A DNA stretch of 64,000 nt from a bacterium SCSIO 12643. Lineage in GTDB: Bacteria > Bacteroidota > Bacteroidia > Flavobacteriales_G > Salibacteraceae. Below the pieces are notes generated by a model. The model saw only the letters and a program-made list of their open reading frames with translations. It had not been told where the DNA came from and made no database searches. Positions 1 through 64,000 of this stretch are shown here, in pieces. The position numbers and the translations under genes were made by a program. How positions within the stretch are numbered: position 1 is the first letter of the stretch; each line of letters opens with the position of its first letter. The DNA is taken from contig CP073750.1 of the NCBI GenBank assembly GCA_024398135.1, positions 3,534,001 to 3,598,000 of the forward strand. The letters run 5' to 3'.

Positions 1-831
1 TTTTTAGCCAGAGGAGCACATTTAAACCAAATTCAGAAGAACGGATTACGTATCAAACATCTGGGTGAAGAGCTTATATGTCACCCGGATAAAGCTTCAG
101 ATAATCCAAAGGATTTTGGTAAGGTGGATCTCATTATATACTGCACAAAAGCCTATGGGGTGGAAGCGGTGGCAGAACAACTCGTACCAAATATGCATGC
201 GGGTACCAGAGTTTTGACTTTGCTGAATGGAGTAGATAGCTATGAAAAATTAGTTGACAAATACCCAGACCATAATGTGATTAATGGGTGTGTTTATATT
301 TTATCAAGAATAGAGTCACCAGGAGTTATTGAGAATTTTGGACAGAAACATCAATTGTTTTTTGGGTATGACCATTCTAATATTTCAACATTGAAACCTT
401 TGGAAGAAATATTTCAAAATGCCGGAATTACAGCTAAACTGACGGATTCAATATCAGAAATAACCTGGGCTAAGTTTATTTTCATTTCCGCTGTGGCTAC
501 TTCTACTTCATATTATGACATCGCCTTAGGAGAAATTCTGGCTGATCAAGATAAAAGAGCAGTTTTAGTTCAATTGATCAGGGAGGTAAAAGAAGTGGGG
601 CTTAAAAAAGAAATCATCATTGCAGAGGATATTGAAAAAGATATTTTAAATAAACTTGAGAAGCTTCCATTTGAAACAACATCGTCTATGCAAAGAGATT
701 TTAGGCAGCAAAAACAAACAGAAGTGCAGTCCTTGACGGAATATGTGATTTTGGAAGGAGAAAAATTAAATATTGCTACACCAACGTATAAAGAATTATA
801 TAAAAGTTTAATAACTCGAACGAAAGAATAA
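1..831 (+). CDS. panE: 2-dehydropantoate 2-reductase, 5' end cut by window
   Basis: This is a ketopantoate reductase (PanE/ApbA family), the NADPH-dependent step that makes pantoate for pantothenate and CoA. The reading frame is open from base 1, so the gene starts before the window; the GTG at 124 is internal. The roughly 25-30 residues carrying the N-terminal GxGxxG nucleotide loop are missing. Visible family signatures are IIYCTKAY, which is the usual 'vKay' segment, then LLNGVDS, WAKFIFISA holding the expected catalytic lysine, and SSMQRDFRQQKQTEV in the helical C-terminal domain. One base separates it from the lipoprotein gene downstream, so they are probably co-transcribed. The family is certain enough; other dehydrogenases of the same fold are possible for the exact substrate. 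Confidence 0.85.
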   Translation, partial: FLARGAHLNQIQKNGLRIKHLGEELICHPDKASDNPKDFGKVDLIIYCTKAYGVEAVAEQLVPNMHAGTRVLTLLNGVDSYEKLVDKYPDHNVINGCVYILSRIESPGVIENFGQKHQLFFGYDHSNISTLKPLEEIFQNAGITAKLTDSISEITWAKFIFISAVATSTSYYDIALGEILADQDKRAVLVQLIREVKEVGLKKEIIIAEDIEKDILNKLEKLPFETTSSMQRDFRQQKQTEVQSLTEYVILEGEKLNIATPTYKELYKSLITRTKE

Positions 832-832
832 A

Positions 833-1279
833 ATGAAAAGATTAAATCGATTAACCTTTATTGGAGCAATCATCATTGGATTGAGTGCTTGTCAGGAAGA
901 AAGTAAAACACCTGCTGTAACACAGGATTCTGATCAGGAAAAAATGGAGAAGATTATGAACGTGGCTCCACAAAAGATTTGGAAAGCTAATATTGAAACC
1001 ACTCAGGGATTCACAAAAATGTATGAAATGGTTTCCGAATTTTCTGATTTTGAAAATGTAGAAGCGTATACGCAGTTAAAGGAAAATTTAATGGTAGAGT
1101 ATAAGTTGATCTTTAAAAATTGTACCATGAAAGGAGAAGCACATGAGCGGTTGCATGATTATATCATGCCTTTCAGTGGTTGGTTTAAAGGATTATCGTC
1201 TGGAGAATTAGAAACGTGTAAATCTTCTTATGACGCTATAAAACTACAATTGGAAGATTATTCGAATCATTTTGAATAA
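833..1279 (+). CDS. Small putative lipoprotein, function unknown
   Basis: A 148-residue protein that begins with a basic and hydrophobic signal sequence ending in the lipobox LSAC (Cys20), so it is probably exported and lipid-anchored. The mature part is mostly charged and helical, with no family I recognise. It contains two further cysteines, one at NCTMKGEAHERLHDY and one at LETCKSS, that could form a disulfide. The start codon lies one base after the panE stop, and a strong hairpin follows the stop, so the two genes look like the last two of one transcript. A function in pantothenate synthesis is not implied by this position. Confidence 0.7.
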   Translation: MKRLNRLTFIGAIIIGLSACQEESKTPAVTQDSDQEKMEKIMNVAPQKIWKANIETTQGFTKMYEMVSEFSDFENVEAYTQLKENLMVEYKLIFKNCTMKGEAHERLHDYIMPFSGWFKGLSSGELETCKSSYDAIKLQLEDYSNHFE

Positions 1280-1291
1280 ATCTAAAAATAC

Positions 1292-1321
1292 AAAAAAGGC
1301 CGATCATTGATCGGCCTTTTT
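1292..1321. terminator. Rho-independent terminator, bidirectional
   Basis: GGCCGATCA at 1298-1306 pairs perfectly with TGATCGGCC at 1308-1316, flanked by an A run on the left and a T run on the right. It sits between two convergent genes and can end both transcripts. Confidence 0.9.
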
Positions 1322-1339
1322 ATTTATATAAACTAGAAT

Positions 1340-2239
1340 TTATCTTTTTGCGTTTCCAGTAGGATTTGTTGCAGAAGCGTTGTTATTCATATTATAAACC
1401 GTATGACCCATGGCCCCTGCTGGCACAGGTCCAACTAAAGGTTTTAATAAGAACGGAGCTGCACTGTTGTCTGGTTTAGGTTCTACAGAAATAACTACAG
1501 TTTTTCCAGCTAAATCCGTTGGGAAAGTTAAACCGCTTGGCGCATTGATTAGGAAATCTTCCCCTGGAAATGGAGGCCCAGGTGCTACAGTTTCACTATA
1601 TGGTGCAGAATCATCAGCACCACTAACAGATGTGAATTTTCCTGTGGTTACAGGTTGACCATCAATAACTGCCCATCCTTCATATTCCCATCCAGCTGGT
1701 AAAGTAGGTAAGGATAATGTGGCTCCTGGTCCTGCGTTAGGATCTAACCACCAAACTCCACTGTTTTCATTTGTATTCATTCCTCCATCTGTTGGAGTTG
1801 CCAATATATAGCCTCCGGTAGCCGAAGTAAAATCATTCCCAATAGCTTTGCTATGTGATACCGTTAAATCAGCAGTATTGCCGCTAAAGTTTCCTCCTAA
1901 TAAGTGTACATCGCTTGGATTTGGGTCACTGTCTGGTACTGGTTCGATGGTTAATACATATTCAGTTGCACTGTTCAAATTACTGAGTCCAACTGAAAAT
2001 GATGTCTTAGACATATTACCTGAAGCATCGACATTAAATGTACCTGCAGAAACCGGGCTACCATTCACGATTAACCAGTTTTCATAGGTGTATTTGCTAC
2101 CTAAATCTTCCAATCCGGAAATATTTAAGACCAGGTCTCCAGAGGTTGGGGTTGTTGATTCATCATCATCTTTTTTACAGCTACTTAATGTAACGAGTCC
2201 TGCTACGGCAAGTAATCCAATTGTTTTAAGTGTGTTCAT
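1340..2239 (-). CDS. Lipoprotein with two RskA-like domains
   Basis: A 299-residue exported protein with a signal peptide and lipobox LSSC (Cys21) followed by KKDDDE, a charged stretch common after the lipid-anchored cysteine in Bacteroidota. The mature part holds two copies of one module. Module 1 (about 35-130) has YENWLIVNGSPVSAGTF and later LTIEPVPDSDPNPSD. Module 2 (about 180-285) has YEGWAVIDGQPVTTGKF and VISVEPKPDNSAAP. This arrangement, W-hydrophobic-DG-P-aGxF then V-EP-P, resembles the extracytoplasmic C-terminal domain of anti-sigma-K factor RskA. Here it has no membrane anchor segment or sigma-binding region, so it is probably a free-standing surface or periplasmic module. The RskA comparison is by eye; the role is unknown. 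It is convergent with the upstream lipoprotein gene. Confidence 0.7.
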   Translation of the reverse strand: MNTLKTIGLLAVAGLVTLSSCKKDDDESTTPTSGDLVLNISGLEDLGSKYTYENWLIVNGSPVSAGTFNVDASGNMSKTSFSVGLSNLNSATEYVLTIEPVPDSDPNPSDVHLLGGNFSGNTADLTVSHSKAIGNDFTSATGGYILATPTDGGMNTNENSGVWWLDPNAGPGATLSLPTLPAGWEYEGWAVIDGQPVTTGKFTSVSGADDSAPYSETVAPGPPFPGEDFLINAPSGLTFPTDLAGKTVVISVEPKPDNSAAPFLLKPLVGPVPAGAMGHTVYNMNNNASATNPTGNAKR

Positions 2240-2427
2240 GTTACTACTTTTAGTTTTAAAATGCCTACTTCTTTTTAAAGTCTGTTTTGGCTGATCTCGA
2301 CTTGCGTACGAAGTAACATGTAGGATATTCCTCTAGATGTCGTAAAGATTACAAATTCGGAAAGGGATACCAGTATAATTAGTGCTTTGTCATTTTTACG
2401 ACAAATACGTTTGAGTAGAAACGGGCA

Positions 2428-4464
2428 TCATTTTCTTCTCTTTTTTGCTCCGAATGATTTTGGATTATTTCGACTTTCTTTTTTACGCTGAGGGTTTTTT
2501 GAAAAACCATTCGCATTGGATTTGGCCTTAAATGATTTTTTCTTTTTACGATGCGTAGATTTAGAACCGTTTGATTTTTTCTCTTGAGGATCGGTCAGAA
2601 TTTCGTTTGAAATAACTTTATGTTTCTTTTTAGCGGGGAACTTCAATAGTTTCTCCACCAGATCGTGTCGGTCAATTTTAGTCAAATGGTCTCTGATCCA
2701 CTGATGGTTTTCTTTTTTATACCAAAAGAAAAATCGATGTTGGTTTTTCTTCTCTTTTGGGGTTTTAGCCGTAAATACAGGTTGCAATGTGTATGGATGA
2801 TACCCCGAGTAATATGCTACCGTAGCTACGGTCATTGGAGTAGGAGTGAAATCCTGAACCTGCTCTAATTGAAAACCTAAATCTTTGGTATCAGCAGCCA
2901 GATTAGCCATATCTTCTTCATGACATCCAGGGTGGCTCGAAATGAAATAAGGAACCAGTTGTTGATTGAGGTTATACTTTTTATCGATCTGATCAAATTT
3001 CTTTTTAAACTCCTGAAAGTGCTCAAACTTTGGTTTACGCATTAGTTTGAGTGTATGATCAGAACTATGCTCGGGAGCTACTTTCAATCTGCCAGAAACA
3101 TGTCTGCGTAAAACCTGTTCCATATATGGTTCGAGAGACTTATCGGCCTTTTTGTTATACGATCGTGTGAGTAGGTCGTAACGAATCCCACTTCCAATAA
3201 AGGCTTTCTTCACTTTAGGTAAAGCATCTACCTTTTTATAAATCTGGGTCATGGCATCGTGATTCGTATCCAAATTGTCACAAACTACCGGGTGGATACA
3301 AGATGGCGCCACACAACGGTCGCAGATTTCTTTCACCTTCCCCTTCAGTTTATACATATTGGCTGAAGGTCCTCCTAAATCCGATATATAGCCTTTGAAG
3401 TCTTCCATTTCGGTAACCTGTTCCACTTCCTTTAAAATGGATTTTTCTGAGCGACTGGCAATGAACTTTCCCTGATGTGCCGAAATAGTACAAAAGCTAC
3501 ATCCACCAAAACATCCTCGGTGCATATTGATCGAAAATTTGATCATATCATATGCAGGGATTGGACCTCTGAATTTATACTTCGGATGTGGAAGTCTGGT
3601 ATAAGGTAAATCAAATGCATGATCCATCTCTTTTTCTGACATAGTATCATACGGAGGATTGATAATCAAATGATCCTGACCAACTTGTTGAACAATACGG
3701 TGCGCATTGACTTTATTAGACTCTTGCTCTATAATCTTGAAATTGGCAGCAAACTTTTTCTTGTCTTTTAAGCAAACTTCATGAGATGCTAAAGTTTTAT
3801 CCTGCCATTTTTTGTTTTTAGGAATCCCTTCAGCAATAGGTTTCATATAAGCTGTTTGCTTCACCATGGTCAATTGGCTAAATGGAACACCTTTGTCCAA
3901 AAGCTGTAGAATTTCTCTTAATGGAGCTTCTCCCATTCCATAAACCAATAAATCCGCCCCACTTGACTTTAGGATAGAAGGAACCAATTTATCAGACCAA
4001 TAATCATAATGCGTTACACGCCTTAAAGAAGCCTCAATTCCACCAATAATTACTGGAACATCCGGATATAACTTTTTCAGGATTTTGGAGTATTCCGAAG
4101 CCGCATAATCTGGCCTAAAACCGGATTGTCCTCCAGGAGTATAGGCATCAGTAGAACGTTTACGTAGACCTGCAGTATAATGATTCACCATGGAATCCAT
4201 ACAACCGGCAGTTACACCAAAGAAGTATTTAGGTTTCCCTAGTTTTTTAAATTCATGTAAATCATCACGCCAGTTAGGTTGAGGAATAATTCCAATCTTA
4301 AAACCGTAACTTTCAATGATTCGTCCAATGACAGCTGGCCCAAAAGAAGGATGGTCCACATAGGCATCACCTGATATTAAAATCACATCAAGTTCTTCCC
4401 AGCCTCGGTTCTTTACCTCTTTCTTTGTGATCGGTAACCAATCAGATAATGGACGATGAATCAT
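2428..4464 (-). CDS. ygiQ: YgiQ-family radical SAM protein
   Basis: A 678-residue member of the YgiQ (UPF0313) radical SAM family. The N-terminal domain has SGDAYVDHPSFGPAVIGRI and the GGIEASLRR segment typical of this family. The radical SAM cluster motif CxxxCxxC is at Cys318, Cys322 and Cys325 in HRGCFGGCSFC and should ligate a [4Fe-4S] cluster that cleaves S-adenosylmethionine. The C-terminal DUF3362-like part follows. The last 60 or so residues are a tail very rich in Lys, Arg and Ser, probably disordered and possibly RNA-binding. The substrate of YgiQ proteins is not established. It stands alone, with a -7-like box just before the start codon. Confidence 0.92.
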   Translation of the reverse strand: MIHRPLSDWLPITKKEVKNRGWEELDVILISGDAYVDHPSFGPAVIGRIIESYGFKIGIIPQPNWRDDLHEFKKLGKPKYFFGVTAGCMDSMVNHYTAGLRKRSTDAYTPGGQSGFRPDYAASEYSKILKKLYPDVPVIIGGIEASLRRVTHYDYWSDKLVPSILKSSGADLLVYGMGEAPLREILQLLDKGVPFSQLTMVKQTAYMKPIAEGIPKNKKWQDKTLASHEVCLKDKKKFAANFKIIEQESNKVNAHRIVQQVGQDHLIINPPYDTMSEKEMDHAFDLPYTRLPHPKYKFRGPIPAYDMIKFSINMHRGCFGGCSFCTISAHQGKFIASRSEKSILKEVEQVTEMEDFKGYISDLGGPSANMYKLKGKVKEICDRCVAPSCIHPVVCDNLDTNHDAMTQIYKKVDALPKVKKAFIGSGIRYDLLTRSYNKKADKSLEPYMEQVLRRHVSGRLKVAPEHSSDHTLKLMRKPKFEHFQEFKKKFDQIDKKYNLNQQLVPYFISSHPGCHEEDMANLAADTKDLGFQLEQVQDFTPTPMTVATVAYYSGYHPYTLQPVFTAKTPKEKKNQHRFFFWYKKENHQWIRDHLTKIDRHDLVEKLLKFPAKKKHKVISNEILTDPQEKKSNGSKSTHRKKKKSFKAKSNANGFSKNPQRKKESRNNPKSFGAKKRRK

Positions 4465-4468
4465 GCTG

Positions 4469-4476
4469 CAAAAGTA
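4469..4476 (-). promoter_or_regulatory. Predicted -7 box of the ygiQ promoter
   Basis: The minus strand reads TACTTTTG here, matching the Bacteroidota -7 consensus TAnnTTTG, five bases before the ygiQ start codon. No convincing -33 TTG is seen, and so short a leader would make the transcript nearly leaderless. Confidence 0.35.
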
Positions 4477-4552
4477 GAAGTTTGAAATTTAGTGAGCGTG
4501 CGACCTTGCAGATAATAATTTATGGTGCTATTTAAATCATCTATAAAGAAGA

Positions 4553-5455
4553 TTAACTTCTTGGGTGATATTGGATTATGGTATCCAATAAATCGTTTTG
4601 ATTTAAATGGGTATAGATTTCTGTGGTAGTAATTGATTCATGACCTAGCATGTCTTGTATAGCACGTAAATCCGCACCACGTTGAATCAATTCTGTTGCA
4701 AAAGAATGTCGTAAGGTATGTGGACTGATATTTTTATGAATTCCAGCTTTTTCAGCCAATGTTTTGATGATGGTGAAGATCATTACACGGGTTAATTGCT
4801 TCCCACGTCTATTCAGAAATAAGAAGTCCTCATGTCCTTTTTGAATCTTGAGATGAATTCGGATTTCGTTCATATAAATCAGAATATGCTTTTTAGCCAT
4901 TCCCCCAAGGGGTACTAAACGTTGTTTATCTCCCTTTCCGGTAACCCGAATAAAATCATCATTAAAATAGATATTGGAAATCTTGAGATTTACCAGTTCG
5001 CTCACGCGTAGGCCACATCCATATAAAACTTCAATGATGGCAATATTACGTTCGCCTTCGGGCTTACTTCTATCAATAGCTGCTAATAATGATTCGACTT
5101 CATCATTAGAAAGTGTATCCGGGAGTTTACGACCTGCACGAGCGGTTTCTATTTTATCCGCAGGACTTTGATCAATTTGATCGTCTAATAAAAGGTATTT
5201 ATAAAATGATTTAATCCCGGAAAGAATTCTGTTTTGAGAGGTAATCGCCAGACCTAAGTCAGTGATATACTTTAAAAAAGAACGGATGTGTTGTGTTTCT
5301 ACTTTTTTAGGGGAAACACCTGGATGTTCCATTTCCATATATTGCTGTAGCTTAAACATATCTTCAATATACCCTTCAATGGTATTGGGAGATAAAGAAC
5401 GCTCTATTTTTAGATAAGATCGAAATTCTTGTATGTAGCTATTCCAGGAATTCAT
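4553..5455 (-). CDS. xerD: Site-specific tyrosine recombinase XerD
   Basis: A 300-residue tyrosine recombinase of the XerC/XerD type, which resolves chromosome dimers at dif near the septum. Counting from the chosen ATG at 5455, the N-terminal SAM-like DNA-binding domain covers about 1-95. The catalytic residues are Arg150 (GCGLRVSEL), Lys174 (VTGKGDKQR), His246 and Arg249 (HTLRHSF), His272 (LGHES) and the nucleophile Tyr281 (EIYTHL). The complete set means it should be active. The frame extends 13 residues upstream, but MNSWNSYIQEFRSYL fits the family start, and the extra residues are atypical. XerD is preferred over XerC from the ADLRAIQDMLGHESITTTEIYTHL-type segment, but the two are hard to separate. 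No mobile element is adjacent, so it looks like the housekeeping enzyme. Confidence 0.9.
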   Translation of the reverse strand: MNSWNSYIQEFRSYLKIERSLSPNTIEGYIEDMFKLQQYMEMEHPGVSPKKVETQHIRSFLKYITDLGLAITSQNRILSGIKSFYKYLLLDDQIDQSPADKIETARAGRKLPDTLSNDEVESLLAAIDRSKPEGERNIAIIEVLYGCGLRVSELVNLKISNIYFNDDFIRVTGKGDKQRLVPLGGMAKKHILIYMNEIRIHLKIQKGHEDFLFLNRRGKQLTRVMIFTIIKTLAEKAGIHKNISPHTLRHSFATELIQRGADLRAIQDMLGHESITTTEIYTHLNQNDLLDTIIQYHPRS

Positions 5456-5576
5456 GAAGTAAAGAACCCAATTCGGTATTCTTCTGAAAAACAATTTTTA
5501 ACATATCTGAAAGAACCCTAAAAACATGAAAAACGTAAGTTTTTTTAGACCGTAAATCCATTACGGTGGTGGAATT

Positions 5577-5584
5577 TAGGTTTG
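5577..5584 (+). promoter_or_regulatory. Predicted -7 box for the HIRAN-like gene
   Basis: TAGGTTTG matches TAnnTTTG and lies 17 bases before the ATG at 5602. Because it lies downstream of the alternative GTG at 5566, it favours the ATG as the true start. Confidence 0.5.
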
Positions 5585-5601
5585 CTTCAAAATTACAAGA
5601 T

Positions 5602-5988
5602 ATGAATGCACAGATCTTAGAAACAATCAAAAACAATTTCACAGTTTCATTGTTTAAAACTGATGAAGTAGCGGAAAAACAATTTCCAATGACCACAGAA
5701 GTGATGGGGCTTTCAGCATTTCAAATGCCAATGATCTACCATCATTTACAAGAAGGGGTAGAATTGTCTTTATACTACAATTATTCAGCAGCTGAATCAC
5801 ATCGAGCAGTTGAGGTTCATTTTAAAGGTTTCAAATTAGGTTACTTGCCATACGCGACTGCCAATCTCATTGAAAAGGTATTGATGCATGGATTTGAACT
5901 TAAGGTAAAAGTTGTTTCAGTAGAGAAACAAAAGTACATGCCGATCAGCAGGTTGAACATTCAAATCACTGAAAACTATTTGTATTAA
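5602..5988 (+). CDS. HIRAN-domain-like protein
   Basis: A protein of 128 residues when started at the ATG at 5602; a GTG at 5566 would add 12 residues, but a promoter-like box falls between the two. The C-terminal half, from about residue 70, reads SLYYNYSAAESHRAVEVHF, then FKLGYLPYATANLIEKVL, then KVKVVSV. This follows the HIRAN pattern: a small beta domain with a D/S-x-x-A-V-x-V segment followed by GYLP and a helix. HIRAN domains are found in HLTF/Rad5 helicases and bind single-stranded DNA ends; stand-alone bacterial copies are of unknown role. The N-terminal half is not recognised. It is divergent from xerD and lies 18 bases before the next gene, so the two plus-strand genes are probably one operon. 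Confidence 0.6.
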   Translation: MNAQILETIKNNFTVSLFKTDEVAEKQFPMTTEVMGLSAFQMPMIYHHLQEGVELSLYYNYSAAESHRAVEVHFKGFKLGYLPYATANLIEKVLMHGFELKVKVVSVEKQKYMPISRLNIQITENYLY

Positions 5989-6006
5989 TCTCTAAAAACG
6001 GAAGTG

Positions 6007-6450
6007 ATGATGTCAATTGAAAAAATAAAAAGAACAGCCAGACAAAAAGCAAAGCCATCTCATATTTCATCTATGGAGTGGGCAAATGCAATGAACTGGA
6101 ATATTGAAGCATGGAAATGTTACTTTAACGGACAAAAATGGGTACATCAATTTGAAATTTGTTGTCCGGAACAATATGATATGTTGATTGATAAGAAAGG
6201 AAAATTCATTTTGCCTCTGGATCAGGTGAGCTTTAGAGATAATGCAATCAATAAATTATGGGTTACACGTTTGCAACATCAAATTGCGGATATGCAAGCC
6301 AAAGGGGAGTGGAACGAAGCTTTACAATGGAGAAAGTTATATAATAAAATCCAGTCGTTTCAAAAACCAACACCTAATGAGGATCGTTTCAAAAAGACTA
6401 AAACGACCATAAAAGGACATCGTTTAATTCGAATTAAGTCTGCTGCCTAA
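6007..6450 (+). CDS. Unknown basic protein
   Basis: About 147 residues, with three candidate starts in a row: GTG 6004, ATG 6007 and ATG 6010. I do not recognise the family. It is basic and aromatic-rich, with several tryptophans (SSMEWANAMNWNIEAWKCY, QKWVHQFEICCPEQYD, NKLWVTRLQHQ, KGEWNEALQWRKLYNKIQ) and a lysine-rich C-terminus (RFKKTKTTIKGHRLIRIK). There is no signal peptide or membrane segment, so it should be cytoplasmic, and the charge suggests nucleic-acid contact. It follows the HIRAN-like gene closely, which hints at a shared process. Its stop codon forms part of a perfect inverted repeat. Confidence 0.6.
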   Translation: MMSIEKIKRTARQKAKPSHISSMEWANAMNWNIEAWKCYFNGQKWVHQFEICCPEQYDMLIDKKGKFILPLDQVSFRDNAINKLWVTRLQHQIADMQAKGEWNEALQWRKLYNKIQSFQKPTPNEDRFKKTKTTIKGHRLIRIKSAA

Positions 6451-6462
6451 TTCGAATTAAAC
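6422..6462. terminator. Perfect 15-bp hairpin overlapping a stop codon
   Basis: Bases 6422-6436 are the exact reverse complement of 6448-6462, with an 11-base loop. The right arm begins with the TAA stop of the preceding gene. It lies between convergent genes, so termination is the simplest role. The arms are AT-rich and no good T run follows, so efficiency is uncertain. Confidence 0.5.
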
Positions 6463-6468
6463 ACTCTT

Positions 6469-6777
6469 TTAATCTAATAATCCATCTAGTCCGGGAATAT
6501 TAGGCATATAGCCTTTCATTGCCGTTTTCATTTCTTCCTGATACATCACATCTGCTTTTTCTAAAGCTTGATTTAAAGTGATGATAAGTTCATCTTCAAA
6601 CTGCTCAGGATCTTCATAAATCTCCGATTGAACTTTTAGATCTATAATCTGTCTATTGCCATTGGCAATTACCTCAATCATTTTACTAGGAGAAGCAGAA
6701 CGAACATATGCGCTATCCATTCTTTTATTCAACTCGTCTTTTCCCTGATTGATTTTGTTCTTTAAATCACCAAACAT
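6469..6777 (-). CDS. YbaB/EbfC family nucleoid-associated protein
   Basis: A 102-residue protein of the YbaB/EbfC family: small dimeric DNA-binding proteins shaped like tweezers that associate with the nucleoid. The typical pattern is a charged N-terminal helix (KNKINQGKDELNKRM), a central sheet (IEVIANGNRQIIDLKV) and a C-terminal helix (EDELIITLNQALEKADVMYQEEM). The family usually starts with a longer helix and sits beside dnaX or recR; here it instead ends the methylmalonyl-CoA mutase operon. Its ATG overlaps the mutB stop codon in a TAATG junction, which suggests translational coupling. Confidence 0.85.
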   Translation of the reverse strand: MFGDLKNKINQGKDELNKRMDSAYVRSASPSKMIEVIANGNRQIIDLKVQSEIYEDPEQFEDELIITLNQALEKADVMYQEEMKTAMKGYMPNIPGLDGLLD

Positions 6778-8927
6778 TAATTATTGCTTTTAGCTGTGAT
6801 TAAAATATCCAGAATTTCAATAGCTGCCTTAGAAATGTTGGTTCCAGGACCAAAAATACCTAGTACTCCGGCTTCGTATAAAAATTCGTAATCCTGTTGC
6901 GGAATCACTCCACCAGCAATTACCATAATATCTTCACGATCATATTTTTTAAGTTCTGCAATAACCTGAGGAACCAGTGTTTTATGACCAGCAGCCAGAG
7001 AAGATACCCCTAAAATATGAACATCATTTTCCACTGCTTGTTTCGCAGCTTCTTCCGGTGTTTGGAATAATGGACCGATATCCACGTCAAATCCAATATC
7101 GGCAAATGAAGTAGAAATAACTTTTGCGCCACGATCATGACCATCCTGGCCCATTTTAGCCACCATAATACGTGGTCTACGGCCTGCTAACTCAGCAAAT
7201 TCATTGGTCTTATCAATAGCGGTTTTAAAATCTTTGTTGTGCATAGCTTCTGAAGAATAAACTCCTTTTACAGATTGAGTTGTTGCTTTAAATCTACCGA
7301 ATGCGTTTTCCAATGCTAAAGAAATCTCACCCAATGTCGCACGTAAACGCGCAGCATTAACTGCAAGTTCTAATAGATTACCATTTCCAGTATTGGCTGC
7401 TTCTTCTAACGCAGATAAAGCTTTTTGACAAGCTTCCTGGTCACGGGACTCTTTAATTGAATTGATACGTTCAATTTGAGATAACCTTACAGCAGTATTA
7501 TCCACATCTAAGATTTCTAGTTCTTCTGTAGATTCCACCTGAAATTGGTTCACACCTACAATAACATCTTTTCCAGCATCGATTCTGGCTTGTTTTCTTG
7601 CGGCAGCTTCTTCAATTCTAAGTTTAGGTAGACCCGTTTCTATTGCTTTAGTCATCCCGCCCAATTCTTCTACTTCTTGAATCAGAGCCCAGGCTTTATT
7701 TGCAATTTCTTCGGTCAAATACTCAATGTATTTAGACCCACCCCAAGGATCAACTACATTGGTGATTCCCGTTTCTTCCTGCAAGTAAATTTGTGTATTT
7801 CTGGCAATTCTAGCCGAGAAATCCGTAGGTAGTGCAATAGCTTCATCCAATGCATTGGTATGCAAAGACTGCGTACCACCTAATGCAGCCGCTAAAGCCT
7901 CTACACAAGTTCTGGTTACATTGTTAAAAGGATCTTGCTCTGTTAAACTCCATCCTGAGGTTTGACAATGCGTTCTCAAAGCCATTGATTTTGGATTCTT
8001 TGGATCGAATTGCTTGATCAGTTTTGCCCAGATCAAACGACCCGCACGCATCTTGGCAATCTCCATAAAATGATTCATACCAATCGCCCAGAAAAATGAT
8101 AATCGTGGAGCAAATTGATCAATATCTAATCCATTTGCTAACCCTGTACGTACATATTCCAAACCATCTGCCAATGTGTAAGCCAACTCAATGTCAGCCG
8201 TTGCACCAGCTTCTTGCATGTGATATCCGGATATACTTATGGAATTAAATTTCGGCATATTTTTCGAAGTGTATTGAAAAATATCCGCAATAATTTTCAT
8301 TGAAGGTGTAGGAGGGTAGATATAGGTATTTCGTACCATAAACTCCTTCAAAATATCATTTTGAATCGTACCGGCTAACTTTTCAGGAGTTACTCCTTGT
8401 TCTTCAGCTGCAACAATATAAAAGGCCATGATAGGTAATACCGCACCATTCATAGTCATGGAAACGGACATTTTATCCAATGGAATTTGATCGAATAAAA
8501 TTTTCATGTCCTCCACAGAGTCAATAGCCACACCTGCTTTTCCAACATCTCCTTCCACACGTTCGTGATCAGAATCGTATCCACGGTGTGTTGCCAAATC
8601 AAAAGCTACAGAAAGACCTTTTTGTCCGGCTGCTAAATTTCGTCTGTAAAAGGCATTTGATTCTTCGGCAGTACTGAATCCGGCATACTGTCTAACCGTC
8701 CACGGGCGCGAAGCATACATTGTAGAATATGGTCCACGTAGGTATGGAGCCAATCCAGCAACATAACCTTCTTGCATTGCCGGAGACTGAATCTGGTCAT
8801 TCAAATTTTTCGGAATGTCAATTTGTTCAGGTGCTTTCCATGAGGATGTTTCTGAAACTGACTTATTTGAATTTGAAGCTTTTTGTAAAGCCTCCTTTAT
8901 ATTGATATGTGCAAATGTTTTACGCAT
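6777..8927 (-). CDS. mutB: Methylmalonyl-CoA mutase, large subunit
   Basis: A 716-residue catalytic subunit of the adenosylcobalamin-dependent enzyme that interconverts methylmalonyl-CoA and succinyl-CoA in propionate metabolism. The N-terminal TIM-barrel domain carries the family blocks [34 protein letters not shown] and [16 protein letters not shown]. The C-terminal B12-binding domain (about residues 585-710) has DGHDRG with His597 as the lower axial cobalt ligand, then [10 protein letters not shown] and [12 protein letters not shown]. All expected features are present and the length is normal. It is 9 bases downstream of the small subunit and overlaps the ybaB-like gene, so the three form one minus-strand operon. 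Confidence 0.97.
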
Positions 8928-8936
8928 AATATTATC

Positions 8937-10283
8937 TTAAGAATTTTTGATCGCGTCAGATAAACTCAGGTGATTCATCTGATTCTTTTCCTTCTCATCA
9001 AATAGGGCTTCTTTATTTTCTGAAGGGTTTGGATATTTATTCACTCCAAGAATTGTGGTTTCCCCTGAAGCCGCTTTTTCCCAGTACTTATCACGTGATT
9101 CAGTGACCCAATTGGATATGATGCCTGAATTGAAAGCATTTAAGAACCCGCCATTGTTTTCCACTTCAAGAAATATTTCCCACGATTTTTCTGCAACCTC
9201 TACGGTCAGTTGTTCAATGTAATATGAACCTGATGCTATATCGGTTACTTTTCCTGCGAATGCTTCATCACGAATAATCAATTGGGTATTACGTGCCATT
9301 CTTTCTGAAAAGTCATTGCTTGGTCTAACTGAAGCATCAAACGGGGTTACCGTTATTGTTTGACAACCACCTAATACAGCCGATAATGCCTGTGTAGAGC
9401 TTCTAAGCATATTGTTGTTAATATCCAAAACAGTTTGTGTCCATGTGGAAGTGACACCATGCACTAAAATCGGGTGATCTTGAATACCATATTCCTGAAG
9501 TATAATCGCCCACAACGATTTAAATGCTCTGAATTTTGCGATTTCGCCAAAGAAATCAGCCCCAGTTGCAAAAGAGAAACTTACTAAATGAGCTGCCTTT
9601 TCCGGAGCTATATTGTGATCAATAAGCTCTGCAAGAATTTCATGAGCCATTGCTAAACTGATCCCAATTTGTTGCAAGTTGGTAGCGCCTTGATTAAAGA
9701 AATAAGCCCCATTGATATTGACCATACTCATTTTTGGGAAGTGATCTAAAATCAGTTGTGCGATTTCAATTCGGTTGGCAACATCATTAATTTCATTATA
9801 ATAGACCTCAAATGTTCCTTCAAATAGAGTCGTATCGTATTGATGTTGTTGTGCCCATTCCAGATAAGATTTAATTTGTGCCAGAGTGGCATTTACAAAT
9901 CGAATTTCAATATGTTCCGGGATGATATCTTTAAATAGCACATCAAAATTGGTGTCGTCACTGATTTCCAGACTAATGGAATCTACTCCGGCATTTAAAG
10001 CTACGAGCATTTTCTCATTTAAAGATTTGTGATCATCACCAGTAAAAAGCTGATTGATCCACCAATTGTCTTTGGTATCCGCGTTTTTGATATTATTAGA
10101 GATGAATTGAGCAGTTGAATGGTCAATAGCATCTTCAGAAGTATAATCCGGGCGAATTTTTAAAAAATCGTTATTGACTTTATCTAATGATTCAAGACTT
10201 TTTCCTTTAAGATCTACAAGGATTTTTTCACGCCATTCTTGATGAGAACTGGTGTTGAATTCGTTTAAATCAAACTTTTGCAT
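8937..10283 (-). CDS. mutA: Methylmalonyl-CoA mutase, small subunit
   Basis: A 448-residue partner of MutB. It keeps the barrel fold with recognisable counterparts of the catalytic subunit: ATGADFFGEIAKFRAFKSLW, VLGGCQTITVTPFDASVRPS and NDFSERMARNTQLIIRDEA. The DGHDRG cobalamin-binding domain is absent, and the protein ends shortly after the barrel. The small subunit is expected to be non-catalytic and to stabilise the heterodimer, so losing the domain fits. Compared with longer MutA proteins of about 600 residues, this is a trimmed form. It sits directly upstream of mutB. Confidence 0.93.
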   Translation of the reverse strand: MQKFDLNEFNTSSHQEWREKILVDLKGKSLESLDKVNNDFLKIRPDYTSEDAIDHSTAQFISNNIKNADTKDNWWINQLFTGDDHKSLNEKMLVALNAGVDSISLEISDDTNFDVLFKDIIPEHIEIRFVNATLAQIKSYLEWAQQHQYDTTLFEGTFEVYYNEINDVANRIEIAQLILDHFPKMSMVNINGAYFFNQGATNLQQIGISLAMAHEILAELIDHNIAPEKAAHLVSFSFATGADFFGEIAKFRAFKSLWAIILQEYGIQDHPILVHGVTSTWTQTVLDINNNMLRSSTQALSAVLGGCQTITVTPFDASVRPSNDFSERMARNTQLIIRDEAFAGKVTDIASGSYYIEQLTVEVAEKSWEIFLEVENNGGFLNAFNSGIISNWVTESRDKYWEKAASGETTILGVNKYPNPSENKEALFDEKEKNQMNHLSLSDAIKNS

Positions 10284-10321
10284 AAACTCCTATATATTCC
10301 GCGAATGCGGTATTCAATCTG

Positions 10322-10329
10322 CGAAAATA
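10322..10329 (-). promoter_or_regulatory. Possible -7 box of the mutAB operon
   Basis: The minus strand reads TATTTTCG, one base off the consensus TAnnTTTG and the same variant type as at the two tRNA-Ser genes. It is 38 bases before the mutA start. Confidence 0.3.
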
Positions 10330-10436
10330 AGGATTAGTTCATTATTTGAAACTAAAAACTGAAAGGGTAAATTGCAATTTAATAACAATTGTCGGTGCTG
10401 ATAAATACTAGAAAAATAGGGGAGAGGAAATTCAGA

Positions 10437-10742
10437 TTATTCTTCTACCGTAATTACAAAAATATCTTCATCACTATTTTTCATCAGATATTTTTCGCGT
10501 GCAAATTTTTCCAACTTTTGGTTGTCGTTCAGTAAATTATCTAAATCTGCTTTGGTAGTTTCAATTCTTTCTTCAAAGTATTCTTTTTCAGAGCGAATTT
10601 GTTGTAGTTCATTATCTAGTTTGTACAACATAAAAGCATCGTTAGAGTCAAAAAACAACATCCAGACAGTGAACGCTATTAATGTCAATGAATATCTGTT
10701 CTTTAGCCATTTCGGCACCTTATCCCAATATGCTTTTAACAT
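10437..10742 (-). CDS. Septum formation initiator (FtsB/DivIC-like)
   Basis: A 101-residue bitopic protein: a short basic N-terminus, one membrane helix (about 20-36, SLTLIAFTVWMLFFDS), then a coiled coil (LDNELQQIRSEKEYFEERI ... LLNDNQKLEKFAREKYLMK) and a conserved tail. This is the FtsB/DivIC layout; these proteins join FtsL and FtsQ in the divisome and help activate septal wall synthesis. The segment FAREKYLMKNSDEDIFVI is typical of the bacteroidete members. It lies upstream of mutA on the same strand, an arrangement I recall as common in Flavobacteriia, though no functional link is known. Confidence 0.88.
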   Translation of the reverse strand: MLKAYWDKVPKWLKNRYSLTLIAFTVWMLFFDSNDAFMLYKLDNELQQIRSEKEYFEERIETTKADLDNLLNDNQKLEKFAREKYLMKNSDEDIFVITVEE

Positions 10743-10746
10743 GTGG

Positions 10747-10754
10747 CAAAGTTA
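10747..10754 (-). promoter_or_regulatory. Possible -7 box for the ftsB-like gene
   Basis: The minus strand reads TAACTTTG, matching TAnnTTTG, four bases before the start codon. If used, the transcript would be leaderless or nearly so. Confidence 0.3.
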
Positions 10755-10822
10755 ATTGGTGTAATGCGGTTATCCGAAATCAATAACGTGATTTATTAAC
10801 ATTGCAGTATGAAATAAGATTA

Positions 10823-13075
10823 TTATTTCATTGAATATCTCACACCAAGAAATCCTCTGATTCCCTGATTCGGTGCATATACATAAGTTGGATCGAAGGT
10901 ATATCCGTTAGGATTATCTGGTGAATCCACATTTTTATCGAATGGATCTTCCGGACGTAGAATAGAGTATGCCGGAGGAGTGAAATTGAGAAGGTTTTTA
11001 ACTCCGCCATAGATTTCCCAGCCTCTCTTAAGTGTCTTTGTGATTTGAATGTTTTGGATGCTGTACCAGTCAGAATATTCCGGGCGGAAGTCATTTTCAA
11101 CAAGAGGTAATTTCATTGGTCCAATAAGGTTTCCGCTATAATCAATTTTTAAATGATGTTTGTAAATATCATAACTTACGCTAAAGGTTCCGGAAAATTT
11201 CTCCGTCAGCAATTGTTGTTGACGAACCAATTCACCTTCCTCATTTCTATTCATTTCATATACATCAAGGAAAGTTCCTCCAAATTTGATTTTTAGAGGT
11301 ACGGTAAAATTTAAAGTGGTATTGAAACTTAAGCCTTGAGATACTGCATATCCATCCAGATTTTCGTAAATAATCTGATCCGGGTTGGTTTCGTAGTCGG
11401 GTGTAATTTTATTGGTGAAGTAGGTGTAGAATACGCTGGTGTTGAAGTTGATAAAGCCAAATTTGGTATTGACAAATTTTTGATAATGCACATTGGCATT
11501 ATATGAGCGTTCTGGATTTAAATCTCCTTTGATAATCACTTCACGCGCCCCAGTTGTTGCAGCATGATCTTCCGTAAATAAATTTACCACGCGGTATCCG
11601 GTACCAAAACTTACCCGTAGAGAATTAAGGTCATTGGGTGTCCATTTGTAATTGGCTCTGGGGGTGATAATATTTCCATGTCTTGAATCGTGATCGTATC
11701 GAATTCCAAGTAGTAATTTATTCTTCTTGTTAAATGTGATATCGTCCTGTATGAAAACACCTGGTAGATAAAATTTATCCGGAAGATTCGCTGGATTTAG
11801 AGAATCAGCCGAATAAGTAGCAGGTGTATTGTCATCATAAAAGGTATACCTAAATGCAGTTCCAACCAATAGGTCATGTTTTTCTTTCACTTTGGTGTTC
11901 CAATGCAATTGTGAGAAAGCAATGTTTTGAATGGCTAAATAAGGAGTCGTTCCGTAAACCGAGTTTTGATCATGATGCGAATAAGAAAAGCTCAAGAATA
12001 GTTTTTCGGAAGTAGGTAATTGATATTTACCGATAATCTCATATCGAGAAGTATAGATCGATTCACCGTAAATACTATCACCACCTCTAAACTCAGGTGT
12101 CCATTGCATTTCACCTCCCCAACGATCTTCATAAACGTATCTTAAACCTAAAGTCGCTACACGATTGTCTTTACGCTGAAGACTCCATTTATTAAAAATT
12201 GAGATTCGATCTTGTAAGGTGACATCCGTGAAGTTATCTCCATTGTTGTCAATAGGATTGCTATAGTTGAAATAGTTAACGCCTACCATTGAGCTGGCTT
12301 TACCAATTTTGAATTTTGTGGAAATATCTGTATTCACTTCGCCCCAGGTGGTCCCCATGACATCAAATGAAAATTTTGGTGATTTTTCTGGAGATTTTGT
12401 TATCACATTGATTAAACCTCCTACAGCTTCAGAGCCAAAAAGGGTAGAGGCCGGACCTTTTACAATTTCCATCCTTTGAATCATGCTGTTTGGAATTCCG
12501 TTTAAACCATAAACCGATGCTAACCCACCGACTACTGGCATTCCGTCAATCGTAATCATCGTATATGGACCTTCCATTCCGTTGATGTGTACATCTCCAG
12601 TATTACATACGCTGCAATTGATTTGTGGTCGTACGCCATTCACTATTTGTAGGGATTCAAACATGGAGGGAGTGGGATTCTTCATAAAGTATTTAGGGGT
12701 GTATACCTCAATTGGAACCGCTGATTGTTTAAGTGAAATTTCTTTTAGTGTACCGGTAACTACCACCTCGTCTAAGCTGGTACCTGTTTTTTGAATACTA
12801 AAGTTAAAGGTGTTTGTCCCATTCTTAACTTCAACTTCTTGTTTGAAGGTCTTAAATCCAATAGCACTTACCTGAATCGTATATTTTCCAACAGGAATAT
12901 TGGTAATATTGAATTTGCCATCTATATCGCAAGCTCCACCATACGAAGTTCCAACTAATCCCACATTAGCGAATGGGACACTTTCGTTTTCACTGGAAAC
13001 AATCCCGGAAATATTTCCGGTTTGACCCATTACCCAAAATGGAATAAAAAATGAAATAAGTATAAGCTTACGCAT
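10823..13075 (-). CDS. TonB-dependent outer-membrane receptor
   Basis: A 750-residue outer-membrane receptor. A signal peptide (about 1-17) is followed by a CarboxypepD_reg-like beta domain (about 18-100; NISGIVSSENESVPFANVG ... GKYTIQVSAIGFK). Next come a TonB-box-like region with LDEVVVTGTLKE, a plug domain (about 120-230) with ITIDGMPVVGG and RMEIVKGPASTLFGSEAVGG, and a 22-strand-type barrel ending in VRYSMK. The plug holds a CxxC pair in INCSVCNTGDVHINGMEG. The substrate cannot be read from sequence: iron complexes, cobalamin or a metal are possible, and the mutase operon downstream uses B12, but that link is only positional. It is a single gene with its own promoter-like box. Confidence 0.93.
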   Translation of the reverse strand: MRKLILISFFIPFWVMGQTGNISGIVSSENESVPFANVGLVGTSYGGACDIDGKFNITNIPVGKYTIQVSAIGFKTFKQEVEVKNGTNTFNFSIQKTGTSLDEVVVTGTLKEISLKQSAVPIEVYTPKYFMKNPTPSMFESLQIVNGVRPQINCSVCNTGDVHINGMEGPYTMITIDGMPVVGGLASVYGLNGIPNSMIQRMEIVKGPASTLFGSEAVGGLINVITKSPEKSPKFSFDVMGTTWGEVNTDISTKFKIGKASSMVGVNYFNYSNPIDNNGDNFTDVTLQDRISIFNKWSLQRKDNRVATLGLRYVYEDRWGGEMQWTPEFRGGDSIYGESIYTSRYEIIGKYQLPTSEKLFLSFSYSHHDQNSVYGTTPYLAIQNIAFSQLHWNTKVKEKHDLLVGTAFRYTFYDDNTPATYSADSLNPANLPDKFYLPGVFIQDDITFNKKNKLLLGIRYDHDSRHGNIITPRANYKWTPNDLNSLRVSFGTGYRVVNLFTEDHAATTGAREVIIKGDLNPERSYNANVHYQKFVNTKFGFINFNTSVFYTYFTNKITPDYETNPDQIIYENLDGYAVSQGLSFNTTLNFTVPLKIKFGGTFLDVYEMNRNEEGELVRQQQLLTEKFSGTFSVSYDIYKHHLKIDYSGNLIGPMKLPLVENDFRPEYSDWYSIQNIQITKTLKRGWEIYGGVKNLLNFTPPAYSILRPEDPFDKNVDSPDNPNGYTFDPTYVYAPNQGIRGFLGVRYSMK

Positions 13076-13107
13076 CAGATGTTATTAGAATCCTTTTAAA
13101 TAATGCG

Positions 13108-13115
13108 CAAATGTA
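13108..13115 (-). promoter_or_regulatory. Predicted -7 box for the TonB receptor gene
   Basis: The minus strand reads TACATTTG followed by C, an exact TAnnTTTG match 32 bases before the start codon, preceded by a very AT-rich stretch. Confidence 0.5.
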
Positions 13116-13220
13116 TATCAGTTTTTGTAATAAAAAATATTTTTTTGCTTTTTATTAAAATAAATATTTAGATTAAGCTAAAAATACTGTTTTTGAAATG
13201 ATTGAGATAAAAATAAGCAT

Positions 13221-13250
13221 AAAAAAACCTGAGTGCGTCACTCAGGTTTT
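13221..13250 (-). terminator. Terminator of the ABC-F gene
   Basis: AAAACCTGAGTG (13224-13235) pairs perfectly with CACTCAGGTTTT (13239-13250) around a 3-base loop. Read on the minus strand, the hairpin ends in seven T residues, 18 bases after the ABC-F stop. Confidence 0.93.
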
Positions 13251-13268
13251 CTATAAATTTATGAACGA

Positions 13269-14882
<1,614 letters not shown>

Positions 14883-14899
14883 CTAGAATTTTGAGCGTG

Positions 14900-14907
14900 C
14901 AAAACTA
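14900..14907 (-). promoter_or_regulatory. Predicted -7 box for the ABC-F gene
   Basis: The minus strand reads TAGTTTTG followed by CACGC, an exact TAnnTTTG match 20 bases before the start codon. Confidence 0.5.
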
Positions 14908-14959
14908 GTGAATCTTTGTTTTTTTAAAATGGATTTGTCTGAATTATTTGTAATTGATA

Positions 14960-16429
14960 TTATCTAATCAAAGTAATATCTCCGGTAATCCTTTTGGAAA
15001 TGTTGTTTATATCAACATAATCAATTACCCAAAAATATGTCCCAGATGGAAAGCTATATCCGTCCCATACGATATCCAAAAAATTACTTTGATAGATTTC
15101 AACACCCCATCTATTATAGATCACCGTATGCATAGAAGTAATACCAGAACGTGTTACAGGAACAAAAAAGTCATTAGTCAAATCACCATTTGGGGTGAAA
15201 ATATTCGGAAGTTCAAGTATAGTTTGAGTTGGTTTAGGTGGACTTTTACACTCAATCGAATCAATCATAATTGTATCTGAGACTATACAGTTTTTTTTGT
15301 TTACCGTAACCCAGTATTTACCTGGTGTGGTTACGTTAAAAAAGGGGGCGCTTGAATTATTTTGCCACAAAAAACTAGCGTTCGAAATATTCGTATTTAG
15401 AGTAAATGGAGAATTTAGACAGATAGAAGTATCTGTACCAAGATAGAGAAAAGGAGGAGAGTGTACATTTATTTTGAAAACTGTTGTGTCATTAATTCCA
15501 TACGCCAAGTATATTGTGGTAACGGAAGGAGAAACCGTTAAAGTAGAATTCGTTGAAATAATAGTTTGTGGGTTTGATGCTTCCGCCCATTGGTTAATTT
15601 GATATCTGTTATCCAGTAGTTTTACAGAATCTCCAACGCAAATATCCGCAGAGTCAATATATTTATTACCAGGAATGGGAATGCTAACCTGACATCCCAT
15701 ATTAATGTCAATACATAAGTCATCTACTGTACCAGTAAGTTGTCTTAACTGATACCCTCTTGCAACTGCTGCATGCTGGATAATATGTAATCCATCTACA
15801 GTAGAAGGAACAGCCAGGGAGATTGGGGAGCCAGGTAACGGGATAGTCTTTCCACTATCTAAAAACACATGTAAATGAACATCCGAAAATGTCTTTTCAA
15901 ACTGCATGTAGTATGGAATTCCTAATTGAGGAATGTTAATTTGATTGCTGGAAGTATATTCTGATGTATTGTCTTTAATTTTTATTTTGAACCATAAATC
16001 TCCGGTTGGTGGGTTATTCGCTCCAAATAAAACGATTATTCCTTCCTGTGTCCCTACAGGATATCCAGTACAAGGAATATTAGGACAGTCGCTAAAAGGG
16101 TCTTGAGTTCCTGCTGTTAATGCAAAAGGTACATGACCTGTAAAAGGCTGTCCTTGATAACTTCCAACAGATTGAGGTAAGAAAGTGAATTCTGCATTCC
16201 AACAATTCGTATCATTGACAACATGTCCCAAACCTCTATAAACTCTTCTTTGAGAACCGTCAGCAGCACCATTTAGGAATTCAACTTGACCATTAGAGAT
16301 TTGAACATTTGTTCCAATTTGAGTCCAACCCGTACCTGAGGAGTAATCATAGGAGATATCACATTGACTATAAATAACTTCAAAGTTTATGAGGAAAGAA
16401 AGAAGAACAAGGATTAATCTTTTCATCAT
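14960..16429 (-). CDS. T9SS type-B secreted protein with lectin-like domain
   Basis: A 489-residue secreted protein. The signal peptide (about 1-21) is followed by a beta-rich domain (about 22-240) with features of L-type lectin folds: TNCWNAEFTFLP, GHVPFALTAGT, EGIIVLFGANNPP and PYYMQFEKTFSDVHLHVFLD. Next is an Ig-like stretch with CVGDSVKLLD and a second one with GTDTSICLNSPFTLN. The end is a gliding-motility-associated CHU_C domain (about 405-489): LPNIFTPNGDLTNDFFVPV, VIYNRWGVEIYQS, WDGYSFPSGTYFWVIDY and ITGDITLIR. That domain is the T9SS type-B sorting signal, sending the protein through the outer membrane to the surface or medium. The ligand is unknown. Confidence 0.88.
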   Translation of the reverse strand: MMKRLILVLLSFLINFEVIYSQCDISYDYSSGTGWTQIGTNVQISNGQVEFLNGAADGSQRRVYRGLGHVVNDTNCWNAEFTFLPQSVGSYQGQPFTGHVPFALTAGTQDPFSDCPNIPCTGYPVGTQEGIIVLFGANNPPTGDLWFKIKIKDNTSEYTSSNQINIPQLGIPYYMQFEKTFSDVHLHVFLDSGKTIPLPGSPISLAVPSTVDGLHIIQHAAVARGYQLRQLTGTVDDLCIDINMGCQVSIPIPGNKYIDSADICVGDSVKLLDNRYQINQWAEASNPQTIISTNSTLTVSPSVTTIYLAYGINDTTVFKINVHSPPFLYLGTDTSICLNSPFTLNTNISNASFLWQNNSSAPFFNVTTPGKYWVTVNKKNCIVSDTIMIDSIECKSPPKPTQTILELPNIFTPNGDLTNDFFVPVTRSGITSMHTVIYNRWGVEIYQSNFLDIVWDGYSFPSGTYFWVIDYVDINNISKRITGDITLIR

Positions 16430-16483
16430 TTGAAAATTATCTCAGGACTTATTTATTGCAGATCAGTTTGTATTAGTAGATAT

Positions 16484-16491
16484 CAAATGTA
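16484..16491 (-). promoter_or_regulatory. Predicted -7 box for the lectin-like gene
   Basis: The minus strand reads TACATTTG, identical to the box of the TonB receptor gene, 54 bases before the start codon. Confidence 0.45.
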
Positions 16492-16563
16492 AATGAATGT
16501 GTCGAATCTTTGAAAATTTTCGTTTCTTATCTTAAGTCAACGGATTTTGGAATAGACTGTAAA

Positions 16564-16571
16564 TACGTTTG
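16564..16571 (+). promoter_or_regulatory. Predicted -7 box for the MDR oxidoreductase gene
   Basis: TACGTTTG followed by C is an exact TAnnTTTG match. It is only 10 bases before the ATG at 16582 and 19 before the ATG at 16591, so the second ATG is the better start. Confidence 0.45.
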
Positions 16572-16590
16572 CTGAATCAAAATGAAAAGC

Positions 16591-17565
16591 ATGAAAGCAG
16601 TTTTTTGTAGTCAATACGGTGGACCGGAAGTATTACAGGTAAAAGATATTCCTCGTGTCGCACCAGAAGAAAATGAGATTATTATCAGAAATCACGCTGC
16701 GAGTATTACCACCGCAGATACCTTTTTAAGGAAAGGAGAACCTAAGTTTGGACGTTTGTTTTTGGGATGGAAAAAACCTAAACAACCTATGGTAGGAACA
16801 GGGTTTGCTGGAGTAGTGACAGAAGTGGGGCGCAATGTGACCGACTTTAAGGTTGGAGATAAAGTTTATGGTGAAACGGTTTTTGGATTTGGAGCAAATG
16901 CAGAATATGTACGTACACATGTAGAGAAAAGTATTGTACGGAAATTACCTGAACAATTAAGTTATGCTCAGGCATCATGTATGTGTGATGGTGTATTGAC
17001 GTCTTACAACTTCTTGAAAGATTTAGGAAAACTTTCAAAGGGACAACGTGTATTGGTTAATGGTGGAGCTGGTTCATTGGGAACAGCGGGTATTCAAATT
17101 GCGAAGTGTCTGGGAGCACATGTAACGGCAGTTTGCAGTGATCGAAATACCGAATGGGTAAAAAGCATTGGTGCAGATGAAGTGATAGATTATCGCAAAG
17201 ACGATTTTACAGAAAAATTGGAGCAGTATGATGTGGTTTATGATACTATTGGTAAAAGCTCATACGCGAGAACGAAGAAAGTGTTAAACAATAGAGGGAA
17301 ATATTTATCACCGGTACTGAGCTTTCCATTATTGATGGATATGTTGAAGACTTCCTTGAGAAGTGGTAAAAAAGCCAAATTTGAGGCAACGGGTTTAAAA
17401 GATATATCGTTATTAAATCAGTTTCTGGAACATATAGAATCATGGATTATGGAGGGTAAGTTAAATGTGGTTATGGACAAAACATATCCTATCGATGAGA
17501 TTGTAAAAGCACATCAATATGTAGATACAGGACACAAAAGGGGAAATCTGGCGATAGAGTTTTAA
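16591..17565 (+). CDS. NAD(P)-dependent quinone-oxidoreductase-like MDR enzyme
   Basis: A 324-residue medium-chain dehydrogenase/reductase of the zinc-free quinone oxidoreductase branch. The start MKAVFCSQYGGPEVLQV matches the family; an ATG three codons earlier is possible. The GroES-like domain holds GTGFAGVVTEVGRNVTDFKVGDKVYG. The Rossmann domain has VLVNGGAGSLGTAGIQIAKCLGAHVTAV with the nucleotide loop, then IGADEVIDYRKDDF. The cysteines that bind structural zinc in alcohol dehydrogenases are missing. The substrate is unknown; quinones or enones are typical. The gene converges on the Crp-type regulator, and their stop codons overlap. Confidence 0.88.
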   Translation: MKAVFCSQYGGPEVLQVKDIPRVAPEENEIIIRNHAASITTADTFLRKGEPKFGRLFLGWKKPKQPMVGTGFAGVVTEVGRNVTDFKVGDKVYGETVFGFGANAEYVRTHVEKSIVRKLPEQLSYAQASCMCDGVLTSYNFLKDLGKLSKGQRVLVNGGAGSLGTAGIQIAKCLGAHVTAVCSDRNTEWVKSIGADEVIDYRKDDFTEKLEQYDVVYDTIGKSSYARTKKVLNNRGKYLSPVLSFPLLMDMLKTSLRSGKKAKFEATGLKDISLLNQFLEHIESWIMEGKLNVVMDKTYPIDEIVKAHQYVDTGHKRGNLAIEF

Positions 17566-18149
17566 AGAGAGCGTTCTTTTGAGAATACGCGTTTTTTAAT
17601 TCTACTTAATGATTCCGGAGTAACTCCTAAATAACTTGCAATTTGATGTTGAGGTACGCGTCCAATCAGACCGGGTTTTTCTTCCAATAGTTTTATAAAG
17701 CGTTGTTCAGGAGAGGAGGTAATATAAGCCGCTAATTGATCCTGGAGCAAGCCATTATTCCTTTCAACTTCTTGTCTGATAATAAGCTCTAAACGTGGAA
17801 TGCGTTGACACATTTCTTGTTCTAATTGTTGATCACTCACAGTAAGAATACTTTCTTCAACGCATTCCAAATAGTGCTTGGCTGCAGTTCCGTTAATCCC
17901 ACTCGTAAATGAGTTTACTGGTTGGCCTTCTGTAAAGAATGCTGTTGTTTTTTCGATACCATCAACAATATAATATTCACGGACACATCCTTGTATCACG
18001 GAGTAACACTCTTTTGAAATATCACCTTCTTCTAATAAAATTGTGCCTTTGGGAAATGTTTTGAGATTCGTATGATCCGCAATGATGTTTATTTCATCCG
18101 GAGTAAGTAACTCAAAGCTTTTGAGAAATCGAATTAATGCGTCTTTCAT
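17562..18149 (-). CDS. Crp/Fnr-family transcriptional regulator
   Basis: A 195-residue regulator. The N-terminal cyclic-nucleotide-binding-like beta roll (about 20-120) has KGTILLEEGDISKECYSVIQGCVREYY but lacks a clear cAMP-binding RxS/T segment, so the ligand is unknown. A long dimer helix follows. The C-terminal part is a short winged helix-turn-helix, VPQHQIASYLGVTPESLSRIKKR. This Bacteroidota subtype often regulates a neighbouring gene; candidates here are the convergent oxidoreductase and its own operon. Its ATG overlaps the upstream stop codon in ATGA, so it is translationally coupled to the PH-like membrane protein gene. Confidence 0.9.
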   Translation of the reverse strand: MKDALIRFLKSFELLTPDEINIIADHTNLKTFPKGTILLEEGDISKECYSVIQGCVREYYIVDGIEKTTAFFTEGQPVNSFTSGINGTAAKHYLECVEESILTVSDQQLEQEMCQRIPRLELIIRQEVERNNGLLQDQLAAYITSSPEQRFIKLLEEKPGLIGRVPQHQIASYLGVTPESLSRIKKRVFSKERSL

Positions 18150-18625
18150 GAAAGGTTATAGTGATTTAAAACTTCTTTTAAATGATCTGATGATTGGGTT
18201 CCAATCAATAGTTTATTTCCATTTTTGAGTTCAATAAATAACCCTTTTTTACCTGATATTCTGTAAATAGTTCCATACTTCAAGCTAAATCTAATTCCTG
18301 AAGTAATAGATTTATAATCAATAATCTCAGCTGATTTGATTTGATCCCATCGGAGTTTTTTACGCATAAACGGAAAGAATTTCATCTGAATGCCGTTAGA
18401 ATCAATTTGGGTTTCTAACCTGATAAAAACAAATACCATTACCAAAATGAAAACACCTGCTGATAGAACAACAATTCCGGAGTCTGATAAAGGGTGTTCA
18501 CCAAATGGCTCTCCCATAATAAGTTGTTGATATATGGCCGAAATAGGAATAAGGCATAAAGCAAATAAAAACAACCAAAACCACCATTGATTGTATTTCT
18601 GAGTTTCTTTAAAATTCTTGGACAT
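18146..18625 (-). CDS. Membrane protein with PH-like domain
   Basis: A 159-residue protein if started at the ATG at 18625 (MSKNFKETQKYNQWWFW); the open frame runs 19 residues further upstream, but that extension looks unlike a real N-terminus. It has two membrane helices (about 15-33, FWLFLFALCLIPISAI, and 49-68, VVLSAGVFILVMVFVFI). A cytoplasmic segment follows with a bacterial PH-like pattern: GIQMKFFPFMRKKLRWDQIKSAEI ... GLFIELKNGNKLLIGTQ. Such small proteins are common and uncharacterised. It overlaps the Crp-type regulator gene by four bases and may be its co-expressed partner. Confidence 0.75.
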   Translation of the reverse strand: MSKNFKETQKYNQWWFWLFLFALCLIPISAIYQQLIMGEPFGEHPLSDSGIVVLSAGVFILVMVFVFIRLETQIDSNGIQMKFFPFMRKKLRWDQIKSAEIIDYKSITSGIRFSLKYGTIYRISGKKGLFIELKNGNKLLIGTQSSDHLKEVLNHYNLS

Positions 18626-18693
18626 CGGAGTATTATTTGTGCGAATAAAGATAGGAATCTTTAAACGAAATTGAAAAAACAATACATAGAGAT

Positions 18694-19497
18694 TTAGCTG
18701 GATTTTGGATACCCCAGAACATAATAACCCAGATATTTACCATTACTTTTTGGAGCTTTATTTATTTCCCAGATGTAATTGTCGTTTTTAAAGTCTGCAA
18801 TAAGTGTCTTTATATCTTCAAACGTATAGGTACGCATGGTTGAAGCCTGACCATCCCAGGCATAAATAATAGGAATTACAGGTATGATGTAGGTAAACAA
18901 TAATTGTTTCCAGGTGAGTGGTCTAACAAATGGAGTCATGAATAAAACCATAATAAAAAGAATAGCCAGCGAAATAGGAAGCATTAACCACCAAATAAGA
19001 GTTGGAACAAAATTTTCTCCAATTTCATAAATCAGGATCGGTTGATGATTATCCTGGGCAGACTTTAGAATTCTTTTGGCGTTTTGAGGGGCTATATGAT
19101 GGAAACTGTTCATCATAGTTTTTAATCCAACAGGGGCCTGATCCAGGATGGTGGCGTCAATAGGCTTTTCTGAGTAGGTGATATGGGGAATCTGTTGATC
19201 ATTGAATTTTTTGACGTAATCCGGATGTGGATGTAAATCTGTTAGAACTAGCTTAAGTTGTTTATTGTTCTTATTGATTTGCTGAACAGCATTGACTACA
19301 GCACCTCCGGAACCTGAGCCCAAATCAATGATTTGAGAAAAAGGAGTTTTCTTTAGAGCGGTTTCAATGATATGGGCTACAACTGAGCTGGTACCTAACA
19401 TTTTGTGAAGTACCATTAATAGGTGAGTTAAACTTGTTCGAATGCTTTTAGGCAACCATCCAAAATCTTCAAACTCAAATAATTCAATTCGTTTCAT
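18694..19497 (-). CDS. Membrane-attached class I methyltransferase-like protein
   Basis: A 267-residue protein. The N-terminal two thirds hold a class I SAM-dependent methyltransferase pattern: IIDLGSGSGGAVV (motif I, about 57-69), LVLTDLHPH (the acidic residue after strand 2) and MMNSFHHI (motif IV region). Residues about 168-215 contain one or two membrane helices (LIWWLMLPISLAILFIMVL and LLFTYIIPVIPIIYAW), which is unusual for the fold. The catalytic domain resumes with YTFEDIKTLIADF and ends in YYVLGYPKSS. The substrate is unknown; a lipid or quinone would fit a membrane-attached enzyme. It has its own -7-like box. Confidence 0.8.
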   Translation of the reverse strand: MKRIELFEFEDFGWLPKSIRTSLTHLLMVLHKMLGTSSVVAHIIETALKKTPFSQIIDLGSGSGGAVVNAVQQINKNNKQLKLVLTDLHPHPDYVKKFNDQQIPHITYSEKPIDATILDQAPVGLKTMMNSFHHIAPQNAKRILKSAQDNHQPILIYEIGENFVPTLIWWLMLPISLAILFIMVLFMTPFVRPLTWKQLLFTYIIPVIPIIYAWDGQASTMRTYTFEDIKTLIADFKNDNYIWEINKAPKSNGKYLGYYVLGYPKSS

Positions 19498-19530
19498 ATG
19501 GTTCGGATAGGAATGATGAATTTACACTTT

Positions 19531-19538
19531 CAAAGGTA
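19531..19538 (-). promoter_or_regulatory. Predicted -7 box for the methyltransferase gene
   Basis: The minus strand reads TACCTTTG, an exact TAnnTTTG match 33 bases before the start codon. Confidence 0.45.
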
Positions 19539-19577
19539 GTTTAAAACACTTTTTAAAGCTAAAAGAAAGTATTGTTA

Positions 19578-20426
19578 CTAAAATCTAAAACCAACCGCTG
19601 CTGTAGGGCCCACCAATCGAATGTTAAAATACAAATCGTCATTTAACACTTGCTCTCTATAGTGCAGATTGATTAAAGTCCAGCCTAATCTAACATCTAT
19701 TAACTTAGATATTCTATAATGAAAATGATGATTTATGGCCCAGGTGTTTTTTCTATTGGAGCCGCCAATATCTGTTTGAATAACCATTTTAAAACGTTGA
19801 TAGCTAATAGGTAGATAAAGCCCAATGACCGGTTCTAACCAGGAAGGCCTAACATCGATAACGTCATCATGATTGAAAATGTCTGATTTGATTCTAATAT
19901 TAATATATCGCAATCCGATATATGGGATGATATCCAATTTAAATCGATGGTTTTTTTGATGTGAAAAAACAGAGTATCCTGTGCTCAACCTGGGGATTGT
20001 TCCATGAGAAGTTAATTTGACCAGTTCAGAAGTATTGTTACCTGTCAAAGAGGTGTATTGGAATGTATTGGAAACTGTTCCGGAAAAAGCATCTAATTGA
20101 AACCATAATTTTTTTCTTTGATAAACAAATCGTCCATTAAAGTAAAATTCAATACCTAGCTTGGAATTAATTCTTTTATGTTCTTTCGATTCCTTATCCC
20201 CAGCAAAAAAATCAAAATCACCATAGGCCAATTGACCTCTGAACCCGGGAACCCAAATTGGGATTTCAATAAGCCATGGACGCGTATCTGTAGCATAGAA
20301 CTTGGCATTTACCGAATCCATATTCGGATAATCTGCATAAGAATTTGAAATACCGAAGAAAAAGAAAAACAGGCTACAAATTATTTTGGTGTTTAGTTGA
20401 AAGGTATATGTATTAAGTTTCATCAA
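19578..20426 (-). CDS. Putative outer-membrane beta-barrel protein
   Basis: A 282-residue protein with a signal peptide (hydrophobic segment IICSLFFFFFGISNSYA, about 15-31). The mature part alternates polar and aromatic or hydrophobic residues in many short strands (IEFYFNGRFVYQRKKLWFQLDAFSG, HRFKLDIIPYIGLRYINIRI, GLYLPISYQRFKMVIQTDI-type segments) and ends in phenylalanine (GPTAAVGFRF), the usual end of an outer-membrane barrel. No specific family is recognised. It follows marC by 3 bases on the minus strand, so the two are probably co-transcribed. Confidence 0.72.
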   Translation of the reverse strand: MMKLNTYTFQLNTKIICSLFFFFFGISNSYADYPNMDSVNAKFYATDTRPWLIEIPIWVPGFRGQLAYGDFDFFAGDKESKEHKRINSKLGIEFYFNGRFVYQRKKLWFQLDAFSGTVSNTFQYTSLTGNNTSELVKLTSHGTIPRLSTGYSVFSHQKNHRFKLDIIPYIGLRYINIRIKSDIFNHDDVIDVRPSWLEPVIGLYLPISYQRFKMVIQTDIGGSNRKNTWAINHHFHYRISKLIDVRLGWTLINLHYREQVLNDDLYFNIRLVGPTAAVGFRF

Positions 20427-20429
20427 ATT

Positions 20430-21044
20430 TTAAGCTAAATGAAAAGATTCTTTAATTCCATCGATTATGTTGGCAACTGCTACAGAGGATAAAATGAGTC
20501 CCATCACCCGACTTATAATACTGGCACCTCCATCTCCAATGATTCTGTGTACTCTGGTCGCTAACAGCAAAAGAAGAAGGACTAAAGCCAAAACAGCCAG
20601 AAGTATTAAACTAGATTGAAATTGTTCTAAAATACTGTTTTCATCATTTTTAGTAAGTAAGACAACAGCAAGCATAGCTCCCGGACTGGCAATAGAGGGA
20701 ATCGCCATTGGGAAAATGGCTGTTTCGGTTGTGTTTTTAATTGTCTTGATCTCTGATTCGGGTTTACTGTCACCAAATATCATCGTTAAAGCGAATAGAA
20801 AAAGAACAATTCCTCCGGCAATTTGAAATGCCGGAAGTGGAATTTTAATAGCATCAAGAATAAGCTCTCCGACTACGATAAAGAACAACAGAACTAGTAA
20901 TGATACAGTTACTGCTTTTAAGGCAGTTGCTTTTTTCTCAGCTTCATTAAAACCATTGGTAGCAACAATAAATACCGGAACAGAACCAATAGGATCAATT
21001 ACTGCAAAAAAGAATATAAAGGTGGCGATGAGTTCGTTCATCAT
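20430..21044 (-). CDS. MarC-family integral membrane protein
   Basis: About 204 residues with six membrane helices and the MarC/UPF0056 hallmarks: FFFAVIDPIGSVPVFI near the N-terminus, FQIAGGIVLFLFALTMIFG, and IFPMAIPSIASPGAMLAVVLL in the middle. The frame could begin at a TTG at 21056, but ATG codons at 21044 and 21041 give the normal start MMNELIATF. MarC proteins were once linked to multiple antibiotic resistance, which was not upheld; their transport function is unknown. The gene begins a two-gene unit with the beta-barrel gene downstream. Confidence 0.9.
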   Translation of the reverse strand: MMNELIATFIFFFAVIDPIGSVPVFIVATNGFNEAEKKATALKAVTVSLLVLLFFIVVGELILDAIKIPLPAFQIAGGIVLFLFALTMIFGDSKPESEIKTIKNTTETAIFPMAIPSIASPGAMLAVVLLTKNDENSILEQFQSSLILLAVLALVLLLLLLATRVHRIIGDGGASIISRVMGLILSSVAVANIIDGIKESFHLA

Positions 21045-21164
21045 AAACAGAATCAATTAAAATAGTAGGTTCAATCTATCATAGCAGAAATAAGTATCTG
21101 GATAGAATTAATAAATAGTAACTAGAAATCAAACATATAAATTAATTCTACAACGAAAAAGGAG

Positions 21165-21207
21165 CCCCTTAACCTAACAGGTTTTTTAAACCTGTTAGGT
21201 TAAGGGG
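21165..21207. repeat. Palindromic REP-like element, copy 1
   Basis: A perfect 20-bp inverted repeat (21165-21184 with 21188-21207) and a 3-base T loop. The inner arm AACCTAACAGGTTT is shared with copy 2 at 27430-27472; the outer six bases differ but remain complementary (CCCCTT/AAGGGG here). It lies just after the tRNA-Ser terminator. I recall similar CCTAACAGGTTT palindromes scattered in flavobacterial genomes. Confidence 0.85.
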
Positions 21208-21213
21208 GGGAAT

Positions 21214-21240
21214 AAAAAAAGGTCTTCATATGAAGACCTT
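21214..21240 (-). terminator. Terminator of tRNA-Ser copy 1
   Basis: The 22-base palindrome AAGGTCTTCATATGAAGACCTT at 21219-21240 is followed, on the minus strand, by a run of T residues. It lies 10 bases beyond the 3' end of the tRNA gene. Confidence 0.9.
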
Positions 21241-21250
21241 CCTTTTGATG

Positions 21251-21335
21251 CGGAGAATGAGGGATTCGAACCCCCGGTACCTCACGGTACAATAGTTTTC
21301 AAGACTACCGCAATCGACCACTCTGCCAATTCTCC
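21251..21335 (-). tRNA. tRNA-Ser (UGA anticodon), copy 1
   Basis: An 85-base class II tRNA on the minus strand. The acceptor arm GGAGAAT pairs with ATTCTCC and is followed by discriminator G. The D arm is GCAGAGTGGTCGATTGC. The anticodon arm is GTAGT-CTTGAAA-ACTAT with anticodon TGA at 21299-21301. The long variable arm is GTACC-GTGA-GGTAC, typical of tRNA-Ser, and the T loop is TTCGAAT. No CCA is encoded. It reads UCA codons and is identical to the copy at 27635. Confidence 0.97.
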
Positions 21336-21339
21336 GCTG

Positions 21340-21347
21340 CGAAAGTA
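21340..21347 (-). promoter_or_regulatory. Predicted -7 box of tRNA-Ser copy 1
   Basis: The minus strand reads TACTTTCG, one base off TAnnTTTG, four bases before the mature tRNA 5' end. The same box is at copy 2, so transcription probably starts at or near the tRNA. Confidence 0.5.
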
Positions 21348-21442
21348 CGTTTCTTTTTGATTATAGAAAGCACTTCAAAACATTTTTTTGAAAGTAGTTT
21401 TTAAGGTTCTTTTTATGAATGGATTAGGCTACGGTTTTTTCA

Positions 21443-21469
21443 TTTGATCTGAATAAAATCTTAGTTTTG
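21443..21469 (+). promoter_or_regulatory. Predicted promoter of the accessory gene block
   Basis: TTTG at 21443-21446 and TAGTTTTG at 21462-21469, spaced by 15 bases, resemble the Bacteroidota -33/-7 pair. The acetyltransferase gene starts 49 bases after the -7 box. The rest of 21348-21518 shows nothing else that I recognise. Confidence 0.5.
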
Positions 21470-21518
21470 GATACGAAATAATCTTACAGATTTCAAATCA
21501 TTTTAATACTATTTAACC

Positions 21519-22061
21519 ATGAGTAAAACGCTAGAAACTAAAAGGTTGTTTTTGAGAGCTTTTGAAAGCAATGATTTGGGGAATGTTTTTAAGGGGCTTT
21601 CTGATCCCGATGTTATCAAATATTACGGGGTAAGTTTTAATAGTCTAGAAGCTACAAAAGCACAAATGGAATGGTTTGAAAACCTGGAAAAAGCAGGTAC
21701 AGGTTTGTGGCGTGCAATTACTTTAAAGGATGATGTTTTTGTAGGAGCAATAGGACTGAATAATTTAAGTCATGAGCATAGAAAAGCAGAAATTGGTTTT
21801 TGGTTATTGCCTAAGTTTTGGGGAAAGGGCTATATATCTGAAGCTTTTCCCGAAATAATGAATGATGCTTTTGGTAGGTTAAACCTTCATAGAATTGAAG
21901 CTTTTGTTGAGATTGAAAACTCTAATTCTAAAAGGGTGTTAGAGAAATTTCAGTTTGAATTTGAAGGTACTATGAAAGACTGTGAAATTAAAAATGGAAA
22001 TTTTATCAGTATAAGTACCTATGCCAGACTTAGGAAGGATAATTCAAATGTAAAATCGTAG
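21519..22061 (+). CDS. GNAT acetyltransferase, RimJ/RimL type
   Basis: A 180-residue GNAT-family N-acetyltransferase. It has the RimJ/RimL opening ETKRLFLRAFESND, the strand FVGAIGLNNLSHEHRKAEIGFWL, the acetyl-CoA binding segment LLPKFWGKGYISEA in place of the usual Q/RxxGxG/A, and the family ending NLHRIEAFVEIENSNSKRVLEKFQFEFEG. The acceptor is unknown; protein N-termini or small amines are typical. It is the first gene of the plus-strand block between the two tRNA-Ser genes, and the next gene begins 10 bases later. Confidence 0.9.
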   Translation: MSKTLETKRLFLRAFESNDLGNVFKGLSDPDVIKYYGVSFNSLEATKAQMEWFENLEKAGTGLWRAITLKDDVFVGAIGLNNLSHEHRKAEIGFWLLPKFWGKGYISEAFPEIMNDAFGRLNLHRIEAFVEIENSNSKRVLEKFQFEFEGTMKDCEIKNGNFISISTYARLRKDNSNVKS

Positions 22062-22071
22062 AATTTGGTTT

Positions 22072-22620
22072 ATGAGTAAGATAATTGAAGTAGATTTAAA
22101 TACAGATTATCTAATCGGAAGAGAAAAAGATAAATTAGACTTTTGGGATGTTTTTCAATTAGAGTCGGGATGTTTAACAATTATCCCGGAACCAAAGGAC
22201 ATGATGATTGCTTTTTTCAAATCTTTTCCGGAAACATTTATGTGGTTACTAAGATTACGTGAATGGATTGCCAGGAGGTTAAAATTAAAGACGGCTCCTG
22301 AAACTGATGAGAAGAGTCGGTTGGAAAAGCTGCATAATTTTAAAGGGAATATTGGTGAGAGTATAGCGGTGTTTGATGTGTTAGAAAGAAGTGAAAGAGA
22401 ATTAGTGACCGGACAAAAAGATTCGCATTTGGACTTCAAGTTAGCTTTTATAAGTTATCGGGAAGCTGATCGAATTGTGATGCAAATGGCAACCACAGTG
22501 ATAATAAATAATGTCGTTGGTAAAATGTATTTTGCAATAGTTAAACCAATTCATAAGTATTATATGCGTAAGATTTTCAAACGAATGGAGATGACTTTGT
22601 TAAATAAAGATTGGGAATAG
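22072..22620 (+). CDS. DUF2867-like protein
   Basis: A 182-residue cytoplasmic protein resembling DUF2867 proteins, which have an SRPBCC-like fold. The points of similarity are the segment FFKSFPETFMWLLRLREWIARRL, the middle FDVLERSERELVTGQKDSHLDFKL, and the ending TVIINNVVGKMYFAIVKPIHKYYM. The function is unknown, and the match is from memory of the family pattern. It is followed after 6 bases by a lipoprotein gene, so it lies inside a tight operon. Confidence 0.6.
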   Translation: MSKIIEVDLNTDYLIGREKDKLDFWDVFQLESGCLTIIPEPKDMMIAFFKSFPETFMWLLRLREWIARRLKLKTAPETDEKSRLEKLHNFKGNIGESIAVFDVLERSERELVTGQKDSHLDFKLAFISYREADRIVMQMATTVIINNVVGKMYFAIVKPIHKYYMRKIFKRMEMTLLNKDWE

Positions 22621-22626
22621 AGTGGT

Positions 22627-23454
22627 ATGTTTAAATTGATTCAATATATCATTTTGACTATAGTTGTACTGTTTTTGATATCCTGTACAATGAATAGGTA
22701 TCCTGAAGAGTCGCAGACTGTAGATATTTTCACTGACTATACATTTGGATTTTTAGAATCATTCAATCATCAAACAGATCTAAGTGAGTATTCGGACATG
22801 CCATTTGATTTGAAGTTTGGTGGAATCAATGCAGATGAAGAATATTTATGGTTAAGGGACTCAAATCATTTGAGGATTGCCTTTAATACTTTTAGTTCAA
22901 TCGGTTTAGACCAATTTGTTTCGGTTAAACAATATAACACTCCCGATGATCGGTGGTGTTGCAATACACAATGGGAGAATAAGTCATTAAATCAGGTGGT
23001 TCGTGAATTTTTAAAATCGGACACTTCTAGTACCTCGGAAAATGATGAAGAAGATTATTTCTTTAAATTTTGGAATCGTAGAAGAACAGAAAGAAACTTA
23101 AGAACTACGTATGATATTTTGGTTAAAATAGATGAGTTTTACAATAAGGATATTAAAAATGATGCTCAAGGTCAGATAGATACTGTGCTAACATCTTTAT
23201 TGAGTTACGATTTGAAACTTGGTGTTGCTGATTCCGTTTCATACACACATGTGGCGGAGGAATATTTTAATTATTTGAAGTCGGTCAAATTATACCATTC
23301 AGCGTATGTTCTAATGTTTGAAAACCCTAAAATTCATTTAGATAAAGAAAAATTGAATGATTTAAAACAAGAATTAATCGATGTGCCCATATCCGTTGAA
23401 GAGTTAAAAACAGGGTATGATGAGTGGTTTAATCACAGAGCATATGGCCCTTAA
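22627..23454 (+). CDS. Putative lipoprotein, function unknown
   Basis: A 275-residue protein with a membrane-type signal segment (IQYIILTIVVLFLI) ending in the lipobox LISC (Cys20), so it is probably lipid-anchored. The mature part is acidic and aromatic-rich, with the charged run SENDEEDYFFKFWNRRRTE in the middle and helices towards the end. A paired cysteine stretch, DDRWCCNTQW, stands out. I recognise no family. The AT-rich codon use resembles the other genes of this block. Confidence 0.6.
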   Translation: MFKLIQYIILTIVVLFLISCTMNRYPEESQTVDIFTDYTFGFLESFNHQTDLSEYSDMPFDLKFGGINADEEYLWLRDSNHLRIAFNTFSSIGLDQFVSVKQYNTPDDRWCCNTQWENKSLNQVVREFLKSDTSSTSENDEEDYFFKFWNRRRTERNLRTTYDILVKIDEFYNKDIKNDAQGQIDTVLTSLLSYDLKLGVADSVSYTHVAEEYFNYLKSVKLYHSAYVLMFENPKIHLDKEKLNDLKQELIDVPISVEELKTGYDEWFNHRAYGP

Positions 23455-23468
23455 ATACTGTTGTAATT

Positions 23469-23954
23469 ATGAGACTAAAATTGTTCCTGATAATAATGAC
23501 GTTTTTTGTTCTGACCGTTGATACGAAAGGACAAACATTTAATTTGAAATCATCTCATGTCCAGATCGGTGATATTTATATTCCAAATCCGCATATAAGG
23601 TTCGAATTTGCCAAATGGACTATTGTTTCCGAAAGCTTAGAGGAATTAGATCGAATTGCCACATTTCTGATAAAACATGATAGTGTGATGGTCGAAGTAC
23701 GCACTCATACAGATAGTAGAGGATCAAAGCAAAGTAGTAGGAGGTTAGATTATAAAAGATCTGAAAGTGTGGTGGCATATTTGATAAACAAAGGTGTATC
23801 TCCAAATCAATTAATCGCTAAAGGCTATGGTGATACCGAACCTATAGTTACAGATGAAGAAATAGCCCTGATGCAAACGGATCAACAAAAAGAAGAAGCC
23901 CATGCTTTAAATAGAAGAGTGGACTTTAAGGTGATTGAGATTTTAAGATTATGA
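23469..23954 (+). CDS. OmpA-family peptidoglycan-binding protein
   Basis: A 161-residue periplasmic protein. After a signal peptide (about 1-21) it consists almost entirely of one OmpA C-terminal domain: IRFEFAKWTIVSESLEELDRIATFL, VMVEVRTHTDSRGSKQSSRRLDYKRSESVVAYL, GVSPNQLIAKGYGDTEPI and LNRRVDFKVI. The Asp of HTDSRG and the Arg of NRRVDF are the residues that hold diaminopimelate of peptidoglycan. There is no barrel or lipobox, so it would bind the cell wall as a soluble protein. An insert (TDEEIALMQTDQQKEEAHA) before the last strand is common in Bacteroidota. Confidence 0.88.
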   Translation: MRLKLFLIIMTFFVLTVDTKGQTFNLKSSHVQIGDIYIPNPHIRFEFAKWTIVSESLEELDRIATFLIKHDSVMVEVRTHTDSRGSKQSSRRLDYKRSESVVAYLINKGVSPNQLIAKGYGDTEPIVTDEEIALMQTDQQKEEAHALNRRVDFKVIEILRL

Positions 23955-23983
23955 GATAATATTTTGTAATTTGTAACCAGAAA

Positions 23984-25420
23984 TTGAACTCTAAAGAAGG
24001 AAATATAATAGATGAATTAACCTTATTAAGAAAAATAGGAGGGATAATAGTAGGATTACTATTTGCTATTTCCTTTTATTATCTACTATTTATATTTCGT
24101 GAGATTGTTAGAATGATATCTCAAACGGCATATTATGATTTATGGACTTTATCTGATAGTGAAGCGAAGTTTTATAATCTTTTTTATGCTTTGATTTCAT
24201 TGATTTTAGGACAAAATGTATGTTTTACGATTTGGTTTGATAGGCCTAAGCGTTTTTTTCAATTTAAAAATATTAGGCGAAAATCTATCGTTCATGATCA
24301 GCGCGGTTTGATTTGGTATTTCATACTGTGGTTTTCCAAGTTAGGTTTCTTATACGCAGCATTCTTTGGTTTGACAGCTGTTGGAGGTCATTACATTATA
24401 AGTCTTTATGATCAATATTATTTGATGTTTATACTCATTGTATTCGTTTTGTATTTCAATTCATGGAATACATTAATTCGATCATTGGGTAAGTGGAAGA
24501 GGAAGTGGTTGTTAACTTCTTTGATCGCAATATGTACTATTGCTATTGGGTTGGCTTGGATACCAATTATTGATTCAAAAAAGGTGGAGAGTAGTGTTTT
24601 AGAAAAAAATATATTTCGAAAATATAATCTTCAGTTACCCCAATCAAATGTGAGAAAGAAGATTTATAATAAAAGCTTGTACCCTGAGGTTTTTATTCCA
24701 TATGAAAAAGATGGACATAAGTTAGATGAGTTGACTTTTTTATTTTATGATAAGGAACTTAAAATTGACATGTTAGGCGAATCTTTGGATGTATATACAG
24801 ATCTCAATGATTTAAATTATGATACTTTTAGAAAGGTTAGATTAGGTTTTGATAAAAGAATAAAAATGAATCAGGTTTATCATGTGTTTGATACATTGAT
24901 CACCAGATCGGTTACGGATATATATTTTATTGCCTTACCCGAAGTTATGGAATATAATTCAGAGTTTTATGATCTTCAAGGCGTACCATTAAGATTACCC
25001 TTATATAGTGCTGGAGTAGCTAATTTGAATGGTAATATTGATTCTAATACTCAAATCTCTTTGGTTGTAGATTCTAATAATTTAGTGGAGTTGAGTGATA
25101 AGCCAGTTTCGTTAGAAATTTTGAGAAGGGAATTGATTAAACAGATCTTCAAAAACGATAATCCGATCATTATGTTAGATGTTGATGGTCAAATATCTTA
25201 TGATTCTTTTATAACAATTATTTCTATCATAAGAGAATCATATTTTCAATTGAAAGATGAATATTCATATGAGCTATATGGATTGAATTATGAAGATATT
25301 GAAGAATATTCTAAGAGGAAAAAAATATCTCAGAAGTATAAGGAGAGAATCATTTTAGCTGAAGATGGAAAGATTAGGTGGAAGGAATATAACGATAAAA
25401 TGAAATACATTTATAAGTAA
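23984..25420 (+). CDS. Unknown multi-pass membrane protein
   Basis: A protein of about 478 residues that opens at a TTG codon, since no ATG is near and the frame is closed at 23957; the start is uncertain. Five or six membrane helices lie in the first 200 residues (IIVGLLFAISFYYLLFIF, FYNLFYALISLILGQNV, ILWFSKLGFLYAAFFGLTA, YLMFILIVFVLYF, LLTSLIAICTIAIGLAWI). A large soluble domain (about 200-478) follows, with no motif I recognise; it contains DVDGQISYDSFITIISIIRESYF near the end. The DNA is visibly more AT-rich than the housekeeping genes outside the tRNA-Ser pair, in keeping with acquired DNA. Confidence 0.6.
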   Translation: MNSKEGNIIDELTLLRKIGGIIVGLLFAISFYYLLFIFREIVRMISQTAYYDLWTLSDSEAKFYNLFYALISLILGQNVCFTIWFDRPKRFFQFKNIRRKSIVHDQRGLIWYFILWFSKLGFLYAAFFGLTAVGGHYIISLYDQYYLMFILIVFVLYFNSWNTLIRSLGKWKRKWLLTSLIAICTIAIGLAWIPIIDSKKVESSVLEKNIFRKYNLQLPQSNVRKKIYNKSLYPEVFIPYEKDGHKLDELTFLFYDKELKIDMLGESLDVYTDLNDLNYDTFRKVRLGFDKRIKMNQVYHVFDTLITRSVTDIYFIALPEVMEYNSEFYDLQGVPLRLPLYSAGVANLNGNIDSNTQISLVVDSNNLVELSDKPVSLEILRRELIKQIFKNDNPIIMLDVDGQISYDSFITIISIIRESYFQLKDEYSYELYGLNYEDIEEYSKRKKISQKYKERIILAEDGKIRWKEYNDKMKYIYK

Positions 25421-25505
25421 AAAAAAACTTAAATATCATTTTTAAATAAAAAATTATTGTTTTTCGATAATTATGTATTTATTTGCAATAACAAAATATG
25501 TAATT

Positions 25506-26057
25506 ATGGAAAATGAAACCGAATTGAAAAAGAAATTAAAAGGAATAAAGTTTTTTAATGTGTTGTATTTTATTGGAGTCATCGTAATGGCCAATAAAAT
25601 GTTAGATTATTTACATTGGACATTCCTATTGATCCGTAAATGGGAAATACCGCAAGAGCCTTTCTTCTCGCGAGTGGATTTGTCTCATAGCGATGTTCAT
25701 TTATCCATAACGATGTATTTGGTTTTTGCAATTGCATATTCTATTGCTTTTGCTTTTACGTTGATAGGTCTGTATCAGCTTAATAAGTCATCAAAGTTGC
25801 TTGCGCAAAATCATATATTTTTAAGAGAAATAAGCGAGGATTTTAAGAAGGCAGGAACGTCATTTTTGATTTTTACATTTGGAACCTTAACCATAGATAT
25901 AGCAATGTTATTTTTTGCAAAGACGTCAAATAAAGTGGTTAATTTATTTTCTACAGAGACCATCTTATTTCTTATCTTGGGATACTTATTATTCTTTTTA
26001 TCTGATGTTTTTAGTGAAGGAGTAATCATTAAAGAAGAAAACGAATTAACAATTTAA
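25506..26057 (+). CDS. DUF2975-like membrane protein
   Basis: A 183-residue protein from the ATG at 25506 (MENETELKKKLKG); the frame could begin 11 codons earlier, but this start is more natural. It has four membrane helices (VLYFIGVIVMAN, YLVFAIAYSIAFAFTLIGLY, FLIFTFGTLTIDIAMLFFA, ILFLILGYLLFFLSDVF), ending with SDVFSEGVIIKEENELTI. The last segment, 'F..G..l.eEne.tI', is the signature of DUF2975 proteins. These are usually encoded just before a small YozG-type HTH regulator, exactly as seen here (2-base gap). The function of the pair is unknown. Confidence 0.82.
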   Translation: MENETELKKKLKGIKFFNVLYFIGVIVMANKMLDYLHWTFLLIRKWEIPQEPFFSRVDLSHSDVHLSITMYLVFAIAYSIAFAFTLIGLYQLNKSSKLLAQNHIFLREISEDFKKAGTSFLIFTFGTLTIDIAMLFFAKTSNKVVNLFSTETILFLILGYLLFFLSDVFSEGVIIKEENELTI

Positions 26058-26059
26058 TT

Positions 26060-26266
26060 ATGCCTGTTGTAGTTAATTTAGATGTCATGCTGGCAAAAAG
26101 GAAGATGCAGTCGAAAGAGCTGGTAGAATTAATTGAAATTACTCCAGCGAATCTATCAATCTTAAAGACTGGTAAGGCAAAAGCTATTCGATTTTCTACG
26201 TTAGAAGCCATTTGCAAAGCTTTAGATTGTCAACCAGGGGATATATTAGAATATAGAGCAGAGTAA
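26060..26266 (+). CDS. YozG-like XRE-family regulator
   Basis: A 68-residue protein that is almost wholly one XRE helix-turn-helix: VNLDVMLAKRKMQSKELVELIEITPANLSILKTGKAKAIRF, then STLEAICKALDCQPGDIL. This matches the small regulators of the YozG type that accompany DUF2975 membrane proteins. It probably binds DNA as a dimer and may control its own operon. The start codon lies 2 bases after the DUF2975-like gene. Confidence 0.92.
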   Translation: MPVVVNLDVMLAKRKMQSKELVELIEITPANLSILKTGKAKAIRFSTLEAICKALDCQPGDILEYRAE

Positions 26267-26278
26267 TTTACAACGAGA

Positions 26279-27022
26279 ATGAAACCACAATATCATATTT
26301 TAAATGGTGACGTATTAAAGGAGCAATTTCCGAAAGATATCCATGGTGAAATCATTATCGCCAGAGAATGTCTGGTTGACGGGAATGTGGCGGGGGATAG
26401 TCTCAAAGATTTGTTTCAAACCAGAGCGGAGTTTATTAGTGAAAACTATCCGGATGTGTCAATTGAAGATTATTATCAAGGAACTGTGCCTGAATTTTTA
26501 AAAATTCAATCGATTCCGGAAAATGTAGAGATTAATTTATGGTTTGAAGATGATTTGTTTTGTCAGGTTAACTTGTGGTTTGTGATGTATTTATTGAGTC
26601 AAAAGGATACTCCAAATTCGGTTTTTTTGGTTCGTCCTCAAAAGCACAGTATGTATGGATTTGGAGGTTTAGATACCCAAGAATTGGAACTTTTGTTTCA
26701 GAATAAAAAAGAAATAAAAGAGATTAAGGCTTTTTCTGATTTATGGACTGCATATCAAAGTAATGAGTTGGAAATTTTAACTGAGCTGGCTGAAGAATTA
26801 ACCCTATATCCATTTATTGCGAATGCTGTAAAAGCGCATATTGAGAGAAATCCTTTTGGTCAGGATGGAGGGAGACCCATTAAGGTTTTAAAAGAGATTA
26901 TAGATGAATTAGGAGACGATAGTTTTGGTAGTGTTTTTCAAGAGTTCAACAGAAGAGAAAGTATCTATGGTTTTGGTGACTTACAAGTAAAAAGAATGTT
27001 TGATCGTATTGTTAAAAAATGA
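26279..27022 (+). CDS. DUF1835-like protein
   Basis: A 247-residue cytoplasmic protein with a DUF1835-like beginning: YHILNGDVLKEQF, then IIIARECLVDGNVAGDSL, and the later conserved segment INLWFEDDLFCQVNLWFVMYLL. The C-terminal part (LTELAEELTLYPFIANAVKAHIERNPF, then LNRRE-like FNRRESIYGFGDLQVKRMF) fits the helical half of these proteins. Their function is not known. The 12-base gap from the XRE gene places it in the same transcript. Confidence 0.7.
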   Translation: MKPQYHILNGDVLKEQFPKDIHGEIIIARECLVDGNVAGDSLKDLFQTRAEFISENYPDVSIEDYYQGTVPEFLKIQSIPENVEINLWFEDDLFCQVNLWFVMYLLSQKDTPNSVFLVRPQKHSMYGFGGLDTQELELLFQNKKEIKEIKAFSDLWTAYQSNELEILTELAEELTLYPFIANAVKAHIERNPFGQDGGRPIKVLKEIIDELGDDSFGSVFQEFNRRESIYGFGDLQVKRMFDRIVKK

Positions 27023-27025
27023 GTT

Positions 27026-27373
27026 ATGGAAATAGATAATAATCACATTAATTATGTAGAATTTAAAGCAACAGACCTGGAATCGGTTAAAGCTTTTTAT
27101 CAAGAAGCATTTGGTTGGAAGTTTACTGATTACGGACCGGATTATACTGCCTTTTCAAATAGTGGATTAGAAGGTGGATTTGAAAGATCTAGTAAAGAAA
27201 TTGTGAATGGCGCATTAGTAGTTCTATACCATGAAGCTTTAGAAGCTATTAAAGACAAAATATTAAAAGCCGGAGGTACTATATCTGTGGATACATTTTC
27301 TTTTCCGGGTGGACGGAGGTTCCATTTTAAAGACCCTTCAGGAAATGAATTGGCGGTTTGGTCGGATCAGTAA
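27026..27373 (+). CDS. VOC-family (glyoxalase-like) protein
   Basis: A 115-residue single-module protein of the vicinal oxygen chelate fold: NHINYVEFKATDLESVKAFYQEAFGWKF opens the first beta-alpha-beta unit, and GGRRFHFKDPSGNELAVWSD closes the second. Candidate metal ligands are His7 and the Glu of GNELAVW, as in other members. The substrate is unknown; the family includes glyoxalases, dioxygenases and resistance proteins. It is 3 bases after the previous gene and ends the accessory operon. Confidence 0.88.
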   Translation: MEIDNNHINYVEFKATDLESVKAFYQEAFGWKFTDYGPDYTAFSNSGLEGGFERSSKEIVNGALVVLYHEALEAIKDKILKAGGTISVDTFSFPGGRRFHFKDPSGNELAVWSDQ

Positions 27374-27429
27374 GGTATAGGTGAAAAATAAATATGGTTA
27401 AATACGTTTTGAGGTAAATGATTTCTATC

Positions 27430-27472
27430 CCTCCCAACCTAACAGGTTTCAAAAACCTGTTAGGTTGGGAGG
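27430..27472. repeat. Palindromic REP-like element, copy 2
   Basis: A perfect 20-bp inverted repeat (27430-27449 with 27453-27472). The inner arm equals that of copy 1 at 21165, while the outer arms are CCTCCC/GGGAGG instead of CCCCTT/AAGGGG, so both sides have changed together. Confidence 0.85.
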
Positions 27473-27557
27473 AATCATATTGTGATCCCATTTATTTTAT
27501 ATGATAGTACATCCAAAGAAGTATTCTCTTCGTTCATACTCATTTTTTCTGTCTTTC

Positions 27558-27588
27558 ATTTTGGCTAAAGCGTTGCTTTGACCAAAAT
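27558..27588. other. Spacer with imperfect hairpin
   Basis: Between the palindrome and the tRNA terminator lie about 125 bases without a gene. ATTTTGGCTAAAGC (27558-27571) pairs with GCTTTGACCAAAAT (27575-27588) apart from two adjacent mismatches, around GTT. This spacer is absent at the first tRNA-Ser copy, where the palindrome and terminator are almost adjacent. Its role is unknown. Confidence 0.4.
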
Positions 27589-27597
27589 ATAATCCAT

Positions 27598-27624
27598 AAA
27601 AAAAGGTCTTCATCTGAAGACCTT
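27598..27624 (-). terminator. Terminator of tRNA-Ser copy 2
   Basis: AAGGTCTTCA (27603-27612) pairs with TGAAGACCTT (27615-27624) and, on the minus strand, runs into seven T residues. It differs from the copy-1 terminator by one base in the centre. Confidence 0.9.
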
Positions 27625-27634
27625 TCTTTTGATG

Positions 27635-27719
27635 CGGAGAATGAGGGATTCGAACCCCCGGTACCTCACGGTACAATAGTTTTCAAGACTACCGCAATCG
27701 ACCACTCTGCCAATTCTCC
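27635..27719 (-). tRNA. tRNA-Ser (UGA anticodon), copy 2
   Basis: Identical over the whole gene to the copy at 21251-21335, in the same orientation: acceptor GGAGAAT/ATTCTCC, anticodon TGA in loop CTTGAAA, long variable arm, and no encoded CCA. Similarity continues through the terminator on one side and the promoter box on the other, so the repeat unit is larger than the tRNA itself. Confidence 0.97.
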
Positions 27720-27723
27720 GCTG

Positions 27724-27731
27724 CGAAAGTA
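27724..27731 (-). promoter_or_regulatory. Predicted -7 box of tRNA-Ser copy 2
   Basis: The minus strand reads TACTTTCG, as at copy 1, and again lies four bases before the tRNA 5' end. Beyond it, 27732-27978 holds no gene or structure that I recognise. Confidence 0.5.
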
Positions 27732-27978
27732 ATTTTCTTTTTGATTCTGAGGATGATTTTTTCGAAAAAAAATCAAATAAATTTGAATGAATGGCGGTCT
27801 GTCATTGGGATTCATGGTGAATTGAAATGGAAATACTTGAGAACATGAAGATTAAAAATTGTGAAAATTCACAGAAGAATTATTCGTGTTTGAAACTAGA
27901 TAGACAAAAAATAGGAAAATAAGATCAAACTGTATGTTTTATTACAATGAACTCCTTACTTAAACGCGTAAATTCCGT

Positions 27979-27986
27979 TAAGTTTG
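27979..27986 (+). promoter_or_regulatory. Predicted -7 box for the GWxTD gene
   Basis: TAAGTTTG is an exact TAnnTTTG match 12 bases before the ATG at 27999, giving a very short leader to that ATG or about 15-16 bases to the ATG at 28008. Confidence 0.45.
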
Positions 27987-27998
27987 TAAACAGTTGTT

Positions 27999-29507
27999 AT
28001 GAGACATATGAAGGATATAAAATATACAAAGATGATCAGGAAGTATTGGTATGTTCTAATAATGCTTCTAATGTGCAGTAATATAGGGTTTACACAAACC
28101 GAATTACCTGCTCCCAGAGTATTGTTTGCAGCAGAAAATTATTATCATCCTGAGCATGGCGCTTATGTAGAACTGTATATGAGTTTTGATGCATCTTCGT
28201 TATTGTATGAAAAAAAGGAAGATTATTATCAAGCCAGATTAGAGGTGTTATATGTGATTAAAAAAAATAATACTGTGGTGAAATATCAAAAATTCGAAGT
28301 ATTGAGCCCTCAGATGCCATCTGAAACCAGTAGACAGGATTTTGCAGATGTACAGACTATGACTCTTAAACCAGGTGAATATTCGGTTGAAGTATCAGTT
28401 TGGGATGCCAATAGAAAGGAAATCCCACCTATTAAAGCATCGCAACCTTTAGTGGTAAAATTGAAGGAAAAGCAAATGGGAATGTCTGATTTTATGTTTC
28501 AAAAGTCAATTGAAAATGCTACTGAAGAGGGACCTTTTATTAAAAATGGAATGGCTATGACTCCGTGGTTGGTAGCTACAATTCCTGCTTTTATGGATCA
28601 TGTGTACTTATATGCTGAAGTATATAATTCCGATTTTGAATTAGGGGCAAATGGAGCGTATATTGAAAAACATACTTTAAGAAGTCTGGATGTAGATTCT
28701 GTTTTCGATCAATATTCAATTGTAAAAAGGGTAAAGGCTGCTAAGGTGAATGTTATTTTGAAAAAAATTGATCTAAAAGATTTGCCTCAGGGCACATATA
28801 GTTACACGATTGAATTGTTCAATAGAGAAAACAAACTCGTAGGTTCTAATGGAAAACAATTTTACAGGGAAAGTGAAATCGAGGAATTAACGAATATTTT
28901 AGCGTCAAAGGGTTTGGCAGATTTTGAATCAGCAATTAGAGGAACAACCAATAGAGATAGCATTGTAGATTACTTTAGATGTATCCGGCCATTGGGTGAT
29001 CGTGTAGATCAGAATTTTATAGATAACAACGAAGAATCCAGCACTGAAATACTTCAGGCATTTATCATTTCTTTTTGGGAAAGGACTAAACCGGAGAATA
29101 CTTATGAAGAGTGGATTAAGTATCGTGCGTTGGTAGCTAAGGTGAATGAAGAGTTTGGTAGTGCGAATAAGAAAGGGTATAATACAGATCAGGGGTCGGT
29201 TTATCTTAAGTATGGACCACCAGATCAAATTGTAAATCGAGCCAATGAGCCTTCATCATATCCTTATATTATATGGCAATATTATGCGCATCCAAAGCAA
29301 AGTAATGCAATGTATGTATTCTATGATCCTTCTTTGACGTTTAGAGATTATGAGTTACTCCATTGTAACATTCGTGGAGAGAAGAATAACCCAAGATGGA
29401 AGGTAATTTTGCAATCCCGAAATACACCTAATAATGATGTTGAGCAAACAGACGGTGTAAATCACTGGGGAAGTCAAATTGATGAATATTATACGAATCC
29501 AAGATAA
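27999..29507 (+). CDS. GWxTD domain-containing exported protein
   Basis: A 502-residue exported protein of a family known mainly from Bacteroidota. The signal segment (about 13-32, IRKYWYVLIMLLMCSNIGFTQT) follows a short basic extension; ATG codons at 28008 and 28032 are alternative starts. A beta-rich region (about 35-300) is followed by the GWxTD domain (about 340-480) with FWERTKPENTYEEWIKYRAL, NTDQGSVYLKYGPPDQIV and YPYIIWQYYAHPKQSNAMYVFYDPS. The biological role of GWxTD proteins is unknown. The glycosyltransferase gene follows after 62 bases and may share the transcript. Confidence 0.88.
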   Translation: MRHMKDIKYTKMIRKYWYVLIMLLMCSNIGFTQTELPAPRVLFAAENYYHPEHGAYVELYMSFDASSLLYEKKEDYYQARLEVLYVIKKNNTVVKYQKFEVLSPQMPSETSRQDFADVQTMTLKPGEYSVEVSVWDANRKEIPPIKASQPLVVKLKEKQMGMSDFMFQKSIENATEEGPFIKNGMAMTPWLVATIPAFMDHVYLYAEVYNSDFELGANGAYIEKHTLRSLDVDSVFDQYSIVKRVKAAKVNVILKKIDLKDLPQGTYSYTIELFNRENKLVGSNGKQFYRESEIEELTNILASKGLADFESAIRGTTNRDSIVDYFRCIRPLGDRVDQNFIDNNEESSTEILQAFIISFWERTKPENTYEEWIKYRALVAKVNEEFGSANKKGYNTDQGSVYLKYGPPDQIVNRANEPSSYPYIIWQYYAHPKQSNAMYVFYDPSLTFRDYELLHCNIRGEKNNPRWKVILQSRNTPNNDVEQTDGVNHWGSQIDEYYTNPR

Positions 29508-29569
29508 TTGTTTGGTGTATCTGTTGAAGATGACTAAAATTGCAACTTTTGCATTAAGAATACCTTACT

Positions 29570-30622
29570 TTGGATCAATCATCAAAACATAAATTGGAAA
29601 CCGCTGTAGTCTTATTGAGTTATAATAGTCTACCGTTGGTGAAAGATTTTTTGCCTAAGATTATTGCAACGGTTCCTAAAAGATCGGACATAGAAATTAT
29701 TGTTGTAGATAATGCGTCTACAGATGGAACCCAGGAATACGTAAAGGAAAATCATCCAGAAGTAAGTTTGATGCGTTTTGATGTAAACGTGGGATTTACA
29801 GGAGGCTACCTGAAGTCATTGGCACAAATTGATGCGAAGAATTTCGTGTTAATTAGTTCAGATATAGAAGTTACAGAAAATTGGTTTGAATCTGCGATTG
29901 ATTTGCTAAATTCATCGGATGACATTGCAGCTGTGCAACCAAAAGTGATGTCATATGATCGTAGAAAAGAATTTGAATATGCCGGTGCAGCCGGAGGATA
30001 TATAGATTCTTTGGGATATCCATTTTGTAAAGGTCGATTGATTAATGTGCTGGAAGAGGATGAAGGGCAGTATGATGAGGTACAGGAGATATTCTGGGCT
30101 TCCGGAGCATGTTTGTTTATCAAGTCTGAAGCATGGAGAGCGGCAGAAGGATTTGATAAGGATTTCTTCGCGCATATGGAAGAAATAGATATGTGTTGGA
30201 GATTAAAAGGAATGGGATATAGAATTATGTACCAACCCAAATCAATGATTTACCATATGGGTGGATTTGTAATTAAATACGGATCACCTCAAAAGATATT
30301 CAGAAACCATAGGAACAACTTGCTTATGCTGATTAAGAATTTGCCATTATCGCAGTTGTTATGGAAGATTCCGGTTCGTTTGATTTTAGATCATGTGGCT
30401 TCGCTTAGTATGTTAAAAGAAAAAAATCCGGAAGGAGCTATTCAGGTTTTTAAAGCACATGCGGATATATTAATGAATTTGGGGATGTGGATTGAAAAAC
30501 GTAAAGCCACACAAGCGACCAAAACCAAAGTGAATAATGTAGGAATCTATTCTGGTAGTTTGATTGTTCAATTTTTTCTCAAAGGAAAAAGAAAATTCAG
30601 TGAACTTAACTGGAAACCTTAA
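29570..30622 (+). CDS. Family 2 glycosyltransferase
   Basis: A 350-residue GT-A fold glycosyltransferase. The start is a TTG at 29570, because the core begins only ten residues later (TAVVLLSYNSLPLVKDFLP) and the first in-frame ATG would remove it. Motifs are IIVVDNASTDGTQEYV, the NVGFTGG segment typical of rhamnosyltransferase-like members, VLISSDIEV in the DxD position (here SSD) and FFAHMEEIDMCWRLKGMGY holding the acidic catalytic region. It should use a nucleotide-sugar to build a surface glycan, with the substrate unknown. It converges on the MATE gene. Confidence 0.9.
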   Translation: MDQSSKHKLETAVVLLSYNSLPLVKDFLPKIIATVPKRSDIEIIVVDNASTDGTQEYVKENHPEVSLMRFDVNVGFTGGYLKSLAQIDAKNFVLISSDIEVTENWFESAIDLLNSSDDIAAVQPKVMSYDRRKEFEYAGAAGGYIDSLGYPFCKGRLINVLEEDEGQYDEVQEIFWASGACLFIKSEAWRAAEGFDKDFFAHMEEIDMCWRLKGMGYRIMYQPKSMIYHMGGFVIKYGSPQKIFRNHRNNLLMLIKNLPLSQLLWKIPVRLILDHVASLSMLKEKNPEGAIQVFKAHADILMNLGMWIEKRKATQATKTKVNNVGIYSGSLIVQFFLKGKRKFSELNWKP

Positions 30623-30626
30623 TGGG

Positions 30627-31997
30627 TTATTTGGAGATTGGAACTATAGTCTCCGATTTGATACTTAACCCCTTCAATTCTCTGAGTAAAGCAAACAAGG
30701 TAACTGCCGCAGATAGGATATCTGAGACTGGAAAAGCGATCCAAATTCCGATAATTCCAAAGTAGTTAGGCAGTAAGTAAACCAATGGAATAAGAAATAA
30801 ACCTTGTCTGGTCAAGGTAAGAAGTAGGGCGGGTGTAACTTTTCCAATAGCCTGGAAATAGGCTGCTCCAATTAGTTGCACGGGGATAAATGGAGTAACC
30901 AAAAAGACGATAAGAATTGCAGGAGGAGTGAGTTCAAGCAATTCAGGGTCATTTGTAAATAGATTTACCATAAGGTCTTTACCTAAGATGATAATGACAA
31001 ATATGATGATCGCTATACCTGATCCATAAATAATCGCTTTTTTGATAACTTCTTTTACACGACTAAAATCTTGTGCACCGTAATTGTATCCTGCAATGGG
31101 CAACATCCCTTGAGCTAATCCAATAACCGGGAACAATACAAACATCAAAATTCGATTGATGATTCCATATACCGAGATATAGATTTCACCACCATACTTG
31201 AATAGCGAATGATTCAGAACAATAGAAAGAATACTTACGGCTCCCTGACGTGCCAGAGTAACCATTCCCAAACTGTTTATTTCATTGACAATATTGAAAT
31301 CCAGTTTTAAATATTCCCACTTTAAACGGAGTTCACTCTTAGAACTAGCTAAGAAGTATACCGCATAAGCAAAGCTAAATACGTAAGAAATTGTTGTAGC
31401 CCAGGCTGCTCCGGCAAGTCCCCAATCTAACATATATATGAAAATTGGATCTAAGATGATATTGATTACTGCTGGTACGAGCATAATGTTCATAGCAACC
31501 TTTGGGAAGCCCTGTGCTCGAATGACATTGTTTCCGGCCATTGCAGGCGCCAGAAAAGGAACTCCTGCCAATATAATATGGTAATACTCTCGGGCAGGTT
31601 CCATGATGTCTCCCTGAGCTCCAAATAAGAGTAGAATCTGATCATCAAAGTAGAATCCAGGAATTACTGTTATGATTACCAGAGTCACCACCATTGTAAT
31701 TTGATTTCCAAATGTGTGTGCGGCTTTTTCAGGATTACCAGCGCCTAAAGATCTGGAAATAATAGAACCACCTCCAACACCTATAGCCATACCCACAGAG
31801 GAGATTAGAAAGGTAATAGGTAAAACAACGGTAATCGCTGCAATTGCTAATGAGCCAACCCATTGTCCCACAAATATGGTATCAATAATCATGTATACCG
31901 ACATCACCAAAATGCCGATAGATGCCGGAACAGATTGACTCACCAGGAGTTTATTAATACTCTCGGTACCTAATTGTGAAGATTGGGTTTGTCCCAT
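30627..31997 (-). CDS. MATE-family efflux transporter
   Basis: A 456-residue protein with twelve predicted membrane helices and the MATE repeat pattern: the first half opens with SVPASIGILVMSVYMIIDTIFVGQWVGSLAIAAITVVLP, and the second with ARQGAVSILSIVLNHSLFKYGGEIYISVYGIINRILMFVLFPVIGLAQG. It should export cationic compounds in exchange for Na+ or H+. The substrate cannot be read from the sequence, and the family is often called NorM-like. It converges on the glycosyltransferase gene with a 4-base gap, so there is no room for a separate terminator there. Confidence 0.93.
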   Translation of the reverse strand: MGQTQSSQLGTESINKLLVSQSVPASIGILVMSVYMIIDTIFVGQWVGSLAIAAITVVLPITFLISSVGMAIGVGGGSIISRSLGAGNPEKAAHTFGNQITMVVTLVIITVIPGFYFDDQILLLFGAQGDIMEPAREYYHIILAGVPFLAPAMAGNNVIRAQGFPKVAMNIMLVPAVINIILDPIFIYMLDWGLAGAAWATTISYVFSFAYAVYFLASSKSELRLKWEYLKLDFNIVNEINSLGMVTLARQGAVSILSIVLNHSLFKYGGEIYISVYGIINRILMFVLFPVIGLAQGMLPIAGYNYGAQDFSRVKEVIKKAIIYGSGIAIIIFVIIILGKDLMVNLFTNDPELLELTPPAILIVFLVTPFIPVQLIGAAYFQAIGKVTPALLLTLTRQGLFLIPLVYLLPNYFGIIGIWIAFPVSDILSAAVTLFALLRELKGLSIKSETIVPISK

Positions 31998-32073
31998 TTT
32001 TAAGTTTAGATTGCGTGCTGCAAGATAGGCTTTAAATAAATGAAGACTCTAATTTGCAGTATTATTTAAACAT

Positions 32074-32101
32074 AAAAAAAGCCTTCTTTTCAGAAGGCTT
32101 T
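32074..32101 (-). terminator. Terminator of the TPR-protein gene
   Basis: AAAGCCTTCT (32078-32087) pairs with AGAAGGCTTT (32092-32101). Read on the minus strand, it ends in a run of seven T residues, 22 bases after the gene stop. Confidence 0.92.
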
Positions 32102-32123
32102 CAAATAACAAGTTGATTTCTTT

Positions 32124-32804
32124 TTATAAGAAAGACTGAGCGTGAGCAAGATATTTTTCAATATCTCTGCCTTCTTGAGAATCAGGATATTCAGTACTGA
32201 TTTGCTCATAGTATTTTACAGCTGCGTTAAAATCATTGATTTTTTCAGCAGTGATACCCGCTTTCTTTAAGTAAAGAGGTGTAGAGAAGTCATTCACATA
32301 TGCTTTTGCCGCTTTTTCATAAGCAGAAACAGCACCTTCATAATCTCCCATTTGAGATAAACAATCTCCGATACCACCTTCTTTCAAAGCTTTTGTGATA
32401 TGATCTTTTGGAGCATAAGAATTAAAGTAATCGATTGCATCTTCGTAAGCACCAGTATTCAATAAAGATACTGCCATGTAATACTTTGAAGTATTACCAA
32501 TTGCTGTAGAACCATAGTTATCAATGATTTCTTCAAATCCCATGAAATCACTGTTACCATACATTGCTAAATCGAAAGAGTCGTTTTCAAAAGCTTTTTG
32601 CGCTTGAAAAACATCCACCTGAGCATTTTTTTGAAGAGGTGGTAAATACATGTTGAAGTAGTAGAACGTTCCAAGGATAATTACGATGATTGCTCCCAGG
32701 GCTATTCCAATTGGTTGTTTTTTTTCATCTAAAAACTTTTCAGCTTTAGAATATGCTTCACCGATGTTAATGTCATCGTCTTCTACTTGATGTTTTTTAC
32801 TCAT
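32124..32804 (-). CDS. Membrane-anchored TPR protein (YfgM-like)
   Basis: A 226-residue protein: a charged cytoplasmic N-terminus, one membrane helix (about 33-52, PIGIALGAIIVIILGTFYYF) and an external part built of tetratricopeptide repeats (about 85-215). Clear TPR helices are NTSKYYMAVSLLNTGAYEDAIDYF, GGIGDCLSQMGDYEGAVSAYEKAAK and FNAAVKYYEQISTEYPDSQEG. The layout resembles YfgM, an ancillary partner of the SecYEG translocon and PpiD, but the match is architectural only. It is divergent from recF; the two -7 boxes are about 60 bases apart. Confidence 0.85.
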   Translation of the reverse strand: MSKKHQVEDDDINIGEAYSKAEKFLDEKKQPIGIALGAIIVIILGTFYYFNMYLPPLQKNAQVDVFQAQKAFENDSFDLAMYGNSDFMGFEEIIDNYGSTAIGNTSKYYMAVSLLNTGAYEDAIDYFNSYAPKDHITKALKEGGIGDCLSQMGDYEGAVSAYEKAAKAYVNDFSTPLYLKKAGITAEKINDFNAAVKYYEQISTEYPDSQEGRDIEKYLAHAQSFL

Positions 32805-32828
32805 CTTTTAATCCATTTTATAAGCGTG

Positions 32829-32836
32829 CAAATATA
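32829..32836 (-). promoter_or_regulatory. Predicted -7 box for the TPR-protein gene
   Basis: The minus strand reads TATATTTG followed by CACGC, an exact TAnnTTTG match 24 bases before the start. The same CACGC extension follows the -7 box of the ABC-F gene. Confidence 0.5.
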
Positions 32837-32893
32837 TCATTTTAGTCTTTATGATTGTTTAAAAAATGAAACGTTACCAAGGTTTTTTGTACG

Positions 32894-32901
32894 TACATTT
32901 G
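32894..32901 (+). promoter_or_regulatory. Predicted -7 box for recF
   Basis: TACATTTG is an exact TAnnTTTG match 20 bases before the recF ATG. It is head to head with the promoter of the TPR-protein gene. Confidence 0.5.
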
Positions 32902-32921
32902 TTGACAACTAATAAAAGTGC

Positions 32922-34004
32922 ATGCATTTAGAGAAAATTTCGGTAATAAATTTTAAAAATCATCTGGAAGGAGAGTATGTGTTTTCTGATGCCATTAACT
33001 GTTTTACAGGGAATAATGGAGTTGGGAAAACCAATATTTTGGACGCGATTTATTATCTGTCATTTTCAAAAAGTTTCTTTAATGCAATTGATTCTCATAA
33101 TATTAATTTTGATCAGGATTTTTTTATAGTTCAGGGAGAATATGCCAAGGGAGATGTGACTGAAAAAGTGCATATTGGACTGAAGAAAGGGAAGAAAAAG
33201 GTAGTTAAACGTAACGATAAGCCGTATAAACGTTTGGCAGATCATATTGGTTTATTTCCTTTAGTGATGGTTTCTCCTGCAGATGTCAATTTGATCATTG
33301 AGGGGAGCGATATCCGTAGAAAATTTATAGACGGAGTTATATCTCAATACGACAAGTTGTATTTGGAGTTTCTATTGAAGTATAATAAGGCTCTGGCTCA
33401 AAGAAATGCTTTGTTAAAACAATTTTACGAGCAACAGTATTTTGATCAGGATAGTCTGGATTTATGGAATTTACAGATGGAGCAATATGCAGAGCCTGTA
33501 TATGAAACCAGAAAGAAATTTTTAGATGACTTTATTCCAATTTTTCAGAAATATCATGAAATGGTTTCCAGAGGAAAAGAAGCGGTAAGTTTATCTTATG
33601 TATCGCAATTGTCCGATAAAAGTATGTCAGAACTTTTTGAAACACATTTAACCGCTGATTTAAAATCTCAACACACTAAGGTAGGTGTACATAAAGATGA
33701 TCTGGAGTTTTTAATTGGAGGACATAGCATTAAAAAATATGGTTCTCAAGGCCAACAAAAAACATATTTATTAGCCTTAAAACTAGCACAGTTTGAAATT
33801 ATTAAGAATGTGAAATCGGTAAAGCCTATTTTATTGTTAGATGATATTTTTGATAAGTTAGATAAAACCCGAGTGAAGGCTTTGATGGAACTGGTCAGTG
33901 CGCATAATTTTGGACAAATTTTTATTTCAGATACCAATGCAACGCGAATCATTGAATTGTTTGAAGATATTGATCTCGAACCTAGAGTATTTGAAGTAAC
34001 ATAA
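32922..34004 (+). CDS. recF: DNA replication and repair protein RecF
   Basis: A 360-residue SMC-like ATPase that helps load RecA with RecO and RecR at gapped DNA. Walker A is GNNGVGKTN (30-38), followed by ILDAIYYLSFSKSF. The family block SPADVNLIIEGSDIRRKFIDGVISQ lies near residue 115. The signature GSQGQQKTYLLALKLAQ and Walker B PILLLDDIFDKLDKTR are near the C-terminus. Length and motifs are normal. The DUF721 gene follows after 20 bases; recF with a DUF721 gene downstream is a common bacterial arrangement. Confidence 0.97.
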   Translation: MHLEKISVINFKNHLEGEYVFSDAINCFTGNNGVGKTNILDAIYYLSFSKSFFNAIDSHNINFDQDFFIVQGEYAKGDVTEKVHIGLKKGKKKVVKRNDKPYKRLADHIGLFPLVMVSPADVNLIIEGSDIRRKFIDGVISQYDKLYLEFLLKYNKALAQRNALLKQFYEQQYFDQDSLDLWNLQMEQYAEPVYETRKKFLDDFIPIFQKYHEMVSRGKEAVSLSYVSQLSDKSMSELFETHLTADLKSQHTKVGVHKDDLEFLIGGHSIKKYGSQGQQKTYLLALKLAQFEIIKNVKSVKPILLLDDIFDKLDKTRVKALMELVSAHNFGQIFISDTNATRIIELFEDIDLEPRVFEVT

Positions 34005-34024
34005 GCAATAAAAAAGATAATATA

Positions 34025-34315
34025 TTGGAAGATCCGAATCAAAATACGTTGGGTGAAGCGATCAAAAAAATGTTGAAAGCTTATCGTTTGGAAAATAAGG
34101 TAACCGAAACTGATATTTGGCAATCCTGGGAAGCGATTATGGGGCCTTCTATTTTTCGACATACGCAAGGGATTGAAATGCGTGATAAGGTTTTGGTGAT
34201 CCGATTGGATTCTTCAGCTTTAAGACACGAATTAGGGTTTGCAAGACATAAAATCGTAGAAAAAATTAATGAACATGTTGGGAAGCGATTCGTGGAGGAT
34301 GTTTTGTTGGTTTAA
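34025..34315 (+). CDS. DUF721/DciA-like protein
   Basis: A 96-residue protein started at a TTG at 34025 (MEDPNQNTLGEAIKKMLKAYRLENKV); no ATG offers a better start. The pattern WQSWEAIMGPSIFRHTQGIEMRDKVLVIRLDSSALRHELGFARHKIVEKIN is that of DUF721, the KH-like domain of DciA, the helicase loader of bacteria that lack DnaC/DnaI. This short form has only that domain plus a small N-terminal helix. It follows recF in the same transcript, which suits a replication role. Confidence 0.85.
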   Translation: MEDPNQNTLGEAIKKMLKAYRLENKVTETDIWQSWEAIMGPSIFRHTQGIEMRDKVLVIRLDSSALRHELGFARHKIVEKINEHVGKRFVEDVLLV

Positions 34316-34362
34316 TTCAGTTTTTACTGGATAAATGTCATTTATAACCTGAATAATAGATT

Positions 34363-34370
34363 TAAATTTG
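34363..34370 (+). promoter_or_regulatory. Predicted -7 box for the tandem T9SS genes
   Basis: TAAATTTG followed by CAGC is an exact TAnnTTTG match, 65 bases before the first of the two large T9SS cargo genes. Confidence 0.45.
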
Positions 34371-34435
34371 CAGCGCGATTAGCGATTTATTATTTGTAAA
34401 AGTCTCTTTTTTTAATCAACTACAACCTTAGGCAA

Positions 34436-37400
34436 ATGAAAAAGTTTTATAAGCTGCTTTTAGCAATTAGTTTGTTATTTGGTCTTAACCCATTGTATGC
34501 GAGTCACATATCTGGAATGAATTTTCAATATGAATGTGTGGGGCAAGATTCTTTTTTAATAACCTTAAATTTATACAGAGATTGTAGCGGGATTGCTGCT
34601 CCATCATTTATAAATGTAAATATTGGGAGTACATGTGGTAGTTTTAGTCCTCTTTTAAGTAAAGTTAATGGTCCTAATGGTTCTGATGTATCGCAAATAT
34701 GTCCGAATTATACTAATTCATGTAATGGAGGTAGCTTTGCCGGAATACAGAAACATGTTTATCAAGGAATAGTTGAATTGTCATTCTGTACCAATTGGAA
34801 ACTAAGTTTATCCTTATGTGAGCGGAATACCACAGTAAATATTGTGGGAAAACCTTGCACCTATATTGAAGCTGACCTATATACTGGTCACGGGAATTCT
34901 TGTAATAATTCTATATCATTTAGCTCTGTTCCAGTTCCATATGTGTGTTTGAATGAAGTGTTTAATTATAATTTAGGTGTGACAAATTTATATGGAGATT
35001 CTTTAACTTATCAATTTGTAAGCCCATTAATAACTTATAATACCTCTGTCTCATTTAATTCTGGATACTCATTTAATCAACCTATACCAGGAATTACCTT
35101 AGACACGATTTCTGGTCTAATGACTTTTACTCCAACAATATTGGGAAACTTTGCCTTGGCAGTTCAGGTATGTCAATATGAATATGGAACTGGTGTTTTT
35201 AAAGGGTGTATTACCAATGATTTTGAGTTTGTGGTGATTGACTGTAGCAATAATTTTCCACCTACTACTACCTCTACATTTGCTAATGTTCAGGGAGGAG
35301 GAACCCTCATTTCATCAGATTCCATTAGAGTCTGTGTTGGAGATACGATCTCTTTCGATGTATCATTTACCGATTCCAATTTAACTGATACGATTACTTT
35401 ATTATCAAATATTAACTCAGTACTGCCAGGAGCAAGTACAACTTTTGTATCTGGTAATCCAGCTACATTAAGTGTATCCTGGGTAGCACAACAAGGACCA
35501 AAGTATAATCCGTTTTACGTTACAGGTATGGATAACGCCTGTCCATATCCAGCTTTTTCTATGTCTACTTTTATGATTATTGTGGATTCTTCTACATTTG
35601 CCGGACCTGATTTAACGATATGTCAAAATAGTCAATGGGCTCAAATGGGGGCGTATGGTGGATCTTCATTCATCTGGACCGTACTTTCTGGTGATCCTAT
35701 TGATACTGTGGTTACTTCTCCTACATATAATGCGACATGTATGAATTGTCAATTTCCTAGCTTTTCACCCAGTAGCACTACGATTTATATGGTAACCTCA
35801 GTTCTTTCAACGAATTGTGTAAATACGGATACGGTTGTTGTCAATGTTGTTCCGGATTTTGATGTATTGATGCCAAATGATACGCTTATCTGTTCTATTG
35901 ATGATTATCGTTTACAAATTTCTACTGATCAACCCTCTTTTTCATATACTTATAATTGGTCCCCATCAAACTCTTTGGATTTTGATACGATAATGAATCC
36001 TTTGGCGACTCCATATGAACCTACTAATTATTCAGTAACACTATCCTCTTCTATGGGGTGTAAAAAAACGGGAGCTGTATTTGTAGACCTCTCGGCTCCG
36101 TTTCCTACTAATATGCAGGTTTTAGGAGATACTATACTGTGCTTTGGAGAGTCCTCTGATTTGAGTATTGATTTTGGGAATAGCTATGGATCGAATTGTG
36201 GGGGCACTTCTCAAGGATGCCTGGGGATAGTTCAAGATGGATATATAGGTACGGGGATGACTACTAATTCAGGAGCATATTTCCCTTCTATTTATGGTGG
36301 TTCGCGCTGGGGAGCCAAGCACCAAATTATTTATAGACCCAGTGATTTAATTAGCATGGGGCTTGCTCCTGGGGGGATGTTAAATTCTATTGCATTTTTT
36401 GTAAATACTGTAAGTTCTCAGAATGTATATGAAAACTTTGAAATCAAAATAGGTTGTACTTCTCAGATGGATCTTTCGAATGGGTGGATTACATCAGGTA
36501 ATATGACCATTGTAGTACCATCTTATACTCATACTGTAAATACTGGTTGGAATATACATAGTTTTATAAACTCTTATAAGTGGGACGGAATATCTAGTTT
36601 AATTGTTGAGGTTTGCTTTAATAATTCTCAAAGTGTATACCAAGGGAATTGTCTTATTCCTTATACTTCTACGAATTATCAGTCCGTTGTTTACCAGGTA
36701 GCTAATGATTCTTCTGTTTGCCAATTATACAAATCGGTTGGCGGGTTCTTTGGTGCGGCAACTTTGACGAATCAACGTCCAAATACACGTTTTAACTTTT
36801 GTGTAGGGTTTGACACGAATTCATTTACCTATTCTTGGTTGCCCACTTCGAATTTTACAACGCCAAATTCAGCAACTTCTAAGGTAACACCATTAACCAG
36901 TCAGAATTATCAGGTTATAGTTAAAGACTCTGGTAATTATTGTACGGATACATTGGATTACCACATAGATGTAGTGAATCAATTTGATGTGAGTTTTACA
37001 TCAAATTCGCCTTATTGTTTAAATGATGGCCAAGATACTTTACTTCCAAATATTGGAGGCGGATATTTTTTAGGATTAGGAGTGGATTCCAATGGCATAT
37101 TTTATCCAGATTCTGCAGGAGTTGGAAGTAAGCAGATAACATATCGTATTGATGACCCTGTTTTGTGTGCTGATGATACCACGATAAATGTTACAGTAGT
37201 TTCCCTTCCCGATGCTTCGTTTGATTATGAAGAGATTTGTGTTGGGTCTGGACCAGTTGTTTTAAATGCGGTGAATTCGGGAGGACTTTGGACCGGGATA
37301 GGGATCTCAGATACTTTAAACGGTATTTTCGATCCAATTGGCTTATCAGCGGGATTGTATCCAATAGTACATTTTATAGATTCTAACTGTGTTAATTCTG

Positions 37401-38452
37401 ATACAATTAGTATTAAAGTAGTTACACCGTATACTTTTACATTGAATCAGAACCCTATTTCTGTTTGTCAGAATGAGATTGTTCAATTAGTTCCGAATTA
37501 CACACTTTCAAATAACCCTTTACAAGGATCTGGACCGGTAAAAGAGTCGTGGAGTGATGTGAACGGCTTCATAGATTCAAATGGTGTTTTCGATGCAAGA
37601 ATGCTCTATTCAGGGAATGTGTATCCGGTTTTATTAACTGTTGAAGATTCATTGGGAGGATGCGGTAGTTCTCAGAATGTTTACGTTAGCATTGACACAG
37701 TTTATTTGCCAGTTGTTCTAATGGATTTATCGTATTGTATTGGTCATTCTAATGTTTTAATAGATATTAACCCAAATCTGTTTGATAATCAGATATCATT
37801 TAATCAAAAGCCTTTGCCGCCATTAAATCTTAATGATACCCTAATGATTTCATCGATGAACAATAAAGGTATGTTTAATCCATTAGTAAGAGGATTAGGC
37901 AGTTGGGAAATAACAATTAATAGAGTTAATTTAAACGGTTGTATTGGGACAATTGTTGATACTATTCATGTTTTATCTCCTCCGACTAATGATACAGTGA
38001 ATCAAAGTGGATCTGTGTTAATGGCTGATTTATCTGGAGGATATACTTATCAATGGTTAGATTGTGATAACAATATGCAACCGATTCAAGGAGCAACCGG
38101 GCAATCATTTATTCCTTCAGTTACTGGAAATTATGCCGTAAAAATTAGTGCAGGGGAATGTTCCATTACTTCATCATGCTATGAATCCTGGCCTTTAGGA
38201 TTAGAAGAGAACTCAATTGAAACAGGACTTAAACTATATCCAAATCCTACAAACGATGTTTTATACATCAATAAAGGTTTGAATGATGAACTGAATATTG
38301 AAATATTGGATTATACAGGAAAAACCATTTATTATTCAAATACTATGGATCAGATAACTGAATTTAAAATGCAGGATTTAGCATCAGGGATGTACTTTAT
38401 TAAATTAAGTAATGAGAAAGGAAGTTATGTGGAGAAAGTAGTGAAAAAATAA
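34436..38452 (+). CDS. Giant T9SS type-A secreted protein, copy A
   Basis: A 1338-residue secreted protein. The signal peptide (about 1-22) is followed by an N-terminal domain common in bacteroidete surface proteins (SHISGMNFQYECVGQDSFLITLNLYRDCSG), then several Ig-like beta modules with paired cysteines. A central block (about 575-790) holds GAKHQIIYRPSDLISMG, LNSIAFFVNTV and NQRPNTRFNFC. Further repeats contain short phrases such as DSNGIFYPDSAGVGSKQITY. It ends with a T9SS type-A sorting domain (about 1262-1338): LKLYPNPTNDVLYIN, IEILDYTGKTIYY and DLASGMYFIKLSN. Enzymatic motifs are not seen, so a role in adhesion or a surface layer is likely. The paralogue follows after 27 bases. Confidence 0.85.
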   Translation: MKKFYKLLLAISLLFGLNPLYASHISGMNFQYECVGQDSFLITLNLYRDCSGIAAPSFINVNIGSTCGSFSPLLSKVNGPNGSDVSQICPNYTNSCNGGSFAGIQKHVYQGIVELSFCTNWKLSLSLCERNTTVNIVGKPCTYIEADLYTGHGNSCNNSISFSSVPVPYVCLNEVFNYNLGVTNLYGDSLTYQFVSPLITYNTSVSFNSGYSFNQPIPGITLDTISGLMTFTPTILGNFALAVQVCQYEYGTGVFKGCITNDFEFVVIDCSNNFPPTTTSTFANVQGGGTLISSDSIRVCVGDTISFDVSFTDSNLTDTITLLSNINSVLPGASTTFVSGNPATLSVSWVAQQGPKYNPFYVTGMDNACPYPAFSMSTFMIIVDSSTFAGPDLTICQNSQWAQMGAYGGSSFIWTVLSGDPIDTVVTSPTYNATCMNCQFPSFSPSSTTIYMVTSVLSTNCVNTDTVVVNVVPDFDVLMPNDTLICSIDDYRLQISTDQPSFSYTYNWSPSNSLDFDTIMNPLATPYEPTNYSVTLSSSMGCKKTGAVFVDLSAPFPTNMQVLGDTILCFGESSDLSIDFGNSYGSNCGGTSQGCLGIVQDGYIGTGMTTNSGAYFPSIYGGSRWGAKHQIIYRPSDLISMGLAPGGMLNSIAFFVNTVSSQNVYENFEIKIGCTSQMDLSNGWITSGNMTIVVPSYTHTVNTGWNIHSFINSYKWDGISSLIVEVCFNNSQSVYQGNCLIPYTSTNYQSVVYQVANDSSVCQLYKSVGGFFGAATLTNQRPNTRFNFCVGFDTNSFTYSWLPTSNFTTPNSATSKVTPLTSQNYQVIVKDSGNYCTDTLDYHIDVVNQFDVSFTSNSPYCLNDGQDTLLPNIGGGYFLGLGVDSNGIFYPDSAGVGSKQITYRIDDPVLCADDTTINVTVVSLPDASFDYEEICVGSGPVVLNAVNSGGLWTGIGISDTLNGIFDPIGLSAGLYPIVHFIDSNCVNSDTISIKVVTPYTFTLNQNPISVCQNEIVQLVPNYTLSNNPLQGSGPVKESWSDVNGFIDSNGVFDARMLYSGNVYPVLLTVEDSLGGCGSSQNVYVSIDTVYLPVVLMDLSYCIGHSNVLIDINPNLFDNQISFNQKPLPPLNLNDTLMISSMNNKGMFNPLVRGLGSWEITINRVNLNGCIGTIVDTIHVLSPPTNDTVNQSGSVLMADLSGGYTYQWLDCDNNMQPIQGATGQSFIPSVTGNYAVKISAGECSITSSCYESWPLGLEENSIETGLKLYPNPTNDVLYINKGLNDELNIEILDYTGKTIYYSNTMDQITEFKMQDLASGMYFIKLSNEKGSYVEKVVKK
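38225..38268 (+). repeat. Direct repeat in sorting-domain DNA, copy A
   Basis: These 44 bases are identical to 42239-42282 in the downstream paralogue. They encode the start of the T9SS sorting domain (GLKLYPNPTNDVLYI). Confidence 0.85.
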
Positions 38453-38479
38453 TCTGATTTAACCTTAATTTTTATCACG

Positions 38480-41400
38480 ATGAGAAATATTAATATGAAA
38501 AAGAAAACATTGTATCTAGTTTTAGTTTTGGTTGCTATTCTAGGAACAAATAGGGCTAAAGCCACGCATATGGAAGGGGGATATTTCGAATACGAATGTT
38601 TAGGGAACGATTCATTTTTAGTAACCCTTAAGATATTTAGAGAATGTACAGGTATGTCATATCCTACAACTGTAGATATAAATTTCACCAATTCGTGCGG
38701 AGATAGTCTAATAGCACAGTTTAATGGAGTTGGGACTGAAATTTCGCAAATATGTCCTTCAGGAGTATCAACCTGTAATGGAGGCTTTTTAAAAGGTAGT
38801 CAAGAATTTGTTTATCAAGGTTTTGTGGTTTTGAGCTCATTTTGTGGAGATTGGACAATGTCTTGGATGAGTTGTTGTAGGAATTCCCCAATTGTTAATT
38901 TATTCTCTGGTGCTAATGTAAACATTAAAGGAACAATTAATAATACGGGAAACTATTGTAATAATTCACCACAATTTGGGGATTTTCATGTTCCAGTATT
39001 TTGCCTTGGCCAAGAAGCATATTATAATGTATCGGCAAGTGAACCCGATGGAGATTCGTTAACATATAAATTTATTTTACCAACAGATAATTCTGGAGCG
39101 CCAGTAGTATTTAATTCCGGTTATTCATATAATCAACCTATATCAGGTATCGTACTAAATTCGCATACGGGACAACTCAAATTTACACCAGGTATAATTG
39201 GAACATTTGTAATGGCGATTCAGGTTTGTGAGTATGAATATGGTTCAGGAATTTTAAAAGGTTGTGTGATTAAAGAATTTCAAATTGTTGTAGAAAGTTG
39301 TTCTAATCAACAGCCTAGCCCTCCAGTATCAGGAATTACAAATTTTCAGGGTACTGGAATTCTATTAAACTCGGATTCAATATGGGCGTGTTCTGGAGAT
39401 TCAATTTCATTTGATCTTGTTTTTACCGATACTAATTTATTAGATACAATATCTCTGTTTTCTAATGTTACGGAGGTACTTCCCGGAGCCATAACGACTA
39501 TTACGAATGGAAATCCAGCGGTGATTTCTATATCATGGAATGTTCCTGCTGGAATACCCCCTTTTAACTCTTTTACGGTAACAAGTCATGATGATAATTG
39601 TGGGTATGTAGGTTTGGCCATATCTTCTTATCAAGTTATAGTGAATTCTGTAAACGCTGGACAAGATAAGTATTTATGTGATGGTGATTGGGTGGATATG
39701 AAGGCTACAGGAGGTGTGACTTATTTTTGGCAGGCAATCGCAGGTGATTCTATAGATACTATTCCTAATTCCTTAGGATATAATTCAACCTGTCAAAATT
39801 GTCAGTTTCCATCATTTTCACCAGACACCACCACCACATATGTGGTGATCTCCAGTTCGAATGTAAATTGTATAGTAATGGATACGGTAACTGTAAATGT
39901 ATCTCCAAATTTCAATATTACCGTACCCAATGATACAATGATTTGTCCGGATAGTAATTATTTGATTCAAGTGTCTACAGATCAACCATCATTATCATAT
40001 AATTACAGATGGTATCCTATAGCTTATTTGGATTCATATACATTACAAAACCCTCGGGCTAATGTATTTGAGGCCGTTCAATATAGAGTTATTGCAACAT
40101 CATCAGGTGGATGTCAGAGAGTAGATTCAGTATTGATAGAGTCTTCTCCGGCATTCCCTTCAAACATGAAAATTATAGGAGACACCGTATTGTGTTTGGG
40201 AGATACGTTACAATTGGGAGTAGATTTAGGGAATGAGTTCCCAGATATAAATTGTGGTACTTCTATTGCTAGTTGTTTAAATACATCACAGAATGGAATA
40301 ATCGGAATGGGTTCTACTCAAAATACGAATAACGCTTTCCCTTGTGTATATGGTGATTCTCAATATGGAGCAAAGCATCAAATGCTTTACAGATCTGACG
40401 AATTAATAAATATGGGATTGAATATTGGAGGTTTAATAAATTCCATAGCATTTTATGTGGATACGATAGGAGCGGCAGCCGTATATGAGGATTTTGTGAT
40501 TAAGATGAAGTGTGTTAATGATACTGATTTGATTAACGGTTGGGGAAGTAATTTGGAAGTGGTTGCTTATGAAAGTTTATATTCAATTACTTCTGGTTGG
40601 AATGTACATAATTTAGCTACTTCCTATCAATGGGATGGATTCTCTAATATCTTGGTGGAAGTGTGTTTTAAGAATAATTCGCAAAGTAATATGAATCCTA
40701 TAATGGCTCATTCTCAAACTGGGTATGTTTCAGTCATATATCAAACCGGAAATAATAACTGTCATATATATAAAACCTTATCTAGTGGAGGTTTAATGAT
40801 GAGTAGTTTACGTCCGAATACAAGGTTTAATTATTGTAATTCTTATGATTCCAATTTATTTACATATTCTTGGTCACCGTTAAATAATGTGAATAACCCT
40901 AACATAGCCAATCCATTTGCAGTTCCTTCTGTGAGTGGTACATATGAGGTTACAGTTTCGGATTCATATTGTTATGATACGTTAGATTTATTTGTAGACG
41001 TAGTAACACAATTTGATGCTGGATTTTATTCTCAAGAACCATATTGTGAAAATTTTATTCAAGATCAATTTACAACAAATGTAGGTGGGGGGTATTTTAC
41101 AGGTCCTTTTATAGATTCTAATGGGGTATTTTATCCTGATTCAGCAGGAGCAGGTAATTTTTTGGTAACCTATCATTTGGACAATCCTACATTATGTGCT
41201 AATGACTCATCAATTAATATTGAGGTTCTTTCTGTTGTTGAACCAACCATATCATATGATGAAATATGTGTGAACAGTGGAATAAGAGAATTACATGCTA
41301 CACCAGCAGGAGGAATTTGGGCAGGTGCGGGTATCATAGATTCGATTGGAGGACTGTTTGATCCAACGGGCTTGCCGTTTGGAATGCATGAAGTATATTA

Positions 41401-42466
41401 TACCATTATAGATTCTAATTGTATCAGTATTGATACTATGGATATTAAATCTCATAATGAATATGATTTTTCTTTAACTCAGAGCCAAATAGTAGCTTGT
41501 AATAATGATACGGTGGATCTAAGAAATTACGTTTCTATTTCTCCTTTACCTTATACGGAACCTATTATAACATGGTCTATTAATTTAAATATAGATTCTG
41601 TTGGAGTATTGGATTTGAATGCTCTTAACTCCGGACTTCATAATGTTATTGTTATGGTATCTGATAGTAATGGATACTGTTCCAAATCTGACACTATAAT
41701 ACTCAAAGTACGCGCAACTAATCCTCCTGATGTAACGAGTGAATTGAATTACTGTGATAATAATGAGGATGTTGTAATCAATGTTATTCCTAAACTATTT
41801 AATCCAGGGATGTCCTTCCAACAAACAAGCCTTCCTCCGTTGACGATAGCTGATACCTTACAGATCTTTAATACTAATAATCAAGGTATGTTTAACCCTT
41901 CTGTTCAAGGAATTGGTAGTTGGGAAATTAAGATTGACTTTGAAAATGTACTTGGTTGTATTGGTACGACAATAGATACAATTAATGTTTATCCAGGCAT
42001 ATATAATGATACGGTATTAAAAACTGATACAAACCTATTGGCAGCTTTATCAGGACATACATATCAGTGGTTGGATTGTGATAATAACATGAGTTATATA
42101 ACAGGAGCAATTTCGCAATCTTTTTCACCAGCATTATCAGGAAAATATGCTGTAGAAATTAGTAACGGTTATTGTTCAGTAGTTTCTGATTGTTATCATT
42201 TTTGGCCTTTGGGAGTAGAAGATAACTTTATCGAAACTGGACTTAAACTATATCCAAATCCTACAAACGATGTTTTATACATTGATAAAGGTGTGAATGC
42301 AGAATTGAATATAGAAATATTGGATTATACAGGAAAAACCATTTACAATGCAATTTTGAGAGATCAGATAACCGAATTTAAAATGCAGGATTTAGCATCT
42401 GGTATATATTTCGTTAAATTGAGTAATGAAAATGGGAGTTTTATCGATAAAGTTGTAAAGTATTAA
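38480..42466 (+). CDS. Giant T9SS type-A secreted protein, copy B
   Basis: A 1328-residue paralogue of the gene just upstream, with the same order of parts: signal peptide (an ATG at 38495 is an alternative start), the N-domain THMEGGYFEYECLGNDSFLVTLKIFRECTG, Ig-like modules, the central block GAKHQMLYRSDELINMG with LRPNTRFNYC, and the type-A sorting domain. The proteins align end to end but differ at many positions in the middle, while the sorting domains are nearly identical. The short gap suggests co-transcription. It arose by tandem duplication; the number of differences suggests this is not recent, except for the homogenised C-terminus. Confidence 0.85.
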   Translation: MRNINMKKKTLYLVLVLVAILGTNRAKATHMEGGYFEYECLGNDSFLVTLKIFRECTGMSYPTTVDINFTNSCGDSLIAQFNGVGTEISQICPSGVSTCNGGFLKGSQEFVYQGFVVLSSFCGDWTMSWMSCCRNSPIVNLFSGANVNIKGTINNTGNYCNNSPQFGDFHVPVFCLGQEAYYNVSASEPDGDSLTYKFILPTDNSGAPVVFNSGYSYNQPISGIVLNSHTGQLKFTPGIIGTFVMAIQVCEYEYGSGILKGCVIKEFQIVVESCSNQQPSPPVSGITNFQGTGILLNSDSIWACSGDSISFDLVFTDTNLLDTISLFSNVTEVLPGAITTITNGNPAVISISWNVPAGIPPFNSFTVTSHDDNCGYVGLAISSYQVIVNSVNAGQDKYLCDGDWVDMKATGGVTYFWQAIAGDSIDTIPNSLGYNSTCQNCQFPSFSPDTTTTYVVISSSNVNCIVMDTVTVNVSPNFNITVPNDTMICPDSNYLIQVSTDQPSLSYNYRWYPIAYLDSYTLQNPRANVFEAVQYRVIATSSGGCQRVDSVLIESSPAFPSNMKIIGDTVLCLGDTLQLGVDLGNEFPDINCGTSIASCLNTSQNGIIGMGSTQNTNNAFPCVYGDSQYGAKHQMLYRSDELINMGLNIGGLINSIAFYVDTIGAAAVYEDFVIKMKCVNDTDLINGWGSNLEVVAYESLYSITSGWNVHNLATSYQWDGFSNILVEVCFKNNSQSNMNPIMAHSQTGYVSVIYQTGNNNCHIYKTLSSGGLMMSSLRPNTRFNYCNSYDSNLFTYSWSPLNNVNNPNIANPFAVPSVSGTYEVTVSDSYCYDTLDLFVDVVTQFDAGFYSQEPYCENFIQDQFTTNVGGGYFTGPFIDSNGVFYPDSAGAGNFLVTYHLDNPTLCANDSSINIEVLSVVEPTISYDEICVNSGIRELHATPAGGIWAGAGIIDSIGGLFDPTGLPFGMHEVYYTIIDSNCISIDTMDIKSHNEYDFSLTQSQIVACNNDTVDLRNYVSISPLPYTEPIITWSINLNIDSVGVLDLNALNSGLHNVIVMVSDSNGYCSKSDTIILKVRATNPPDVTSELNYCDNNEDVVINVIPKLFNPGMSFQQTSLPPLTIADTLQIFNTNNQGMFNPSVQGIGSWEIKIDFENVLGCIGTTIDTINVYPGIYNDTVLKTDTNLLAALSGHTYQWLDCDNNMSYITGAISQSFSPALSGKYAVEISNGYCSVVSDCYHFWPLGVEDNFIETGLKLYPNPTNDVLYIDKGVNAELNIEILDYTGKTIYNAILRDQITEFKMQDLASGIYFVKLSNENGSFIDKVVKY
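42239..42282 (+). repeat. Direct repeat in sorting-domain DNA, copy B
   Basis: Identical to 38225-38268. Similarity continues to the stop codon with few changes. Confidence 0.85.
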
Positions 42467-42490
42467 TCGAACTTAGTTATTTAATAATGA

Positions 42491-42520
42491 AACCATCAGA
42501 GTTAATCTGGTGGTTTTTTT
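42491..42520 (+). terminator. Terminator of the tandem T9SS genes
   Basis: AACCATCAGA (42491-42500) pairs with TCTGGTGGTT, with one G-T pair, around GTTAA and is followed by a T run. It lies 24 bases after the stop of copy B. Confidence 0.88.
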
Positions 42521-42545
42521 ATACCCTGATTTTTAAGTTTTCATT

Positions 42546-42553
42546 TACATTTG
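42546..42553 (+). promoter_or_regulatory. Predicted -7 box for the symporter fusion gene
   Basis: TACATTTG is an exact TAnnTTTG match 22 bases before the start codon. Confidence 0.5.
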
Positions 42554-42575
42554 ACCCTCACAATAACCGAATAAT

Positions 42576-44783
42576 ATGATCAGACGTTTCTTTCGTAATT
42601 TGTCGTTGTCAACCCGAGTATTGATCGGGGTCCTATTAGGAGTCGCTACCGGACTATTTTTTGGTGAGATGGTAGGCTGGATGTCCGTTGCCGGGGATGT
42701 CTTTATTGGTCTATTGCAAATGACTGTACTTCCATACATTATGATTTCGCTTATTGTGAATATTGGAAGACTGAGCATGGAGAATGGAAAGAAACTCATC
42801 CGATATGGGTTGATGTTTTTAGGACTTTTACTTGGGATAGGCTTATTAGGTTTATTTGTATTTCCATTGGCGTTTCCGGAGTGGGGAAGTGGTAGTTTTT
42901 ATTCTAATGATTTTATCCTTCCGGCACATGAGTTTGATTTTGTAAAACTATATATACCAACAAATCTCTTTGAGTCTTTAGCTCTAAATGTGGTCCCTGC
43001 TGTGGTGTTGTTTAGTATTTTCTTAGGATTGGGAATCATGAAATTACCCAATAAAGAAGTATTGCTTCAGCCTTTAGAAGTTATTAATGATGGATTGAAT
43101 CAGGTAAATAAAATGGTAGTAAAAATCACTCCAATTGGTGTATTCGCTATTGGAGCTGGAGTGGTTAGTCAGCTGAGTTTATCCGATTTAAGTAGGTTAC
43201 AGGGGTACTTGCTGGTTTATTTACTGGCAGTGTTGATTCTAACATTTGTGATTTTACCGTTTGTCATTTCCGTATTTACTCCGTTTTCTCCAAAAGAAGT
43301 TTTACGAATTACCAGACCTACTCTGATCACCATTTTTGCAACTGGAAAGATTATCGTGGTTTATCCGCAATTGATTGAAAACATTAAGGAAATTTTAGCT
43401 TCCAGGAATCAGGATTCTGAAGTAGCCAAATCAGAAGTGGATATTCTAATGCCTTTGGCTTATCCTTTTCCAAATCTGGGGACATTCATGATTTTCGTAT
43501 TTGTCCCATTTGCGGGATGGTATACCGGACATGCTTTTATGCTCAATGATTACCCATTATTTCTGAGCTCAACCTTGTTGAGTTCATTTGTAGCCCCAAT
43601 TACGGGTTTGCCGTTTAGTTTAGATCTAATGGGAGTTTCGAAAGAAACCTTTCAGCTATTTGTAGTTTCAACCGTTTTGACTGATCGAATTCGGGTGGTA
43701 TTGGGAGCATTTCATTTAGTAACGTTAACCTTATTAACGATCAGCGCCAGTAATGGTTTTATGAAAATCAGGTGGGGGAAACTATCTCAAACGATATTGG
43801 TTACAGCATTAATTATGGGAGGTTCCATATTTGGTCTAAACAAAATACTGGATAAAAGTATGGGAAGTATACCAACTAACGCTGAAATTTTAGACAGCTT
43901 TGAGTTGGTAAATCATACCGTTGATTATACAGTAATAGATAAGCCTACTCGAAACCCGAATTGGTTGAGAAAGTCTGAAAATATTATGGGAAGACTTAAA
44001 AGACGTAATAAACTACGTGTTGGATATTATCCGAATAGTATGCCATTTGCCTTTGAAAATTCAAAAGGAGAACTGGTTGGATTTGGAGTGGATATGGCAC
44101 ATCAATTGGCTACTGATTTGGGTGTAACATTAGAGTTTGTTCCCATAGAGAAGGGAAAAATTGTGGCGTGGTTGAATAAAGATTATTATGATATCGTCAT
44201 GTCAGATATATTCTTATCCAGCGAATATGCAGAGCAAATGAGTTTGTCGAAATCATATATGGAGATTTCATTGGCATTGCTTACAAAGAATGATTACAAT
44301 GACTTAAATACGTTTGAATCAGCATCAGCATTAGATTCATTCACTATAGCCTATTTTGTTAGAAAGGAGATAGCAGAAGACTATGTGTCATTTTTCCCTC
44401 AGGCTGGGTTATATGATATAGCCAATTATGATTCTTTATTCAGTATATCAGATACCGATTCGATTCAGATTGATGGTTTATTGACATCTGCTGAACGTGC
44501 TTCAGCGTGGACAGTATCTCATCCGGATTATAAAGTAGTCAACCCGCTGCCATATCACTTATATAATACTTTAGTGTATCCTTTAGCCAATGATGAAGTA
44601 TGGAGAGAGTATATCAATAGATGGATTGATTTTAGAAAGAATGACGGGACTTTTGATCGAGCGTATAAGCAATGGATTTTAGGAAAGGAATATCGACAAG
44701 ATACAGGCGTGTGGTGTATTTACAACGATGTTTTAGGTTACGGGCAACACAAAAAACATGCTCCGGAGAATTCAAATAAATAG
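42576..44783 (+). CDS. Dicarboxylate-symporter-like protein fused to a solute-binding domain
   Basis: A 735-residue fusion. Residues about 1-395 resemble the sodium:dicarboxylate symporter family (DctA/GltP), with about eight membrane helices and two re-entrant-loop regions. Residues about 403-421 (SQTILVTALIMGGSIFGLN) add a further membrane helix, which would place the C-terminus outside the cytoplasm. Residues 472-705 form a family 3 periplasmic solute-binding domain: KLRVGYYPNSMPFAFENSKGELVGFGVDMAHQLATDLGV, then DIVMSDIFLSSEYAEQMSLSKSYM. Canonical symporter motifs are altered: the serine-rich loop reads FATGKIIVVYP, the NMDGT site reads FPNLGT (298-303), and TM8 reads TDRIRVVLGAF. It may capture an amino acid or organic acid, or act as a sensor. 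The family assignment is good; transport activity is uncertain. Confidence 0.85.
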   Translation: MIRRFFRNLSLSTRVLIGVLLGVATGLFFGEMVGWMSVAGDVFIGLLQMTVLPYIMISLIVNIGRLSMENGKKLIRYGLMFLGLLLGIGLLGLFVFPLAFPEWGSGSFYSNDFILPAHEFDFVKLYIPTNLFESLALNVVPAVVLFSIFLGLGIMKLPNKEVLLQPLEVINDGLNQVNKMVVKITPIGVFAIGAGVVSQLSLSDLSRLQGYLLVYLLAVLILTFVILPFVISVFTPFSPKEVLRITRPTLITIFATGKIIVVYPQLIENIKEILASRNQDSEVAKSEVDILMPLAYPFPNLGTFMIFVFVPFAGWYTGHAFMLNDYPLFLSSTLLSSFVAPITGLPFSLDLMGVSKETFQLFVVSTVLTDRIRVVLGAFHLVTLTLLTISASNGFMKIRWGKLSQTILVTALIMGGSIFGLNKILDKSMGSIPTNAEILDSFELVNHTVDYTVIDKPTRNPNWLRKSENIMGRLKRRNKLRVGYYPNSMPFAFENSKGELVGFGVDMAHQLATDLGVTLEFVPIEKGKIVAWLNKDYYDIVMSDIFLSSEYAEQMSLSKSYMEISLALLTKNDYNDLNTFESASALDSFTIAYFVRKEIAEDYVSFFPQAGLYDIANYDSLFSISDTDSIQIDGLLTSAERASAWTVSHPDYKVVNPLPYHLYNTLVYPLANDEVWREYINRWIDFRKNDGTFDRAYKQWILGKEYRQDTGVWCIYNDVLGYGQHKKHAPENSNK

Positions 44784-44788
44784 CAAAT

Positions 44789-44822
44789 AAAAAAGGTCGC
44801 ACAATTTGTACGACCTTTTTTA
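44789..44822. terminator. Bidirectional terminator
   Basis: AAAAAAGGTCG (44789-44799) pairs with CGACCTTTTTT (44811-44821), with A and T tracts on either side. It separates the symporter fusion gene from the convergent EGKCG lipoprotein gene. Confidence 0.9.
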
Positions 44823-44843
44823 ATATTCTTGAAGAAAAGAGGA

Positions 44844-45209
44844 TTATTTACCCTCTCCACATTTTCCTTCACCACATTTGTGCTCACCTTCTGCAGTAGA
44901 GTCAGCAGAATCGCCACATTTTCCTTCGCCACATTTGTGCTCACCTTCTGCAGTAGAATCAGCAGAATCACCACATTTTCCTTCTCCGCATTTACCTTCA
45001 CCACATTTGTGATCTCCTTCTCCTTCAGCGTGTGCATCTGCAGCATCAGCCTCAGCGTTTGCTTCGTCAGCAGCTGGAGCTGCCTCATCATGTTGCTCTG
45101 TGTGTGCTTCTTCACCATGAGATTCTCCACCACCTCCACAAGAAGTAAGTGCAACAGAACCTGCAAAGAATAAAGACGCAGCAACCATTGATAGTAATGT
45201 CTTTTTCAT
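44844..45209 (-). CDS. EGKCG-repeat lipoprotein, HvfA-like candidate metallophore precursor
   Basis: A 121-residue protein. Its signal peptide ends in the lipobox LTSC (Cys24), followed by GGGGES, so it should be lipid-anchored. Residues 30-66 are rich in Ala, Glu, Asp and His. The tail (67-121) repeats EHKCGEGKCG units separated by DSADSTAEG. There are four EGKCG motifs (71-75, 76-80, 95-99, 114-118) and three HKCG motifs, and all seven cysteines after the lipobox lie in KCG. EGKCG motifs are known in Haemophilus HvfA, where the MNIO enzyme HvfB with HvfC turns the cysteines into copper-binding oxazolone/thioamide groups. No MNIO gene is in this window. Unmodified metal binding is an alternative. 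The gene is monocistronic between the symporter fusion and a flavoprotein gene. Confidence 0.85.
   Translation of the reverse strand: MKKTLLSMVAASLFFAGSVALTSCGGGGESHGEEAHTEQHDEAAPAADEANAEADAADAHAEGEGDHKCGEGKCGEGKCGDSADSTAEGEHKCGEGKCGDSADSTAEGEHKCGEGKCGEGK
44857..44970 (-). repeat. Two tandem 57-base repeat units in the EGKCG gene
   Basis: Units 44857-44913 and 44914-44970 differ at only a few bases, and a partial third unit follows. Each encodes 19 residues (GDSADSTAEGEHKCGEGKC), so gain or loss of units stays in frame and would change the motif number. Confidence 0.88.
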
Positions 45210-45321
45210 AATTAGTTGGATTTAAATTTAAATAATGGTGCAATTAACTTAAATTTTATAAAATAGAAAAGCGAAATAGTAATTATTTAATTAAATAGGG
45301 ACTGTTGATAACAAATAAGCC

Positions 45322-48243
45322 TTATTTAAGCGCTTTAAACAGTAATTCTACGGGATGATATGCCGTTTCGTTCACCCCATCTTTTATTTGATGCCTGCAA
45401 CTTGTACCAGGTGCTGCAACCACAGTTTTCTCGTTTTTATTTCGAATAGTAGGAAATAAAACAAGTTCTCCAATTTTCATAGAAACATCATAGTGCTCAT
45501 ATCCAAATGAACCAGCCATACCACAACATCCGGAAGGGATTGTAGAAACTTTGTATCCTGAAGGAATAGAAAGCATCTTTTTTGTATAGGTAATAGACGA
45601 TAGCGCTTTTTGATGGCAATGACCATGTAACGAAATATCTAAATCAGAATCATTAAATAACTCCGAAGAAATATGACCCTGATCAAATTCATTGGCAATA
45701 AACTCATCAATCAGAAAAGAGTGCTCTTTATTGATATTTGCCTTTGATTGTAGTTCTTTCTTTACCAGTTTAGGATATTCATCTCGGAATGTAAGTAGCG
45801 TGGAAGGTTCAATACCGATTATAGGAATTTTTGATTTCGCGTAATAATAAAAAAGTTCGGTATTCTCATTTGCCAATTCATTAGCTAATTTCAGAAATCC
45901 TTTGGAAATAGCCGTACGACCGCTTTCCCTATGCTGGATGATTTCAGCATCATATCCTAATGCCCACAGTAATTGTAATGACTGGACACCTTGTTGGACA
46001 TCCAAATAATTGGTGAATTCATCACAAAAAAAGAGTACTTTCTTGATGGGACTTTTCAACCATTTTGTTTTTTCAACCTGGTGATTGATTTTGTACCATT
46101 GAAACAATGATTGTTTTTGAGGCATTGGAATTTCTCGCTCTTTCGCAATCCCCATTTGTTTTTTTACCCAGTTTTTTAACGGGCCGTCAACCACCCAGTT
46201 GGAAATTGGATAAAAATTTTGGGCCAATTTCATGTTATCAGAGAAATGTGCCATTTTATGTTTGGCAAAGGAAATAGGCTCCGTTAAACTCTTCTGATAT
46301 AAATATTCACTTTTATATGTAGCCATGTCCACATTACTTGGACATTCTTGTTGACAGCCTTTGCACATCAAACACAACTCCATAGACTGATTCAGTTCAG
46401 GGGAAGAAAAAGCTCTTTCTTCACGTTGTGTCATGAGTTCACGTAACAAATTCGCACGAGAACGGGTAGTGTACATCTCGTCTCTGGTAGCCATGTAAGA
46501 AGGGCACATGGTACCTCCGGTTAGTTCTGTTTTTCTACAATCCGCAGAACCATTGCACAGTTCTACGGATTCTAAAAAACCATTGTGTTTTGAAAAGTCA
46601 AATACGGTATCAACAGGTTTAGGATTTTGCCCTGGAGCATAGCGTAATTGGGTATTCATAGATGGTGAATTCACAATTTTACCCGGATTAAAAACTCCGT
46701 TTGGATCCCAAACATTCTTTAAACGTTTAAAATCATCATAAATCTCTTTCCCAACCATTTGAGAAATAAACTCGCCTCTTAATCTACCATCACCATGTTC
46801 GCCACTTAATGATCCTTTATGTTTTTGAACCAGATCGGCAATATCCTGAGCAACTGTTCTAAACAACTGATTCCCTTCTTCAGTTTTTAAATTGATCATT
46901 GGACGTAAATGCAATTCTCCGGAACCAGCATGTGCATAGTGGACACAGCTTAAGTTGCGTTCTTTAAGCTTTAGATTAAACTCTTCAATATAATCAGGTA
47001 AATCTTCTACGGAAACGCAGGTATCTTCAATTACAGGAACTGCTTTTTCATCACCGGGAATATTCGCCAACAATCCCAATCCTGCTTTTCTGAGTGCCCA
47101 AACTTTTGAAATATCAGAGGTTACCAGTGGAAAATGATATCCATAATTATTCTGATTCATTTCTTTTCGGATGTCATCTGCGACTTGTTCTAGTTCCTCA
47201 TTAGAATCTGCATGAAGTTGAATTGCTAAAAGTGCCTGTGGATCACCTTGAATAAAAAAGCGGTATCTACTATATAACGGATGGTCCTTGGTACATTCCA
47301 AAATGTGATGATCCATTAGTTCAACAGCATATGGATGATATTTTAAGGCAATTAAATTGGCTTTTAAAGCTTCATTTACTGAGGTGTAATGACCCACCAA
47401 TAATCCCTGAACAGAAGGGGGAAGTGGATTGATTCCAATTTTTATTTCAGTGATAAATGCAAGTGTTCCTTCGCTACCTGCAATTAGATTACAGAAGTTA
47501 AATTTCCCTGTTCCTTCGTTGAAGACTTCAGATTGCATCAAAATGTCTAGTGCATATCCTGTATTTCTTCTTTTGATTTCCGGTTTAGGGTAATTGGCTT
47601 TGATTTGTGATCTTTTGGATGAATCGCCAAGTAGATGATAAATATGTCTGTAGATATTCCCTTCTAAATTATCCTCTGGTAATGCAAGTTTTTCCTGAAA
47701 CGCGTTTGCGTCTAATTCTTTAAAAACAACTTGAGAACCATCACTTAAAAAAGCTTTAACTTCTAAAAGATGATCTCGTGTACTACCGTAAACAATAGAA
47801 TTTGATCCGCACGAGTTATTCCCGATCATACCTCCAATCATGGCACGATTGGAAGTGGAGGTTTCTGGGCCAAATAAAAAGCCTTTTGGTTTTAGGAAAT
47901 AATTAAGCTCATCACGAATCACTCCAGGTTCTACCCGCACCCAATTTTCATGAGTATTAAGCTCTAAGATGGAGGTGAAGTATTTCGAAACATCAACTAC
48001 AATTCCCGATCCTACAACCTGACCTGCAAGAGAAGTTCCAGCGGTCCGAGGAATCAAGCTGACTTTATTTTTTTGCGCAAATTGAATCAGCTTTTGAATA
48101 TCTGATTCACTTTTTGGAATAGCAACGGCTAACGGGATTTCTCTATATGCAGAAGCATCAGTGGCATAAATGATTTTGACCGCTGCATCTGTATGAAATT
48201 CTCCTTGAAGTTGAGAAGAGAGTATTTCTAAATCCTCAATCAA
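45322..48243 (-). CDS. FAD/4Fe-4S D-2-hydroxyacid dehydrogenase-like protein
   Basis: A 973-residue fused flavo-iron-sulfur enzyme (GlcD plus GlpC type, like YdiJ). The FAD-binding PCMH domain (about 35-220) has PRTAGTSLAGQVVGSGIVVDVSKY and MIGGMIGNNSCGSNSIVYG. The FAD-oxidase C domain contains HAGSGELHLRPMINL and GSLSGEHGDGRLRGEF. The iron-sulfur part has CRKTELTGGTMCPSYMATRDE and CLMCKGCQQECPSNVDMATYK. The CCG-type end has HGHCHQKAL and SGCCGMAGSFGYEHYDVS. The likely substrate is D-2-hydroxyglutarate or D-lactate, passing electrons to quinone. It overlaps the DinB-like gene upstream by 4 bases. Function within the class is inferred. Confidence 0.92.
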   Translation of the reverse strand: MIEDLEILSSQLQGEFHTDAAVKIIYATDASAYREIPLAVAIPKSESDIQKLIQFAQKNKVSLIPRTAGTSLAGQVVGSGIVVDVSKYFTSILELNTHENWVRVEPGVIRDELNYFLKPKGFLFGPETSTSNRAMIGGMIGNNSCGSNSIVYGSTRDHLLEVKAFLSDGSQVVFKELDANAFQEKLALPEDNLEGNIYRHIYHLLGDSSKRSQIKANYPKPEIKRRNTGYALDILMQSEVFNEGTGKFNFCNLIAGSEGTLAFITEIKIGINPLPPSVQGLLVGHYTSVNEALKANLIALKYHPYAVELMDHHILECTKDHPLYSRYRFFIQGDPQALLAIQLHADSNEELEQVADDIRKEMNQNNYGYHFPLVTSDISKVWALRKAGLGLLANIPGDEKAVPVIEDTCVSVEDLPDYIEEFNLKLKERNLSCVHYAHAGSGELHLRPMINLKTEEGNQLFRTVAQDIADLVQKHKGSLSGEHGDGRLRGEFISQMVGKEIYDDFKRLKNVWDPNGVFNPGKIVNSPSMNTQLRYAPGQNPKPVDTVFDFSKHNGFLESVELCNGSADCRKTELTGGTMCPSYMATRDEMYTTRSRANLLRELMTQREERAFSSPELNQSMELCLMCKGCQQECPSNVDMATYKSEYLYQKSLTEPISFAKHKMAHFSDNMKLAQNFYPISNWVVDGPLKNWVKKQMGIAKEREIPMPQKQSLFQWYKINHQVEKTKWLKSPIKKVLFFCDEFTNYLDVQQGVQSLQLLWALGYDAEIIQHRESGRTAISKGFLKLANELANENTELFYYYAKSKIPIIGIEPSTLLTFRDEYPKLVKKELQSKANINKEHSFLIDEFIANEFDQGHISSELFNDSDLDISLHGHCHQKALSSITYTKKMLSIPSGYKVSTIPSGCCGMAGSFGYEHYDVSMKIGELVLFPTIRNKNEKTVVAAPGTSCRHQIKDGVNETAYHPVELLFKALK

Positions 48244-48794
48244 TTGGCATTTTTGATGGCACGAAGTGCTTGTAAAACATGACGCTCATTGTGATAAATA
48301 TTCACGCGCAAAGCGTCTCCTAATTTAAGTTTTACAAATTTAGAAATGCTAATTCTAATTTTAGGTTTGTTAAGATTGATATTCTCTGATTTTTTGATCA
48401 GGTCCAAATATTCCTTTTGTTGATCAATAAATGTATTGATAATTTCTTTGTCATAAGAACTGTGTAGAGGGACCTTATCACCAGGAGATTGCATTTTGGT
48501 CATGCCCGGTTTATGTAACATGGAATTGGCAAACATATTCCCAATAAACCCGGATTTAAATGCTTCAACAGGAAGAGATTCCTCTTCCTGTATTTTAGAT
48601 GTAATTTCAGGTAAGTAAAAATCACCGTATTGAACTAAATGGTCCAGACATTGTGCAGCACTCCACGTTTCAGGATTTGGCCTGTAATTCAAAGTATCCA
48701 AATCTTGCTTCAGAAGTTTTTTTGCTTCTTTGATGCAAAATTCGGTTTTACCCTTTAAGTCTGAGATTAATTCCGGTGTTTTAAATTTTGACAT
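48240..48794 (-). CDS. DinB-like superfamily protein
   Basis: A 184-residue helical protein of the DinB/YfiT superfamily. It has the N-terminal family motif NYRPNPETWSAAQCLDHLVQYGDFYLPEI, in which the His of DHL is a metal ligand, and a C-terminal histidine in VNIYHNERHVLQALRAI, which supplies the remaining ligands. Such proteins are thiol-dependent metalloenzymes or are uncharacterised. It is translationally coupled to the flavoprotein gene downstream (4-base overlap) and follows the phosphohexomutase gene after 20 bases. Confidence 0.85.
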   Translation of the reverse strand: MSKFKTPELISDLKGKTEFCIKEAKKLLKQDLDTLNYRPNPETWSAAQCLDHLVQYGDFYLPEITSKIQEEESLPVEAFKSGFIGNMFANSMLHKPGMTKMQSPGDKVPLHSSYDKEIINTFIDQQKEYLDLIKKSENINLNKPKIRISISKFVKLKLGDALRVNIYHNERHVLQALRAIKNAN

Positions 48795-48814
48795 ACCTTA
48801 ATTCTTATATTTTA

Positions 48815-50542
48815 CTAAATGCCTAAATCTCTTTTGATATCCTCAATTTGAGATAATAAGCCTTTTAGTAAGTGGTCGTAATCAGCGGTATTTTCCAATT
48901 TACCTTTCACACTAAAATAGAACTTGATTTTAGGTTCGGTTCCAGATGGACGGGCAGTAACTTTACTACCATTTTCCAGATAAAATTGTAAAACATTAGA
49001 TGAAGGAAGAGATAGAGTAGATGTTGCTCCTGTTGTGATGTCTGTAGAAACTCCAGATGAGACATCATCCCATTTAACGACTTTATAACCACCTAATTCT
49101 TTTGGTGGATTATTTCTAAGGTCGTGCATCATTTGCGAAATTTCTTCACTACCTGATTTACCTTTCTTTACGATAGAAACTAAACCTTCATGATACAAAC
49201 CAAAGTTCTTGTACATTTCTAGTAATTCTGCATAAAAACTACTTCCTTTTGATTTAGCCAGAGCTGCAATTTCTGAAACGATCATTGCTGATGAAATAGA
49301 ATCTTTATCTCTTACAAAGTCACCGATCATAAAACCAAAACTTTCTTCACCACCTCCAATGAATTTCTTTTGACCTTCGTACTTTCTGATAATATCAGCA
49401 ATCCATTTAAAACCTGTTAATGTAGTTTCAGTATCAACGTTATACGCATTTGCAATGTCACGCATCAAATCCGTAGTCACAATGGTTTGACAGATGAATT
49501 CTTTACCGGTTAGTTTTCCCTGTTGTTTCCATTGTTCCAAAAGGTACCAGGTCAACATAGATGCGGTTTGATTCCCATTCATAATTTGCATTTCACCCTG
49601 AGCATTTCTCACAGCAATCCCGATACGGTCCGCGTCCGGATCTGTTCCTATAACCAAATCAGCATTGATTTCATTGGCTTGATCAATCGCCATTTTTAAT
49701 GCTGATGGTTCTTCTGGATTTGGTGACTCTACGGTAGGGAACGTTCCATCTGGTGTTGCTTGTGCCTCTACAATATGAACATCAGTAAAACCAGCTTTAT
49801 TTAGTGCCTGTGGCAATCCATTGATAGATGTTCCATGCAATGAAGTAAAGACAATTTTTAAGTCTTCTTTACCGGCATTCGTTAAAGATTGTTGAACTAC
49901 TGCATCCAGAAAAGCTTCATCTAAATCTTTACCAATGATTTGAATTAAATCTTTATTGGCCTCAAATTGAATATTTTCAATTTGGATGTTTTTGGCTCTA
50001 TCAATGACCCCTTTGTCATGCGGGGGAACTAATTGTGCACCATCATTCCAGTATACTTTATATCCGTTATATTCTTTTGGATTGTGGGAAGCAGTCAATA
50101 CGATACCTGCCTGACATTCTAGATGTCTTACCGCAAAAGATAATTCGGGAGTAGGTCTTAATGCTTCAAATAAGTATACATAGATTCCATTTGCTGAAAG
50201 TACGTCTGCGACTAACTGTGCAAATACATCTGAATTTTGTCTGCAATCAAATGCGATCGCTACAGAAATTCTCTCTTCAGTAGGAAAGGAAACTTTTAAG
50301 TAATCACTTAAAGCTTGTGTTGCTCCACCTAAAGTATATTTATTAATTCTGTTAGTACCAACACCCATGATACCACGCATTCCTCCGGTACCAAATTCCA
50401 TATTTTTATAAAAGGCATCTTCCAGTTCAGGGCCACCTTTTTCAATGAGTTCTAAAGTTGCTTGTTGGGTGTTTTCATCAAATGGTATTTTTGTCCATTG
50501 ATGTGCAATATCTATAAAGTTTTGAGGGGTTGTTACGTTCAT
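48815..50542 (-). CDS. Phosphohexomutase (PGM/PMM family)
   Basis: A 575-residue alpha-D-phosphohexomutase. The phosphoserine loop is VLTASHNPKEYNGYKVY with Ser152. The Mg2+ loop is GTDPDADRIGIAV near 295, the sugar-binding loop is GGGEESFGF near 395, and the phosphate-binding loop RPSGTEPKIKFYF lies near the end. These are the four conserved blocks of phosphoglucomutase/phosphomannomutase enzymes, and the length fits the larger bacterial phosphoglucomutase branch. It converts glucose-1-phosphate and glucose-6-phosphate, with mannose forms also possible. It leads a three-gene minus-strand operon. Confidence 0.94.
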   Translation of the reverse strand: MNVTTPQNFIDIAHQWTKIPFDENTQQATLELIEKGGPELEDAFYKNMEFGTGGMRGIMGVGTNRINKYTLGGATQALSDYLKVSFPTEERISVAIAFDCRQNSDVFAQLVADVLSANGIYVYLFEALRPTPELSFAVRHLECQAGIVLTASHNPKEYNGYKVYWNDGAQLVPPHDKGVIDRAKNIQIENIQFEANKDLIQIIGKDLDEAFLDAVVQQSLTNAGKEDLKIVFTSLHGTSINGLPQALNKAGFTDVHIVEAQATPDGTFPTVESPNPEEPSALKMAIDQANEINADLVIGTDPDADRIGIAVRNAQGEMQIMNGNQTASMLTWYLLEQWKQQGKLTGKEFICQTIVTTDLMRDIANAYNVDTETTLTGFKWIADIIRKYEGQKKFIGGGEESFGFMIGDFVRDKDSISSAMIVSEIAALAKSKGSSFYAELLEMYKNFGLYHEGLVSIVKKGKSGSEEISQMMHDLRNNPPKELGGYKVVKWDDVSSGVSTDITTGATSTLSLPSSNVLQFYLENGSKVTARPSGTEPKIKFYFSVKGKLENTADYDHLLKGLLSQIEDIKRDLGI

Positions 50543-50565
50543 ATTTTTATTTTTAAAAAGGAGGT

Positions 50566-50573
50566 CAAATTTA
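50566..50573 (-). promoter_or_regulatory. Predicted -7 box for the phosphohexomutase operon
   Basis: The minus strand reads TAAATTTG, an exact TAnnTTTG match 23 bases before the start codon, with AAGGAGG-like purines absent on the coding side. Confidence 0.45.
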
Positions 50574-50619
50574 GTTGTTTTTGTGACTTACACGAATATA
50601 ATTTTTAATAGATGAGTGC

Positions 50620-50820
50620 TTATAAATCTTCAAGTTCCTTCAGTACTTTTTGAATTTCTTCATCGGTTTTATACAACTTGGTTTTACAGATTTTAATCAA
50701 TTCAGTTGCCCTTTTAACTTTGGATGAAAGTACATCAATAGAAATGTTTTCTTCCTCAATGCCAGAAATGATATTTTCCAGTTCTGTCATTGCTTCTTGA
50801 TAAGTCATTTTTTTACTCAT
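50620..50820 (-). CDS. xseB: Exodeoxyribonuclease VII small subunit
   Basis: A 66-residue protein, MSKKMTYQEAMTELENIISG followed by IDVLSSKVKRATELIKICKTKL, the two-helix pattern of XseB. Several copies assemble on one XseA to form exonuclease VII, which degrades single-stranded DNA in repair. The start overlaps the end of xseA by 8 bases, so the two are co-translated. Confidence 0.95.
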   Translation of the reverse strand: MSKKMTYQEAMTELENIISGIEEENISIDVLSSKVKRATELIKICKTKLYKTDEEIQKVLKELEDL

Positions 50821-52126
50821 GCGTATTCGTTTTAGTAATTTTTGATTCTACAGTACCATTATGAAATACGGTAGTAATGAGATCGCCCTTTTTGATCTGT
50901 TTTACATCGTCAATGGTTTGATGATTAATCATAGTCATACTAAACCCGCGTTTCAATGTGTTTTTAGGATCTAGGATTTGAAGTTTCGCCTGGATGTACT
51001 GTAGTTTATTTTGTTCGCCAGAGATTATAGTTTTTGTAAGATAGTTCATCTTAGGAACGATATTGAGCAAAATATTAGATTGTTCTCTGGAAATTTTAAG
51101 TTGCGTTAGTCGATTGAGGTTAGACACGTTTTTTTGAACCTTGATTTTTCCCAGGTGAAGGGGATAGGTAGCAGAGACTTTAAGCTGTTGAGATAAATCA
51201 ATTAGTTTTTGTCTTTGAGGATCAATGCTGATTTCTCTGATATTCGAAATAGTATCAAAAGCATTTTGCCAATTATTTTCCAAATCTTTGAAAATATCTA
51301 CTAACGTATCTGCAACAGCTGTTGGTGTAATTTTATTGGTATGTGCGACCATTTCAACCACTGTTTCGTTGGTAGAATGACCAATTCCAGAAATTACGGG
51401 GATAGGGAAGGTCGCAACAGCTTTAGCCATTTTTAAGTGGTTATAGCAATGTAATCCAACATCACCGCCACCTCCACGAATGATGAGAACTAAATCAAAT
51501 TGATTAGCTTGTTCCCGAATAATTTCTAATTGTTCTGAAATGCTATTTACAGCAGTATCACCTTGCAAGATGGCTGGGAATAATTCCATATCAATATTAA
51601 ATCTTGCGGCTTTAGCGTATATCGTGGTTAGGAAATCATGATACCCTTTACTGGTAGATACAGAAATGATGGCTAAACGCGATGGAAAATATGGGAAGGG
51701 TAAGAGTCTATTACAATTATATAGACCTTCCTTTTTCAAAGTATCAATAGTGTTCTTTTTTTCTCTGGCCATTTCTCCAATGGTGAAGGAGGGCTCGATA
51801 TCCAGAATATTTAAAGATATTCCGTGCGTTGGAGCATATTTAACCTGTACTTGAAAAAGAACCTTCATACCTTCCTTGAGTTCTTCACCAGTTTCATTTT
51901 TGAATTTGGTAGAGATGGTTTGAAAGGTATTTCTCCAAATAGTAGATCTGATTTCAGCTACAATCTTTCCATGTTGTTTTTCAACAAGTTCAGGATAACA
52001 ATGACCGCTTTTAGGATAGAAATTTACACGAGAAATCTCAGCACGTACCCAGTATGCATTTTTAAAAGTATGTGAAATAACCCGTTCTATACTTTGAGAT
52101 AATTCTAGAAGCGAATGAGATTTCAC
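50813..52126 (-). CDS. xseA: Exodeoxyribonuclease VII large subunit
   Basis: A 437-residue catalytic subunit. The N-terminal OB-fold (about 1-100) has WVRAEISRVNFYPKSGHCYPELVEK. The catalytic region has RLAIISVSTSKGYHDF, then VLIIRGGGGDVGLHCYNHLKMAKAVATFPIPVISGIGHSTNETVVEMVAHTN and the following TPTAVADTLVD; these hold the RGGG, GIGH and TPTA blocks of the family. A coiled-coil region and a C-terminal KGD...TVFHNGTVESKI segment follow. In many XseA proteins GIGHE/D-x-D-x-T is found; here GIGHSTNETVV has Ser-Thr-Asn-Glu-Thr. The gene overlaps xseB. Confidence 0.95.
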   Translation of the reverse strand: MKSHSLLELSQSIERVISHTFKNAYWVRAEISRVNFYPKSGHCYPELVEKQHGKIVAEIRSTIWRNTFQTISTKFKNETGEELKEGMKVLFQVQVKYAPTHGISLNILDIEPSFTIGEMAREKKNTIDTLKKEGLYNCNRLLPFPYFPSRLAIISVSTSKGYHDFLTTIYAKAARFNIDMELFPAILQGDTAVNSISEQLEIIREQANQFDLVLIIRGGGGDVGLHCYNHLKMAKAVATFPIPVISGIGHSTNETVVEMVAHTNKITPTAVADTLVDIFKDLENNWQNAFDTISNIREISIDPQRQKLIDLSQQLKVSATYPLHLGKIKVQKNVSNLNRLTQLKISREQSNILLNIVPKMNYLTKTIISGEQNKLQYIQAKLQILDPKNTLKRGFSMTMINHQTIDDVKQIKKGDLITTVFHNGTVESKITKTNTHE

Positions 52127-52155
52127 AATATGATTTTAAGTTTAATGAGATTCGT

Positions 52156-52569
52156 TTATAAATGGTCTTCGTAATCAACTAATGCATTTTTCCAGAATTC
52201 AGGAACTTCAATGCTCTTATTATCGGTGTGGTTAAAACATACCAGAACGTTAATACCATTGGCTACTTCCATATCCGTACCATCAATGGTTCTAAATATT
52301 TTGAATTCAAATTCCATACTTTTCGTACCGATTTTTGTACATCGCATACCACATTTGGCATCATCTTTAAAAAGTAATGGTTGTATGTAATTGATTTCAG
52401 TTCTGGCCAGTAAAACACCCCATTCGTCCCAGTTGTGTCTGGCTCCAAATACTGTGTCAAAGTATCTTACACGCGCTTGTTCAACATAGGTGAGATACAC
52501 CACATTATTCACATGCGCTAAAGCATCCAAATCTCTGAATCGAATATCTATCGGTGAAAAGAATTTCAT
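52156..52569 (-). CDS. YbgC-like acyl-CoA thioesterase
   Basis: A 137-residue hotdog-fold thioesterase: SPIDIRFRDLDALAHVNNVVYLTYVEQARVRYFDTVFG carries the YbgC/4HBT catalytic segment, with Asp13-like and Asp15-like residues and HVNN. The second half (LLARTEINYIQPLLFKDDAKC ... VANGINVLVCFNHTDNKSIEVP) completes the fold. The physiological acyl-CoA is unknown. It lies between the nucleotide-sugar enzyme (10-base gap upstream) and xseA on the same strand, so it may be co-transcribed with them. Confidence 0.9.
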   Translation of the reverse strand: MKFFSPIDIRFRDLDALAHVNNVVYLTYVEQARVRYFDTVFGARHNWDEWGVLLARTEINYIQPLLFKDDAKCGMRCTKIGTKSMEFEFKIFRTIDGTDMEVANGINVLVCFNHTDNKSIEVPEFWKNALVDYEDHL

Positions 52570-52578
52570 GATCTATGT

Positions 52579-54453
52579 TTATTGATCCAATTTAGAATAA
52601 ACCGAGTTTTTACTGACGTATTCTGGAACAATTTTTTTCATTTGCGATACGATATCAAAATTGTTCTGACTGTTATACAAACCAATCAGACTCTCAATTT
52701 CTGTAGAAATAATGTTGAAGTCAGCTTCACGAACTTTGGCAATCATGATCTGCGAATGGTGCGTTTTCATGGTATTTTCTTCGTTGGCCAATAACTCTTC
52801 ATAAAGTTTTTCTCCCGGACGTAAACCGCTGTATTTTATTTGAATGTCACGTCCTAATGTTAGCCCGGAAAGCTTAATCATTTTTTCTGCCAGAGAAACG
52901 ATTTTCACAGATTCACCCATATCGAAGATGTAAATTTCTCCACCATGTCCCATCATTCCGGCTTCTAAAACCAACTGACATGCTTCAGGAATGGTCATAA
53001 AGAAACGAGTAATATCCGGATGTGTAACGGTTAGCGGTCCACCTTCTTCAATTTGACGTCTAAAGATTGGAATGACAGAACCATTTGAACCTAATACATT
53101 TCCAAATCGCGTAGTGATAAACTTGGTTTGGCTCTGACTGTTTTTCGATTGGGTATATAACTCAGCAATTCTCTTGGTAGCCCCCATAACATTAGTAGGG
53201 TTAACCGCTTTATCGGTAGAGATCATTACGAATTTCTCAATTTCAAACTCTTCAGATAAATCCGCTATAATTTTTGTACCGTGAACATTGGCTCGAATGG
53301 CTTCAGACGGATTGTCTTCCATCATAGGTACATGCTTGTATGCGGCAGCATGATAGACAAAATCCGGGCGAAATTCCCTAAACATATTGCGCATTCGGTT
53401 TTCATTTCTAATATCTCCGATCACGATCTCGGTCATATTGGTACCATACTGTTCTTTCATGCGTAACTCCAGTTCGTATAATGGAGTTTCAGCCTGATCT
53501 AACATGATAATCTTTTCAGGAAAATACTTAGCGATTTGATCTACCAACCCAGAGCCAATAGAACCAGCAGCACCTGTAACCAATACGGTCTTACCCTGTA
53601 GCTGACTTTTAATTTTATCCTGATCCAACTGAATCGGTTTTCTGCCTAAAAGCTCTTCAATTTTTACGGACTTGATTTGTTTCGCGCTTAATTCGCCATT
53701 GATCCAATCTGTTACTGGAGGAATCACTTTGACTCCGATATTATGGCTTAGTGCCAATTCAATAATTTTAGCTTTCTTATCCTTATCTAAATTTTGAACA
53801 GCAATAATTAAATTTTTAGGAGGTGTTTCTTGAAGTAAATGTGGTAAATCATCATCCCCATATATTTTAACTCCTTCCAGAAGTTTACCTTGTTTACTGG
53901 TATTAGAGTCTATGAAAGCCATGATGTTGAATTTTGTTTCAGTCACACGATCAAAAGCTTGTTTGGTTGTTAACCCATTATGTCCAGCTCCATAAATCAT
54001 GATATCTGTTTTTTCTGTAGCTTTTGAAGTAATTTCCTGAAAGATCATTTTTATTACCGTCCGAAAAGTGGCGACTAAAAAGAACGTTAGTACATATTCA
54101 AAAATGACTACCGAAAAGGGTAAAATGTAACTTGAATTGAGATAAAAAGAGATAAGATTTAGGACGACAATAACAGCGGTTCCTGTTGTTGTTGCTAAAT
54201 ACAACCTTTGAAGGTCCTGAATGTTCGTATGACGAATAACACCACTGTATGTTTTAAAAATATAGGAGATAAAGATTCGAACACTTAAAACAGCAACGAA
54301 AGCGTTAACGAATCCTTTTAATTCACTATCCGGAATTTCAAAATTAAATCGAAGAAGAAAAGAGACACCTAACGAGATGGTTACAATGATCACATCGATA
54401 CTGAATATAATCCATTTGGGTGCATTAGACTCAAAATTTAAATATGTTTTCAA
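52579..54453 (-). CDS. PglF/CapD-type nucleotide-sugar 4,6-dehydratase
   Basis: A protein of about 624 residues when started at the TTG at 54453 (MKTYLNFESNAPKWIIFS); a TTG at 54483 would add ten residues, but it falls inside a promoter-like box. Four or five membrane helices occupy about 1-135. A first Rossmann-like domain (about 140-270; IMIYGAGHNGLTTKQAFD) is followed by the extended SDR domain with VLVTGAAGSIGSGLVDQI, YHAAAYKHVPMMEDNP and STDKAVNPTNVMGATKR. The enzyme should dehydrate UDP-GlcNAc at the membrane, the first step to diamino sugars or deoxysugars of surface glycans. No other glycan genes are adjacent. Confidence 0.9.
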   Translation of the reverse strand: MKTYLNFESNAPKWIIFSIDVIIVTISLGVSFLLRFNFEIPDSELKGFVNAFVAVLSVRIFISYIFKTYSGVIRHTNIQDLQRLYLATTTGTAVIVVLNLISFYLNSSYILPFSVVIFEYVLTFFLVATFRTVIKMIFQEITSKATEKTDIMIYGAGHNGLTTKQAFDRVTETKFNIMAFIDSNTSKQGKLLEGVKIYGDDDLPHLLQETPPKNLIIAVQNLDKDKKAKIIELALSHNIGVKVIPPVTDWINGELSAKQIKSVKIEELLGRKPIQLDQDKIKSQLQGKTVLVTGAAGSIGSGLVDQIAKYFPEKIIMLDQAETPLYELELRMKEQYGTNMTEIVIGDIRNENRMRNMFREFRPDFVYHAAAYKHVPMMEDNPSEAIRANVHGTKIIADLSEEFEIEKFVMISTDKAVNPTNVMGATKRIAELYTQSKNSQSQTKFITTRFGNVLGSNGSVIPIFRRQIEEGGPLTVTHPDITRFFMTIPEACQLVLEAGMMGHGGEIYIFDMGESVKIVSLAEKMIKLSGLTLGRDIQIKYSGLRPGEKLYEELLANEENTMKTHHSQIMIAKVREADFNIISTEIESLIGLYNSQNNFDIVSQMKKIVPEYVSKNSVYSKLDQ

Positions 54454-54480
54454 AACAAAATAATAGTTTGATATTGGGGT

Positions 54481-54488
54481 CAAAGATA
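54481..54488 (-). promoter_or_regulatory. Predicted -7 box for the dehydratase gene
   Basis: The minus strand reads TATCTTTG, an exact TAnnTTTG match 27 bases before the chosen TTG start at 54453. It overlaps the alternative start at 54483 and so argues against it. Confidence 0.45.
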
Positions 54489-54589
54489 TTAGGATTTGTC
54501 ATTTGATATGGATGAAACAAAGAATGTTTTCAAATACTTTATGGATAATTGTTGGGAACAACGTTTATTTGTGAAAACAATTCGAATTT

Positions 54590-55510
54590 ATGGCAGGAAA
54601 AGGATCAAAAATTTCAATTTACGGAGCAATTTTAGCCAATTTGGCAATAGCCATATCTAAATTTTTTGCGGGTTCATATACAGGCAGTTCGGCCATGATA
54701 TCTGAAGGAATCCACTCATTGGTAGACACTTCAAATGGGGGACTGTTGTTATACGGAATTAAAAGAAGTGAAAAACCAGCGGATAAGACACACCCATTTG
54801 GATATGGTATGGAAATTTATTTCTGGTCTTTTGTAGTATCCATTCTCATTTTTGCATTGGGTGGGGGAATTGCCATTTATGAAGGAGTTCATCACATTAT
54901 AGAACCGGTTGAAGTCGCTAATATTAAAGTCAATTATATTGTATTGGGATTGGCTATTTTATTTGAGGGGTCATCCTTATTTGTAGCGCTAAAACAATTT
55001 AAAAAGGATCATGGGAAATTGGGACTTTTGAAGTCTATGCGAAAGAGTAAAGACTCTTCAAGTTTTACCATTATTATTGAAGAAATTGGAGCTATTATAG
55101 GATTGGTTGTGGCTATGTTAGGATTGTTTATTGGAGATATGTTTGATTGGCCCTATGCGGATGGAGTGGCTTCAGTAATTATTGGAGTGATATTAACATC
55201 TATGGCATTTTTCTTAGCTGTTGAGACGAAAGCATTGTTGATTGGAGAATCTATGGATGAAGATTCTTTAAATATACTGGATGAGGTTTTAAAATCAACA
55301 GAAAGTATACAGGACTATGGTTTGATTCGTTCTGTACATTTTGGTCCAACTGGAGTTTTAGCAGGAGTTGATGTTCATTTTGATGATAAATTCTCTTTGG
55401 AAGAAATTGAAGCAGAGATCATCAAGATAGAAGAGATCGTAAAGCAGAAAATCCCTGTGGTTAAACACTTATTTATTGAGGTGAAAGAAACGGTTGATCA
55501 TTCGGTTTAA
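54590..55510 (+). CDS. Cation diffusion facilitator (CDF) transporter
   Basis: A 306-residue protein with about six membrane helices and a short C-terminal cytoplasmic domain. The family pattern is SAMISEGIHSLVDTSNGGLLLYGIKRSEKPADKTHPFGYGMEIYFWSF: His and Asp of SEGIHSLVD on TM2, with KTHPFGYG, are the CDF hallmarks. On TM5, DWPYADGVASVIIGVIL supplies the matching Asp. The metal is probably Zn2+, with Fe2+, Co2+ or Mn2+ possible. It is followed after 19 bases by aat, perhaps co-transcribed by chance. Confidence 0.93.
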   Translation: MAGKGSKISIYGAILANLAIAISKFFAGSYTGSSAMISEGIHSLVDTSNGGLLLYGIKRSEKPADKTHPFGYGMEIYFWSFVVSILIFALGGGIAIYEGVHHIIEPVEVANIKVNYIVLGLAILFEGSSLFVALKQFKKDHGKLGLLKSMRKSKDSSSFTIIIEEIGAIIGLVVAMLGLFIGDMFDWPYADGVASVIIGVILTSMAFFLAVETKALLIGESMDEDSLNILDEVLKSTESIQDYGLIRSVHFGPTGVLAGVDVHFDDKFSLEEIEAEIIKIEEIVKQKIPVVKHLFIEVKETVDHSV

Positions 55511-55529
55511 AAAAGAATAACTGGAATAA

Positions 55530-56213
55530 ATGATTTTTTTAAAGAAAGACGAAGATTTTCCTGACACACATCTGGCAAATGAAGAAGGTATTTTGGCAGT
55601 TGGAGGTGATCTTTCTTTAAATCGACTAAAAGAAGCATATTCCAAAGGTATTTTCCCCTGGTATAATGATGACTCTCTGATTCTTTGGTGGGCACCGGAC
55701 CCAAGATTTGTTTTATTCGCCAAAGATTTGAAGGTTTCAAAATCCATGAAACAAGTAATTCGTTCGGGAAAGTTTACTGTGACTTTCGATCGGGAATTTG
55801 AAAGAGTAATTCGCAATTGTAAAACGTCAAAACGTGAAGGACAAAGTGGTACCTGGATTACACAAGATATGGAGCAGGCCTACATTAATTTACATCGTCA
55901 GGGAATTGCACATTCAGTAGAGGTATGGTTTGCAAATGAACTGGTAGGAGGTTTATATGGTGTGGCTTTAGGCAAAATGTTTTTTGGCGAATCTATGTAT
56001 ACGCATATGAGCAATGCATCCAAATACGGGTTTATCCAATTGGTTCAAAAACTGGAAGAGAAAGGATTTGATCTGATTGATTGTCAGGATTACACCGCAC
56101 ATCTGGAATCCTTGGGTGCCCATGAGATTTCTCGTGATCGATTCGAGAAACTAATTTCTCATAAAATAAAACTGGAAGGTAAAGTAGGGCAGTGGAGTGA
56201 TTGGTTACAATAG
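55530..56213 (+). CDS. aat: Leucyl/phenylalanyl-tRNA-protein transferase
   Basis: A 227-residue enzyme that adds Leu or Phe from aminoacyl-tRNA to N-terminal Arg or Lys of proteins, marking them for ClpAP degradation by the N-degron pathway. Family blocks seen are GILAVGGDLSLNRLKEAYSKGIFPWY, ILWWAPDPRFVLF, TWITQDMEQAYINLHRQGIAHSVEVWF and GGLYGVALGKMFFGESMYTHMSNASKYGFIQLV, ending in DCQDYTAHLESLGAHEISRDRF. The length is normal and nothing seems missing. Confidence 0.97.
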   Translation: MIFLKKDEDFPDTHLANEEGILAVGGDLSLNRLKEAYSKGIFPWYNDDSLILWWAPDPRFVLFAKDLKVSKSMKQVIRSGKFTVTFDREFERVIRNCKTSKREGQSGTWITQDMEQAYINLHRQGIAHSVEVWFANELVGGLYGVALGKMFFGESMYTHMSNASKYGFIQLVQKLEEKGFDLIDCQDYTAHLESLGAHEISRDRFEKLISHKIKLEGKVGQWSDWLQ

Positions 56214-56227
56214 ATTTGATTTAAAAT

Positions 56228-56257
56228 AAAAAAGCGCCATAAATTTATGACGCTTTT
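56228..56257. terminator. Terminator between convergent aat and mscS-like genes
   Basis: AAAAGCGCCATAAA (56230-56243) pairs with TTTATGACGCTTTT (56244-56257) apart from one position, which is a G-U pair only on the minus strand. The longer U run also lies on the minus-strand side, so it mainly ends the mscS-like transcript. Confidence 0.8.
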
Positions 56258-56277
56258 AAAAAATCTATTTTTTTATT

Positions 56278-57093
56278 TTAGTCTTGCTTCATATGTACCA
56301 CTCTTTGTGGGAATGGAATCTCGATGTTTGCAGCATCTAACGAAGTTTTAACAGCCTCTAAATTATCAAAGTATGCTGGCCAATAATCGTTAGGATCAAC
56401 CCAGAAACGAACAGATAAATTTACAGAACTATCTCCAAGCTCAGCTACTAAAACCTCCTGATCTTCTGATTTAATGATTCTATCATCTTTTGCTAATTCT
56501 TTTAAGATCACTTCTCTGGCCTCTTTGATATTGGCATCATAAGCAATTCCGACAGCCAAACGAATTTGAATTTTTGCAGCTTCTGTAAAGTTGGTTAAAC
56601 TACCGCCACCAATTGCACTGTTTGGGACAATGATCAATCTGTTTTCAGGTGAACGTAAGCTGGTAACAAAGATTCCGATTTCTTCTACTGTACCCATGTG
56701 ACCAGCAGCATCTAGAAAATCCCCAACTTTGAATGGTCTAAAAATCAAAAGCATTACACCGCTGGCGAAGTTAGATAGTGTGCCTTGAAGTGCTAAACCA
56801 ACAGCTAAACCAGCTGCACCAAATACAGCCATAAAAGACATCGTATCGATACCTACCTGATTGGCTACAACAATAAATAATGCAAATTTTAGAGTCCAGG
56901 TAAGTAAGTTAATCAAGAATGGACGAAGTGTTGGATCAATACCTCTTCGATCCATTAATTTACTTGTACTTTTAGAAATTACATTGATTATTTTTAAACC
57001 AACCCATAAGAGTAAAAGTGCAATTAAAATTTTAGGGGCGTAATTGATAACGTGATCTAGTCCAGTCTCTAAATACTTGTTAATGTCATTCAT
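56278..57093 (-). CDS. Small-conductance mechanosensitive channel (MscS)
   Basis: A 271-residue channel of the short MscS type. It has three membrane helices (about 18-38, 57-80 and 88-110). The pore-lining helix is AVFGAAGLAVGLALQGTLSNFASGVMLLIFRPFKVGD, with the Gly/Ala packing pattern and the GxxSNF bend of the family. The cytoplasmic vestibule (about 125-260) holds IFVTSLRSPENRLIIVPNSAI. It opens under membrane tension and releases solutes upon hypo-osmotic shock. It is a single gene. Confidence 0.95.
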   Translation of the reverse strand: MNDINKYLETGLDHVINYAPKILIALLLLWVGLKIINVISKSTSKLMDRRGIDPTLRPFLINLLTWTLKFALFIVVANQVGIDTMSFMAVFGAAGLAVGLALQGTLSNFASGVMLLIFRPFKVGDFLDAAGHMGTVEEIGIFVTSLRSPENRLIIVPNSAIGGGSLTNFTEAAKIQIRLAVGIAYDANIKEAREVILKELAKDDRIIKSEDQEVLVAELGDSSVNLSVRFWVDPNDYWPAYFDNLEAVKTSLDAANIEIPFPQRVVHMKQD

Positions 57094-57140
57094 AGCATAA
57101 TAGTTTTAGTTTGTAAATATTTGTGAATAACAAAAATGAA

Positions 57141-57890
57141 TTAATTTTTGAAATAGAAAATCAAATTCAAGGAAAAGTTTGAGGTTGTCACAGTTTGGGG
57201 AAATTCTATTTTGGTATTTACCCCATTTTTATAATCCAGTACAATTCTGTCATAATGTACACTGGTAAAAGCATAATCATAGTTAAGCGAGAGACCAATT
57301 TTTTCAATAGGTCGGTAACCGATTGAAATACCTAAATTATATCCAAAACCAAAAGCCTGACCTCCTTTTTGTTTGATTTTGCCCTCAGTAGATGAGTTGT
57401 TATAAATCATTTCTATTTGAGGTAAAGCCACTCCGTTAACACTGGCTTTAGCCATAAATCTAAAAAAGAAATTACCTTCTGCATAAACAGCAGACGGTCC
57501 AATAAGTAAAGAAGTAGTATTCCAATTTGAGGTACTGGCAGAAATTATGTTTTCACCGGTGATCTCCTGAGCGTAAGCAATCATTTTTTGTTCATTGACC
57601 GGGTTACGGGTGTATTTCATTTCGATCTCAAATTCGTATAGTTCGTTTATTTGAAAACCCAAAGCCGTTTTAAGATTCCATCCAATATCTGCAAATCCAT
57701 GAAACCCTTCACCTGATGGAGCTCCGGCAAACTCTCCGGTTGGGATCGAAATTCCTGTTCCAAAGTGGGCGTAGTCATGATTTTCATAGTTATGATAACT
57801 TTTCGGAGGAACATAATTCGCATACTTATAGGATTGATTGAACCCTATAAAGTGTATCATGCATATAAATATTGTAAACCCGAACCGCAT
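57141..57890 (-). CDS. Putative outer-membrane beta-barrel protein
   Basis: A 249-residue protein with a signal peptide (about 1-18, GFTIFICMIHFIGFNQS). The mature part alternates as in an eight- to ten-strand barrel: GFHGFADIGWNLKTALGFQINELYEFEIEMKYTRNP, then FFFRFMAKASVNGVALPQIEM, then YNLGISIGYRPIEKIGLSLNYDYAF, and ends TSNFSLNLIFYFKN with an aromatic-rich last strand. No specific family is recognised; porin-like or OMP_b-brl-type proteins share this layout. It is upstream of and on the same strand as the mscS-like gene. Confidence 0.72.
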   Translation of the reverse strand: MRFGFTIFICMIHFIGFNQSYKYANYVPPKSYHNYENHDYAHFGTGISIPTGEFAGAPSGEGFHGFADIGWNLKTALGFQINELYEFEIEMKYTRNPVNEQKMIAYAQEITGENIISASTSNWNTTSLLIGPSAVYAEGNFFFRFMAKASVNGVALPQIEMIYNNSSTEGKIKQKGGQAFGFGYNLGISIGYRPIEKIGLSLNYDYAFTSVHYDRIVLDYKNGVNTKIEFPQTVTTSNFSLNLIFYFKN

Positions 57891-58074
57891 AGTGATACTA
57901 TTGAATGCTCTAATTTACAGTAAAATATGAGAATTCTCAATTTAATCCTCATGAAATAATAAAGATTGTCAACGAGAAGTCAGTTTGACGTAAAGATTAT
58001 TCGTCTCAAATCTGCCGGATGATTTTGAAAATAGATTGTAAAGTTTACTTTTATTGGCTCATTAAATTTCAGGA

Positions 58075-60003
58075 ATGATAGAGTTAGAAAAGGGAAAGAG
58101 AACCATCGTCCACCTATTGTCACAAGCGGCAATTACGTATAAAGATCAAAGATATGTCAGTCGAAAAACCGATAAAGGTTGGGAATCGTTGACTTATTCT
58201 GAAGTCAAACAAAACGTTGATTATTTAGCTGCATACTATTTGGATTTAGGTTTTAAACCAAAGCAAAACTTTGCCATACTTTCGGAAGGAAGCCCGATGT
58301 GGGTAATGGGAGAATATAGTGTTTTGGCGATTAATTCGGTTTCTGTTCCTTTATCGGTGAAACTCTTACCCGAAGAAATTCCGTTTAGATTAAATCACTC
58401 CAATGTTCAGGGAATTTTTACTTCTAAGAATCATTTAACTAAAGTATTGTCCATCCTGGATCAGGTAGATAATAAAGAGATGAAAATCATCTTTATGGAT
58501 GAGGACTTTGAATATTTCGAGATTGAAATGAAAAAGGCCGGAATCGATCCTGAAAGAGGAGTTTTGTTTTGGGAGGCATTACGTAAAGGGAAAGAGTTAC
58601 TACCCGGGTATCAGGATCAATTGGATGAAATCAAAAACAATATTGATGAACATGATATTGTAAACATTTCATATACATCCGGGACGACAGGTAATCCTAA
58701 AGGGATTATGCTGACGCATTTAAATTATTATAGCAATGCGGCTGATGGGATTTCGGTGTTTAAATTAAGAGAGAATTTTAGAACTCTGGTCATTTTGCCT
58801 GTAGATCATGCATTTGCACATACAGTAGCTCTATATGGAGCGCTGTTTAAAGCATTAGATTTGTTTTTTCTGGATACCAGAGGGGGAACAGCCAATGCGA
58901 TTAAAAATATTCCGATTAATCTCAAAGAAGTTAAACCACAGTTTTTGTTAACGGTTCCGGCATTATCCGGGAATTTCATACAAAAGATGAAGGAAGGGGT
59001 GAAAGAGAAAGGTGGTTTTGTAAACGGAATTTTTGAACGAGGATTAAAGGCTGGATTTGTCAGAAATGGGGATGGTTTTACCAAGCCGGGCGTATTGACC
59101 CAAATGACCACGTGGTTTAGTGATAAATTGGCTTCATCTTTAATCTATGGAAAATTAGGTGATGTTTTTGGAGGAGAGTTAGAGTTTATGGTAGGTGGAG
59201 GAGCCTTGCTGGATATTAAGCAACAACAGTTTTATAAAGCTATTGGGACACCAATTTTTCAGGGCTACGGATTAACCGAAGCAGCGCCTATTATTTCTTC
59301 GAATACACCATTTCGTCATAAGATGGGAACCTCAGGTAATGTAATGCCGGGAGTGACGTGTAAGATTATGAGAAATGATCATGAAGAAGCGGATATAAAT
59401 GAAATTGGCGAAATCGTGATTCAGGGAGAGAATGTGATGAAAGGGTATTATAAAAACCCTGAAGCCAGTGGATTGGCATTGAGAGATGGATGGTTGTGGA
59501 CTGGAGATTTGGCATATTACGACAATGATAGATTTTTGGTAGTAACCGGAAGAAACAAAGCTTTGTTGATTTCAGAAGACGGTGAAAAGTATTCACCTGA
59601 AGGTATTGAGGAGGCTATTGTGAATTGTAGTAGCATATTTACACATGTGATGTTGTATAATAACCAAAACAGATTCACTACAGCGGTGGTAAGTCTTGAT
59701 CCGGCAAAGAAATCTATGATTATGAAAGGATCTGGTGAAAAAGCGTATGAACTTGTTAAGGAACAGTTTATGGCATTTATGGATGATCCCACATATAAAA
59801 CTGTATTTCAGAAGAAATGGATTCCAAAAGTATTTTTCATTGCACCGGAACCTTTTACCGAAGATAACTTTATGGTGAACTCTACGTTGAAAATGGTTCG
59901 ATATAAAATATTAGAAAGTTACAAGCCTCAAATTGATATCATGTATGGTCCAAAAGGACACCAAAGAATTAATGAAATGAATATTAAGACACTGGAGAAG
60001 TAG
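58075..60003 (+). CDS. Long-chain acyl-CoA synthetase-like protein
   Basis: A 642-residue AMP-forming acyl-CoA ligase. The phosphate-binding motif is YTSGTTGNPKG (200-210). The adenylate region contains PIFQGYGLTEAAPIISSNT, then LWTGDLAYYDNDRFLVVTGRNKALLI with the hinge. The C-terminal lysine segment is TLKMVRYKILESY instead of a plain G-K-hydrophobic form. Size and motifs fit long-chain fatty acid activation for beta-oxidation or lipid synthesis. The antiporter gene begins 1 base after the stop, so the two are tightly linked; a functional connection is not evident. Confidence 0.93.
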   Translation: MIELEKGKRTIVHLLSQAAITYKDQRYVSRKTDKGWESLTYSEVKQNVDYLAAYYLDLGFKPKQNFAILSEGSPMWVMGEYSVLAINSVSVPLSVKLLPEEIPFRLNHSNVQGIFTSKNHLTKVLSILDQVDNKEMKIIFMDEDFEYFEIEMKKAGIDPERGVLFWEALRKGKELLPGYQDQLDEIKNNIDEHDIVNISYTSGTTGNPKGIMLTHLNYYSNAADGISVFKLRENFRTLVILPVDHAFAHTVALYGALFKALDLFFLDTRGGTANAIKNIPINLKEVKPQFLLTVPALSGNFIQKMKEGVKEKGGFVNGIFERGLKAGFVRNGDGFTKPGVLTQMTTWFSDKLASSLIYGKLGDVFGGELEFMVGGGALLDIKQQQFYKAIGTPIFQGYGLTEAAPIISSNTPFRHKMGTSGNVMPGVTCKIMRNDHEEADINEIGEIVIQGENVMKGYYKNPEASGLALRDGWLWTGDLAYYDNDRFLVVTGRNKALLISEDGEKYSPEGIEEAIVNCSSIFTHVMLYNNQNRFTTAVVSLDPAKKSMIMKGSGEKAYELVKEQFMAFMDDPTYKTVFQKKWIPKVFFIAPEPFTEDNFMVNSTLKMVRYKILESYKPQIDIMYGPKGHQRINEMNIKTLEK

Positions 60004-60004
60004 G

Positions 60005-61891
60005 ATGAAAAGAGCGGGTCTATTTGTATTTTTAACCTTATTCATATTTACGGGGTTTACTCAAAGCAATTGGGAAGTTGAATTACCTGATGTTTTAGTC
60101 GAGGGTGTAGAAACAACAATTACGCTTAAGTTAAACCAAACTATAGAAGAACCAATAAGTGAAGTATTGGTCAATGGAACCCGGTTGGCTGTAGAATCTC
60201 AAAACAAGAATCAACTTGAGGTTGCATTTACTCCTGAAAATGTAAAGAAATTAGAGATACAATTAGGCGAGGAACAGGTTACTCAAGCGATAAACCCGAT
60301 ACCGCTGTGGACATCAATTTTACCTCCCTTAATCGCAATTGTATTGGCATTGCTGCTAAAAGAGGTCATCTCATCCTTATTTATTGGAATTCTTTCTGGG
60401 ACTTTAATCATGTCGTTCTACTCAAATGGAATGTCCGGATTGGTTAGTGGTTTTTTTAATACCATAGACACTTACATACTAAATGCATTGAATGATTGGT
60501 CACATATAGCGGTAATCGTATTCTCAATGACCATCGCTGGGATTGTGAGTATTATTTCTAAGAATGGGGGAATGCTAGGTGTAGTAAACAGGTTAGAACC
60601 GTATGCTCAAAATCCTAGAAGCGGACAGTTTGTGATCTGGTTTATGGGTGTACTGATTTTCTTTGATGATTATGCCAATACACTGGTGGTAGGAAATACT
60701 ATGCGCCCCGTAGCTGATCGGTTAAAAATTTCAAGACAAAAACTGGCTTATTTAGTCGATTCCACAGCAGCTCCGGTGGCAGCTATCGCATTTATTACGA
60801 CATGGATCGGAGCCGAATTGGGATATATTGAAACAGGGTTGGGGCATCTGCCTGAATTAGATGAATCACCTTATTCAGTATTTCTAATGTCACTTCAATA
60901 TGCTTTTTATCCAATATTTACATTGGCATTTATGCTGATGCTAATTTACAAAGGTCGCGATTTTGGCCCCATGTTATTGGCTGAAAAGAATGCACGTAAG
61001 GGAATTGAGGCGGGGAATGAATTAAATGAAGATGATGATGAGTTTACGGCAAAAGAAGGAATTCGTCCAAAATCGTTTAATGCAGTAATTCCTATTTTAA
61101 TTGTCATTTTAGGTGCAATTGCAGGAATGTACATTACCGGAATGAATGGTACATCTCAGACAGATTTAGAGGGATTGAGTTTCTTTAGAAAATTATCTGT
61201 CGTTATAGGTAACTCAGATTCTTTTACGGCCTTGTTGTGGTCTTCCATGGCAGGGATTATTGCCGCTGTTATTTTGACTGTAAGTCAGAAAATAATGTCA
61301 CTTGAGGAAACTATAAATTCAGGGATTGGTGGTTTCAAAACCATGATTCCTGCAATGATAATACTGGTTTTAGCCTGGGCGTTGGCAGGCATAACTGAAG
61401 ACATGCATACCGCAGTATTCTTACAAGGATTATGGTCGGATGCCTTGTCACCTATATTTATTCCTGCTGTAGTTTTTATATTATCAGGTATGGTGGCTTT
61501 TTCAACAGGTTCTTCATGGGGAACTATGGCTATTTTGTACCCTCTACTACTTCCTGCCTCATATCATGTGGCGATAGAAGCAGGGTTATCACATGACGAA
61601 GCAATGGTGATATTTTATAATGTAGTATCGGTGATTCTGGCAGGATCTGTTTTTGGTGATCATTGCTCTCCGATTTCTGATACAACAATTCTGAGTTCAT
61701 TGGCAACCTCATGTAATCATTTGGAGCACGTAAAAACTCAAATGCCATATGCAGTCACAGTTGGAACCATTGCCATTATAATTGGTTCAATTCCTGCAGC
61801 TATGGGTGTTTCCTCACTAATTACATTTCCAGTGGGTCTGGCAGTTTTATATGCTATAGTCCAATTTATAGGGAAACCAATAGAAGACTAA
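60005..61891 (+). CDS. NhaC-family Na+/H+ antiporter with N-terminal exported domain
   Basis: A 628-residue protein. A signal peptide (about 1-20) and an extracytoplasmic beta-rich segment (about 21-97, VELPDVLVEGVETTITLKLN ... LEIQLGEEQVTQAINP) precede the transporter. The NhaC-like membrane domain (about 100-620) has 10-12 helices and the motifs FFDDYANTLVVGNTMRPV, STAAPVAAIAFITTWIGAELG, FSTGSSWGTMAILYPL and GSVFGDHCSPISDTTILSS. Such transporters exchange Na+ for H+ or an organic acid; the substrate here is unknown. The added N-domain is unusual against the plain family. Confidence 0.9.
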   Translation: MKRAGLFVFLTLFIFTGFTQSNWEVELPDVLVEGVETTITLKLNQTIEEPISEVLVNGTRLAVESQNKNQLEVAFTPENVKKLEIQLGEEQVTQAINPIPLWTSILPPLIAIVLALLLKEVISSLFIGILSGTLIMSFYSNGMSGLVSGFFNTIDTYILNALNDWSHIAVIVFSMTIAGIVSIISKNGGMLGVVNRLEPYAQNPRSGQFVIWFMGVLIFFDDYANTLVVGNTMRPVADRLKISRQKLAYLVDSTAAPVAAIAFITTWIGAELGYIETGLGHLPELDESPYSVFLMSLQYAFYPIFTLAFMLMLIYKGRDFGPMLLAEKNARKGIEAGNELNEDDDEFTAKEGIRPKSFNAVIPILIVILGAIAGMYITGMNGTSQTDLEGLSFFRKLSVVIGNSDSFTALLWSSMAGIIAAVILTVSQKIMSLEETINSGIGGFKTMIPAMIILVLAWALAGITEDMHTAVFLQGLWSDALSPIFIPAVVFILSGMVAFSTGSSWGTMAILYPLLLPASYHVAIEAGLSHDEAMVIFYNVVSVILAGSVFGDHCSPISDTTILSSLATSCNHLEHVKTQMPYAVTVGTIAIIIGSIPAAMGVSSLITFPVGLAVLYAIVQFIGKPIED

Positions 61892-61892
61892 G

Positions 61893-63827
61893 TTAGTTAT
61901 GATGGGGCGCCTTATGTGTTAGGCTCGTGGCTACTTTAACTGCTTGCACACGATTGTTTACTTCAAGTTTGGAGTAGATGTTTTTCAAATGAGTTCCTAC
62001 AGTATTCACAGATACAAATAAGATTTCTCCGATTTCACTATTACTTTTTCCCTGAGATAATTGGGTCAATACATCCAATTCTCTCCCCGTTAATGGTGTC
62101 TGTAAATAGTTATTGATTGAATCTAATTCAAAAGGTTGATTTGTAGTGTTTTTGCTTTCTTGAAGTAAGGAACTGACCTGCATTCGGAGCAGGTCCATTT
62201 CTTTTTGATACAATTCAATTTTTGATCTGTTTTCTATTTCTTCTTTGGCCTTTCGTTGCTTGAAATTATTGATGCCTAAGTAGACAATGACCAGTAATGC
62301 AATAAATAGGATGATGAGTGTAATGAAAATAATTCGTTCTGTGTTTTTTTCTTCTTCCAAATGTGTGATTTGGGCTGCCTGAAGTTCAGCCTTTTGACGA
62401 GATTGTTCCAGCGCAAATCGTTTGTCTTTTTCTACGATTAGTTTCTCAATTTTATTTTCTGATAGACTGTCTTTTAATTGATTAGATACCTGAAGAAGTT
62501 TATAGGCTTCAGTAGATTGACCTTGTTCAAATAAAACTTCTGATAGGGAACGACTTACACGTTCAATGTTAACCAAATGTTTGATTTCTTGATAAATGTT
62601 TAAAGCTTCACGGAGATATTTACTGGCTTGAGGATAATCATGTAATTCACGATAAATATTGCCTTTTCTATAGAGATTTAGTGCGTAGAATGTAGGAAAC
62701 CCCACTTTATCCCCATTATCTAATGAAAGATTGATATAATGCAGGGCTTTGGTATAATCACCCAGGCAAGTGTATTGTTGCGCAATATTGGATTGACACA
62801 TTGGAATTACCCAGGGACTCATTTGATTTTCTATAACCAGGTTCAGTGATTTTTGATGAAATTCTAGACTCTTGCTGCAATTGTTTTGAGAAGAATATAG
62901 ATTGGCCTTTCTGTGGTAAATTTTCGCTTGAATCTCAAGATTCCGTAATTCATTATTCAATTTTTGAGCATCATCAAAATACTTTAAAGCAATATCCGGT
63001 TTGGATTGTTCACCATAAATAGCACCAATTTGAATCAGAGTTTTAGCCTCGTTTACTTTATGGTTTAAATCTTTCTGAATTTCCAGACTTTGATCTAAAT
63101 AGAGTAGGGTCTTATCAATATTACCGAGTTTATTATTTCGGTTGGCTAATAATCTGAGACAAGCGGCTTTCCAATAGGGTGAATTTTGAGTATTTAAAAT
63201 ATCCAACGAACGCTCATACAAAATAATAGCCGTGTCGGTCTTTCCTTGCGTTATACTATAGGTTCCAATAGTGATTAGGTCAATTGCGGATGCCAGAGAA
63301 TCGGTTGCGAATTTTTTGTGTTCCAGAGTTTTATTTAAAATGGACTGAACAGAGTCCATTTTTCCATTTTGATGATAAGCATCTAATAAATTATTCAATA
63401 GCTCGGCTTCGGTTGTAGTGCCTTTAAGGTCTGATAAATATTCTAATCCTTTATTGGAATATTTCAACGATTTTGGAATACTCGAATGATCTGTATACCA
63501 TGTTGCCAGAGCTAAATGGCATTGGGCATTGCGTAGATTGGCTTCTTCTGTTTGGATTTTTTTATGGTAGGAATCATTTTGAATGCGCAATAATGCTTCA
63601 TTAAACAGTAATAAAGCACTGTCTTCGTTTTGAGATGGGATGTTTTGGAAGATTTGATAGTAATCTGAAAAATTATTTTGCGCAATTGAAGTAGAAAGAA
63701 ATAGTGTATGAATGAGAAAAATAAGAACGAATCGAAATGAGAAGATAAGATATGGAGTTGGTGAGATTTTGAATAGAAATGAGGAGGAATTCATTGTAAA
63801 TGGTACTTGATCGGTGATACTTTTCAT
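61893..63827 (-). CDS. TPR protein with membrane helix and LuxR-type DNA-binding domain
   Basis: A 644-residue regulator common in Bacteroidota. A signal-anchor-like helix (about 26-49, LIFSFRFVLIFLIHTLFLSTSIAQ) precedes a long array of tetratricopeptide repeats (about 55-440), followed by a coiled coil, a second membrane helix (about 506-526, IIFITLIILFIALLVIVYLGI) and a LuxR helix-turn-helix (about 578-640, LTGRELDVLTQLSQGKSNSEIGEILFVSVNTVGTHLKNIYSKLEV). The start may be ATG 63827 or ATG 63794. The TPR part would lie outside and the DNA-binding domain inside the cell. Targets and signal are unknown. It converges on the antiporter gene with a 1-base gap. Confidence 0.9.
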   Translation of the reverse strand: MKSITDQVPFTMNSSSFLFKISPTPYLIFSFRFVLIFLIHTLFLSTSIAQNNFSDYYQIFQNIPSQNEDSALLLFNEALLRIQNDSYHKKIQTEEANLRNAQCHLALATWYTDHSSIPKSLKYSNKGLEYLSDLKGTTTEAELLNNLLDAYHQNGKMDSVQSILNKTLEHKKFATDSLASAIDLITIGTYSITQGKTDTAIILYERSLDILNTQNSPYWKAACLRLLANRNNKLGNIDKTLLYLDQSLEIQKDLNHKVNEAKTLIQIGAIYGEQSKPDIALKYFDDAQKLNNELRNLEIQAKIYHRKANLYSSQNNCSKSLEFHQKSLNLVIENQMSPWVIPMCQSNIAQQYTCLGDYTKALHYINLSLDNGDKVGFPTFYALNLYRKGNIYRELHDYPQASKYLREALNIYQEIKHLVNIERVSRSLSEVLFEQGQSTEAYKLLQVSNQLKDSLSENKIEKLIVEKDKRFALEQSRQKAELQAAQITHLEEEKNTERIIFITLIILFIALLVIVYLGINNFKQRKAKEEIENRSKIELYQKEMDLLRMQVSSLLQESKNTTNQPFELDSINNYLQTPLTGRELDVLTQLSQGKSNSEIGEILFVSVNTVGTHLKNIYSKLEVNNRVQAVKVATSLTHKAPHHN

Positions 63828-63978
63828 TTAATTAGAGAGGAATATGTGTTTCGCCTGCTAACATAAAAAATTAAATAGGTGAAAAGCGGATTTTTTTATG
63901 GATGGTGATAAATAGTTTTAAGCTTTTGAAAATGAAAATAGTAATTGAAAAAAACGATGAATTTGATTGAAAAATAGC

Positions 63979-63996
63979 CTCACCTATATAGGTGAG
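63979..63996 (-). terminator. Palindrome, likely terminator of a gene beyond the window
   Basis: CTCACCTATATAGGTGAG is a perfect 18-base palindrome. Read on the minus strand, it is followed by GCTATTTTTC, suggesting termination of a minus-strand gene that lies past 64000. The rest of 63828-63978 shows nothing recognised. Confidence 0.5.
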
Positions 63997-64000
63997 ATTG

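Follow-up and report, generated by a model that had tools for sequence, protein, structure and literature searches.

EGKCG-repeat proteins are best described from the HvfA/oxazolin systems (Buf_EGKCG) of Haemophilus and its relatives, in which HvfB is the MNIO enzyme and HvfC its DUF2063 partner. The modification on HvfA is now assigned as a 5-thiooxazole, replacing the earlier oxazolone/thioamide assignment (PMC13097082, PMC13419390), and an earlier note on the DNA analysed here, which had still assumed oxazolone/thioamide groups, has to be amended in this respect. Lipidated members of the family are known as well: the lipidation of NedA from Neisseria dentiae, an EGKCG RiPP-lipoprotein, has been demonstrated experimentally, and NedA, which is accompanied by NedB (an MNIO) and NedC, undergoes a modification of -4 Da at each EGKCG (PMC12636315). 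Lastly, Buf_EGKCG genes without an MNIO were reported for 67 of 2583 genomes (PMC12452194, Table 3), for which the authors presume either an activity independent of the post-translational modification or a loss of function (PMC12452194).

The window, a stretch of 64,000 nucleotides from a member of the Bacteroidota, encodes an exported protein of this kind, referred to as protein A in the following. The features of its gene and immediate surroundings are:

44844..45209, (-) strand: protein A, a KCG-repeat predicted lipoprotein of 121 aa, from the list of open reading frames, with an ATG start
45138..45209, (-) strand: signal peptide and lipobox LTSC, by sequence pattern only, with Cys24 (codon 45138-45140) as the predicted lipidation site
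45012..45137, (-) strand: acidic linker, aa 25-66 (42 residues), rich in E/D/A/H, from the sequence
44847..45011, (-) strand: repeat tail, aa 67-121, from the sequence
44857..44993, (-) strand: 57-bp tandem repeat (19-aa unit) in 2.4 copies within the tail of A (Tandem Repeats Finder, 93% matches)
44788..44822, (-) strand: terminator-like hairpin just 3' of the stop codon of A, common to the convergent transporter gene (consensus scan: 16-pair stem and T-run)
45322..48243, (-) strand: FAD-oxidase/4Fe-4S fusion (YdiJ/GlcD-like), upstream of A on the same strand (Pfam and NCBIfam)

The tail reads HKCGEGKCGEGKCG...HKCGEGKCG...HKCGEGKCGEGK and contains EGKCG four times and HKCG three times, so that all seven tail cysteines lie within KCG; the open reading frame at 44844-45209 (-) thus matches the description in the earlier note (lipobox at Cys24, acidic/His linker, four EGKCG and three HKCG motifs) in every point. 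The repeats are not a product of chance, as they are matched by the NCBIfam model NF050137 (KCGExKCG_twice, 'HvfA family'; E 3.7e-15, 55.3 bits against a cutoff of 19.5), and as the genome contains 11 instances of a degenerate codon pattern for KCGEGKCG, all of them within three genes, but not one of the reversed control pattern. The likeness to HvfA repeats that had been read from the letters is therefore borne out by the model. The full-length HvfA equivalog model NF050188 gives 38.7 bits for A, below its cutoff of 95. We rejected the idea that this places A outside the family, since the canonical, MNIO-linked HvfA proteins of sister genera also stay below that cutoff (47.6 and 30.3 bits). 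A Pfam scan of protein A returned no domains, and the protein is of low complexity and expected to be disordered.

No cognate modifying enzyme is encoded beside A, where the neighbours are the FAD/Fe-S oxidase, a DinB_2 gene and the transporter. The oxidase, which is not a metal gene, and the DinB_2 gene are conserved neighbours; the oxidase adjoins A throughout the genus, and the gene order is identical in the two loci compared (L047 and L048). Copper or metal-resistance genes are likewise not found among the neighbours. The transporter gene (42576-44783) is itself unusual in joining a secondary transporter and a binding protein: it is a single 735-aa gene with a sodium:dicarboxylate symporter domain (PF00375) and a C-terminal solute-binding domain (PF00497). 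Farther along, at 34436-42466, lie two neighbouring secreted paralogues, which are 1338 and 1328 aa long; a C-terminal sorting domain for type IX secretion is present in the second.

The earlier note had remarked only that an MNIO gene is not next door, and the result is stronger than that. The window genome is a closed single contig of 4,118,273 bases with a completeness of 97.9%, and a search with the MNIO model PF05114 yielded no match in it, nor in any of the three genomes sampled for the genus (G000, G001 and G002; two of the three are draft MAGs), which also contain no DUF2063 partner (PF09836). These searches work, as within the taxonomic family each model matches 20 of 35 genomes, and these are the same 20 for both. 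Likewise, BLAST with two MNIO proteins of relatives returned nothing significant in the window or in the genus's KCG loci, while the same queries identified an MNIO gene in five of five gammaproteobacterial KCG loci.

This genus is an exception. Among the Bacteroidota outside it, all 17 genomes with a match to the KCG model also have an MNIO, namely 13 of 13 in the order and the other four of four among 392 evenly sampled genomes from the phylum. Of the family genomes outside the genus, 12 have no MNIO, and these yield no KCG match, be it with the model or with protein A as query, so that other lineages without the enzyme are also without the substrate. Orthologues of A do occur in uncultured Flavobacteriales records, in agreement with the description of A as a Bacteroidota version of the family.

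Protein A is not alone. The genus has three exported KCG proteins, A, B and C, each present in all three species. The orthologues of A in the two other genomes are 110 and 105 aa long, share 56-59% identity and are found behind the same FAD/Fe-S oxidase gene; all three retain the LTSC lipobox, by pattern only, while their linkers have kept their composition and diverged in sequence. Protein B has 120 aa in the window genome (C1:1539122-1539481), and its orthologues in the two other genomes are 56-61% identical. Protein C, a putative lipoprotein of 162 aa encoded before clpB, has 21-23 cysteines and a KCG tail and appears metallothionein-like from its sequence; it is found in three of three genomes, in one of which it is cut by a contig end, whereas no similar lipoprotein was found beside clpB in 14 flanks from other genera. 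Between C and clpB, at L043:8955-9257, we also observed an exported Cys-rich protein of 100 aa (CDKCKDGKCDGKC...GCGKH) without KCGEGKCG, which is possibly a fourth metal-binding protein.

The surroundings of B suggest how this situation arose. A DUF2147 gene lies divergently beside B in each of the three species. In two sister genera, g8 (G022) and g12 (G029), a similar DUF2147 gene is divergent from a canonical hvfA, which is followed by the MNIO and its partner. B thus sits in the genomic position of hvfA, and the expected place of hvfBC beside it is intact and taken by other genes in three of three species: 3' of B follow a Tat-type gluconate-2-dehydrogenase-subunit-3 gene and a GMC oxidoreductase (L044:9123-11888). 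Because B adjoins the DUF2147 gene just as canonical hvfABC does in two sister genera, the simplest reading is that hvfBC was lost and hvfA retained in the window genus. In a tree of ClpB, a single gene, the genus falls among g3, g8 and g12, all MNIO-positive genera (clade support 99/95), although the fork that unites it with g9 is weak (82/47). A gain of the MNIO elsewhere is less likely than its loss here, given this position among MNIO-positive genera and the DUF2147-hvfA arrangement that the genus has in common with two of them. The retention counts as a single evolutionary event, observed in three genomes.

The retained proteins also differ from MNIO-linked precursors in their N-terminal region. 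In 23 of 24 such precursors, a segment LG-x-x-[E/D/Q]-[L/I/V]-R (LGSGxELR) lies between the signal peptide and the first KCG; it is found in none of the eight sequences of A, B and C from the genus. The lone exception is a short precursor of 93 aa (L064, L076) from G053, a genome of the same class as the window genome in which an MNIO is present. Conversely, two of the three KCG proteins of the genus (A and C) are lipoproteins by pattern, whereas none of the 24 MNIO-linked precursors inspected has a lipobox. HvfA without its signal sequence is barely modified, which indicates that the N-terminal region matters for modification (PMC13419390), and the LGSGxELR segment may be a recognition site.

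With both the enzymes and this segment missing, the HvfB-type modification that the earlier note had proposed for A finds no basis in G000, G001 and G002. That note had named beforehand, as the observation that would speak against its proposal, the absence of MNIO genes from this genome and from relatives with the protein, and this absence is what we found; a co-occurrence of A with an MNIO in relatives, for which the note had suggested looking, is lacking in three of three genus genomes that carry A. Its idea that HKCG might be a second form of the motif was also given up, as MNIO-linked precursors of the family carry HKCGEGKCG, too. Its proposal that A is tethered rather than released, by contrast, remains plausible in view of the lipobox pattern.

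The tail of A has nevertheless been maintained. Between G001 and G002, it shows no nonsynonymous and seven synonymous changes (dN 0, dS 0.36), compared to 21 synonymous and eight nonsynonymous changes in the rest of A, and the four tail cysteines that can be aligned in three species are all conserved. By this codon comparison, the tail is under purifying selection, although low-complexity tails can also be retained for other reasons. Synonymous divergence in A is low, while it is saturated in a neighbour gene, and the codon bias in four-fold families is 0.56 for A versus about 0.3; together, and with the counts being small, this hints at high expression. Other repeats have been less stable: in G002, motifs of B have drifted to HKCSGEKCSKCHHPE, with one repeat now being KCSGEKCSKCHH, and a repeat of C has become KCGEGKCAEAKCGHG. 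The drifted motifs in B of G002 and in C include KCSGEKCSK and KCAEAKCGHG, and the drifted repeats of B and C in G002 look like ordinary, generic metal sites.

We consider it reasonably probable that A is an unmodified, lipid-anchored, thiol-based binder of soft metals, most likely of Cu(I), in a genus that is devoid of HvfB and HvfC and has an enlarged set of three KCG proteins. The genus would have lost both HvfB, the MNIO, and the partner HvfC, while the set of KCG proteins was kept and enlarged to three. The KCG cysteines of A, B and C would then serve as free thiols, and in A, the lipid anchor and the flexible acidic linker would position a series of KCG sites either in the periplasm or on the cell surface. 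Soft metal ions, with Cu(I) as the likeliest, would be bound there, and A would be a buffer instead of a released metallophore. Cu(I) is our first guess because modified relatives bind it (PMC12452194, PMC13097082); with metal-resistance genes absent beside A, the case for copper rests on this family analogy. A comparable architecture exists in the relative G009, where a lipoprotein combines an acidic/His linker with a heavy-metal-binding domain from Pfam; the gene pair upstream of it looks like CusAB in our reading of the sequences.

Other explanations have to be weighed against this one. The main functional rival follows from the fact that A and B both adjoin flavin oxidoreductases: a YdiJ/GlcD-like flavin/Fe-S oxidase precedes A, and the gluconate-2-dehydrogenase-subunit-3/GMC oxidoreductase pair follows B, each in three of three species. 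If these links were functional, the repeats might not be for metals; they could, for example, buffer the thiol redox state or form disulphide cross-links at the envelope. We regard this as unlikely, since the oxidoreductases beside A and B are of unrelated types, C lacks a neighbour of this kind, and its metallothionein-like character points to metals. A modification of the KCG cysteines by a non-MNIO enzyme that replaced HvfBC appears less probable still. It would account for the near-constancy of the KCGEGKCG core in A and in the end part of B, which is stricter than free-thiol binding seems to require, but the three loci share no candidate enzyme gene, B of G002 and C show drifted motifs, and the precursor segment of MNIO-linked relatives is gone. 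Finally, the organism might possess an MNIO/partner pair on a plasmid or in a gap, as a one-contig assembly could miss a plasmid and completeness is 97.9%. With both other genus genomes being equally free of MNIO and DUF2063, and with the hvfBC place beside B occupied by other genes throughout, we give this very little credence.

That the three species keep these proteins in the absence of the enzyme suggests that the repeats can be useful without modification, their job probably being metal binding. More tentatively, and with some doubt on our part, EGKCG repeats might be a metal-binding module in their own right; the three proteins left after the loss of the MNIO would form a partly lipid-anchored thiol buffering system, and the thiooxazole would be an optional upgrade and not the reason for the motif. 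The window genus offers a clean natural experiment in this respect, as its enzyme has been lost, selection has preserved the substrate family, which has also grown, and the whole operon is present in sister genera; such matched modified and presumably unmodified proteins would allow the contribution of the thiooxazole to metal binding to be measured. It also implies that the NCBIfam name 'oxazolone/thioamide-modified RiPP metallophore', for which the repeat is the sole basis of assignment, may misdescribe such proteins.

Compared with the known systems, A resembles HvfA/oxazolin in being exported, in its EGKCG/HKCG repeats and in its NF050137 score above the cutoff, but differs as a predicted lipoprotein without LGSGxELR, from a genome and genus in which the MNIO and its partner were not found. 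It shares a lipoprotein signal (by pattern in A) and EGKCG repeats with NedA, but not the NedB/NedC-type enzymes. Its layout as a thiol- and His-rich extracytoplasmic lipoprotein is that of HMBD (PF19335) lipoproteins, and the cysteine density of C is similar to that of bacterial metallothioneins; unlike both groups, A has no Pfam domain, and its tail cysteines are all within KCG repeats. A further parallel is offered by the MNIO-less Buf_EGKCG genomes (PMC12452194), where, as here, an EGKCG protein occurs without an MNIO. Why this is sometimes so was left there as a presumption, and the window genus bears on the question. While lipidated and MNIO-less EGKCG members were thus already known, what the genus adds, as far as the literature was searched, is the genus-wide retention of three proteins and their enlargement as a set after enzyme loss, the synteny that supports this loss, the absence of the leader segment and the evidence that the tail is under selection.
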